The notes under the pieces were generated by a model that did no database searches, was not told the origin of the DNA, and saw only the letters and a program-made list of their open reading frames with translations. A stretch of DNA of 39,749 nt from Nitrospirota bacterium (GTDB lineage Bacteria > Nitrospirota > Thermodesulfovibrionia > SZUA-242), in NCBI GenBank assembly GCA_003235715.1, contig QJVM01000089.1:1-39749 (forward strand), given 5' to 3'. This document shows positions 1 through 39,749 of this stretch, piece after piece; the stretch's first letter is position 1, and the number at the start of each line of letters is the position of its first letter. A program made the translations under genes and the position numbers.

Positions 1-691
1 TGGCCATGGTTTCTTCCCAGAGCGCCTGGATCAGCACAAAGCGATCGAGCATCCCCGAACCCTGCATATGGCCGGCATAGATGGACCGGAGAAATTCCTT
101 CTGGTACGGGTCGGTGAGATCGATCTCCGGAGTTTCCCCCACGAGGTCGGCCGAGATCCCCTCCACCCCTTTCTCCGACACCTCCCGCACCAGGCTCTTC
201 GGCGCGTTCAGTCCTATCACAGGGGTTCTGTGGCGTTGGAGGACCTCAATGAGGGGTTGATAATAGGCGACATCAACGTTCCAGTACTTCGACCACAACC
301 GGTCGACCCCCCTGGCATCAAGGCCCGACGTGCTCCACTCATCAAGCTCCTGCTGGGCGCTGTAGGGAAACATTTCCAGACCCACCGCCACCTGCCCCGG
401 GAATCGGGAAACCATCGCCTCGATGATCTCCGCCTGAACGCGATGCGCTTCCAGGTTGTTGTGTGATTCCGAGATGTAGACGACCCCTGCGTCCGATAGG
501 AGAGAGAAGAGTTGTAGCCGCGTCAGGCGGGTTCCGGTGGCCACATGAACGATCGTGTCCGCCCCTGGCGGCTCGTGGAGGGGATAGGGAAACTCGGCCG
601 ATTTCTCCGGGAAGGCCCGGAGAGCACAACCGCCCGAAAAAAGGGCTGCTCCAAGCAAAAAAACAAGCATGCGATAGATCATTCGGTTCAT
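1..691 (-). CDS. ChaN-family (DUF399) lipoprotein, 3' end outside window
   Basis: The 230 visible codons start at the ATG at 691 and run off the left edge, so the C-terminus is missing. The N-terminus is a signal sequence ending in LFSGGC, a lipobox-like site that would make Cys22 the lipidated residue. Family-type motifs follow: VYISESHNN, then GLEMFPYSAQQELDEW, then VIGLNAPKSLVREV and, near the visible end, GHMQGSG and LWEETMA. These match the ChaN/Tiki-like haem-binding-uptake fold, a family of lipoproteins linked to haem or iron handling. It lies 43 bp downstream of the M16 protease on the same strand and is probably the last gene of the rpsO-pnp operon. The family call is firm. The ligand is inferred from family knowledge only. 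Confidence 0.85.
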   Translation of the reverse strand, partial: MNRMIYRMLVFLLGAALFSGGCALRAFPEKSAEFPYPLHEPPGADTIVHVATGTRLTRLQLFSLLSDAGVVYISESHNNLEAHRVQAEIIEAMVSRFPGQVAVGLEMFPYSAQQELDEWSTSGLDARGVDRLWSKYWNVDVAYYQPLIEVLQRHRTPVIGLNAPKSLVREVSEKGVEGISADLVGETPEIDLTDPYQKEFLRSIYAGHMQGSGMLDRFVLIQALWEETMA

Positions 692-734
692 TATGCCCGG
701 ATAACCCCAGAAACGCCACCGTCGGATTGCCAGG

Positions 735-1997
735 TCAGCATTCAAGCGTCAGTTCGTCCTGTCCCAGCGTGCCCTCATCGATGGGACCGAGGGCCGTAAA
801 GACGATCGCATCCTGCCGGATCAGGCGGTCGACGATCCTCTGAACATCTCCGACGGTTACCGCGTCAATCTCCGCAATCAGATCCTCCAGGGTATATCGT
901 CGCCTGTAATACATCTCATTCCGGGCCAGTTGGCTCATCCGGGAATTGGAGGATTCAAGTCCCAGAATGAGATTCCCCTTGAGTTGCGCCTTGGCTCGTT
1001 CAAGAACCTCGAGTTCGATGCCCTGTCTCAGGCGACCGAACTCCCGCAGGATCAGCTGAACGACCTCGCCCGTGTGCTCCGGGCTCGTGCCCGCATAGGC
1101 CGCAAAGAGGCCCGAATCGCGGTATGAGCTGACGAAGGAGTAGACCGAATAGGCCAGTGCCCGTTTCTCCCGGATCTCCTGAAAGAGCCGGGAACTTACT
1201 CCGCTTCCCAGGACCGTATTCAAGACGGAAAGGGTATACCGGTCCTCGTCAAGATACGAAATTCCCCGGACCCCCACACAAAGGTGGACCTCGGCCAGGT
1301 CCTTCGTCCGAATATGAAACCCGGGACCATCCCAGCCTTGGAGCGCCCGCGGCCCGCCCCCTCCCGAAGCCCCTCGGGAACCCATCCCCTGGTTCATCAC
1401 CGCGGCCAGTTCTTCAGGGTCTACGTGCCCCGCAGCTCCGATGACCGTGCTCTCGGGACGGTAATGATGGGCGATATAATCCGTGAGCCTGTCCCGGGTG
1501 ATGGCCCGGATATCCTCCGGTGCCCCCAGAATCGTCTGCCCCAGCCCAAGGGTCCCCCAGGCGGCCTCATTGAAGAGGTCATGCACATGCTCATCCGGAG
1601 TATCCTCGATCATCTTGATCTCCTCGAGGATGATCTGCTTCTCCTTTTCAATCTCCTGCTCGGCCAACGTCGATTGGGTAAGGATGTCGTGGAGCAACTC
1701 AACACCCAGTTTCCACTCGGTGTCGAGAACCTTGGCATAGAACGTGGTTCCCTCCCGGCTGGTGAAGGCGTTCAGTTCTCCTCCCACACCGTCGATTTGG
1801 TCTGCAATATCCTGCGCGGTCCGAGTGGCCGTTCCCTTGAAATGCATATGCTCCAGAAAATGGGATATCCCGCGTTCCCCGACCGTTTCGTCGCGGGCGC
1901 CCACGTCATACCAGACCCCCATGGTGACGGAACGGAGGTGTTCCATCCGTTCCACCACCAAACGAATCCCGTTATCCAGCGTATATTTGCGGTACAT
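735..1997 (-). CDS. M16 family zinc metallopeptidase (processing-peptidase-like)
   Basis: This 420-aa protein is of single-repeat M16B type. The inverted zinc motif HFLEH lies at about residues 46-50 after the typical LDNG and GxRDE segments, and a distal glutamate sits in EEIKMIEDTP. The C-terminal half has the family R/Y-type segment (GVSSRLFQEIREKRALAYSV, about residues 265-285). I chose the ATG at 1997 because GGGGA precedes it at good spacing and the family normally begins at this point (Y-x-L-D-N-G). An upstream in-frame ATG at 2069 would add 24 unconserved residues and has no visible ribosome site. Such proteases commonly follow pnp in proteobacteria and degrade peptides. It is likely cotranscribed with pnp, perhaps partly attenuated by the hairpin at 2082-2111. 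Confidence 0.92.
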   Translation of the reverse strand: MYRKYTLDNGIRLVVERMEHLRSVTMGVWYDVGARDETVGERGISHFLEHMHFKGTATRTAQDIADQIDGVGGELNAFTSREGTTFYAKVLDTEWKLGVELLHDILTQSTLAEQEIEKEKQIILEEIKMIEDTPDEHVHDLFNEAAWGTLGLGQTILGAPEDIRAITRDRLTDYIAHHYRPESTVIGAAGHVDPEELAAVMNQGMGSRGASGGGGPRALQGWDGPGFHIRTKDLAEVHLCVGVRGISYLDEDRYTLSVLNTVLGSGVSSRLFQEIREKRALAYSVYSFVSSYRDSGLFAAYAGTSPEHTGEVVQLILREFGRLRQGIELEVLERAKAQLKGNLILGLESSNSRMSQLARNEMYYRRRYTLEDLIAEIDAVTVGDVQRIVDRLIRQDAIVFTALGPIDEGTLGQDELTLEC

Positions 1998-2081
1998 GTT
2001 TTCCCCGCGCTCCCGAACCCCTCTGCTCCCGTTCATCTCGGGAGCGAACCCGCGGGGTTCCTCTCTCATGGTGTGCCTAAC

Positions 2082-2111
2082 AAAAAGGGGACAAGCTCAA
2101 GACCCGTCCCC
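2082..2111 (-). terminator. Putative intrinsic terminator/attenuator between pnp and the M16 protease
   Basis: On the minus strand GGGGAC (2111-2106) pairs with GTCCCC (2092-2087) across a 13-nt loop and is followed at once by five T (2086-2082). The position just after the pnp stop suggests partial termination, with read-through into the protease gene. The short stem and large loop keep confidence moderate. Confidence 0.5.
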
Positions 2112-2144
2112 CGTTGACCTGATAAATTATGGCCGGCTGACTGA

Positions 2145-4244
2145 CTAAGAACCGGACCCCTTGGCCAGGTCCCGCATGGCCTCCTTGCGGCTTAGCCGAA
2201 TCCGGCCCATCTTATCGATCTCGATAACCTTGACATCCACTTCGTCTCCCTCCTTAAGGACGTCGGTCACCTTGGCAATCCGCTCCTCGCTGATCTGGGA
2301 GATATGAAGCAGGCCGTCCTTTCCGGGCAGAATCTGGACAAAAGCCCCGAAATCGGTTATCCGCACCACCTTGCCCCGGTAGATCTTGTTCACCGCAGCT
2401 TCTTCGGTCAGGCCCCGGATGATCTCCACGGCTTTCTGGGCCGCCTCTCCGTCCGCCGACGCAATGCTCACCAACCCCGAATCGTCGAGGTCAATCTTGC
2501 ATCCGGTCTGTTCCGTGATGCTGCGAATCATCTTGCCGCCGGGTCCGATGACCTCCCGGATCTTGTCCGGGTTGATCGTGATGGTCAGGATGCGGGGCGC
2601 ATGCTTGGCCAGGTCCGCCCGCGGGCTTGGAAGCGTCTCCGCCATCTTCTCAAGAATATGGAGTCGGCCGTTTCGCGCCTGCTCCAGTGCCTGCTCCATA
2701 ATCTCCCGGGTGATTCCGCCAATCTTGGTATCCATCTGGAACGCGGTGACCCCATCCCGTGTACCGGTCACCTTGAAATCCATATCCCCCAGATGGTCCT
2801 CCAGGCCGAGAATATCCGTCAGGACCACAACCTGGTCTCCCTCCTTGATGAGTCCCATGGCGATACCGGCGACCGGGGCCTTGATGGGCACACCGGCATC
2901 CATGAGCGCCAGGGTTCCCCCGCATACCGTAGCCATGGAGGAGGACCCGTTGGACTCCAGAATGTCCGAAACAACCCGGATGGTGTAGGGGAACTGTTCC
3001 TTGCCCGGAATCACGGGCTTGAGGCCTCGCTCTGCCAGCATTCCGTGTCCGATCTCCCTGCGTCCCGGAGACCGCAGAAATTTCACCTCGCCCACGCTGA
3101 AAGGAGGAAAGTTGTAATGCAGCATGAAGGTCTTGAACGTTTCCCCTTCAAGGGCATCCACACGCTGCTCGTCCATGGACGTCCCCAGGGTCGCGACCGC
3201 GAGGGCCTGGGTTTCGCCGCGCACGAAAAGGGCGGAACCGTGTACCCGAGGCAGAAAACCCACCATGGAACTGATGGGACGGATTTCGTCGGACTTCCGG
3301 CCATCCGCCCGCCGGTTCTCCTTCAGGATCATGTCCCGCACGAGTCCGCGTTCCACAGCCTGAAACTCGGCATCAATATCGCGGCTCCGGTCCTCTTCAG
3401 ACCCGGCATTGATCTCCGCGATGACGGCGGCCCGGATATCATCCAGCGTCTTCTGGCGGAGCATCTTGTCCGGAATAACAATCGCCTCGTTGACCCGGTC
3501 CAGAGCCAGTTCCTTCACGCGGGTTGCAAGAGCGGCATCCTTCTCAACAACGACCACCGCTCGCTTGGGCTTTCCGACCTTGGCCCGGAGTTCGTTCTGA
3601 ACGGCCACGATCCGTTTGATCTCCCGATGCGCGATATCAATGGCCTCCAGCAGGTCGGATTCGGCCACCTCCTGGCCGCCTCCCTCCACCATCGCCACGG
3701 CTTCTTCCGTACCGGCCACAATGAGGTTCAGGTCGCATTCGGCAATCTCCTCGAGATTCGGATTGATGATGAAGGTGTCCGAGATTCTTCCGATACGCAC
3801 GGAACCGACCGGCCCGTTGAAGGGAATATCCGAAATGGTGAAAGCCGCGGACATGGCCGTGATGCCCATGACGTCCGCCACGTTCTCCTCTCCGAAGGAA
3901 AGCACGCTGATGATGCCCTGGGTCTCATAGAAGAACCCCTTGGGAAACAGAGGCCGGTTGGGCCGGTCGATGAGGCGTGAGGTCAGGACCTCCCGGTCCG
4001 CAGGGCGGCCTTCGCGTTTCAGGTAACCGCCGGGGATCTTTCCGGCTGCATAGGCTTTCTCCTGATAGTCGATGGTCAGGGGAAAGAAGTCCAGACCGAG
4101 GCGCTCCGTCTTCGAAGCCACGGCCGTGGCCATGACCACGGTGTCGCCGTAACGGAGAACCACCGCGCCGTCGGCCTGCTTGGCCATGAGCCCGGTCTCG
4201 AGAACCAGCGGAATATCGCGGACAACAACGTTAACCGTATCCAT
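2145..4244 (-). CDS. pnp: Polyribonucleotide nucleotidyltransferase (PNPase)
   Basis: This 699-aa full-length PNPase performs phosphorolytic 3'-5' RNA degradation and can add tails. It has two RNase PH-like domains: one early ([30 protein letters not shown]) and a second, catalytic one with [28 protein letters not shown] and a [14 protein letters not shown] segment. They are separated by an alpha-helical linker. A KH domain ([15 protein letters not shown], about 560-610) and a C-terminal S1 domain ([20 protein letters not shown], about 625-690) bind RNA. The gene sits 21 bp downstream of rpsO, the classic rpsO-pnp pair, so it belongs to the same transcript from the promoter at about 4603-4632. 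Confidence 0.98.
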
Positions 4245-4265
4245 GACGCGTATCCTGACCTGCGT

Positions 4266-4535
4266 CTACTTCCGAATGCCGAGTTCGGTGATCAGAGACT
4301 CGTACCTCGACAGGTTCTTCGCCTTCAGATAAGCCAGCATCCGCCGACGCTGCCCGACCAGCTTGAGCAGGCCCCTGCGCGAATGATGGTCCTTGACGTG
4401 GGTCCGGAAGTGTTCGGTAAGGTACTTGATCCGATCGCTGAGCAGCGCAATCTGAACTTCTGCAGACCCCGTATCCTTGTCATGCTGTTTGAATTTGCTG
4501 ATGATGCCTGTCTTGACCTCTTTGCTTTGAGCCAT
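4266..4535 (-). CDS. rpsO: 30S ribosomal protein S15
   Basis: This 89-aa protein has the standard S15 length. The rRNA-binding signature is clear: [20 protein letters not shown], then [22 protein letters not shown] and [15 protein letters not shown]15 is a primary 16S rRNA-binding protein needed early in small-subunit assembly. It is the first gene of the minus-strand operon rpsO-pnp-M16-chaN. The roughly 65-nt leader between the promoter and the ATG is where S15 autoregulation would be expected in analogy to other bacteria, but I cannot assign a specific fold. Confidence 0.98.
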
Positions 4536-4602
4536 AAACCTTAAACCGCCTTTCTCCGAAACATGGACAGAATCTTCTTAGTTTTTCGCTTTTGAGCTTC
4601 GG

Positions 4603-4632
4603 AGCATACCACAAGCGCTCTCTGGCTGTAAA
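4603..4632 (-). promoter_or_regulatory. Sigma-70-type promoter for rpsO-pnp operon
   Basis: Read on the minus strand, TTTACA (4632-4627) is separated by 18 bp from TATGCT (4608-4603). These match the -35 and -10 consensus at 5/6 and 4/6. It would start transcription about 60 nt upstream of the rpsO ATG. Confidence 0.5.
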
Positions 4633-4781
4633 CAACTGAAAAAAAAGCCAAACATCCCCTGAAAATCTCGCCGGAACACCCCCCGACCAGCCAGGCCTAG
4701 CCCCCCCTTTGTCCTTGCGGCTCCCTCGCGACGGGGAGGGCCCGATCTCCCGGACAACCGTCCGGCTGCATCGTTTTCCCG

Positions 4782-4798
4782 TTATTTTTCAGAATGTT
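4782..4798 (+). repeat. 17-nt exact repeat, copy 1 (upstream of rpsB)
   Basis: TTATTTTTCAGAATGTT is present here and again, identical and on the same strand, at 10787-10803 upstream of thiD. Its role is unknown. It lies about 160 bp before the rpsB start and just upstream of a TTGATA (4814-4819), so it might be an upstream promoter element. Confidence 0.6.
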
Positions 4799-4813
4799 TG
4801 GCCTCCCACCCTG

Positions 4814-4956
4814 TTGATAAACATTTTATCCCTGTGCTAAGGTTCTGCCTACATCGCACGCCGGATCCGGTCAGGGTCCCCGTTTACGCTTACGGGGCAG
4901 GGCTCTTTTGGGGCGCCACCGGCGGAGGTAAAACCTTGAGAAGGAGGAGCACGCCC
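4814..4956 (+). promoter_or_regulatory. Candidate rpsB promoter and structured 5' leader
   Basis: A TTGATA (4814-4819) is a possible -35 box, with a weak -10 (TAAGGT, 4838-4843). The leader that follows contains CCGGATCCGG (4861-4870), a hairpin CCCCGT/ACGGGG (4878-4883 with 4892-4897) and a strong Shine-Dalgarno AAGGAGGAGC at 4941-4950. Leaders of rpsB are known to be autoregulated by S2 in some bacteria. Whether this one works that way is only inference. The rest of 4536-4813 holds the rpsO promoter and a CCGGAC/GTCCGG hairpin at 4750-4765, but no gene. Confidence 0.35.
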
Positions 4957-5757
4957 ATGGCCGCTGCAACCATGAAGGAACTGCTCGAAGCTGGCGTCCA
5001 TTTCGGACATCAGGCCAAACGCTGGAACCCGAAGATGAAGAAGTTTATTTTCGGGGAGAGAAACGGAATCTACATTATTGATCTTCAAAAAACGCTCCGG
5101 ATGCTGAACGACACGTATGATGTCGTCCGGCAGATGGCCTCTTCCGGAAAACCCATCCTGTTCGTCGGAACCAAGAAGCAGGCCCAGGACTCCATCAGGG
5201 AGGAGGCCGAACGTTGCGGAGCCTTCTTCGTCAATGAAAGATGGCTGGGGGGGATGCTCACGAACTTCACGACCATCAAGAAAAGTATCGAGAAACTCCG
5301 GCGCATTGAATCTATGAGTAATGACGGAACGTATCAGCAGATCACGAAGAAAGAGGTTTCCAAGCTCGAAAAGACCCGGGGGAAGCTCGAAAAAACCCTT
5401 GGAGGAATCAAGGAAATGCCGGAACTCCCGGCCATGGTTTTTGTGGTGGATACCAAACGGGAGTCCATCGCCGTGGGAGAGGCCCGGAAGCTGAAGATTC
5501 CCGTTGTGGCCATCGTGGACACCAACTGCGATCCCGATGTCATCGACCATGTGATTCCGGGCAACGATGATGCCATCCGGGCCATTCGACTGGTCACCTC
5601 CAAGATGGCCCAGGCCATCGTTGAGGGGCGTGATATTTTTGCCAAGGATGCGGAGGTCGCGGCTGCGGAATCCGTGCCGCTTCCGGAGGAGACGGCCGAA
5701 CCGGTGTCGTCCGAGGATGCCCCTGCGGGGCAGGAGCAGGAGGAAAATAAGGAATGA
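4957..5757 (+). CDS. rpsB: 30S ribosomal protein S2
   Basis: This 266-aa S2 begins [19 protein letters not shown]. Conserved segments include [35 protein letters not shown] and [21 protein letters not shown]. The open frame extends upstream to 4798, but the start at 4957 is fixed by AAGGAGGAGC seven bases before it and by homology. An acidic, low-complexity tail ([21 protein letters not shown]) extends the C-terminus. The stop overlaps the tsf start (ATGA), so the two are translationally coupled. Confidence 0.97.
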
Positions 5758-6359
5758 GCATCACAGCCGAAGCAGTAAGGGACCTTCGCGAGAAGACCGG
5801 CTCGGGCATGATGGACTGCAAGAAGGCCCTGACCGAAGCCGGGGGAGACTTTGAAAAAGCCGTGGATATCCTTCGCAAGAAGGGTCTGGCCGCCGCAAAC
5901 AAGAAGGCGAGCCGCACCGCGTCCCAGGGTGCCGTGGGCTCCTACATTCACATGGGCGGAAAGATTGGGGTCCTTGTGGAGATCAATTGCGAGACCGATT
6001 TCGTGGCCCGCACCGACGACTTCCAGACCCTGGTCAAGGACGTGGCCATGCATATTGCGGCCGCCTCTCCGTTGTGTGTCGCCCGCGAGGATCTCACGGC
6101 GGAACAGCTTGAACGGGAAAAGGCCGTTCACGCGGAACAGCTCCGGCAGCAGGGCAAGCCGGCGGAAATGATTGAAAAGATTGTCTCCGGAAAGATGGAG
6201 AAATACTATTCCGACGTCTGCCTTCTCGACCAGCTCTTTGTAAAGGATGCGGAGGGCAAAACCCGGATCAGGGATTTGGTGACCCAGTACGTGGCCAAGC
6301 TGGGAGAAAATATCGTTATCCGGAGATTTGCACGGTTCCAGCTGGGCGAGAGCCAATGA
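5754..6359 (+). CDS. tsf: Elongation factor Ts, short form
   Basis: This 201-aa nucleotide-exchange factor recycles EF-Tu-GDP. The N-terminal UBA-like domain has the diagnostic [19 protein letters not shown] and [16 protein letters not shown]. The core has the EF-Tu-contact motif [13 protein letters not shown] and HIAAASPL. It lacks the long insertion of the E. coli protein (about 280 aa), so it is the compact single-subdomain form found in many deltaproteobacteria, Firmicutes and Nitrospirota. It overlaps rpsB and pyrH by four bases each. Confidence 0.97.
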
Positions 6360-7078
6360 GTCCCAAACCCAGATACCGTCGGGTCCTGCTCAAACTGAGC
6401 GGGGAGGCGATGATGGGGGAACAGGAGTTCGGGATTTCGACGGCCGTGGCTGAAACCATTGCCGGCGAAATCCGGGAAGTATTCCAGCTGGGCGTGCAGA
6501 TCGCGGTCGTGATCGGCGGCGGCAATATCTTCCGGGGAGTTCAGGGCAGTGCCCGGGGGATGGATCGCTCCACCGCCGATTACATGGGCATGCTGGCCAC
6601 GGTGATCAACTCGCTGGCCCTTCAGAGTGCCCTTGAAAAGTGCGGGATGGAGGCGCGCGTGATGTCGGCCATCGAGATGAAGGCCGTGGCCGAAACATAC
6701 ATCCGTTCAAGGGCCGTGAAACACCTGGAATCGGGAAGGGTCGTGATCTTTGCCGCGGGAACCGGAAACCCTTTCTTCACCACCGATACGGCTGCCTCGC
6801 TGCGGGCCCTGGAGGTGGGGGCCGAAGTGCTCCTGAAGGCCACCAAGGTGGATGGGGTTTATTCAGCAGACCCGGTCAAGGATCCCAAAGCCCGCTTCTA
6901 TGCGGAGCTCACCTATCACGAAGTTCTCGAGAAGGAACTCAAGGTGATGGATTCCACGGCCATTTCGCTATGTATGGAGCACAACATGCCCATTGTCATC
7001 TATAACATGAAGAAGAAGGGGAACCTCAAAGGGGCTATCCAGGGAAAGAAAATCGGAACGACCGTAAGGGGTGATTAG
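6356..7078 (+). CDS. pyrH: Uridylate kinase (UMP kinase)
   Basis: This 240-aa hexameric bacterial UMP kinase of the amino-acid-kinase family phosphorylates UMP to UDP. Motifs are [15 protein letters not shown] (phosphate binding), [45 protein letters not shown] and [13 protein letters not shown]. It starts in an ATGA overlap with tsf, and its TAG stop is immediately followed by the ATG of frr, so translation is coupled throughout the operon. Confidence 0.98.
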
Positions 7079-7636
7079 ATGGGAGAGGAAATCAAATCCG
7101 TTGTCGAGCAGAAGATGGACAAAGCCATAGAGGCCTTCCGTCGGGACCTCAACACGGTGCGAACGGGCCGCGCGTCCCTGGCCCTTCTGGACGGGCTCAT
7201 GGTGGAATACTATGGAACGCCCACTCCGGTGAACCAGATCGCCTCCCTCACCGTACCCGATGCCCGAACCATCGGGATTCAGCCGTGGGAAACCTCGATG
7301 ATCCAGGCTATTGAAAAGGCCATCCTGAAGAGCGACCTCGGCATCAACCCCTCCAACGACGGCAAACTCATCCGGCTGACCGTACCCATGCTGTCCGAGG
7401 AGCGACGGAAGGAAATGGTCAAACTGGCTCACAAGAAGGCGGAAGACGCGAAGATCGCCATCCGCAACATCCGGCGGGACGGGAACGACAATCTCAAGAA
7501 GAAGGAAAAGGACAAGGAGATCCGGGAGGATGAGCTGAAGCGGTTTCTCGATGAGATCCAGAAACTGACAGACGACCACGTAAAGAAGGTGGACGACATC
7601 CTCGCCACCAAGGAGAAGGAGATCCTCGAGGTTTAG
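7079..7636 (+). CDS. frr: Ribosome recycling factor
   Basis: This 185-aa protein has the standard RRF length. With EF-G it splits post-termination ribosomes. Conserved blocks are MDKAIEAFRRDLNTVRTGRA near the start, GTPTPVNQIASLTVPDARTI, QPWETSMIQAIEKAI and LGINPSNDGKLIRLTVP, and the basic helical C-terminal part with IRNIRRDGND. It directly abuts pyrH (no intergenic base). Confidence 0.98.
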   Translation: MGEEIKSVVEQKMDKAIEAFRRDLNTVRTGRASLALLDGLMVEYYGTPTPVNQIASLTVPDARTIGIQPWETSMIQAIEKAILKSDLGINPSNDGKLIRLTVPMLSEERRKEMVKLAHKKAEDAKIAIRNIRRDGNDNLKKKEKDKEIREDELKRFLDEIQKLTDDHVKKVDDILATKEKEILEV

Positions 7637-7734
7637 CCAGGAGTCACGCCGGGGGGAGGAGGATCTACCGCCTTCGGTTCCCGGCGAAGTATCCATAAGC
7701 AGAACTTTTTATCCCGGGAAAGGGGGAATGGATC

Positions 7735-7884
7735 ATGAACATCAATTTCATGCTCAAGGTGGAAGACGCCAAGATGGTGGACATCAAGAAGGCCCTGGAG
7801 GGAGCGGGGATCAAGGTGCGCAGTATCCAGGAGGTCTACAAGGAAGGCGAAGGCGCCCAGAAGGAGGAGGAAAGCGCAGCCTAA
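7735..7884 (+). CDS. Small conserved-looking protein of unknown function (49 aa)
   Basis: A short ORF lies 98 bp after frr. AGGGGG precedes the ATG at 7735 by about 8 nt, and a strong terminator follows the stop by about 30 bp. The product starts MNINFMLKVEDAKMVDIKKA and continues with a GAGIKVRSIQEVYKEG segment before an acidic, glutamate-rich tail (QKEEESAA). It has no cysteines, no membrane segment and no signal peptide. The pattern beta-helix-beta (INFMLKVED / KMVDIKKALEGAG / IKVRSIQEVYK) could be a small alpha/beta ferredoxin-like fold. I do not recognise the family. Its place at the end of the rpsB-tsf-pyrH-frr transcript suggests a translation- or housekeeping-linked role, which is inference only. 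Confidence 0.7.
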   Translation: MNINFMLKVEDAKMVDIKKALEGAGIKVRSIQEVYKEGEGAQKEEESAA

Positions 7885-7916
7885 GGGACGCCCACCCTTT
7901 CATTCGTATGGTCAGA

Positions 7917-7948
7917 GGTCTCGCGGCCCGGTCGCGGGGCCTTTTTTT
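7917..7948 (+). terminator. Intrinsic terminator of the rpsB-frr operon
   Basis: GGTCTCGC (7917-7924) pairs fully with GCGGGGCC (7934-7941), including two G-T wobbles, across a 9-nt loop. Seven T follow at 7942-7948. It separates the plus-strand operon from the convergent polA gene. Confidence 0.9.
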
Positions 7949-7974
7949 CTGCCGGCGGGCAGGGTTTGCGATCC

Positions 7975-10680
7975 TCAGTGCGCCTCGTCCCAGTTGTTGC
8001 CGACAGCCGCATCCACCACAAGAGGCACGGACAGGTCGGCCACGCCCGACATGAGTTCGCGAACCCGATGGACAACGGTTTCGGCAATGGAGGCCTGCAC
8101 CTCGAAGACCAGCTCGTCGTGAACCTGCATGATCATGAGCGCATCCTCACCGCTCTCCTCAATCCACCGATCCACGGCCAGCATGGCCAGCTTGATCAGG
8201 TCCGCGGCCGTGCCCTGCATCGGCGCGTTGATGGCCGCACGCTCGGCGGCCTGTTGTTTCATCCGATTGCTGGAATGAATGTCGGGAATATGAAGCCGTC
8301 GACCGAATAACGTTTCCACGTACCCCTGTTTCCGGGCCCGTTCACGCGTCTGTTCCATGAAGTCGCGTACCCCCGGATAGCGCTCGAAATAGATATCGAT
8401 GTACTTCTGGGCCAGGCCCCGTTCAATCTTCAACTGCTGGGAAAGACCGAAGGCGGACATTCCGTAGATCAGGCCGAAGTTCACGGCCTTGGCATAGCGT
8501 CGAAGTTCTGGGGTCACCTCTTCCTCCTTCAGCCCGTTCAGCTCGGCGGCCGTCGCACGGTGGATGTCCTTGCCCTCCGAAAACGCGCGGAGCAACGTCG
8601 GATCCCCTGAGAAATGGGCCATGATCCGGAGTTCCACCTGCGAATAGTCGGCCGAGATGATCCTTCGATCAGGTCCGGCTATGAAGGCCGCCCGGATCTT
8701 CCGGCCCTCCTCCGTGCGCACGGGGATGTTCTGGAGGTTGGGCTCGCTTGAAGAAAGCCGGCCCGTGGCCGTCACGGCCTGATGATACGAGGTGTGAACC
8801 CGGCCCGTTCTTGGATGGGTCATGGCCGGAAGTTTGTCCGTGTACGTGGACTTGAGCTTGCTGAGTGACCGGTACTGAAGAATGAGTTCCGGAAGCCGGT
8901 ACTGGAGCGCAAGTTCCTGAAGGACCTCCTCTGAGGTGGAAGCCTGACCCTTGGGCGTTTTTTTCGAAACCTGGATCTTGAGATCCTCGTAAAGCACCTC
9001 CTGAATCTGCTTGGGTGAAGCCAGGTTGAACCGCCGGCCGGCTTCCCGCTGGGCTTCCGCCTCGACCTCTTTCATTTCCTGATCAAGCTCGCGGCCGTGA
9101 CGACGGAGCATGTCGGCGTCGATCCGGACCCCGTTGCGTTCCATTCGGGACAGCACCCGGGCAAGGGGGATCTCTATCTCATGAAGGATCTTCCTTGAGG
9201 CCGTTGTCCGTTCCAGTTCAGGGGACAGAGCTTCATGAAGCCGAAGCGTAATATCCGCATCCTCGGCCGCATACGGTCCCGCGGTTTCCACATCCACCTG
9301 TTCAAAGTTCACCCGGTTCTTCCCGGTTCCGGTCACCTCGTCATAGCTGACCGTCCTGTAGTCCAGATACTTGAGGGCGAGACTGTCCATGTCGTGCCGG
9401 GACGCCGTGCTGTTCAACACGTACGATTCAAGCATCGTATCCATGCACGGTTCGGCAATACGAAACCCGTGGTTCTCAAGCACGCCGAGGTCAAACTTGA
9501 GGTTGTGGAAAACCTTGGTCTTTTCAGGAGACTCCAGCAGGGCGCGGAATTTCTCCAGAACTACGGAACAGTCAAGCTGCTCCGGGACCCCCAGATACCG
9601 ATGGGCCAGCGGAATATACGCGCCCTCTCCTGCCTTGTCAGAAAACGATATTCCCACGACCTCCGCCGTCAACGTGTCCAGGCTCGTGGTCTCCGTGTCA
9701 AAGGAAAACACGGCAACCTTGTCGAGCCTCCGGAGCCACTGGTCGAGGGCGTGTTCTTCCAGGATAAGGTCGTATCTCCCCTTTCCGGTGACCCGTGGTC
9801 TTGCCGCGATCTTGTCGTCAGACAACTCTCCAAGCCAGGTCCTGAACTCCAGGCGGGCATACAGATCCTTGAGTCTTTTCACGTCCCGTTCTTTACGTCG
9901 GAGACTTGAAGGCAAACGCCCGAGGCTTACATCACATTTGATGGTCGCCAACTTCCGGCTGAGCGGCAGATTGTCCAGGTGGGTCCTAAGGCTCTCTCCC
10001 ACAGCCCCCTTGATCTCGAACGCGTGGGCTACGATTTCATCCAGGGACCCGTATTGCTGGAGCCACTTCACCGCTGTCTTGGGCCCCACCTTCGGGATGC
10101 CCGGGATGTTGTCCGAGGTGTCGCCGACCAGGGCCAGATAATCCACAATCCTGTCTGGCCCAACGCCGAACTTCTTGAGCACCCCCTCCGGGTCCAGCAC
10201 GGTATCGGTCATGGTATTGACCAGGGTCACCCGCTCGTTGACCAGTTGCGCAAGATCCTTGTCTCCCGTTGAAATCAGGGTGTCCATCCCTTCCTCGCAG
10301 GCCTGCCGGGTCAGTGTACCGATCACATCGTCCGCTTCCACACCCTCCACCACGAGAAGTGGAAGCCCGAGCGCCTCTACGATTTCATGCACCGTCTGGA
10401 CCTGGACGCTCAGGTCCTCGGGTGTGGGAGGGCGGTTCGCCTTGTATGCTTCGTAAAGATCGTCCCGGAAGGTTCGTCCTCTGGCGTCGAAAACCATGGC
10501 AATGTATTCAGGGTCCCATTCGGAGAGGAGTTTGCGAAGCATGTTCGTGATCCCGTAAATAGCCCCGGTAGGTTCCCCCTTGGAATTCGTCAGACTGGGC
10601 ATGGCATGGTACGCCCGGAACAGGTAGGACGACCCGTCGACAAGGATCAATGTTTTATCTTTGCGGGTCGTGCTCATCAT
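7975..10680 (-). CDS. polA: DNA polymerase I with both exonuclease domains
   Basis: This 901-aa full-length Pol I works in Okazaki-fragment processing and repair. The 5'-3' exonuclease (about 1-300) opens with LILVDGSSYLFRAYHAMP and contains STGDKDLAQLV and YLALVGDTSDNIPGIPKVGPKTA. The 3'-5' proofreading domain (about 305-500) keeps its acidic residues (FSFDTETTSLD, NLKFDLGVL, YAAEDADI), so proofreading is predicted active. The polymerase domain has ISADYSQVELRIMAH (motif A), RRYAKAVNFGLIYGMS (motif B) and IMQVHDELVFEV (motif C). The start could be 10680 or 10677, since two Met codons are adjacent. A TATACT about 80 bp upstream on the minus strand is a possible -10 box. Confidence 0.98.
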   Translation of the reverse strand: MMSTTRKDKTLILVDGSSYLFRAYHAMPSLTNSKGEPTGAIYGITNMLRKLLSEWDPEYIAMVFDARGRTFRDDLYEAYKANRPPTPEDLSVQVQTVHEIVEALGLPLLVVEGVEADDVIGTLTRQACEEGMDTLISTGDKDLAQLVNERVTLVNTMTDTVLDPEGVLKKFGVGPDRIVDYLALVGDTSDNIPGIPKVGPKTAVKWLQQYGSLDEIVAHAFEIKGAVGESLRTHLDNLPLSRKLATIKCDVSLGRLPSSLRRKERDVKRLKDLYARLEFRTWLGELSDDKIAARPRVTGKGRYDLILEEHALDQWLRRLDKVAVFSFDTETTSLDTLTAEVVGISFSDKAGEGAYIPLAHRYLGVPEQLDCSVVLEKFRALLESPEKTKVFHNLKFDLGVLENHGFRIAEPCMDTMLESYVLNSTASRHDMDSLALKYLDYRTVSYDEVTGTGKNRVNFEQVDVETAGPYAAEDADITLRLHEALSPELERTTASRKILHEIEIPLARVLSRMERNGVRIDADMLRRHGRELDQEMKEVEAEAQREAGRRFNLASPKQIQEVLYEDLKIQVSKKTPKGQASTSEEVLQELALQYRLPELILQYRSLSKLKSTYTDKLPAMTHPRTGRVHTSYHQAVTATGRLSSSEPNLQNIPVRTEEGRKIRAAFIAGPDRRIISADYSQVELRIMAHFSGDPTLLRAFSEGKDIHRATAAELNGLKEEEVTPELRRYAKAVNFGLIYGMSAFGLSQQLKIERGLAQKYIDIYFERYPGVRDFMEQTRERARKQGYVETLFGRRLHIPDIHSSNRMKQQAAERAAINAPMQGTAADLIKLAMLAVDRWIEESGEDALMIMQVHDELVFEVQASIAETVVHRVRELMSGVADLSVPLVVDAAVGNNWDEAH

Positions 10681-10786
10681 GGAAGAAGGCCGGAACGTTG
10701 AAACTGAAACGCTGGGACACGTGAATGCAAACCGGTGCGAATGAGTATATCATAGAGCCTCAGTCTGACCCGCGATGGAAATGACC

Positions 10787-10803
10787 TTATTTTTCAGAAT
10801 GTT
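10787..10803 (+). repeat. 17-nt exact repeat, copy 2 (upstream of thiD)
   Basis: This is identical to 4782-4798 (TTATTTTTCAGAATGTT). Here it ends 11 nt before the thiD start codon, so it would lie in the 5' leader or promoter of thiD. Function is unknown. Confidence 0.6.
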
Positions 10804-10814
10804 CTCAGGATTTC

Positions 10815-11612
10815 ATGATACCCAACGTGCTGACGATAGCGGGCTCTGATCCCGGTGGTGGGGCCGGTATCCAGGCGGACCTCAAAACCTTCTCGGCTCT
10901 GGGCGTATTCGGCACCACCGTGCTTACGGCCCTGACCGCCCAGAACACCAGGGGGGTGACCGGTATCCATGCTGTCCCCATATCCTTCATCGGACAGCAA
11001 ATCGATACCCTTTTTGAAGACCTTTCCATCGATGCCGTGAAGATCGGGATGGTGGGGACTGTAGAGGTGGCCGTTATCATCGCGGATCGTCTGAAGGCCC
11101 ATCGGGCAAAAAACATCGTGCTGGATCCGGTCATGGTGGCCAAGGGAGGGGCCAGCCTCATCGACGAGCATGCGGTGGAGGCCCTGAAGGAACATCTCAT
11201 CCCCATGGCCCGGATCATTACCCCAAACCTGCCTGAAGGGGCACGACTCGCCGGCAGGCCCACACCGGCATCGGCCGGAGAGATGGAGTCGCTGGTTGTT
11301 CGGCTTCATGGACTGGGGCCCAAGTATGTGCTCCTCAAGGGGGGACACCTTTCCGGGCGTGAAAGTATCGACCTCCTCTTTGACGGGAAACAGGTTCTTG
11401 AGTTCAGGGCTGAGCGGATTGAGACCCGAAACACGCATGGAACCGGGTGTACCCTCTCTTCAGCCCTCGCGGCGTTCCTCGCTCTGGGCAGGACCGTGGA
11501 AGAGGCCGTCCGGGAGGCCAAGGCTTATCTGACAGGGGCCATCCGTGAAAGCCACCGGCTTCACGTGGGCCATGGACACGGTCCGGTGCACCATTTCTAC
11601 CGCCAATGGTAG
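10815..11612 (+). CDS. thiD: Hydroxymethylpyrimidine/phosphomethylpyrimidine kinase
   Basis: This 265-aa ribokinase-fold enzyme carries out two successive phosphorylations of HMP to HMP-PP in thiamine biosynthesis. Diagnostic segments are [19 protein letters not shown] (substrate site), [45 protein letters not shown] and the anion-hole/catalytic loop [15 protein letters not shown]. The C-terminal tail is histidine-rich ([15 protein letters not shown]), which is a little unusual. It overlaps the next gene by seven bases. It is divergent from polA across a 134-bp spacer. No TPP riboswitch is visible in that spacer. Confidence 0.95.
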
Positions 11613-12019
11613 ACGTGTCATCAGAAGCTGAAACCCCGGCGGGCGGAGTTGAGAGGTTTATTCGCAGGGAACTGGGCTGCCAGTGTCCAGAGGAACTTTT
11701 CCGGCACATCTCGCGAAGCGACGGCGTGAGTCTTCCGGGCGCATACCGGGTCCATCATCGCCTGGACATCGGCCACCGCCTGTTGGTTTATATCTTTCGT
11801 GAGCCGCCCGTGACGGTTCTGGATGAGCTGCTCCGAACTGCGTGTTCGTTCGGCATCAAAGAGCGGAACGAAAAGGGCTTCAACCGCCTCCGCATTGTTC
11901 TGGCCACGTCCGATCCGGCCGGACTGGAAGCGCTCGCCCGGGCCCTGTTTGAGCAAATCAGTCCCGAAGACGGAAGGGTTCATCTCCACGTGGTCGAGCA
12001 GAACGCGCTTCCTTTCTGA
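11606..12019 (+). CDS. Uncharacterised protein coupled to thiD (137 aa)
   Basis: I do not recognise the family. The protein is soluble, with no signal peptide or membrane segment. It has a Cys pair in ELGCQCPEELFRHI near residue 25, a beta-rich middle (YRVHHRLDIGHRLLVYIF) and a helical segment (VLDELLRTACSFGIKERNEKGFNRLRIVL) before a C-terminal alpha/beta part. The GCQCPEELF element with its adjacent hydrophobic strands looks conserved rather than random. The start codon overlaps the thiD stop, so it is probably translated with thiD. A thiamine-related role is possible but unproven. Confidence 0.75.
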   Translation: MVDVSSEAETPAGGVERFIRRELGCQCPEELFRHISRSDGVSLPGAYRVHHRLDIGHRLLVYIFREPPVTVLDELLRTACSFGIKERNEKGFNRLRIVLATSDPAGLEALARALFEQISPEDGRVHLHVVEQNALPF

Positions 12020-12039
12020 AGTCCCGGAGCCCGAGCCTC

Positions 12040-12068
12040 TTTCACCGTGACAGGAATGTTGATACAAT
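12040..12068 (+). promoter_or_regulatory. Candidate sigma-70 promoter for the 12097 gene
   Basis: TTTCAC (12040-12045), 17 bp, then TACAAT (12063-12068), a 5/6 -10 box. The start of transcription would be about 20 nt before the ATG at 12097. Confidence 0.4.
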
Positions 12069-12096
12069 CACGACAGGTAAAGGCAAGAGGTTCCGG

Positions 12097-12339
12097 ATGA
12101 CCTATGGTGACGTGATGGCGAAGGTGGTCATGCAACTGACACGCATGTCGGTAGAAGAAGTGGGGTTTATCATGGAACAGTTCCAGGTAACCCACCCCGA
12201 TGCCAACCGCTTCGACGAGGAACTTTCTGAGGAAGAGGCCGCCGTCCTCGAAAGGAACCTCATAGCCCAGGCACCGGCCATTCTGAACTGGCTGGCCGGG
12301 GTCGTGAAGGAAGAACACCAGCAGTTCGGTAACGCCTGA
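12097..12339 (+). CDS. Small uncharacterised protein (80 aa)
   Basis: This is a hypothetical acidic, helical protein. It begins MTYGDVMAKVVMQLTRMSVE and has an E/D-rich centre (RFDEELSEEEAAVLERN). It ends with a hydrophobic helix (APAILNWLAGVVKEEHQQF). It has no signal peptide and no cysteines. It has its own candidate promoter and sits between the thiD unit and a DoxX gene. I recognise no family. Confidence 0.65.
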   Translation: MTYGDVMAKVVMQLTRMSVEEVGFIMEQFQVTHPDANRFDEELSEEEAAVLERNLIAQAPAILNWLAGVVKEEHQQFGNA

Positions 12340-12405
12340 CCCGAAGTCGGTCCTCCATCCCGAGGCCGATTGATATCCCTGGAACATGGAGGTTCGTGAA
12401 GCTCT

Positions 12406-12801
12406 ATGGCGAGCGACAGCATGCGTGACCTGGGTCTGCTCTTCCTGCGGCTGGGAATGGGGATCATGTACCTCTACCACGGTATTCCGAAACTGATGGG
12501 TGGAACGGCCTTGTGGAGGAAGCTTGGGGCTGCCGTGAATTATGTTGGTATCGATTTCGCGCCCCTCACCTTCGGGCTTGCTGCGGCCCTTTCTGAAACG
12601 CTGGGGGCGCTCCTGCTCATGCTGGGCCTTTTCTTTCGTCCCGCTCTCCTGTTCCTCATCATCACCATGGGGGTGGCCGCCTCCATGCACCTGGGCAGGG
12701 GAGATGGATTCCAGGTTGCGTCGCACGCCATCGAAAACGCCATTGTTTTCGTCAGCCTCCTTCTCATCGGCCCGGGACGTTACCGGGTCTGGGGGAAGTA
12801 G
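12406..12801 (+). CDS. DoxX-family membrane protein
   Basis: This 131-aa protein has four predicted membrane helices: LGLLFLRLGMGIMYLYHG, FAPLTFGLAAALSETLG, LLLMLGLFFRPALLFLIIT and NAIVFVSLLLIG. The DoxX signature is the N-terminal LxRLxxGxxxLYHGxPKL and the central E-x-x-G-A (SETLGALLL). Family members are small inner-membrane proteins, some tied to quinone-linked redox or oxidative-stress complexes. The specific role here is unknown. GGTTCGTGAAG precedes the ATG, only a weak ribosome site. Confidence 0.9.
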   Translation: MASDSMRDLGLLFLRLGMGIMYLYHGIPKLMGGTALWRKLGAAVNYVGIDFAPLTFGLAAALSETLGALLLMLGLFFRPALLFLIITMGVAASMHLGRGDGFQVASHAIENAIVFVSLLLIGPGRYRVWGK

Positions 12802-12815
12802 ATCATCGAAGCGCC

Positions 12816-13550
12816 TTGCCGGAGCACCCTTCGCCGCCCTTGAGCCGCCCGGACAACAAACCTCGAACCGGGACTTCTGTCAGGACAAGAGCGCCCTCCA
12901 ACGGCCGTACCTTCACCCGTGCGGAAAGGGCCTTCATAGAGCAGCATCGCACCCCTGGACAGGTTCAAAAATACCTGAACCGCCTTCCCTATAACGGCGA
13001 AGCCCAGGGTGAGACCTTGCGAAGTTTCCGTTCGGTTCTGAGGCTGGGAACGGCCCACTGCCTGGAGGCGGCCCTGACTGCGGCGGTGATCCTGGAGCAG
13101 CATGGCTATCCGCCCCTCCTTCTCGACCTCGCCAGTGCGGACAAACTGGACCATGTCCTCTTCCTGTACCAGAGAAACGGTCTCTGGGGTACCGTCGCGC
13201 GGTCCAGGGACCCGGGCCTCCACGGACGGAAACCCGTGTTTCCGAGCGTGCGAAAAGTGGTGGAAAGCTACGCCGAACCTTATGTGGATTACACGGGCCG
13301 GATCGTCGGTTATGCCGTGGCCAATCTGGAGGATCTCGGTTCGTACGACTGGAGGCTTTCTGACCTCAATCTGTGGAAAGTGGAATACTACCTGAACGCG
13401 ATTCCTCACCACCGGTTTCATACGGCGGAGACCATCTACAGGCGCTGGTTGAACCGATACCTCGCATACAGGAAACGGTACCCGGCCCGCAAGCCGCTTT
13501 TTTACCCCAATCGGGATACCTGGATGCCGGGGTATTCCAGAAATCCTTAG
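12816..13550 (+). CDS. Transglutaminase-like superfamily protein
   Basis: This 244-aa soluble protein uses a TTG start at 12816, with an alternative TTG at 12840. No in-frame ATG precedes the conserved part. The core resembles the papain-like transglutaminase fold: RLGTAHCLEAALTAA places a candidate nucleophile at Cys82, LDHVLFLYQRNGLWGTVARS gives a candidate His113, and the third residue may be Ser130 or Asp132. The C-terminal half is rich in tyrosine, tryptophan and arginine and may bind a partner or polymer. It converges on and overlaps the PepSY gene by four bases. Substrate is unknown, and the start is uncertain. Confidence 0.75.
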   Translation: MPEHPSPPLSRPDNKPRTGTSVRTRAPSNGRTFTRAERAFIEQHRTPGQVQKYLNRLPYNGEAQGETLRSFRSVLRLGTAHCLEAALTAAVILEQHGYPPLLLDLASADKLDHVLFLYQRNGLWGTVARSRDPGLHGRKPVFPSVRKVVESYAEPYVDYTGRIVGYAVANLEDLGSYDWRLSDLNLWKVEYYLNAIPHHRFHTAETIYRRWLNRYLAYRKRYPARKPLFYPNRDTWMPGYSRNP

Positions 13551-14110
13551 AGGTAAAGAAAGAGAAACAGAAGGGGGATGGCGATTCCTGCGCCCGTAAG
13601 CCAGGCGCCACGGCCGGTGATCCCTTTACGTCCCTTGAGGACAAAGAGACCGGTTAAAGCCAGAACGGCCAGTGAAACCGCGTAAGCATCCGCCATCCAG
13701 GTCCAGATCTTCTTCGGGTGATTCAGATGGAGAAAATTCATGGGGTAAAGAACCGGCCTGGGCCTGGGCCGCTCCTGCCGTACAGCGCCCGTTCGGAGAT
13801 TGATGGAGGTGGCGCTCCCCTCCGCGAAGAAGATATCGACTTCATCCCGGCTTTTCTGGAAGAAACTCCGATGGACCCGCGTTTCCCCCAGACGGGCCAG
13901 AATTTGGATAATATCCTGATCCGTGAGGTCTTCCTTCGAGGGGAGAGGGGGAATCCGGGTGCTTTCCCTTTCGAAGGTGTAGTTGGGATTCCAGGAGTGA
14001 ATGTGGTTTACCGCCACGCCTGAAATGGCGTAGATCAGGGTGAGACCGGTACAGAGATAACCCAGATCCCGGTGAATCACCGCGTTCCATTTGCGCCAGT
14101 TAAGGGGCAT
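13547..14110 (-). CDS. PepSY-associated transmembrane protein
   Basis: This 187-aa protein begins with WRKWNAVIHRDLGYLCTGLTLIYAISGVAVNH, the first helix of the PepSY-TM family, where helical His residues may bind haem. A periplasmic PepSY-like region follows (about 45-120). Then come HLNHPKKIWTWMADAYAVSLAVLALTGLF and a last hydrophobic helix (GIAIPLLFLFLYL). Members are inner-membrane proteins linked to iron or haem reduction and peptidase inhibition. It lies 65 bp downstream of the DUF4920 gene on the same strand, so the two are probably cotranscribed. Confidence 0.88.
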   Translation of the reverse strand: MPLNWRKWNAVIHRDLGYLCTGLTLIYAISGVAVNHIHSWNPNYTFERESTRIPPLPSKEDLTDQDIIQILARLGETRVHRSFFQKSRDEVDIFFAEGSATSINLRTGAVRQERPRPRPVLYPMNFLHLNHPKKIWTWMADAYAVSLAVLALTGLFVLKGRKGITGRGAWLTGAGIAIPLLFLFLYL

Positions 14111-14175
14111 GAAGCAGCCTCATCTCTGTCCCCGAAGCCTCAAAACCGGGGCTCGGGAATGGCTGAGAACAGGGG

Positions 14176-14652
14176 TCAATCCGTGATCACCGCGCCGAGA
14201 CCGCGGATGCGGTAAAGGGTCTGGGCTCCGGTAACGACCGAAGGGTCGAACAACTCCCCTCTTTCCTCGGCCTTATGCCGGTGATACGAGATGGCCTGTT
14301 CGTACGTCATGGCCATCTCCTCCACCACTCCTTCGACGAGAGCCTTCTGGCCCCTTGCAGAAAGCGGGAAGATAATTTCACCGTCAACCACCTTGATCTG
14401 GATCTTTTCGTATTTGCGGTCGCTGGCAATATCCATCCAGCAGCCCCGTTTGGCACAGACCTCCACGACCGTCCCCTCTACCAGAACCCTCCTACCAACA
14501 TAGCGGTCCGGATGGTCGGCAATATCGGAAACCTTTGTGACTTCCTTACGGGTGAGTTCCGCCCCGTATTTCAGGGTGGCCGCGTGGGCCCTGACAGCAA
14601 GGGCCACCAGCAAGGCCATCACAAACAGAACACGCACATATCCAGATTTCAT
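14176..14652 (-). CDS. DUF4920 domain periplasmic protein
   Basis: This 158-aa protein has an N-terminal signal peptide (RVLFVMALLVALAVRAHA, cleavage near AHA-AT). The mature part has the DUF4920 hallmarks: LKYGAEL, DRYVGRRVLVEGTVVEVCAKRGCWMDI and IIFPLSARGQKALVEG. The Cys-x4-Gly-Cys-Trp motif may bind a metal or form a disulfide. GGAGGAGCC lies a few bases before the ATG. It is the first gene of a two-gene minus-strand unit with the PepSY-TM protein, which suggests a shared envelope redox or metal function (inference). Confidence 0.88.
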   Translation of the reverse strand: MKSGYVRVLFVMALLVALAVRAHAATLKYGAELTRKEVTKVSDIADHPDRYVGRRVLVEGTVVEVCAKRGCWMDIASDRKYEKIQIKVVDGEIIFPLSARGQKALVEGVVEEMAMTYEQAISYHRHKAEERGELFDPSVVTGAQTLYRIRGLGAVITD

Positions 14653-15398
14653 AAGGCTCCTCCGGCAGGTTTCCCCTGCCTGATGGTTAAAGTTTTAATT
14701 ACCAGGTCGATATTATTCACCGGGGTCATTTCAAGTCAAGCAGGGTATCAAAGGTCTCGTACCGGTGTCGGCCTCGCTCTGGGCAAAGAACGTGTCTCAT
14801 GGCCGGCGTTCCGTCCGCGCACAAGTCTGGCCCGCAGCAGGAGCATGCACGGGTATCCCCCTTTCGACAGACTCTCCGAAACCGGCCGAATTATATTTCG
14901 AGGCAGAAACGGCTCATTGGGTGGGGGCCCGCTGTTGCAACCACCCTCTGCCCTTTGCCGCCGACGGTCTCCTGGTGCCCCCCCTTTCCTCGTGCGTTCG
15001 TCCGGGTTCTGACCGGGACGCTTCCAGGGGCCGTCGTCGGCTGGCTGAACCCGGTGGTCATCGTGAGCCGGCTCGCATCGACCGCCGTATCCAGCGAGCG
15101 GAACGCAAAGGTCTCGCCATCATGGAGAGCGGGGCCGGTCCGGAAACTTCTGGGGAGCATCTTCGCTGGCCAAAGGGATACGGGGTTTACGATCCTCCAG
15201 GCTTCGCCAATCTTCCTCCGTTCCCGGGCGCGCCCTTCTGGCGAGGCGCCACGCGGGTCCCGGACCGACTTCTTGCACCGTGGATATCGTGATAAACTCC
15301 CGGACATAGACCGACAGGAGTCTTTTCGGCCTTCGCCGCCATCGGGGCAGGCAACGGATTTCAGCTCCTTTCGTAAACCCTGCACGGAAAGGATTCTT
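14653..15398. other. 746-bp intergenic stretch without a convincing gene
   Basis: It contains the minus-strand promoter and leader for the DUF4920 gene near 14660-14740. After that, several overlapping frames stay open on both strands (for example 14765-15292 plus, 14891-15385 minus), as expected in GC-rich DNA. None has recognisable motifs, good initiation context or protein-like composition. A decayed gene cannot be excluded. Confidence 0.5.
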
Positions 15399-16097
15399 GT
15401 GAAACCATCAAAACCCGATGCCCCACATCATTCATTCTCACGGGCCTCTTTCGCCGGCTGCCTCGGGCTCGCAGGAATACTCCTGACCCTCACGGTTGCC
15501 TGCGCCCCTCCCCCGGTCTACGACGTGCGTTTGCACCTGCCCCTGGTTCCTGCAGACCTTCCGGATTCGGCTCCGGTTGTCGGCGTTGTACCTTTCGAAG
15601 ATGCCCGAAGCAGCGACCTGAAGGATGAGGAAGAGTACGGGGGACGTCGGATCGGAGAACGGAAGGACCTGGACGGAAACCGGCAGGATATTGTGCTCGG
15701 GGAAGAATCGGTTTCCGGAGCCGTAACCACCCTCTTTCAAAGCATCCTCAGAAAGAACGACTTCGTCGTGTCCGATGTTCCGGCGTGGCGCCCGGCCCAG
15801 GATGGTTCGCCTTCTGTCCCGCGCGGTGTGGATGCAGTCATTTCTGTTCGCATCGAGGACTTTTCGATCATGGTTCATTCCGGGAGACTGAGCACCGAAA
15901 TTACTTACGGACTCCGGTTTACCGCTGAGATTGGAATCAAGGGGAAGGAACAGGTGACCATCCACACCGTCAAGGTGGAACCGAAACTGACCCGCCCGGG
16001 CTTCAGCCAGGCCACGGTGGAACGAAACCTGAACAAGTATCTCACCGAGGCCCTTGAGCGATTGGCCGAGGATATCCTGTCCCTTAAGAAAAGCTGA
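15399..16097 (+). CDS. Outer-membrane-type lipoprotein, uncharacterised (232 aa)
   Basis: The frame is open from 14799, but a GTG at 15399 preceded by GGAAAGGA gives a sensible lipoprotein. It has a basic N-terminus, a hydrophobic stretch (LGLAGILLTLTVAC) and a candidate lipidated Cys35. The mature protein has PVVGVVPFEDARSSD, a beta-strand plus D-R pattern seen in YajG-like and related lipoproteins. It also has VSGAVTTLFQSILRKNDFVV, ISVRIEDFSIMVHSG and a C-terminal helical repeat of Leu/Glu (YLTEALERLAEDIL). This could be an envelope-assembly or transport lipoprotein. The YajG resemblance is weak. Confidence 0.7.
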   Translation: MKPSKPDAPHHSFSRASFAGCLGLAGILLTLTVACAPPPVYDVRLHLPLVPADLPDSAPVVGVVPFEDARSSDLKDEEEYGGRRIGERKDLDGNRQDIVLGEESVSGAVTTLFQSILRKNDFVVSDVPAWRPAQDGSPSVPRGVDAVISVRIEDFSIMVHSGRLSTEITYGLRFTAEIGIKGKEQVTIHTVKVEPKLTRPGFSQATVERNLNKYLTEALERLAEDILSLKKS

Positions 16098-16393
16098 AGT
16101 CTTCACCCTGGGCAAACATTCGACCCCGCCTTCAAGGGAAAACCGGAAGAGACGCGCCCCGGCCGTTAGAAGCCATATGCGTCACTTGAGCCCATACCCG
16201 GAAAACCGTGGGAAAGGGCGCCCCGGTTGGGGTATCCGGCAAGCCGTGCGGAAGGCAACGCTCATGAATTATGTTCCCCTCTCGGCCGATACTCTGGAAT
16301 GGGCGAACCTGCCCCGTCGTCCCTCTTTTCCGGGCCAAGGACGACTCGTGCATGCCTGGAAGCCTGCAGGGAATCCTGAGAAACAGCGGAACG
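16098..16393. other. Short gene-free stretch upstream of the 16394 cluster
   Basis: About 300 bp between the lipoprotein and the next supported start. I see no promoter with good matches to consensus, no terminator hairpin with a T tract and no credible small ORF. The ORF of the next gene stays open back to 16271, so the true start could lie in this stretch (for example the ATG at 16355). Confidence 0.4.
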
Positions 16394-16786
16394 ATGATGG
16401 ACCTGACCGTGGTAAAAGAGAACGAACAACCTATATATGAATCATGCCCCTGGAGTAGAAGTCGGGGACAGAAATACCGGGTCTACAGGAATAGGATGCG
16501 ACTCCGGCCGCATGCCCTCTTCACGATGTTTGGGATTCCCGTCCGCCGAATCCGTAGCGTTCGGGTGGGACCCCTCGGCTTCCTCAGGACCCTATCCGGG
16601 GTTCTTCATGGCGTTCAGCCCACGTTTTCCATGCTCTCTGTAGCTATAATGGATAAGACTTTCAGCCGACGCCACGTACTGATTCAAAGGAACCGAGGGC
16701 TCGTAAGCTGTTTCCGGTTTACGCCGGATGACCCCAAGGGATTCGCAGCAGCCTGCGAGCGGGACGGGGTCCCGGTGAAGGCATGA
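16394..16786 (+). CDS. Uncharacterised protein, possible bacterial PH-like domain (130 aa)
   Basis: The protein-like part begins MMDLTVVKENEQPIYESCPW and continues through YRVYRNRMRLRPHALFTMFG, then RIRSVRVG and ending with RHVLIQRNRGLVSCFRFTPD. The alternating beta pattern, with a final helix (PKGFAAACERDG), looks like the bacterial pleckstrin-homology-like domains that convert field or membrane cues. This is structural guesswork, not motif-level proof. Two adjacent ATG codons (16394, 16397) are possible starts with a weak GGAACG upstream. It overlaps the next gene by four bases (ATGA), so it heads a small operon. Confidence 0.55.
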   Translation: MMDLTVVKENEQPIYESCPWSRSRGQKYRVYRNRMRLRPHALFTMFGIPVRRIRSVRVGPLGFLRTLSGVLHGVQPTFSMLSVAIMDKTFSRRHVLIQRNRGLVSCFRFTPDDPKGFAAACERDGVPVKA

Positions 16787-16992
16787 GCAGGTATTCGAGA
16801 CGGCGTCCGGTGACGCGCAACCGGTCGAGTATCGGCTGGCTGGTGGTGTTCGTGCTCATCTCGGCTGTGCTGGTGGCTCACCTGGGCTGGTACTGGATGG
16901 GAATTATTCTCGGAGCTTATCTCATGGTGGCCTTTGCCTCTGTCCTGCTTCGCGGGAGGCCGAGTGAGGGCGACAACAGCGAGAGGTCCTGA
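16783..16992 (+). CDS. Small two-helix membrane protein (69 aa)
   Basis: A basic N-terminus (SRYSRRRPVTRNR) is followed by two membrane helices (IGWLVVFVLISAVLVAHLG and WMGIILGAYLMVAFASVLL) and a short charged tail. The start overlaps the stop of the preceding gene, and the next gene starts seven bases after its stop. Family is unknown. A membrane partner for the neighbouring PH-like and secreted proteins is plausible. Confidence 0.7.
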   Translation: MSRYSRRRPVTRNRSSIGWLVVFVLISAVLVAHLGWYWMGIILGAYLMVAFASVLLRGRPSEGDNSERS

Positions 16993-16998
16993 ACCTTG

Positions 16999-17358
16999 AT
17001 GAAGAGGAATCGGTCCATCCTTCTGGCCTTGGGTCTTCTGCTCCCGGGACTCCTGTACGTTTCTTCTCAGGCTTCGGAGAGCACCCTGCCTGACGGGCAA
17101 CAAGTCCAGTGTGAAGACAAGGGCGGCCAATGGAACCCGCTGAAGACCGCCTCGGCGGGTCAGTGCAATCTGCCCACCCTGGATGCGGGTAAGATTTGCA
17201 ACGATTCCTCGGAGTGCCAGAGTGCGTGTGTGGCGGAAGGCTCCATGCTCCCAGGCCTCCATACCAGCGGGATCTGTTACGGATGGTCTCTCCTCGAGTC
17301 CGAGTGCCTGAATCCTGTCAGCCGTGGCGTGACCCAGGGAAGCACCTGCGATGAATAG
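16999..17358 (+). CDS. Secreted cysteine-rich protein, eight Cys (119 aa)
   Basis: It has a clear signal peptide (MKRNRSILLALGLLLPGLLY, cleavage near SQA-SE), so the protein is exported. The mature chain of about 95 residues carries eight cysteines at residues 38, 56, 67, 73, 77, 93, 103 and 117, enough for four disulfides. Other content is Gly/Ser/Asp-rich with no enzyme motif. A TTG directly before the ATG (16996) could extend it by one residue. I know of no family by sight. It is the third gene of the 16394-18008 cluster. Confidence 0.75.
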   Translation: MKRNRSILLALGLLLPGLLYVSSQASESTLPDGQQVQCEDKGGQWNPLKTASAGQCNLPTLDAGKICNDSSECQSACVAEGSMLPGLHTSGICYGWSLLESECLNPVSRGVTQGSTCDE

Positions 17359-17420
17359 ATGAATAACAGGAGAGCCGGGCCCGCACGAACCTCCACACCC
17401 ACGCCGCGGTATCCTCATTG

Positions 17421-18008
17421 ATGGTTTCTCTCCTGGTCCTCCTTGCAGTGTCCGCTCTCCTTCTTGCGTCGTACCTTGTCCGTAGACGCCGGTTTGGGTT
17501 CCGGGCAATCGCGGCCCGCCGGGGTCTGCGTTATGAGACCTCCGCCGAGTCCCTTCCCCCGGACATCCTTTCAGGCCTCTCCCTTTCCCAGGGAAATTGG
17601 GAAACATCCGTGTGCCATCTTGTCCATGGCCGATACAGCGATTTTGACGTTTACATGTTCGAATTCTCCGCAAAATCAGGGCCCCAAATGAACGATCCGG
17701 AGACCACGCAGACCGTCGTCACCGTCCGGATGGAGGGTCTCCCGGGTTTCCTGCCGAATCCTTCTCCCGACGCCGCGCCGTACGAGGGATCGCGCCAAAC
17801 AGACGCGCGTTTGGATGAAGCCAGATCCCTTTATTCTTTGGACCGTTGGAGAAGGACATCGAAGTGGAAAGTCGAAGGGAATGGGCAATGGGTTGCTTTC
17901 TGGCAACCCTCCCGGATGGCAAGCCCGGAGGAGGCCGGAGCGTTTCTGGATGAGGTCCTTGAAATGGCCAGAAACCTGTCCCGCCGTAAGAGCGAAGTTT
18001 CCCTATGA
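17421..18008 (+). CDS. Membrane-anchored uncharacterised protein (195 aa)
   Basis: An N-terminal helix (VSLLVLLAVSALLLASYLV) is followed by RRRRFGFRAIAARRGLRYE, a start typical of a membrane-anchored, cytoplasm-facing domain. The rest is alpha/beta with GRYSDFDVYMFEFS, TVVTVRMEGL and a C-terminal PEEAGAFLDEVLEMARNL helix. The layout is like a group of small membrane-linked proteins that read a stored value, but no family name can be given. The ATG at 17421 is chosen over the TTG directly before it. It ends the cluster. A convergent hairpin at 18124-18150 follows. Confidence 0.7.
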   Translation: MVSLLVLLAVSALLLASYLVRRRRFGFRAIAARRGLRYETSAESLPPDILSGLSLSQGNWETSVCHLVHGRYSDFDVYMFEFSAKSGPQMNDPETTQTVVTVRMEGLPGFLPNPSPDAAPYEGSRQTDARLDEARSLYSLDRWRRTSKWKVEGNGQWVAFWQPSRMASPEEAGAFLDEVLEMARNLSRRKSEVSL

Positions 18009-18123
18009 CCGGTTGAGACGGGGGACGCAAACAGGACCGGCCAGTTCCGGACGGAACGAGGAATACCGGTTTGGGTATCGTGAATCCTCTAATCCGGATT
18101 TCCGCTAAACGAAACACGCTATA

Positions 18124-18150
18124 GCCGGGGTGTTGTGCCAACTCCCCGGC
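18124..18150. terminator. Near-perfect hairpin between convergent genes, no T tract
   Basis: GCCGGGG pairs with CCCCGGC, and inside it GTTG pairs with CAAC around a TGC loop, with one T-T mismatch between. It sits between the 18008 stop and the peroxiredoxin stop. No T run follows on either strand, so it may stabilise 3' ends or act as a Rho-independent-like stop with low strength. Confidence 0.5.
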
Positions 18151-18160
18151 CACGGTGGGA

Positions 18161-18775
18161 CTACCTGTTCATTTCCTCGAAGACCTTCCCCACGAGGGAC
18201 GGAGAAGGCTTGAGGGTCTTGTCGCCCGGATGCTTCCATTGGGCCGGACAGGCCTCTGCAGAATTCTTTCCGAGATAGATGTTGGCCTCGAGCTTTCGAA
18301 GCAGTTCATCGACGTTACGGCCGAGATTGAAGTAGTTGATCTCGGAATTCATCAGTTCTCCTGCCGGGTTGATGATAAAGGTGCCTCGCAAAGCCAGACC
18401 CGACTCCTTGTCATACACCCCGAAGGTTCGCGAAAGATTTCCCGTGGGGTCGGCTCCCATAAGATATTTCACATCCTGAAGCATCTTTTCACTGCCCTGC
18501 CACGCGAGGTGCACAAACTCGGTGTCCGTGCTCACGGTGACAAGTTCGGCCCCCAGTTTCCGCAATTGGCCCTGCCGCTCTGCCAGAGCAGCAAACTCCG
18601 TAGCTCAGACAAAAGTGAAATCCGCGGGATAGAAGAAGAGCACCGACCATTTCTTCTTTCGAATCTGTTCCTTCAGGCTGAACTCGCCGAAGTTCATCTT
18701 GGCCGGGTTGAATGTCTTGATCGTGAAATCCGGAACCCTTGCGCCCATCTGGAGACTGCAACATTCGTCACCCAT
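18161..18775 (-). CDS. Selenocysteine-containing 2-Cys-type peroxiredoxin (AhpC/Prx1 subfamily)
   Basis: Two minus-strand frames (18868-18605 and 18565-18161) join in one reading frame across a single TGA at 18607-18605. Read as selenocysteine, the chain has 204 residues. Sec57 sits exactly where the peroxidatic Cys belongs, FFYPADFTFV-U-ATEF; the family has Cys at that site, and the T and the later Arg (LALRGTF) complete the usual active site. The resolving Cys is retained in EACPAQW near residue 170. The start is the ATG at 18775, after GGAGGA with 3-nt spacing; the longer frame upstream is not conserved-looking. It begins MGDECCSLQ and reduces peroxides with a thiol partner. It is divergent from pirin and SDR genes. 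A SECIS-like hairpin follows the UGA. A plain nonsense mutation is the alternative. Confidence 0.9.
18572..18594 (-). promoter_or_regulatory. Bacterial SECIS-like hairpin for UGA decoding
   Basis: Starting 12 nt after the UGA, GCTGCTCT (18592-18585) pairs with AGAGCGGC (18581-18574) around the loop GGC (18584-18582). A further T-A pair and a T-G wobble extend it to 18594-18572. The apical loop starts with G and lies 20 nt after the UGA, inside the spacing and loop rules described for bacterial SECIS elements that bind SelB. The element also encodes peroxiredoxin residues, as usual for such sites. Confidence 0.75.
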
Positions 18776-18889
18776 AAGTCCTCCCTGGTTTACAAGAATA
18801 GGAGAGGAATCCCCCTCTACTGAAAACGTTAGCACAGAAACCGGAGCAACGAGCCGGGGGGGGGCCACAAGGCAATCTCCGCCTTCGTT

Positions 18890-18918
18890 TTGACTTGATC
18901 ATGGGTTGGGGTTATTTT
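18890..18918 (+). promoter_or_regulatory. Candidate sigma-70 promoter for the pirin-SDR unit
   Basis: TTGACT (18890-18895), 17 bp, then TATTTT (18913-18918). Transcripts from here would carry a leader of about 210 nt before the pirin start at 19134, unless another start lies nearer. Confidence 0.4.
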
Positions 18919-19133
18919 GGAAAGAGAGGTCGCAGGAAAGACCACCATGGCTGATAACGAGAAACCGGCCGAACGGCGAGGGCAGGTCCCGGACAACATC
19001 CGCGAATTATCTGGAAAGGAGATTTTTGGAGGCGCCGGGTTTCTGTGCCGGGCAAAGATTCGGAGGTCGAAGACGCGGAGGACGGGTCAGGATGGAGGTT
19101 ATGACTTTCTTCCGTTATGCAGGGAGGTTGAAG

Positions 19134-19988
19134 ATGAGCGAGTACCGGACCGTAGAAGATATTTCCGTAAGTCAGCCTACGTTGGAAGGGGCCGGGGTAA
19201 AGCTCCGGCGGGCTTTTGGGAACCAGGCCGCACCCGTTTTTGACCCTTTTCTCCTTCTGGATGATTTCGGCTCTGACCGCCCGGAGGACTACATCCTGGG
19301 ATTCCCGTGGCATCCGCACAGGGGGATCGAAACCGTAACCTATATGCTGACCGGCGAGGTGGAGCACGGAGACAGCATTGGCAATTCGGGAGTCATCAAC
19401 TCGGGGGATGTGCAGTGGATGACTGCCGGAAGCGGCATCATTCACCAGGAAATGCCGAGACGCTGGAATGGCCGGATGCGAGGGTTTCAGCTCTGGGTGA
19501 ACCTGCCGGCCCGTAACAAGATGATGGCCCCACGGTACCGGGGCATCCTGAGCAGTGACATCCCGGAGGCGCACCTTGCCGGGGGGCTCGGAGTGAAGGT
19601 GATAGCCGGGTGCCTGAATGGTATTGAAGGTCCGGTCCGGGATCTCGTGGTCGAGACCGAATATCTCGACGTGGCCGTTCCGGCTGGGGGCGTGTTTGAG
19701 AGAGAACTCCCCACGGGCAACAGGGCCTTTGCGTATGTCTTCGACGGCGAGGGGCGATTTGAGAGCCGGCACGTCCAGGATTACCATCTGGTGACTCTGG
19801 GCCCGGGTCGAAAGGTCCGGGCCGAAGCCGGCGCGGAAGGGCTTCGCTTCCTGCTGGTATCCGGCCTCCCTCTTGGGGAACCGGTGGCCTGGGGCGGTCC
19901 GATCGTCATGAACACGCAGGAAGAACTGGAACGGGCCTTCCGGGAATACCGGGAGGGAACGTTTATCAAGCATGGAAAGCATCCGTGA
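19134..19988 (+). CDS. Pirin family protein (cupin; quercetinase-like)
   Basis: This 284-aa protein has a double cupin fold. The N-terminal cupin keeps the metal ligands: FPWHPHRGIETVTYML, then VEHGDSIGNSG, then SGIIHQE. The C-terminal domain has VFDGEGRFESRHVQDYHLV and FLLVSGLPLGEPVAWGGPIV. The start is the ATG at 19134, preceded by GGGAGGTTGAAG. Open frame back to 18906 is not conserved-looking. Pirins bind iron and some cleave quercetin; others regulate metabolism. It overlaps the SDR gene by 17 bases and is divergent from the Sec-peroxiredoxin. Confidence 0.93.
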   Translation: MSEYRTVEDISVSQPTLEGAGVKLRRAFGNQAAPVFDPFLLLDDFGSDRPEDYILGFPWHPHRGIETVTYMLTGEVEHGDSIGNSGVINSGDVQWMTAGSGIIHQEMPRRWNGRMRGFQLWVNLPARNKMMAPRYRGILSSDIPEAHLAGGLGVKVIAGCLNGIEGPVRDLVVETEYLDVAVPAGGVFERELPTGNRAFAYVFDGEGRFESRHVQDYHLVTLGPGRKVRAEAGAEGLRFLLVSGLPLGEPVAWGGPIVMNTQEELERAFREYREGTFIKHGKHP

Positions 19989-20751
19989 GGACAAGAACCT
20001 TCAGGTGGCCATTGTCACCGGCGGCGCCCAGGGCATCGGTCGCGGGATTACGGCTCACCTGCTCGAAACGGGCTATGCCGTCACCGTGGCGGATGTGGAC
20101 ACGCAAGCCATGGAAGAATGCCGCGACCTTTTTTCATCGGGGCACCTCCTTGTCCTGAAGACGGATGTGGGCACTGAGCCCTCAGCGAGGGCCTGCGTGT
20201 CTGAAACGATCCGGACCTTTGGTCATCTGGACGCCCTGGTGAACAATGCAGGAATTGCAGGTCCACATACATGTTCCCTGGAGGACCTCAGCCTTGCGGA
20301 CTGGGAAAAGGTGATCCGGACCAACCTGACCGGCGTCTTTCTCATGACGCGCCACGCTGCTCCCCATCTTCGAAGCGCCCGAGGGGCCATTGTGAATATG
20401 GCCTCGACCCGCGCCCTCCAGTCCGAGGCCCATACCGAGGCCTACAGCGCTTCGAAAGGAGGCGTGGTCGCCCTCACGCATTCCATGGCGGTCAGCCTCG
20501 GGCCCCAGGTCCGGGTCAATTGCGTCAGTCCTGGCTGGATCGACACGTCGCAGTGGAAAAGAAAGGGTCTCAGCGGGTTGGTCACGCTCCGGGATGTCGA
20601 TCATCAGCAACATCCGGCGGGTCGGGTCGGAAAACCCGAAGACATCGCAGAACTGGTCCGCTACCTTCTCTCGCCAGCCGCCTCCTTTATTACCGGCCAG
20701 AACTTCATCGTGGATGGCGGCATGACCCGAAAGATGATCTACGTGGAATAG
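19972..20751 (+). CDS. SDR-family oxidoreductase
   Basis: This 259-aa classical short-chain dehydrogenase has the NAD(P) motif VTGGAQGIGRG near the N-terminus, LVNNAGIAGPH (structural NNAG), MASTRALQSEAHTEAYSASKGG with the catalytic Ser and Tyr-x-x-x-Lys, and a C-terminal FIVDGGMTRKMIYVE. The substrate is not readable. It is translated in an overlap with pirin, so the pair probably forms one redox or aromatic-degradation step. The start could also lie a few codons inside (LQVAIVTGG). Confidence 0.95.
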   Translation: MESIREDKNLQVAIVTGGAQGIGRGITAHLLETGYAVTVADVDTQAMEECRDLFSSGHLLVLKTDVGTEPSARACVSETIRTFGHLDALVNNAGIAGPHTCSLEDLSLADWEKVIRTNLTGVFLMTRHAAPHLRSARGAIVNMASTRALQSEAHTEAYSASKGGVVALTHSMAVSLGPQVRVNCVSPGWIDTSQWKRKGLSGLVTLRDVDHQQHPAGRVGKPEDIAELVRYLLSPAASFITGQNFIVDGGMTRKMIYVE

Positions 20752-20953
20752 GTCCTGTAGAGCTGACGACCCTCCCCGTTTTGGCGCGGCTCTGCAAGGC
20801 CGTGGCCAAAGCCCCCCGTACAGGACCTTTCCCCCTTGCCCGGTCCGGTTCCTCCTGAACGCCTCAACGCCATAACCGCCTTAAACCGCGTGGCCTCTTG
20901 GGGGTTGATTTGATATGATGTCCCAAAAGGGCTCTTGAAAGGAGCGCGAACGA

Positions 20954-21331
20954 ATGCCTCGCATTCTGCTGGTGGACGACGAGCCGAATATTGTTCTGGC
21001 CCTTGAGTTTCTCATGAAAAAGGAGGGCTACGAGACCTTCACCGCCGACGACGGCGAAAAAGCTCTGGAGGCCATCCGGGAGCACCAGCCGGACCTGGTC
21101 ATCCTGGATCTCATGATGCCAAAACTCGACGGTTATGAGGTCTGTCAGCGGGTACGTTCTGACCCGGCCTGCAAGAATACAGTCATTGTCATGCTCACCG
21201 CAAAGGGACGCGAGGTAGAACGGGAAAAAGGGCTGGCCATGGGCGCGGACCTGTACATTACCAAGCCTTTCTCAACCCGGGAGGTCGTTGAAAAGGTCCG
21301 GGGGCTTCTGTCCGAGACATCCGCCCCGTAA
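20954..21331 (+). CDS. Single-domain response regulator (CheY-like)
   Basis: This 125-aa receiver domain only. The acidic pocket is DDEPN near residue 7, the phospho-acceptor Asp lies in LVILDLMMPKLDGYEV, and the conserved Thr/Lys are in VIVMLTAKG and ITKPFS. No output domain follows. It ends 35 bp before the pseudokinase-exonuclease gene and lies upstream of a transporter-histidine kinase, so it is the natural phospho-target of that kinase. AAAGGAGCG precedes the ATG. Confidence 0.95.
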   Translation: MPRILLVDDEPNIVLALEFLMKKEGYETFTADDGEKALEAIREHQPDLVILDLMMPKLDGYEVCQRVRSDPACKNTVIVMLTAKGREVEREKGLAMGADLYITKPFSTREVVEKVRGLLSETSAP

Positions 21332-21366
21332 GCACGTGGGGCCAATCTTTCGCAGGAGGTCCTGCC

Positions 21367-23436
21367 GTGACACGTTCGTCCGGGTACAGGCGATTCCTTG
21401 GGATAAGCGCTTTGCTGTATGCGCTCCTCTTCGCCACGACCGCCCTGGTTCTTTCCTCCTTTTCGCAAGACGTGGACGAACGGACGAGGGTCACACTGAT
21501 TCTCGGTGCCATTGCGTGCTTCAGTGCCGCTGGTTTGGCCCTGATATTTGTTCTCCTGCATCGGTGGGTCTTTTATCCGCTTCATGTGCTGAGTCAAGGC
21601 ATGCGGATCGTCATCGGCGTCAATTCGGCCTACGACTTTGAACTCCCCCGCCACCACCTGCTCGGTTCCCTGCCCCGGGACGTGGAGGATCTGAGCACCG
21701 CCTTCCTCAAGGCAAAACGCGAGATGGCCGAGGCCCTGGCTGCAGGCTCAAGCCAAATGGCCGATACCAAGTCGCAGCTGGAAACAGTGCTCAGTTCCAT
21801 CAAGGAGGCCGTGATGGTCTGTGACGACCAGGCACGGATTGTCTTTTACAATCCGGCGACGAAACGGGTCTTCCACGAAAACGAGGCGCTGGGTCTGGGG
21901 AGATCCCTGTATCTCCTCTGTGCAAAGACTCCCATTGAAAATGCCCTGGCCATTCTCCGGCAACGGAAGGTCCGCCACGAAGAGGCGCCCGCCACGGATC
22001 GCGACGTGGCGTTTGTCTGCTCCACCGTGGATGAGGGCATCCTCCTGGACTGCCACCTCCATCTCCTGCCGACCATACCCAATGTATCGTGGTCCTTTGT
22101 GCTCACGTGCGAGGACATCAGCCGTGAGGCCGACCTCCAGAGCCGGAAGGAAACTCAGCTCCGCACACTCGTGAGCAAGATGCGGGCGCCCCTGACCAAC
22201 CTGGGCGTCAGCGTGGAAAGCCTGAACCTTCATCCAGACCTGCCGGTGGAGAACCGGGCAGCTTTCGAGCGGGTCATCGCCGAAGAATCCCGGACCCTCA
22301 TCGAACAGTTCGAACGACTAGCCCACGAAATTCAGGATACGGCTTCGGCCAGGTTCGGCGAGAGCGACATCTTTACCGGAGACCTCGTGGCCTGCGTCAG
22401 CCGACAGCTGGGCCCGCAGGGCATTCAGGTCACCATGAGCGGCGACCCGCTCTGGGTCCGTGGGGACAGCAACGCCCTGCTCGAACTGCTCGAATTCCTC
22501 GTGCGCAAGGTCCACGAGAGCACAGGGACGCGGGCCATAGAGGTTCAGACGCTTCTGGGTAACCAACGGGTCTATTTTGACTACTACTGGCACGGTCAGC
22601 CCATACCCCACTCCATGATTCAGCAGTGGATGACCGAACCCCTGGGACGGGACCGCATTTCCACGGTGGGCGCAGTTCTGGAACGGCACGGAAGCGATGT
22701 CTGGAGCAGTCCCCACAGGATGCCCGGATATGCTCTGTTGCGCCTGCCGGTGCCCCTGGCTCCGGGCCAGTGGGACCGTAGCCCCCCCATGCTCCCGGAG
22801 CGACCCGTATACCACGACTTCATTACCTCTCCCTATATGGTGGATGCCGGCCCCCTGAAGGGCTATCCGCTCGACCAGCTGACGTATGTGGTCTTTGACA
22901 CGGAAACCACCGGGCTTATGCCCTTCGAAGGGGACGAGATCGTATCCCTGGCCGGGGTGAAGGTCATGAACAACGGGATCCTGCTCGGGGAACAGTTCGA
23001 CCAGCTGGTAAATCCCGAACGACCGATCCCCCGGGAATCCGTGCGCTTTCATGGAATCACCAATGAGATGGTCAAGGACAGACCCCGTATCCATGAGGTT
23101 CTCAGTTCCTTCCATACCTACGTGGGCGAGGCGGTCCTGGTGGCCCACAATGCGGCCTTTGATATGCGATTCCTCCGGATGAAGGAACACAAGGCCGGCG
23201 TGCATTTCACCAATCCCGTGCTGGACACCCTGTCGCTCTCCCTCTACCTGCACAGCCACACGCCCCAGCACTCTCTGGATTCCATTGCCCAGCGGCTCGG
23301 CGTGGAAATTCGGGATCGCCATACCGCACTCGGGGATTCTCTGATCACGGCCGAGGTCTTTCTCCGCCTTCTCTATCTGCTCCGAGAGAAGGGGATCACC
23401 ACCTTGGGTCAGGCCATGGAGGTATCCCAGCGGTGA
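21367..23436 (+). CDS. Membrane PAS/pseudo-histidine-kinase fused to a DEDDh 3'-5' exonuclease
   Basis: This 689-aa protein uses a GTG start, with AGGAGGT just upstream. Two N-terminal membrane helices (LLYALLFATTALVLSSF; LGAIACFSAAGLALIFVLL) lead to a HAMP-like linker and a PAS-type region (about 130-250, LSSIKEAVMVCDDQARIVFY). The HisKA-like segment reads LVSKMRAPLTNLG; Ser270 sits where the phospho-accepting His should be. The following ATPase-like part lacks the N and G boxes, so it is probably a pseudokinase. The C-terminus (505-689) is a complete exonuclease: D511 and E513 in VVFDTETTG, HNAAFDMRFL, and LGDSLITA with the final His/Asp. Plain exonucleases are known beside such symporters. 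The fusion is unusual. See finding. Confidence 0.93.
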   Translation: MTRSSGYRRFLGISALLYALLFATTALVLSSFSQDVDERTRVTLILGAIACFSAAGLALIFVLLHRWVFYPLHVLSQGMRIVIGVNSAYDFELPRHHLLGSLPRDVEDLSTAFLKAKREMAEALAAGSSQMADTKSQLETVLSSIKEAVMVCDDQARIVFYNPATKRVFHENEALGLGRSLYLLCAKTPIENALAILRQRKVRHEEAPATDRDVAFVCSTVDEGILLDCHLHLLPTIPNVSWSFVLTCEDISREADLQSRKETQLRTLVSKMRAPLTNLGVSVESLNLHPDLPVENRAAFERVIAEESRTLIEQFERLAHEIQDTASARFGESDIFTGDLVACVSRQLGPQGIQVTMSGDPLWVRGDSNALLELLEFLVRKVHESTGTRAIEVQTLLGNQRVYFDYYWHGQPIPHSMIQQWMTEPLGRDRISTVGAVLERHGSDVWSSPHRMPGYALLRLPVPLAPGQWDRSPPMLPERPVYHDFITSPYMVDAGPLKGYPLDQLTYVVFDTETTGLMPFEGDEIVSLAGVKVMNNGILLGEQFDQLVNPERPIPRESVRFHGITNEMVKDRPRIHEVLSSFHTYVGEAVLVAHNAAFDMRFLRMKEHKAGVHFTNPVLDTLSLSLYLHSHTPQHSLDSIAQRLGVEIRDRHTALGDSLITAEVFLRLLYLLREKGITTLGQAMEVSQR

Positions 23437-23481
23437 GGCAGACACGCAGGATAGCCCGATACCCTGGCGACGAGGGGAAAG

Positions 23482-23718
23482 ATGCCTGAATCCAAGCGAC
23501 GCAATGAACGACTAGTTGCCCTGTTCGTGGCGGCCCTGCTGGCCCTCAACTTCCCCCTTCTGTCGCTGGCGAGCGTCATGAAACAGGTTTGGGGAATCCC
23601 GGTCCTGTACTTCTATCTCTTCTTCGTCTGGGCGTTCATCATCCTGGCTTCGGGCCTCACCCTGAAGCGAACGCGCGACCCTTCGGGCCCTGCCCCGGAG
23701 CCACCGGCAGGGACGTAA
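23482..23718 (+). CDS. Two-helix membrane protein of the symporter unit (78 aa)
   Basis: It has two membrane helices (LVALFVAALLALNFPLLSLA and FYLFFVWAFIILASGLTL), basic flanks and a proline-rich tail (PSGPAPEPPAGT). It ends four bases before the symporter gene. Small two-helix partners (DUF4212-type) commonly precede acetate-type sodium:solute symporters. This one fits by place and topology, but I cannot prove the family by motif. Confidence 0.75.
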   Translation: MPESKRRNERLVALFVAALLALNFPLLSLASVMKQVWGIPVLYFYLFFVWAFIILASGLTLKRTRDPSGPAPEPPAGT

Positions 23719-23722
23719 GCCC

Positions 23723-26437
23723 ATGCTTCCACACTGGCTCATCCTGAGCGTTTCCTTCGGCTACCTTGGCCTGCTGTTTGCCGTGGCCTATTACGGGGAC
23801 AAACGGGCCGACGCGGGTCGTTCCATCATCAGCAACCCCTATATCTACACCTTCTCCATTGCCGTGTACTGCACGGGCTGGACCTTTTACGGTAGCGTGG
23901 GGCGGGCTGCAGCCACGGGCGCGGGGTTCCTGCCCATCTACCTTGGACCCACCCTGGCCGCCCTGCTCTGGTGGCTGGTCCTTCGGAAGATCATTCACCT
24001 GAGCAAGGTCTTCAACATCACAAGCATTGCCGACTTCATCGCCTCGCGGTTCGGCAAAAGCATGAAGATCGGTGGCCTCGTCACGATCATTGCCGTCGTG
24101 GGTATCATGCCCTACATCTCCCTTCAGCTGAAGGCCATATCCCTGAGCTTCAATACCCTCTTCCACTTTCACGGTATTCCCCAGGATAGCGGTTTCTTCG
24201 TCGGAGAGGATACCGCCCTGTATGTGGCCTTGATCCTGGCGGTTTTCTCCATTCTTTTTGGAACCCGTCATATCGACGTGACCGAGCGACACGAGGGGAT
24301 GGTGGCCGCCATCGCCTTTGAATCCCTGGTTAAGTTCCTGGCCTTCACGGCCGTCGGGCTCTTTGTAACCTTCTCGATTTATAAGGGCCCGGCCAACCTG
24401 TATGCCGAAGCCATGCAGGTGCCGGAACTCGCCCGACTCATGCAGATGGACGCGTTGCCCGGGGGGTACGCCACCTGGTTCTCGCTGACGTTTATCTCCA
24501 TGACGGCCATCATGTTCCTGCCGCGACAGTTCCAGGTCCTCGTGGTCGAGAACGTGAATGAAGACCACGTGCGAACAGCCACCTGGCTCTTTCCGCTTTA
24601 TCTCTTTGCGATCAATCTTTTCGTGATCCCCATCGCCTTTGCCGGCGTCATGCAGTTCGCCGGAGCCAACGTGGACCCCGATACGCTGGTCCTCGCCCTT
24701 CCCCTGATGCACGGCCATAATCTGCTCGCCCTCTTCGTCTTTCTCGGTGGGCTTTCGGCCGCCACGGGTATGGTGATCGTGGAATCCATCGCGCTGTCCA
24801 CGATGCTGTCCAACGACCTTCTGGTACCCATCATGCTCCGGCTCAAGCTGCTCCGCACAGAGGCCATGGGGGGCGTGCTCCTGATGCTCCGGAGGGGGTG
24901 CATCCTGGGGGTCCTTCTGCTTGGCTATCTTTACTTTCGCCTCATCGGGGAGTCCTATGCACTGGTTACCATTGGCCTGGTCTCGTTTGCCGCGGCCGCC
25001 CAGTTTGCACCGCCGATCCTCCTGGGACTTTACTGGAAGGGGGCCAGCCGAACCGGTGCGCTGGCCGGCCTGGCCGCCGGTTTTGTGGTCTGGGCCTACA
25101 CGCTGCTCCTACCCTCCTTTGCCAAGTCCGGCTGGCTGCCTATTTCTCTCGTTGATCCCGGGCCCTTCGGGATTTCTGCCCTGGGACCGTATCACCTTTT
25201 GAATCTCACGATGTTTGATCCGATTACCCACTCCGTTTTCTGGAGCATGCTCTTCAATGTGGGGTTCCTGGTGGTGGTCTCGTTATACGATCGGCCTGCC
25301 GGTCTGGATCAGCTCCAGGCCGCCGTGTTCGTCCAGGGCAGTCGGGCTTCGGATACGGGGGACACCCGGCTCTGGCACGGCACGACCCGCGTGGCCGATC
25401 TAATGGGGCTCGTGGCCCGCCTCATCGGCGTGGACAGGGCTGAACGGGCGTTTCAGGCGTACGCCCAACAGCACCGGGTCCAGCTCAACAGCGACAACGT
25501 GGCCGATGCCACGCTTCTGGAATTCACGGAACGGGAGCTGGCCAAGACCGTGGGAGCGGCCTCGGCCCGGGTCATGATGTCCTCCATCATCGAAGGAGAG
25601 GCGTTGAGCATCGAAGGCCTGATGCGGATCATGGATGAAACCTCCCAGGTCATCGAGTACAGCCGTCAGCTGGAGCAGAAATCGCGGGAACTCGAGGCCG
25701 CGACTCAGGAGCTTCAGCGCACCAACGAACGCTTGAAGGAACTCGACGTGCTGAAGGATGATTTCGTCAACACCATCAGCCACGAACTTCGGACGCCGCT
25801 TACTTCCATCCGGGCCCTTTCCGAAATTGTCCACGACGAGGTCAATATGGACCCTGACGAGCGGCAGCGTTTTCTCGGCATCATGGTGAAGGAGACCGAG
25901 CGCCTCACCCGTCTGGTGAATCAGGTTCTGGACTTTTCCAAGATCGAATCCGGCGCAGTGCGGGGCATACAGGAGGAACTGGACCTCGCAGACGTGACCC
26001 AGGAAGCCCTGGCCGCAACCAGTCAGCTGGCCCGCGACCGGGACGTGACCATTAGCAGCCAACTTCCGTCTGAACCCGTAAGACTCATCGGCGACCGCGA
26101 CCGGCTCGTACAGGTGATCGTCAATCTCCTGTCCAATGCCATCAAGTATTGCGACGACCAGGTGGGCAAGGTGCACCTCCGACTGATTTCAGATCCCGAC
26201 GAAGTGCGGATGGAAGTTCGGGACAACGGTCCGGGAATCCGGCCGGAAGAGCGGGAACGTATCTTTGAGAAGTTCCATCAGCTAAGCGATACCGTGAAGG
26301 GGAAGCCCCATGGAACCGGATTGGGGCTGGCCATCTGCAAAGCCATTATCCAGAATCACGGCGGACGGATCTGGGTGGAGGACAACTTTGGCGGCGGTTC
26401 CATCTTCACGTTCACTCTCCCAAGACAGGCCTTGTGA
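23723..26437 (+). CDS. Sodium:solute symporter fused to STAC domain and histidine kinase (CrbS/CbrA-like)
   Basis: This 904-aa protein. Residues about 1-530 form a 12-13 helix SSS transporter (YCTGWTFYGSVGRAAATGAG, IADFIASRFGKSMKIGG). A STAC domain at about 555-630 (LVARLIGVDRAERAF, SARVMMSSIIEGEALS) links transporter and kinase. A coiled coil (LEQKSRELEAATQELQRTNE) follows. HisKA has His687 in FVNTISHELRTPLTSIRALS. HATPase has N (LLSNAIKYC), G1 (VRDNGPGIRPEE) and G2 (GTGLGLAICKAI) boxes, so the kinase is intact. Family members sense acetate or related nutrients and signal to a response regulator, here most likely 20954-21331. Confidence 0.96.
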   Translation: MLPHWLILSVSFGYLGLLFAVAYYGDKRADAGRSIISNPYIYTFSIAVYCTGWTFYGSVGRAAATGAGFLPIYLGPTLAALLWWLVLRKIIHLSKVFNITSIADFIASRFGKSMKIGGLVTIIAVVGIMPYISLQLKAISLSFNTLFHFHGIPQDSGFFVGEDTALYVALILAVFSILFGTRHIDVTERHEGMVAAIAFESLVKFLAFTAVGLFVTFSIYKGPANLYAEAMQVPELARLMQMDALPGGYATWFSLTFISMTAIMFLPRQFQVLVVENVNEDHVRTATWLFPLYLFAINLFVIPIAFAGVMQFAGANVDPDTLVLALPLMHGHNLLALFVFLGGLSAATGMVIVESIALSTMLSNDLLVPIMLRLKLLRTEAMGGVLLMLRRGCILGVLLLGYLYFRLIGESYALVTIGLVSFAAAAQFAPPILLGLYWKGASRTGALAGLAAGFVVWAYTLLLPSFAKSGWLPISLVDPGPFGISALGPYHLLNLTMFDPITHSVFWSMLFNVGFLVVVSLYDRPAGLDQLQAAVFVQGSRASDTGDTRLWHGTTRVADLMGLVARLIGVDRAERAFQAYAQQHRVQLNSDNVADATLLEFTERELAKTVGAASARVMMSSIIEGEALSIEGLMRIMDETSQVIEYSRQLEQKSRELEAATQELQRTNERLKELDVLKDDFVNTISHELRTPLTSIRALSEIVHDEVNMDPDERQRFLGIMVKETERLTRLVNQVLDFSKIESGAVRGIQEELDLADVTQEALAATSQLARDRDVTISSQLPSEPVRLIGDRDRLVQVIVNLLSNAIKYCDDQVGKVHLRLISDPDEVRMEVRDNGPGIRPEERERIFEKFHQLSDTVKGKPHGTGLGLAICKAIIQNHGGRIWVEDNFGGGSIFTFTLPRQAL

Positions 26438-26570
26438 CCCCCATTGAGAGGTCCTTCCGCCAGGGTCTGAGGTCAACCCTTCCGGCATCGAGACCTCCCC
26501 GCGGTTGCTTGCGGAGGGGAAATCCCTCTTGCCGCCCGTGGTCGGGAGGGCATGAGTGGAGCCCGTTATT

Positions 26571-28460
26571 TCAGGATCGATATTCCCTTTGAATCCCGTC
26601 CAGCGTCCGGGAGATGACGCGACAGGCGTCCTTCAGATTCTTCTGGTCCTGCCGACCGAGCGCCTGAGGGTCGATGAAATTGTCCGGTTCCAGGTTCGAG
26701 GATATCTGTTCGAACTGGTGGTGAATGCGCAAAAGGGAGATGAATTCAAAGGTCTGCTCGAGCGCATCCCCGACTTTCCGGGCCGTCGGGTGGACCCGTT
26801 TAAGGGCCGAGATCCGTTCCAGGGTCGAGGTTTCCGGTATCCCGCTTTCCAGGCTGAAGAGGCGGACGATATTGATGAGCGGCGCAATACATTTGTGTTT
26901 CAGGTTCAGCTTTTTCCGATGACCGGGCTCGCTGTCGAGAACAAAGGTCCCCAGAACGCTGAGCGGTGGCCGGACACTGGTCGCCATATCGGCCAGGTAT
27001 TTGAGGAAGAGGGACTGACCCCGAAGCGCGTGCATCAGGTGCGCCTTCAGTTCCGAAGCCAGCCGGAGATCCCCGTAGAGCCCCCTGAAATCAAAAAGAA
27101 TGACGGAGGCCACAATGGCCTCGGCCGTGGGCTCCCGAATCCATCCCCGGAAATATCCCTTCCAGACAGAAAGCGGGGCACACCACTGCGGATTGCTGGC
27201 CATATAGTTTCCCGGGCAATCGGCAAACCCGCATCGGCGCAGGCCATCGGCTACGATCTCTGATAATCGGGTGAAATAGTCCTTTGCGTCACGGGCCTCC
27301 TGCTCGTTTTGCGGGTCGGCGTAGACCAGGCCGTTGTCCTGGTCTGTCTTGAACGCCTGTTCCTTTCGCCCGGCACTTCCGTAAACGATCCAGCAGAACG
27401 GCACGGGGGGCGGACCAAGGCTATTCCGGGCAAGGGTTAACACCTTGCGCTCCAGCCGGTCGTTGACTTCCGTGATGATCCGAGTGAGGGCACTGGCCCG
27501 GGCCCCTTCCCGGATCAGGAGGGAAACCAGGCCCATAATCTTTCGGGATACCGGCGCCAGGCCTTCAAGCGTCTGCTGGGTCTCGATCTCTTCGACCAGA
27601 ATCCGGGGCGACGTGCCCTGGAGCATCATGAAATCATGGGTACTGACGACGCCGGTCAGCTTCCCGGATTCCACAACAAGGAGATGTTGGATGTCGTGGT
27701 TGAGCATCTTGAGCAGGGCCGCATAGCAGAACTCCCCGGCCTCAATCTTGACCAGATTCGTGCTCATGACCTCCCGGACCGGAAGTGTACCGCTTCGCCC
27801 CTGGACGAGCACACGGTCCCGCAAATCCGTGTTGGTAACGATACCAACAGGCAGGCCGTCCTCCCCGGTGATGACGAGGGAGCCAACCTGCTCGGATGAC
27901 ATGAGTTTCGCCGCTTCCGAGATCGGGGTCGTCCCGCCGGCCAGCAGGACTTTCCGCGTGGACAGTTCCCGCACCGGTGCGGTGAAAAGCAGCCTCTCGG
28001 ATTCCCCATAGAGCCGACTCTTTCGCTCAATCTCGCTTCCTGTTGGAAACCGGAACGAGGATCTGGGCTGCTCCTGAAAGAGATCCTGAAGTACGGGGTA
28101 AGCCAGGACAAGAGCCCGGACATCCTGGGCGGTCACGCTATAGGTGACCAGATCCCCCATGGCCTCGACGGAGACTTCCTGCCGCGCCTTCTCCAAGCCC
28201 GGAACAAAGCCGAAGAGATCCCCTTCCCCCCGATAGTCTATGACGTCCCTTCCGCCTTCCGCGTCCACATAGACCATCACGCCTCCCTGCTTGATGATGT
28301 GCAGTTCTTCGGCCGGGCGGTCCTCCTGTTTAAAGATAACCGTACCCCCGGGGTAGAACTTCATGGCCAGCTGACGCACCAGCCTCTCCAGAGCATCATC
28401 ACCGAAACTTCTGAATCGGGCCTGATTCCTGAGAAAGTGGAAGGCGCTCTTGGTGGTCAT
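26571..28460 (-). CDS. cNMP-binding/CBS/DUF294 nucleotidyltransferase-like protein
   Basis: This 629-aa protein. Residues about 15-125 are a cyclic-nucleotide-binding-like domain (YPGGTVIFKQEDRPAEELHI, GEGDLFGFVPG). Two CBS domains at 165-290 bind adenosyl ligands. The DUF294 part has a nucleotidyltransferase signature, VYGSAGRKEQAF (GS at 361-362) and the acidic DQD at 373-375. DUF294_C fills the C-terminus. It resembles GlnD-like nucleotidyltransferases, but the substrate is unknown. Members typically sit next to SSS symporters and exonucleases, as here. It converges on the symporter-kinase gene and is divergent from rnr. Confidence 0.95.
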   Translation of the reverse strand: MTTKSAFHFLRNQARFRSFGDDALERLVRQLAMKFYPGGTVIFKQEDRPAEELHIIKQGGVMVYVDAEGGRDVIDYRGEGDLFGFVPGLEKARQEVSVEAMGDLVTYSVTAQDVRALVLAYPVLQDLFQEQPRSSFRFPTGSEIERKSRLYGESERLLFTAPVRELSTRKVLLAGGTTPISEAAKLMSSEQVGSLVITGEDGLPVGIVTNTDLRDRVLVQGRSGTLPVREVMSTNLVKIEAGEFCYAALLKMLNHDIQHLLVVESGKLTGVVSTHDFMMLQGTSPRILVEEIETQQTLEGLAPVSRKIMGLVSLLIREGARASALTRIITEVNDRLERKVLTLARNSLGPPPVPFCWIVYGSAGRKEQAFKTDQDNGLVYADPQNEQEARDAKDYFTRLSEIVADGLRRCGFADCPGNYMASNPQWCAPLSVWKGYFRGWIREPTAEAIVASVILFDFRGLYGDLRLASELKAHLMHALRGQSLFLKYLADMATSVRPPLSVLGTFVLDSEPGHRKKLNLKHKCIAPLINIVRLFSLESGIPETSTLERISALKRVHPTARKVGDALEQTFEFISLLRIHHQFEQISSNLEPDNFIDPQALGRQDQKNLKDACRVISRTLDGIQREYRS

Positions 28461-28597
28461 AAGGGCCCTGCCCGCAGGCAGCGAACGTGGCGTTCCTGAT
28501 TACCGGATTAACCACAGTCTACACTGACCGGAAACGGCGCACCACAACAGGGGTTCATTTTTCTATCAGCAGGATGGAGCGACAGGGGCTCCCTTTC

Positions 28598-28626
28598 TTG
28601 GGTTGCAGTAAAAGAGCGGATACAAT
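28598..28626 (+). promoter_or_regulatory. Sigma-70 promoter for rnr
   Basis: TTGGGT (28598-28603), 17 bp, TACAAT (28621-28626). Transcription would start near 28633, upstream of the ATG at 28661 but after the ATG at 28625, so it supports the later start of rnr. Confidence 0.5.
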
Positions 28627-28660
28627 GACTCAGGGCTTTGCGCATACGGGCCGAACCTCC

Positions 28661-30769
28661 ATGTTCGACAGAGCACAGATTCTTTCCTTTCTCCAGCAGC
28701 GGTCCCGGCGTCCGGTGAGCTTCAGGGAGCTCATGCACGAGCTCCGGCTCTCGCGGGCAGAGAGCCGACGCCTCAAACAAAGCCTTCGGGAACTGGTTCG
28801 GGACGGCAAGGTCCTTCGCACGAAGCGAGGCCTGTACGGCCCCGCGCCGTCCATGAACCTCCTCCAGGGCCGGTTCGAAGCACACGCAGACGGTTATGGA
28901 TTTCTGGTCCCCGATGAACCGGGAAAGCCCGATCATTTCATCCCTGCCCGTCATACGCTCGGGGCCATGGGCGGAGATCACGTCCTGGCCAGGGTGGAGA
29001 GGCCGGAGCGTCGGGAAGCGGCGATCATCAAGATACTCGCCCGAGGGTCCAAGCGTTTTGTGGGCCGGCTGGAAGGAACCTTCCGGAATGCCTGGGTGAT
29101 TCCACGGTATAAACGGGGAGGCCTGGACCTCCTCATTCCTGAGGTGCCCCCGGGTCTGGCCGCGCCCGGGGATTGGGTCGTGGCAGAGATCGTCAAGTTC
29201 CCGGAATTGGGCCGACCGCCGGAGGGCCGCATCCTGAAGAGTCTGGGACCCGTGGAAAGCCCGCCCCAGGATATCTCCGTCATCATCGAGGAGTATGGAC
29301 TACACCGGCGGTTTCCCTCGCCCGTAAAGAAGGAAGCCGCCGCCTTCCCCCCGGAGTTCCCGAAGGAGACGATCAGGGGAAGGAAGGATTTCCGTTCCCT
29401 CCTCACGGTCACCATCGACGGAGAACGGGCCCGGGATTTTGACGATGCCGTATCTGTCCAAACGCTTCCGGGGAAGGGGTATGTTCTCTGGGTTCATATC
29501 GCGGATGTCTCCTATTACGTCCGGCCCGGCTCGGCCATTGATGCCGAAGCTCAGGTAAGGGGAACCAGCGTCTACTTTCCGGACCGGGTACTTCCCATGC
29601 TTCCGCCCGAACTCTCCTCCGATCTCTGCAGTCTGAAGCCTGGACTGGACCGGCTTTCGATGAGCGTGGAACTGCACTTTGATGCGTCCGGGCAACGTGT
29701 CCATGCCGATTTTTGGAAGTCGATCATCAATTCCAACCGGCGCCTCACGTATACCGAAGCCGCAAAGGTCATAGAAACGCCGGACCCCCTTGAGCATGGC
29801 GAGGATGACGTTAACGTCGCCGTGCTACAGATGCAGCAGCTGGCCCGTCTGCTCAGGCAACGGCGGAGGGACCGGGGAAGCCTCGATTTTGATCTCCCGG
29901 AACCCGAAATTCTCCTGGATCTGGAGGGTAAGCCCGAAGACATCATTGTGGCGCCTCGGAATGATGCGCACCGGCTGATCGAGGAGTTCATGCTCGCGGC
30001 CAACGAGGCGGTCGCCGAACATCTCGACCGTCCGGAACTCCAGATGGTCTTTCGCATCCACGAGGAACCGGACCCGGAGCATATCGCCTTTGCGCTGAAA
30101 CTCCTGAAGGAAGCGGGCCTCCGTGTGAGACACAAAAGCCTTTCGAGCCGCAACGTGGCCCGGATCCTTGAGGAGACAGAGGGATTGCCCTCAGGTCGCG
30201 TGCTGCATTACCACATACTTCGGGCATTGAAGACGGCTAGGTACTCGCCCGACAACCTCGGGCATTTCGGTCTGGCCTCAACCTGCTACACCCACTTTAC
30301 CTCACCCATCCGCCGCTATCCGGACCTCATGGTCCACCGGACCCTGAGGGGCCTTCTTTCGCGCGGGAAGGAGGTCTCGGGCGAAGAAACGAGCAGGGAG
30401 GATTTCCGGAATCTGTGCCTTCACTGTTCGCAGACCGAACGGAACGCGGACAAGGCGGAACGCGAGTCTGCCAAGTCCTTGCGGGCTTGGTTCATGAAGG
30501 ATAAGGTGGGGGAAGAATTCGATGGATTCGTGGAAGACGTTAAGTCCGCCGGTATCCGGGTGCGCTTGAAGGACTACTTTGTGGACGGATTTATTCCGGT
30601 CTCCGCCCTCACCGACGACTACTACCTCTTCCATGAAGCCTCCATGACGCTGGCCGGCCGCCATTCCGGTCGCCGGTTCAGGCTTGGCCAGGAAATACGG
30701 GTCCGGGTTGCACGGGTCAGCATTGAAGAACGTGCGATTATCTTCGGGCCGGTAGAAGGAATCCGTTAA
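28661..30769 (+). CDS. rnr: Ribonuclease R
   Basis: This 702-aa 3'-5' hydrolytic exoribonuclease digests structured RNA. An N-terminal winged helix (ILSFLQQRSRRPVSFRELMH) and two cold-shock-type OB domains lead to the RNB catalytic domain, with the Mg-binding acidic cluster in TIDGERARDFDDAVSV and HIADVSYYV. The substrate channel includes YFPDRVLPMLPPELSSDLCS. The C-terminal S1 domain is FDGFVEDVKSAGIRVRL. The open frame extends to 28487, and ATGs at 28625 and 28661 are candidates. I prefer 28661 because the promoter would start transcripts after 28625. Confidence 0.95.
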   Translation: MFDRAQILSFLQQRSRRPVSFRELMHELRLSRAESRRLKQSLRELVRDGKVLRTKRGLYGPAPSMNLLQGRFEAHADGYGFLVPDEPGKPDHFIPARHTLGAMGGDHVLARVERPERREAAIIKILARGSKRFVGRLEGTFRNAWVIPRYKRGGLDLLIPEVPPGLAAPGDWVVAEIVKFPELGRPPEGRILKSLGPVESPPQDISVIIEEYGLHRRFPSPVKKEAAAFPPEFPKETIRGRKDFRSLLTVTIDGERARDFDDAVSVQTLPGKGYVLWVHIADVSYYVRPGSAIDAEAQVRGTSVYFPDRVLPMLPPELSSDLCSLKPGLDRLSMSVELHFDASGQRVHADFWKSIINSNRRLTYTEAAKVIETPDPLEHGEDDVNVAVLQMQQLARLLRQRRRDRGSLDFDLPEPEILLDLEGKPEDIIVAPRNDAHRLIEEFMLAANEAVAEHLDRPELQMVFRIHEEPDPEHIAFALKLLKEAGLRVRHKSLSSRNVARILEETEGLPSGRVLHYHILRALKTARYSPDNLGHFGLASTCYTHFTSPIRRYPDLMVHRTLRGLLSRGKEVSGEETSREDFRNLCLHCSQTERNADKAERESAKSLRAWFMKDKVGEEFDGFVEDVKSAGIRVRLKDYFVDGFIPVSALTDDYYLFHEASMTLAGRHSGRRFRLGQEIRVRVARVSIEERAIIFGPVEGIR

Positions 30770-30958
30770 GGCTCAGACGGTCGGAGCTCGCCGGATGGTC
30801 GGTTCCCGGTGGATCAGGCCTGCCTGAAATCTTCGCTTCCTGTTCCGGTCGCGCTCCTCCTGGTTCCGTCTATTGTTTTGCCCTAACCCGGCATAAATCA
30901 TCGCCGTTCCCGCTTCAGGCCCTATACTGTAGACAGGAGCGGAGAAAAGGCAGGGCCC

Positions 30959-32497
30959 ATGACCGGCTCAGACAAAGCTTCCCGGATGGAATCCAGGGAT
31001 CTGGAAATTCGTTACCGACGCCTGTCGGTCCTCTACGACATTGCCCTCACCCTCGGCAAATCCTTGAACCTTCAGGAAATCCTCAAGGACAGTCTCGATA
31101 AACTTATTGAGATTATGGAGGTCGATTCCGGGGTCATCTATGTCATCGATACCAATACTCAGGAGATGATCCCCATGGCCTTTCGAAACCTTTCCGACGA
31201 GGTAGTCCGGGATCTTCGTGAAAACCGGGTCACCGTGGGGGAATGCATGTGCGGGATGATCGCCCAGTGCGGAGAAGAAGTGCTTATCGCCGAGAAAGCC
31301 TCTCAAGATCCCCGCTTTACCCGCCCCGCTCTGAAAACCGAGGGAATGGAGTTCTATGCCGGCCTGCCCGTCAAGGCCCAGGAACGGGTCGTCGGCGTGC
31401 TATGTGCCATTACGCATGAATCTTACGTCATCGACGAGGGCCTGCTCGACATCCTGCGCGCCGCCACGGTGCCGCTTGGTCTGGCCATCGAGAATGCGCG
31501 GCTCTTCCAGGACACCCTGCGCAGGGCCGATGAATCCACCCGACTCCTGGATTTTGAGGGCGTCGTCGGGGCCAGCGACGCCATGCGTCACGTGCTCGCC
31601 TTTGTGAGAAAGGTCACCGACGTGGAATCGGGCATTCTCATTACAGGAGAAAGCGGCACCGGCAAGGAATTGATCGCCAAGGCGTTGCATTCCAACAGCC
31701 GGAGAAAATCCGGACCCTTTGTCATTGTAAACTGCTCGGCCGTTCCTGAATCGCTGCTGGAATCGGAGTTCTTCGGCTATGTGAAGGGCGCGTTCACCGG
31801 GGCCGTAACCGATAAGACGGGGCTTTTTGAAGCCGCCAATCATGGCACGCTTTTTCTGGACGAAGTGGAAGCCATGAGCCCCGGTCTTCAGGCCAAATTG
31901 CTTCGGGTCCTTCAGAACGGGACGTTCACCAAGGTCGGGGACACACGCCCTGTGACCGTGGACGTTCGCATCATTGCAGCCACCAACCGGGATCTTTTGG
32001 CATCGGTGAAGAACCGGGAGTTTCGCTCGGACCTTTACTATCGTTTGAACGTGATCCGGATCGATCTTCCTCCATTGCGAGACCGTACGGTGGACATTCC
32101 CATCCTGGCACGGAACTTCCTCCAGCACTTTTCTCATCAGATGGGCAAGAACGTGACCCGGTTCTCCCCGGATACGATACAGACACTCATGGCCTATCCC
32201 TGGCCGGGCAATGTGCGCGAACTCGAAAATGCGATTCAGCGGGCCATCGCCATGGCAGAGGAGGACCTTATCACCACAGGCGACCTGCCCCCGGAAATTT
32301 CCGTGAGGGACGAGAACGGCCATAGGGGTACGCTCCGTCTGGAAGAGGTTGAGCGGAACCACATCGTCCAGGTCCTCCGTTTATGCGGCGGAAACCAGAG
32401 AGAGGCCGCCCGACTTCTCGGCATCGACAAGACGACCCTGTGGCGAAAGCTGAAAAAGTACGAAGAGGTGCAAAATGCGGTCAGGACATCCAATTGA
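30959..32497 (+). CDS. Sigma-54-dependent transcriptional activator (GAF-AAA+-Fis)
   Basis: This 512-aa enhancer-binding protein. A GAF sensor (about 20-175, LYDIALTLGKSLNLQEIL, CMCGMIAQCGEEVLI) precedes the AAA+ domain. Walker A is GESGTGKE, the sigma-54-contact loop is KGAFTGAVTDKTG, Walker B is TLFLDEVEAM, with R residues in the FRSDLYYRLNVIRIDLPPLRDR second region. The C-terminus is a Fis-type helix-turn-helix (GGNQREAARLLGIDKTTLWRKLK). The signal is unknown; two Cys in the GAF could sense redox or metal. A sigma-54 promoter lies 258 bp downstream, so it likely activates osmC-dsrE. Confidence 0.97.
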   Translation: MTGSDKASRMESRDLEIRYRRLSVLYDIALTLGKSLNLQEILKDSLDKLIEIMEVDSGVIYVIDTNTQEMIPMAFRNLSDEVVRDLRENRVTVGECMCGMIAQCGEEVLIAEKASQDPRFTRPALKTEGMEFYAGLPVKAQERVVGVLCAITHESYVIDEGLLDILRAATVPLGLAIENARLFQDTLRRADESTRLLDFEGVVGASDAMRHVLAFVRKVTDVESGILITGESGTGKELIAKALHSNSRRKSGPFVIVNCSAVPESLLESEFFGYVKGAFTGAVTDKTGLFEAANHGTLFLDEVEAMSPGLQAKLLRVLQNGTFTKVGDTRPVTVDVRIIAATNRDLLASVKNREFRSDLYYRLNVIRIDLPPLRDRTVDIPILARNFLQHFSHQMGKNVTRFSPDTIQTLMAYPWPGNVRELENAIQRAIAMAEEDLITTGDLPPEISVRDENGHRGTLRLEEVERNHIVQVLRLCGGNQREAARLLGIDKTTLWRKLKKYEEVQNAVRTSN

Positions 32498-32754
32498 TTT
32501 ATATATCTTTATTTAAAACATCCTCCGTCAATTCCTAGGCCATTTAATCACCAATTGCAATATGCGGTCATTTGGCTCCGTCTTTCGAGCGCTCCCGAGC
32601 AGGGAATGCCTCGAAAAGTCGGTACGGGATTATCCAACAGGATTAACGGTTCCGCTTGATGAAGGCCGGTTCATGCACAACCGTTTGATGCATAAAGGCT
32701 TTTCGAACCTGCCCCTGACCCTGGCTTCTGAGGATATCTCCTCCCCGGCAGGAA
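32498..32754. promoter_or_regulatory. AT-rich regulatory gap with nested inverted repeats (candidate enhancer sites)
   Basis: This 257-bp gap begins AT-rich (TTGATTTATATATC). TCGAAAAG (32611-32618) is the inverse of CTTTTCGA (32699-32706), and inside it AACGGTT (32645-32651) is the inverse of AACCGTT (32679-32685). ATGCGGTCA also occurs twice (32475-32483, 32562-32570). The repeats lie about 75-170 bp before the sigma-54 start site, a usual distance for activator sites. Confidence 0.4.
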
Positions 32755-32770
32755 TGGCAGGCAACTTGCT
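32755..32770 (+). promoter_or_regulatory. Sigma-54 (-24/-12) promoter of osmC-dsrE
   Basis: TGGCAGGCAACTTGCT differs from the consensus TGGCACG-N4-TTGCW by one base. The invariant GG and GC are correctly spaced. Transcription would start near 32781, leaving a short 28-nt leader before the osmC ATG. Confidence 0.8.
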
Positions 32771-32808
32771 GTCTCACCAGCATCACTTTGAAGAAAGGGG
32801 AGACATCG

Positions 32809-33363
32809 ATGCCGACGATCAACGGACTTCAAACAGAAAACCTGGTCAACGTCGTAAACCACGTCAAGCAAAACTGGCAACAGGCCCGAACCACCTGGAA
32901 AGCGCACACCACATGGAAGGGCGGATTCAAGGTGGAGACCTGCTCGCGTGACTTTACGCTTCTTGCAGACGAGCCCGAGATGCTCTGCGGCACAAACACC
33001 GCGGCCAATCCCGTGGAAATGGTACTCCAGGCGTACGGCGCGTGCCTGAGCATCGGCTACGCCATGAACGCCGCAGTGCGCGGGATCAACATCGAGGACC
33101 TGTCCATCGAACTCGAAGGAGAGATTGACCTGCCCGGCTTCCTAGGCCTGGAGCCGCCCGAGGAACTGCACATGGACAAGCTTCCCGGGTTCAAGAACGT
33201 GAATGCAAAAGTCAGGCTGAAAGCCGATGCCGATGCGAAAACGCTCGACGCGCTCCATAAGCACGTGGTGAGCACCTCCCCGGTCGGACTTACGCTGTCG
33301 CGCCCTGTTGCCGTGGACGTTCAGCTGGCAGACGTGCCCCAACACGCTGCCGCAGGCGTATAA
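32809..33363 (+). CDS. OsmC-family protein
   Basis: This 184-aa OsmC-like protein begins MPTINGLQTENLV after AAAGGGGAG. The first redox-type Cys lies in LQAYGACLSIGYAMNAA. The second expected Cys is a Ser, in HVVSTSPVGLTLSRPVAV. OsmC and Ohr enzymes reduce hydroperoxides through two Cys, so either this is a one-Cys subtype or it acts in another way, such as sulfur handling. It is followed 13 bases later by a DsrE-type gene, and both follow a sigma-54 promoter. Confidence 0.93.
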   Translation: MPTINGLQTENLVNVVNHVKQNWQQARTTWKAHTTWKGGFKVETCSRDFTLLADEPEMLCGTNTAANPVEMVLQAYGACLSIGYAMNAAVRGINIEDLSIELEGEIDLPGFLGLEPPEELHMDKLPGFKNVNAKVRLKADADAKTLDALHKHVVSTSPVGLTLSRPVAVDVQLADVPQHAAAGV

Positions 33364-33376
33364 GGGGCAGAACCGC

Positions 33377-33799
33377 ATGACTGAGCTGGCCACACTGGAT
33401 CGGGAACAGTCGAGTGAGGCTATGAGACCCGACCAGGACAACCTCTTTGTCGTGGTGTGTGCATCCGGCTTTGACAGCATTCCGAGGATGCGTTCCGCCC
33501 TCATGTTTGCCGGCCTCGCAGCGGCCGCAGACATGAGGACCATCCTCTATTGCATCCAGGATGCGGTGGACGTCATGGTGAAAGGAAATATCGAAAGGTA
33601 CGAGCCCAAGGGAACCGGTCCGTCCATCGCAGGCCGGTTGCAGGAAGCGCTGGAACAGGGTGTGGAGATACAATGCTGCACCCAGACCATGGCCAACAAG
33701 GGGATCCGTAGGGAGGACCTTGTTCAGGGGGTGACCCCGGCCGGGGCCATGAGTCTTATTTCGATCACGGTCAAGGCCAAGGGTTCGTTGTCTTTCTAG
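33377..33799 (+). CDS. DsrE-family protein
   Basis: This 140-aa protein has the DsrE/DsrF-like fold: VVVCASGFDSIPRMRSALMFAGLAAAADM near the start, LYCIQDAVDVMVKGNIERY, and a Cys pair in EIQCCTQTMANKGI that matches the usual active-site Cys place. Family members carry or relay sulfur. The ATG at 33377 follows AAGGGG; the longer open frame upstream overlaps osmC and is not used. It is probably cotranscribed with osmC. Confidence 0.9.
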   Translation: MTELATLDREQSSEAMRPDQDNLFVVVCASGFDSIPRMRSALMFAGLAAAADMRTILYCIQDAVDVMVKGNIERYEPKGTGPSIAGRLQEALEQGVEIQCCTQTMANKGIRREDLVQGVTPAGAMSLISITVKAKGSLSF

Positions 33800-33824
33800 C
33801 CAGGCATCGATTGTGTATTAACGT

Positions 33825-33856
33825 TCAGAACCCGGCCAAAGAGGGCCGGGTTCTGA
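33825..33856. terminator. Perfect 13-bp hairpin after dsrE, no T tract
   Basis: TCAGAACCCGGCC (33825-33837) is the exact reverse complement of GGCCGGGTTCTGA (33844-33856) across AAAGAG. It lies 26 bp after the dsrE stop. It lacks a T run, so it may protect or stop the transcript without the usual release signal. Confidence 0.6.
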
Positions 33857-34399
33857 CAGGGCCCCCCAGACCGTCTTAATGAGTACTTGTCGAAAGCCGC
33901 ACCATCCCTGACGGCCCACATCGGCCAGAACCCGGTGTGAATTAGGTCATGGGAGGAAAGAAGATGGTCTGATGTGCCAGGGTAGTTCAGCCCCGGAAAG
34001 TCTCTGACCACGCCGCGACAAGGCTGAACAACAAGGGGGGCCACGACTCGCATGGATTAGCTACGACCCTGCCTCTCGATCCGCTCTCTGTATACCGCGT
34101 CGCCCCGCCGCCGTGGCGGTCGCACCGGCCGTTGGCCCTGGCCCACCGGCCGCAGCAGTCACCGCTGATCGCGAGCTCCCCGCATCCTGCTGTTACAGCC
34201 CGCCAGACGCCAAGCCTGTTCGCCTTTTCCATGCCCATCCCTCCTGAAGTTCCAGCCCGTGATGCATTTACTATAAGGGCTCTCCTCCCCCAGGAAGTGT
34301 CTGATGTCTGACTTGCCACGGGACTTGACTTTGCCTCCGGGCAGCTGATAGCGTTCCACATCAAACAGCTGTTCCCGGATTTAGGAGATAGAGATCGTA
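33857..34399. other. Non-coding stretch, possible small RNA or leader
   Basis: No credible gene is visible. It contains GTTCAGCC (33985-33992) with its exact inverse GGCTGAAC (34022-34029), GC-rich inverted patches near 34125-34150, a TACTATAAGG (-10-like, about 34270), and TTGACT (about 34326). It ends directly at an intrinsic terminator on the plus strand (34400-34427), which implies a transcript ending there. It could be a small RNA, or a leader with conditional termination ahead of the helicase gene. Confidence 0.45.
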
Positions 34400-34427
34400 A
34401 GCCCCGGAATGACTCCGGGGCTTTTTT
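34400..34427 (+). terminator. Intrinsic terminator or attenuator before the helicase gene
   Basis: AGCCCCGGA (34400-34408) pairs with TCCGGGGCT (34414-34422) across five bases and is followed by a six-T tract (34422-34427). It is 36 bp before the helicase start. Confidence 0.9.
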
Positions 34428-34463
34428 CATGGGGACACGAAAAGCAAGGAGAACAAGACGTTT

Positions 34464-35759
34464 ATGAATTTTGAAAATTTTAACCTTCGCCCGGAGGTGG
34501 CCGCAGGTGTGAAGGCCGCGGGCTACACCCTACCCACACCGATTCAGGCACGGGCAATCCCGCCCATCCTGAAGGGAAATGATGTCATGGGCCTGGCCCA
34601 GACAGGAACGGGAAAGACCGCCGCCTTTGTACTGCCCATTCTGAACCGGCTGATGACGGGAAAGAAGGGGGCCATTCGTGCCCTCATCGTGGCGCCCACG
34701 CGGGAACTCGCGGCACAGATAGACGCCGCCATCGTGGAACTGGGTCCGCAGACCGGCTTGAGGAGTGTGTCCCTCTTTGGAGGTGTCGGGCTCAATCCCC
34801 AGATTGAAAAACTGAGGCGGGGGGTCGACATCGTCGTGGCCTGCCCCGGACGGCTGCTGGACCTCATCAACCGAGACAGCGTCAACCTGAGCCGTCTAGA
34901 AGTCCTCGTGCTGGACGAAGCCGACCAGATGTTCGATATGGGGTTTCTCCCGGACATCCGGCGTATTCTGAAGCACGTGCCGGCACGGCGGCAGACCCTG
35001 CTTTTTTCGGCCACCATGCCCAGAGAGGTCCTTCATCTTGCCCGGGAAGTTCTGACACATCCGCTCAGCATTAAGGTGGGAAACTCGGTGCCGGCGGCCA
35101 CGGTAAGCCACGCGCTTTATCCGGTAGCGTCACACCTGAAGACCCCTCTTCTCCTGGAACTTATGAAGCATACGGACACCGAGTCCGTGCTCGTGTTCAC
35201 CCGCACCAAGCATCGGGCCAAACGCCTCGCAGAACAGATGGCCCGTGCCGGATATCAGGCTGCGTCCCTCCAGGGAAATCTCTCACAGACCCGGAGAGAG
35301 GCCGCCATGGGGGGGTTCCGCGACGGAACCTTCCGGGTTCTCGTGGCCACCGACATCGCCGCCCGCGGCATCGACGTACAACAGGTATCGCACGTGATCA
35401 ACTATGACATCCCCAACACGTCCGAAGCCTATATTCACCGTATTGGCCGAACGGGGCGAGCCACCCGGACCGGGGAGGCCTTTACCCTGGTGACCTCCGA
35501 AGAGACGGACATGGTGCGAACTATTGAGCGGGTCCTGGGAAATCCCATCGAACGCCGCCAGGTGGCCGGGTTCGACTACACCGCCGCAGAAAGGGATACG
35601 CCATCGGCGTCCCCCGCAGATCAAAAGGCCCGTCCGTCAAGCTCAGCTCTGCCGCGAGGCAACAGGCCGCGTTCAAATGTCACAACCTCACGAGGAAAAC
35701 AGGGCGCCTCTTCGCGGGGTCCGGCGCGGCCGGCTCCCCGTGTTCAGGCCGCACGATAG
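34464..35759 (+). CDS. DEAD-box RNA helicase (RhlE-like)
   Basis: This 431-aa ATP-dependent helicase has the Q motif (FENFNLRPEV, TPIQARAIP), motif I (AQTGTGKTAA), Ia (PTRELAAQ), DEAD (VLDEADQMFDMGFL), SAT (FSATMP), and motifs V/VI (ATDIAARGID, HRIGRTGRA). The C-terminal tail is basic and Ser/Arg-rich (RPSSSALPRGNRPRS), as in RhlE relatives. Roles include ribosome assembly and cold growth. Transcription may be controlled by the terminator just upstream. Confidence 0.96.
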   Translation: MNFENFNLRPEVAAGVKAAGYTLPTPIQARAIPPILKGNDVMGLAQTGTGKTAAFVLPILNRLMTGKKGAIRALIVAPTRELAAQIDAAIVELGPQTGLRSVSLFGGVGLNPQIEKLRRGVDIVVACPGRLLDLINRDSVNLSRLEVLVLDEADQMFDMGFLPDIRRILKHVPARRQTLLFSATMPREVLHLAREVLTHPLSIKVGNSVPAATVSHALYPVASHLKTPLLLELMKHTDTESVLVFTRTKHRAKRLAEQMARAGYQAASLQGNLSQTRREAAMGGFRDGTFRVLVATDIAARGIDVQQVSHVINYDIPNTSEAYIHRIGRTGRATRTGEAFTLVTSEETDMVRTIERVLGNPIERRQVAGFDYTAAERDTPSASPADQKARPSSSALPRGNRPRSNVTTSRGKQGASSRGPARPAPRVQAAR

Positions 35760-35816
35760 CATGCTGGTCCCACAGCCTGACCAGTGGCCTGGGGCCAGAC
35801 ACAGGAGAACACAGGA

Positions 35817-36290
35817 ATGAAGGAAATCAAACGCATCGCACTGGTCGCGCATGACAACAGGAAGAAGGATCTTATCGCGTGGGCCGACTGGAACCAAGAG
35901 GTTCTGGTGAGACACAAGCTGTATTCCACCGGCACTACAGGGAGACTCGTGGAGGAGGCCATCCGCAAAAGGTTGCCCCTGGACGCGGCCGCGCGGTTTG
36001 AAGTCACCAAGCTGAAATCAGGACCCCTGGGCGGCGACCAGCAGTTGGGGGCCATGATTTCAGATGGAGAGATCGATCTGCTCATCTTTCTCTGGGACCC
36101 CATGCAGCCCCAGCCCCACGACGTGGACGTGAAGGCCTTGCTGCGAATCGCGGTGCTCTATAACATCCCGACGGCCTGCAATCGCTCCACGGCAGACTTC
36201 ATGATTTCATCGCCGCTCCTGGATGACCGTTATGAACCGGTCCTCAAGGACTACTCGGGGTATATCGGGCGACCGGTTCTCTGCGACTAG
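35817..36290 (+). CDS. mgsA: Methylglyoxal synthase
   Basis: This 157-aa enzyme converts dihydroxyacetone phosphate into methylglyoxal and phosphate. The segments [42 protein letters not shown] and [21 protein letters not shown] carry the family catalytic Asp and His residues. The ATG at 35817 follows AGGAGAACACAGGA. The frame is open back to 35784 but is not conserved there. It follows the helicase by 57 bp. Such a bypass relieves phosphate limitation of glycolysis. Confidence 0.96.
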
Positions 36291-36355
36291 GGTCAGGACC
36301 CCGGGCGGAGCCTCCGGAAGAGCCTGACACCGCACAGTCTTTCAGGATAGGGAAT

Positions 36356-36392
36356 AAAACCCTTTCCCGTATAACCACCGGGAAAGGGTTTT
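36356..36392 (+). terminator. Intrinsic terminator after mgsA
   Basis: AAAACCCTTTCCCG (36356-36369) pairs with CGGGAAAGGGTTTT (36379-36392) over 14 bp. The A and T ends make it work on both strands. Confidence 0.9.
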
Positions 36393-36773
36393 CTCATTCT
36401 ATATCCTTGCCAGCGGAAAGGTCTTCCCACGACCTTCAGGCCGTTCCCCCTTCCCTCCCTTGGACCCTCTGCAAGCTGAACCCGTGGCGCTGGTCGCCGC
36501 TCCCGTCAAAAGAGGTCTTTAGGTCTTACGGCCGGAAGTCAGGACAGGATTGCATGTTTGGGGGAACGTCCCGGGCCTGTTCCTCTTGACAGACGGGTCT
36601 GCCCGGTATATCTATGAAGGTATCCGGAGGGGGACATCCAACGCCTTATCCTTCCGGAACGGGGCAGGCGATCGTTCCTTCAGGGATGTGCTGACAGGGG
36701 CTGGTCCTGTCGCGGCTTGAAAGATATGGCGTTATCCGCCGCCGCTGAAGTCGAAGGCAAGGAGGGTACTGCG
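36393..36773 (+). promoter_or_regulatory. Upstream region of the cfa-like gene, with candidate promoter
   Basis: No gene is supported here. TTGACA (36586-36591), 17 bp, TATCTA (36609-36614) gives a perfect -35 with a weak -10 box, placed about 160 bp before the ATG. AAGGAGGG sits eight bases ahead of that ATG. Confidence 0.45.
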
Positions 36774-38084
36774 ATGGAGCAGAACAATTCCGAGGTCTAT
36801 GGTCTTCCAAGGGGGTCCCGGCCAGGTTTCAGGCTGAAGTCCGGTTCCTTCAGTCGATCAAAATCCCTCATCCGGTCCAGCCCCATGGAGCGTTATCTGC
36901 TCCGCGTCCTGTTAAGGGCACTGAACCACCCTCCGCTTTGTTTCGTCCTGTGGGACGGCGAGGAAGTCCGGGACCCGGGATCGTTTCAGGCCATGCGGGT
37001 CTTCATCCATGATCGGGGGGCCCTGTACCGGCTCGTCTCCGATCCCGAGCTGCAGTTCGGGGAAATGTACAGCGCCGGACGTGTTGATGTGGACACCGGA
37101 CTGCCGACGTTCCTCGAGATCGTCTATCGCGCTTTGGTGTCCCGAAGGAAAAGCACATCCACTCTCATCTCTGGCAGTCGTCGCCAGCGGAACACCCTGT
37201 CGCGCGCCCGGCAGAACATCTATCATCACTACGATATCGGCAACGACTTCTACCGCCTCTGGCTTGACGAACAGATGGTGTATACCTGCGCGTATTTTCC
37301 GACACCGACCGCGACCCTGGAAGAGGCGCAGGTAGCCAAAATGGACCTGGTGTCGAGAAAGCTCCGCCTGAGACCGGGAGAACGGGTGGTCGAGGCAGGC
37401 TGTGGTTGGGGGGCCCTGGCCCTGCACATGGCCGGTCATTACGGGGTAACCGTGGACGCCTACAACATCTCCCGTGAGCAGGTGGCCCATGCCCGCCAGA
37501 GAGCCCGGCAGGAGGGTTTGGACGACCGGGTGAAATTCATCGAGGCCGACTACCGGGAGATTCAAGGCACCTATGACGTCTTTGTCTCCGTGGGGATGCT
37601 CGAACATGTGGGAACGGACAGTTATCCGGCCTTGTCTGCGGTCATGGACGGCTGCCTGACAGAAAATGGCCGCGGCCTGGTCCATAGCATTGGCCGAGAC
37701 CAGGCGGGGCCTCTCAACTCCTGGCTGACGCGGAATATCTTTCCAGGGGCCTACGCGCCCTGTCTGAGGGAAATGATGGAACTCTTTGAGCCCCGTGGGT
37801 TTTCCGTATTGGACGTGGAAAATCTCCGCCTTCATTACCGGAAAACGCTGGAACATTGGCTGGATCGGTTCGAGGCGGCTGCGGGAAAGGTGGAGGCCAT
37901 GTTTGATCCCATTTTCGTGCGCCTCTGGAGGCTGTACCTGGCCGGTTCCATTGCCGCCTTTTCCAGCGGAACCCTGCAACTGTTCCAGGTGGTGTTCAGC
38001 CGAACCGGAAACAATCGGATACCCTGGACACGGGCCCACCTTCTGGAAAGCCCGCCGGGCCCGTGGACGTCTGCGACGCACTGA
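36774..38084 (+). CDS. Cyclopropane-fatty-acyl-phospholipid synthase family methyltransferase
   Basis: This 436-aa protein. The N-terminal domain is typical for this family (VFIHDRGALYRLVSDPELQF, GEMYSAGRVDV); the methyltransferase part has NIYHHYDIGNDFYRLWLDE, the AdoMet loop VVEAGCGWGALALHMA, SVGMLEHVGTDSY and YAPCLREMMELFEPRGF. Such enzymes transfer a methylene or methyl group to double bonds of membrane lipid chains. The start at 36774 is favoured by AAGGAGG; earlier in-frame starts exist (36717, 36726). The 3' end overlaps the flavoprotein gene by 22 bases. Confidence 0.95.
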   Translation: MEQNNSEVYGLPRGSRPGFRLKSGSFSRSKSLIRSSPMERYLLRVLLRALNHPPLCFVLWDGEEVRDPGSFQAMRVFIHDRGALYRLVSDPELQFGEMYSAGRVDVDTGLPTFLEIVYRALVSRRKSTSTLISGSRRQRNTLSRARQNIYHHYDIGNDFYRLWLDEQMVYTCAYFPTPTATLEEAQVAKMDLVSRKLRLRPGERVVEAGCGWGALALHMAGHYGVTVDAYNISREQVAHARQRARQEGLDDRVKFIEADYREIQGTYDVFVSVGMLEHVGTDSYPALSAVMDGCLTENGRGLVHSIGRDQAGPLNSWLTRNIFPGAYAPCLREMMELFEPRGFSVLDVENLRLHYRKTLEHWLDRFEAAAGKVEAMFDPIFVRLWRLYLAGSIAAFSSGTLQLFQVVFSRTGNNRIPWTRAHLLESPPGPWTSATH

Positions 38085-39172
38085 TCGTCGGAGCCGGACC
38101 CGCCGGTTCGACCTGTGCCCGCAGGCTCGCGGCCGCGGGTCTCCAGGTTCGGGTTCTGGAAAGGGTGAACTTTCCCAGGAACAAGGTCTGCGCCGGATGG
38201 ATTACGCCCGGAGTCGCCCGGGTCCTTAGTCTGGACCTGGAGGATTATGCCCGTGGTCGCGTCCTGCAACCGATCACGGGTTTCCGCACGGGGCTGATCG
38301 GAGACCCGGATTCTGAAATCGAAACGCCTTACGGAAGAACGATCAGCTACGGTATCCGGCGCCTGGAATTCGATGATTACCTGCTCCGGCGCTCCGGGGC
38401 AGAGCTTCAGCTCGGGACCCCGGTAACCTCCCTCGACCGTCAGGGGGACTTCTGGGTCGTAAACGGAACCGTCCGCGCACGCCTTCTCGTTGGCGCAGGG
38501 GGGCATTTCTGTCCGGTAGCCCGCAGGTTGGGTACAAGAACGGGACACCGGCCTCCGGTCGTCCTGGCCCAGGAAACCGAGTACCTGCTCGACGCGAGAC
38601 AGAGGAAAGAGTGCACCGTGGCCGGGACTAACCCTGAACTTTATTTCTGTAAAGACCTGAGGGGATACGGTTGGATTTTTCGCAAAGGCGATTACCTGAA
38701 CATCGGGCTCGGACGGGAAGATTCGAACGGACTGAAGGAACACGTTTCCGCATTTCATCATGACATGGTGGCCCGAGGGAAGGTCCCTTCCGGGCCGGTC
38801 GGCCCGTATCGCGGTCATGCCTACCATCTGCAGCGGCATGCGGCCCGCCGCCTCGTGGACCACGCGGTCCTGTTGGTCGGAGATGCTGCCGGGCTGGCTT
38901 ATACCGAAAGCGGCGAAGGCATCCGGCCTGCGGTTGAATCGGGTCTGCTGGCCGCACAGACCGTTCTCGAGGCTGAAGGAGATTACCGAAGGGAAAAGCT
39001 GGAGGCCTACCAGGAACGCCTGGAGAAGAGGTTCGACATGAATCGATCGAGAATGCGAAACCTCCTTCCAGAGGGCTTCCGTCTCCGCCTGGGCAGGCGA
39101 TTGCTGGCCACCTCCTGGTTTGCCCGCCACGTGGTCATGGACCGCTGGTTTCTTCGCACGAGCGACGCCTGA
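38063..39172 (+). CDS. FAD-dependent oxidoreductase, geranylgeranyl-reductase family
   Basis: This 369-aa protein has a GTG start inside the cfa-like gene. The Rossmann FAD motif is ALIVGAGPAGSTCARRLA, followed by VLERVNFPRNKVCAGWI, a cysteine-containing patch typical of this group. The second FAD-binding segment is LLVGDAAGLAYTESGEGIRPAVESG. Relatives reduce isoprenoid or other lipid double bonds. The overlap with the lipid methyltransferase suggests a joint lipid step, for example reducing a methylene group to a methyl branch (inference). Confidence 0.92.
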   Translation: MDVCDALIVGAGPAGSTCARRLAAAGLQVRVLERVNFPRNKVCAGWITPGVARVLSLDLEDYARGRVLQPITGFRTGLIGDPDSEIETPYGRTISYGIRRLEFDDYLLRRSGAELQLGTPVTSLDRQGDFWVVNGTVRARLLVGAGGHFCPVARRLGTRTGHRPPVVLAQETEYLLDARQRKECTVAGTNPELYFCKDLRGYGWIFRKGDYLNIGLGREDSNGLKEHVSAFHHDMVARGKVPSGPVGPYRGHAYHLQRHAARRLVDHAVLLVGDAAGLAYTESGEGIRPAVESGLLAAQTVLEAEGDYRREKLEAYQERLEKRFDMNRSRMRNLLPEGFRLRLGRRLLATSWFARHVVMDRWFLRTSDA

Positions 39173-39371
39173 GGGACCCTGGGCGAACCCATATCGCTGT
39201 ATTTCTGTCGCGCGAGACATCACACCCCTCTCCCCCGTTTTCAACACCAAGGAATTGTGATAGGGTGGTTTTTATCCGGACGAAGGGCTTTTTTGTCCGT
39301 CACGAACCCGGCATCCGTATTCCGCGCCTTGCATCCAGGGGGTTGGATACGGCCTTTCCTTGGAGGGAATC
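39173..39371 (+). promoter_or_regulatory. Spacer before the [2Fe-2S] subunit gene
   Basis: This 199-bp spacer has no gene. GGAC (39279 region) and GTCC flank GAAGGGCTTTTTT, a weak hairpin with an internal T tract. I find no strong promoter. TTTTCA, 17 bp, TAGGGT (about 39238-39266) is only a poor match. Confidence 0.2.
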
Positions 39372-39749
39372 ATGATTTCACTTCATATCAACGGGAAGAA
39401 AATAGACGTGGACGCGGACCCCGAGACGCCACTCCTGTGGGTCCTGCGCGATCAGCCGAGCTTAACCGGAACCAAATACGGATGTGGCATGGGTTTGTGC
39501 GGGGCCTGCACGGTTCATCTGGACGGGAAGGCCGCACGCTCCTGTCAGACCCCGGTCACCGACGCGGCCTCGAAGGAGGTGACCACCATCGAAGGTCTGG
39601 GCGAGGCTCATCCGGTGGTAAAGGCCTGGATCGAGGCAGACGTTCCCCAGTGCGGATACTGTCAGTCAGGGCAGATTATGGAAGCCGCGGCCTTCCTGAA
39701 GGAGAACCCCCACCCCTCGGACGAGGAGATCGATCAGGCCATGTCCGGA
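39372..39749 (+). CDS. [2Fe-2S] subunit of a molybdenum hydroxylase, 3' end outside window
   Basis: The 126 visible codons begin with [20 protein letters not shown], then LLWVLRD. The plant-type [2Fe-2S] Cys set is [16 protein letters not shown] with a later SCQT. The second cluster begins [11 protein letters not shown]. This is the small electron-transfer subunit (isoquinoline 1-oxidoreductase/aldehyde oxidoreductase type) of xanthine-dehydrogenase-family enzymes. The molybdopterin subunit should follow beyond the right edge. GGAGGGAATC precedes the ATG at 39372. Confidence 0.95.

What the first reader, a model, noticed from the sequence alone, without database searches (positions are those of the whole stretch)
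18161..18775. Peroxiredoxin with selenocysteine at the peroxidatic position
A single in-frame TGA (18607-18605) falls exactly at the peroxidatic Cys codon of a complete AhpC/Prx1-type protein (FFYPADFTFV-U-ATEF). The frame is intact on both sides, the resolving Cys (EACPAQW) is retained, and a strong ribosome site starts the joined ORF. Standard gene calling would give two fragments or a truncated gene. Sec peroxiredoxins are known in a few bacteria, so the class is not new, but this case implies a Sec-decoding genome and a faster peroxidase.
Basis: partly seen in the sequence, partly recalled or inferred. Interest (0 to 1): 0.85.

Follow-up and report, generated by a model that had tools for sequence, protein, structure and literature searches.

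The report
Selenocysteine peroxiredoxin of Nitrospirota bacteria
A bacterial gene that looks broken by a stop codon is really an intact peroxide-destroying enzyme whose active-site atom is selenium, and the same coding trick, with a matching RNA hairpin, is kept in dozens of related species; the kind of enzyme is already known, this branch of it appears to be undescribed.

Summary
On the minus strand at 18775-18161 lies a complete 204-residue AhpC/Prx1-type peroxiredoxin with one in-frame TGA (18607-18605) exactly at the peroxidatic cysteine. The genome encodes the full bacterial Sec machinery: selA and selB close together, a selD that is itself a selenoprotein, and a tRNA-Sec with anticodon TCA. 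Of 58 close orthologues in 198 sampled genomes of the phylum, 37 have TGA at this codon and 21 have TGC/TGT. All 38 Sec sequences aligned (one from a second collection) carry a hairpin 12 nt after the TGA with compensatory base changes; the Cys versions lack it. This is a bacterial SECIS element, and selenocysteine insertion is by far the best reading. Sec peroxiredoxins are a known class (PrxU; PxxxTxxU motif), so this is a new member of a known kind. Additions: the same genome encodes an AhpF-like flavoprotein reductase with Sec in its N-terminal redox pair (UPYC), a plausible partner, and a second Sec peroxiredoxin; the phylum also holds a distant Sec-AhpC subfamily that has lost the resolving cysteine. 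The reductase partnership is inference; the proposed gain in speed was not tested.

The parts
18161..18775 (-). Sec-containing AhpC/Prx1-type peroxiredoxin gene, 204 residues, stop TAG
   Evidence: AlphaFold2 model pLDDT 92, best PDB match AhpC 1n8j
18605..18607 (-). In-frame TGA at the peroxidatic position (U57), read as selenocysteine
   Evidence: TGA at the same codon in 37 of 58 orthologous genes plus L003
18574..18592 (-). SECIS hairpin: stem GCTGCTC/GAGCGGC, loop TGGCA, starting 12 nt after the TGA
   Evidence: 97% of cells paired, 4 of 7 pairs with double compensatory changes, absent in Cys orthologues
18248..18250 (-). Codon of the resolving cysteine C176 (EACPAQW)
   Evidence: kept in 35 of 37 Sec orthologues that cover it (Val in L054 and L058)
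18758..18763 (-). N-terminal Cys-Cys pair (C5, C6), a frequent but unexplained feature of the subfamily
18776..18786 (-). Likely ribosome-binding site (AGGGAGGACTT) before the ATG
   Evidence: by eye

Best explanation
The gene encodes a typical 2-Cys-type (Prx1/AhpC) peroxiredoxin in which the peroxidatic cysteine is selenocysteine. SelB with Sec-tRNA(Sec) is recruited by the hairpin 12 nt downstream of UGA 57 and inserts Sec. The selenol of U57, in the PxxxTxxU pocket with Arg130, reduces H2O2 or alkyl hydroperoxide. The resulting selenenic acid is resolved by C176 of the partner subunit as a selenenylsulfide, which a thioredoxin-like donor then reduces. A good candidate donor is the AhpF-like flavoprotein of the same genome, whose N-terminal redox pair is U-P-Y-C. 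Shown by sequence: reading frame, Sec machinery, conserved UGA, SECIS hairpin with compensatory changes, catalytic residues. Inferred: Sec insertion in vivo, peroxidase activity, resolution step, reductase partner.
For: Frame intact with a single TGA at C_P. SelA 538 bits and SelB 356 bits in one cluster on contig 95. SelD 353 bits with its own Sec codon. tRNA-Sec 70 bits, anticodon TCA by ARAGORN. TGA at the same codon in 37 of 58 orthologues, TGC/TGT in 21, no other stops. SECIS stem: 30 of 38 Sec genes have 7 of 7 pairs and 8 have 6 of 7; of 21 Cys genes one has 6, the others 2-5. Covariation score 0.266 against 0.125 shuffled and 0.015-0.130 slid. Synonymous-codon shuffles: mean z -2.3 in Sec genes, -0.2 in Cys genes. 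The Sec form tracks SelB: 36 of 37 Sec genomes have SelB against 11 of 21 Cys genomes; the exception is 65% complete. P50, T54 and R130 invariant or nearly so in 44 aligned rows. Fold of AhpC at 1.5 A rmsd.
Against: No protein or RNA data. The window hairpin taken alone is only mildly more stable than shuffles (z about -1.5); the case rests on comparison. Rfam SECIS_1 did not match, but it also rang in none of the controls, so that is uninformative. The Fisher test treats related genomes as independent. The AhpF-like gene lies on another contig, so gene order gives no support for the partnership.
Confidence: 0.97

Rival explanations
1. A nonsense mutation or sequencing error: the codon is really TGC/TGT or the gene is a pseudogene making a 56-residue fragment.
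For: Standard gene calling gives two fragments.
Against: TGA at the identical codon in 37 separate assemblies of the phylum and in L003; no other stop in the cores of 71 genes; frame and protein conserved downstream.
Confidence: 0.01
2. UGA is read through as another amino acid (near-cognate Trp or Cys tRNA), without selenium.
For: Some basal UGA readthrough is general knowledge; some homologues have Cys here.
Against: Full Sec machinery in the genome, SECIS-like hairpin conserved only in TGA forms, TGA form tied to SelB-bearing genomes, SelD of the same genome also has TGA at its known Sec site.
Confidence: 0.015
3. UGA is mainly a regulated switch: under selenium shortage a 56-residue fragment is made, under selenium sufficiency the full enzyme; regulation rather than catalysis is the selected function of Sec here.
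For: Any SECIS-dependent UGA gives selenium-dependent output (general knowledge); Cys forms do exist in Sec-decoding relatives.
Against: TGA falls exactly on the catalytic residue and nowhere else in all Sec orthologues, which points to catalysis.
Confidence: 0.03

Closest known systems
PrxU, Sec peroxiredoxin of Eubacterium acidaminophilum (Sohling et al. 2001, cited in PMC9312934 and PMC13188914; NCBIfam NF040737)
   Same: AhpC-TSA family protein with Sec at the peroxidatic site, PxxxTxxU motif
   Different: The window protein scores 175 bits against a curated cut-off of 270, so it is a different subfamily, in a different phylum
Prx selenoprotein family of comparative genomics surveys (PMC1794560, PMC9312934, PMC13188914)
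   Same: T-x-x-U active site in PF00578 proteins, with Cys homologues
   Different: One table files the family under COG1225 (Bcp); Nitrospirota Sec-AhpC proteins are not mentioned in the passages I read
Sec-AhpC of Blastococcus saxobsidens (PMC5330540)
   Same: AhpC with Sec and a bacterial SECIS after the codon
   Different: There Sec is coded by TAG with a CUA tRNA-Sec; here by TGA with anticodon TCA
AhpC of Salmonella / E. coli (1n8j, 4ma9; TIGR03137)
   Same: Fold, about 40% identity, resolving Cys
   Different: Cys instead of Sec; 190 bits against a cut-off of 272

Membership tests
Bacterial selenoprotein (UGA-Sec) | In-frame UGA aligned with a catalytic Cys of homologues | tested here: met
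Bacterial selenoprotein (UGA-Sec) | selA, selB, selD and tRNA-Sec in the genome | tested here: met
Bacterial selenoprotein (UGA-Sec) | SECIS hairpin just downstream of the UGA | tested here: met
   covariation; absent in Cys forms
Bacterial selenoprotein (UGA-Sec) | Selenium in the purified protein | not testable with these tools
   needs 75Se labelling or mass spectrometry
Prx1/AhpC subfamily, typical 2-Cys | PxxxTxxC/U motif and catalytic Arg | tested here: met
   P50, T54, U57 and R130 invariant in the 44-row alignment
Prx1/AhpC subfamily, typical 2-Cys | C-terminal resolving Cys | tested here: met
   C176 in EACPAQW
Prx1/AhpC subfamily, typical 2-Cys | AhpC fold | tested here: met
   model pLDDT 92; 1n8j rmsd 1.5, TMt 0.93
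Prx1/AhpC subfamily, typical 2-Cys | Intersubunit bond between peroxidatic and resolving residues; peroxidase activity | not testable with these tools
   needs purified protein
PrxU equivalog NF040737 | Score over the curated cut-off of 270 | tested here: not met
   175 bits
AhpC equivalog TIGR03137 | Score over the curated cut-off of 272 | tested here: not met
   190 bits

The most novel reading that the evidence does not exclude
In these bacteria selenium sits on both sides of the alkyl hydroperoxide reductase couple: an AhpF-like flavoprotein with a Sec-x-x-Cys redox pair in its N-terminal domain (UPYC) feeds electrons to an AhpC-type peroxidase with Sec at the peroxidatic site, giving a selenol-to-selenenylsulfide relay. 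The window genome and at least three others (G152, G024, G005) encode both; G170 has a stand-alone Sec AhpF N-terminal homologue together with a Sec peroxiredoxin.
Probability: 0.3. Interest if true: 0.6.

Novelty: new member of a known kind. Interest (0 to 1): 0.4.

Why it matters
Gene callers break this gene in two, so a peroxidase of many Nitrospirota genomes is likely to be missing from annotations or filed as fragments. The subfamily has Sec and Cys forms in close relatives (also inside families f1 and f7), some in genomes that keep SelB, which makes it a natural set for measuring what selenium buys in a peroxiredoxin. The Sec reductase in the same genome raises a testable question about selenium on both sides of one redox couple.

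Tried and rejected
Rfam search of the region and SECIS_1 over the genome gave nothing, but SECIS_1 matched no control either, so it was not counted. Stops reported inside some distant hits (TAA, TAG, and TGA in G189 and G149) turned out to lie at the gene end, with Cys at C_P. Single-sequence folding energy alone is not decisive. Promoter and terminator scans gave nothing useful. The papers library gave no study of selenoproteins in Nitrospirota.

Full report
Observation. Reading 18775-18161 on the minus strand with TGA as a residue gives a 204-residue protein that starts at an ATG with a good ribosome site and ends in TAG, with one TGA at codon 57 (18607-18605). Table 11 splits it. Pfam finds AhpC-TSA over residues 11-141 and 1-cysPrx_C at the C terminus. 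The best solved relatives are bacterial AhpC proteins, in which the peroxidatic cysteine aligns with residue 57. An AlphaFold2 model built on window and locus sequences has mean pLDDT 92 and matches AhpC 1n8j with rmsd 1.5.

Machinery. The window genome (3.24 Mb, 271 contigs, 96% complete) has SelA and a full-length SelB close together on contig 95, SelD on contig 118 with its own Sec codon (TCG-U-AAKIGP) and a tRNA-Sec on contig 48, 70 bits over a cut-off of 47, anticodon TCA by ARAGORN.

Relatives. Among 198 genomes of the phylum, 58 have a close orthologue (54% identity or more). 37, the window included, have TGA at the codon and 21 have TGC or TGT; a further TGA copy comes from a record titled Nitrospirae bacterium MnB_6. 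No other stop interrupts the 71 gene cores checked. SelB over the curated cut-off is found in 36 of 37 Sec genomes (the exception is 65% complete) and in 11 of 21 Cys genomes (Fisher p 6e-5, relatedness not corrected). On the protein tree of 82 rows the Sec state needs only 4 changes against 25 shuffled, with Cys forms nested inside Sec clades in families f1 and f7; this suggests Sec-to-Cys changes there, in genomes that keep SelB.

SECIS. In the Sec genes the 48 nt after TGA hold a stem of the type GCTGCTC/GAGCAGT around the loop TGGCA, starting 12 nt after the TGA. The 7-bp stem is paired in 97% of cells; four pairs show double compensatory changes (for example U-A to C-G in 8 sequences, and C-G to A-U in 4 sequences); the loop is TGGCA in 36 of 38. 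All five measures exceed nearly all shuffles, and sliding the partners by 1-3 columns destroys the pairing. Cys orthologues that code similar protein lack the hairpin, and synonymous-codon shuffles show excess stability only in Sec genes (mean z -2.3 against -0.2). Since the sequences are related, the number of independent changes is smaller than the cell counts.

Mechanism. The catalytic residues P50, T54 and R130 are invariant. The resolving Cys C176 is kept in 35 of 37 Sec orthologues that cover it; two have Val. From established peroxiredoxin chemistry, the most likely cycle is selenol to selenenic acid, then a U57-C176' selenenylsulfide, then reduction by a dithiol or selenol-thiol donor. 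This genome has an AhpF-like flavoprotein (408 bits, below the equivalog cut-off of 503) whose N-terminal redox pair reads TLT-U-PYC-P, with the TGA at the first cysteine. The same substitution is found in AhpF-like proteins of G152, G024 and G005 and in a stand-alone N-terminal homologue in G170; all five genomes also carry the Sec peroxiredoxin. Sec homologues of the AhpF N-terminal domain were described in 2006 (PMC1794560). That the two proteins work together is inference.

Known or new. Sec peroxiredoxins with PxxxTxxU are an established class (PrxU; PMC9312934, PMC13188914), and a Sec-AhpC with a TAG codon has been reported (PMC5330540). The window protein falls below the cut-offs of the PrxU and AhpC models, so model-based annotation would probably not name it. 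I found no description of a Nitrospirota branch in the library searched. It is a new member of a known kind; the pairing with a Sec reductase is the part that could be more than that.

Noticed in passing
L130 / G000:C250:10093-11766 (+): AhpF-like flavoprotein disulfide reductase with in-frame TGA at the first Cys of its N-terminal CxxC (UPYC); the same in G152, G024, G005; closest relative in G023 has CPYC.
   Followed up: partly
L093-L104 (genomes of families f3, f6, f11, f18): A second, distant Sec-AhpC subfamily (42-44% identity): Sec at C_P, the resolving Cys replaced by Thr or Met (ATPSGW), and one invariant Cys 10 residues before Sec; possibly a 1-Sec or atypical Sec-Cys enzyme.
   Followed up: partly
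L108:1432-1911 / G000:C2:10873-11214 (+): A second Sec peroxiredoxin in the window genome, with a signal-like N terminus (YADFTPVUTGEL).
   Followed up: partly
window 18758-18763 (-): N-terminal Cys-Cys (or CxC, CCC) motif in most Sec orthologues and many Cys ones; low-confidence tail in the model; role unknown (metal site or extra redox centre?).
   Followed up: partly
window 18161-18775 (-): On the tree the window's peroxiredoxin does not join those of its own family (G192 Sec, G023 Cys) but sits near G152 of another family, on a long branch: horizontal transfer or old paralogy.
   Followed up: partly
G000:C80:3-290 (-): A further PF00578 match with one TGA at a contig end in the window genome; may be another selenoprotein.
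   Followed up: no
window 18906-20751 (+): Divergent pirin and short-chain dehydrogenase genes start just upstream of the Sec peroxiredoxin.
   Followed up: no
window 32788-33799 (+): OsmC-like and DsrE-like genes lie head to tail, both possibly redox or sulfur related.
   Followed up: no
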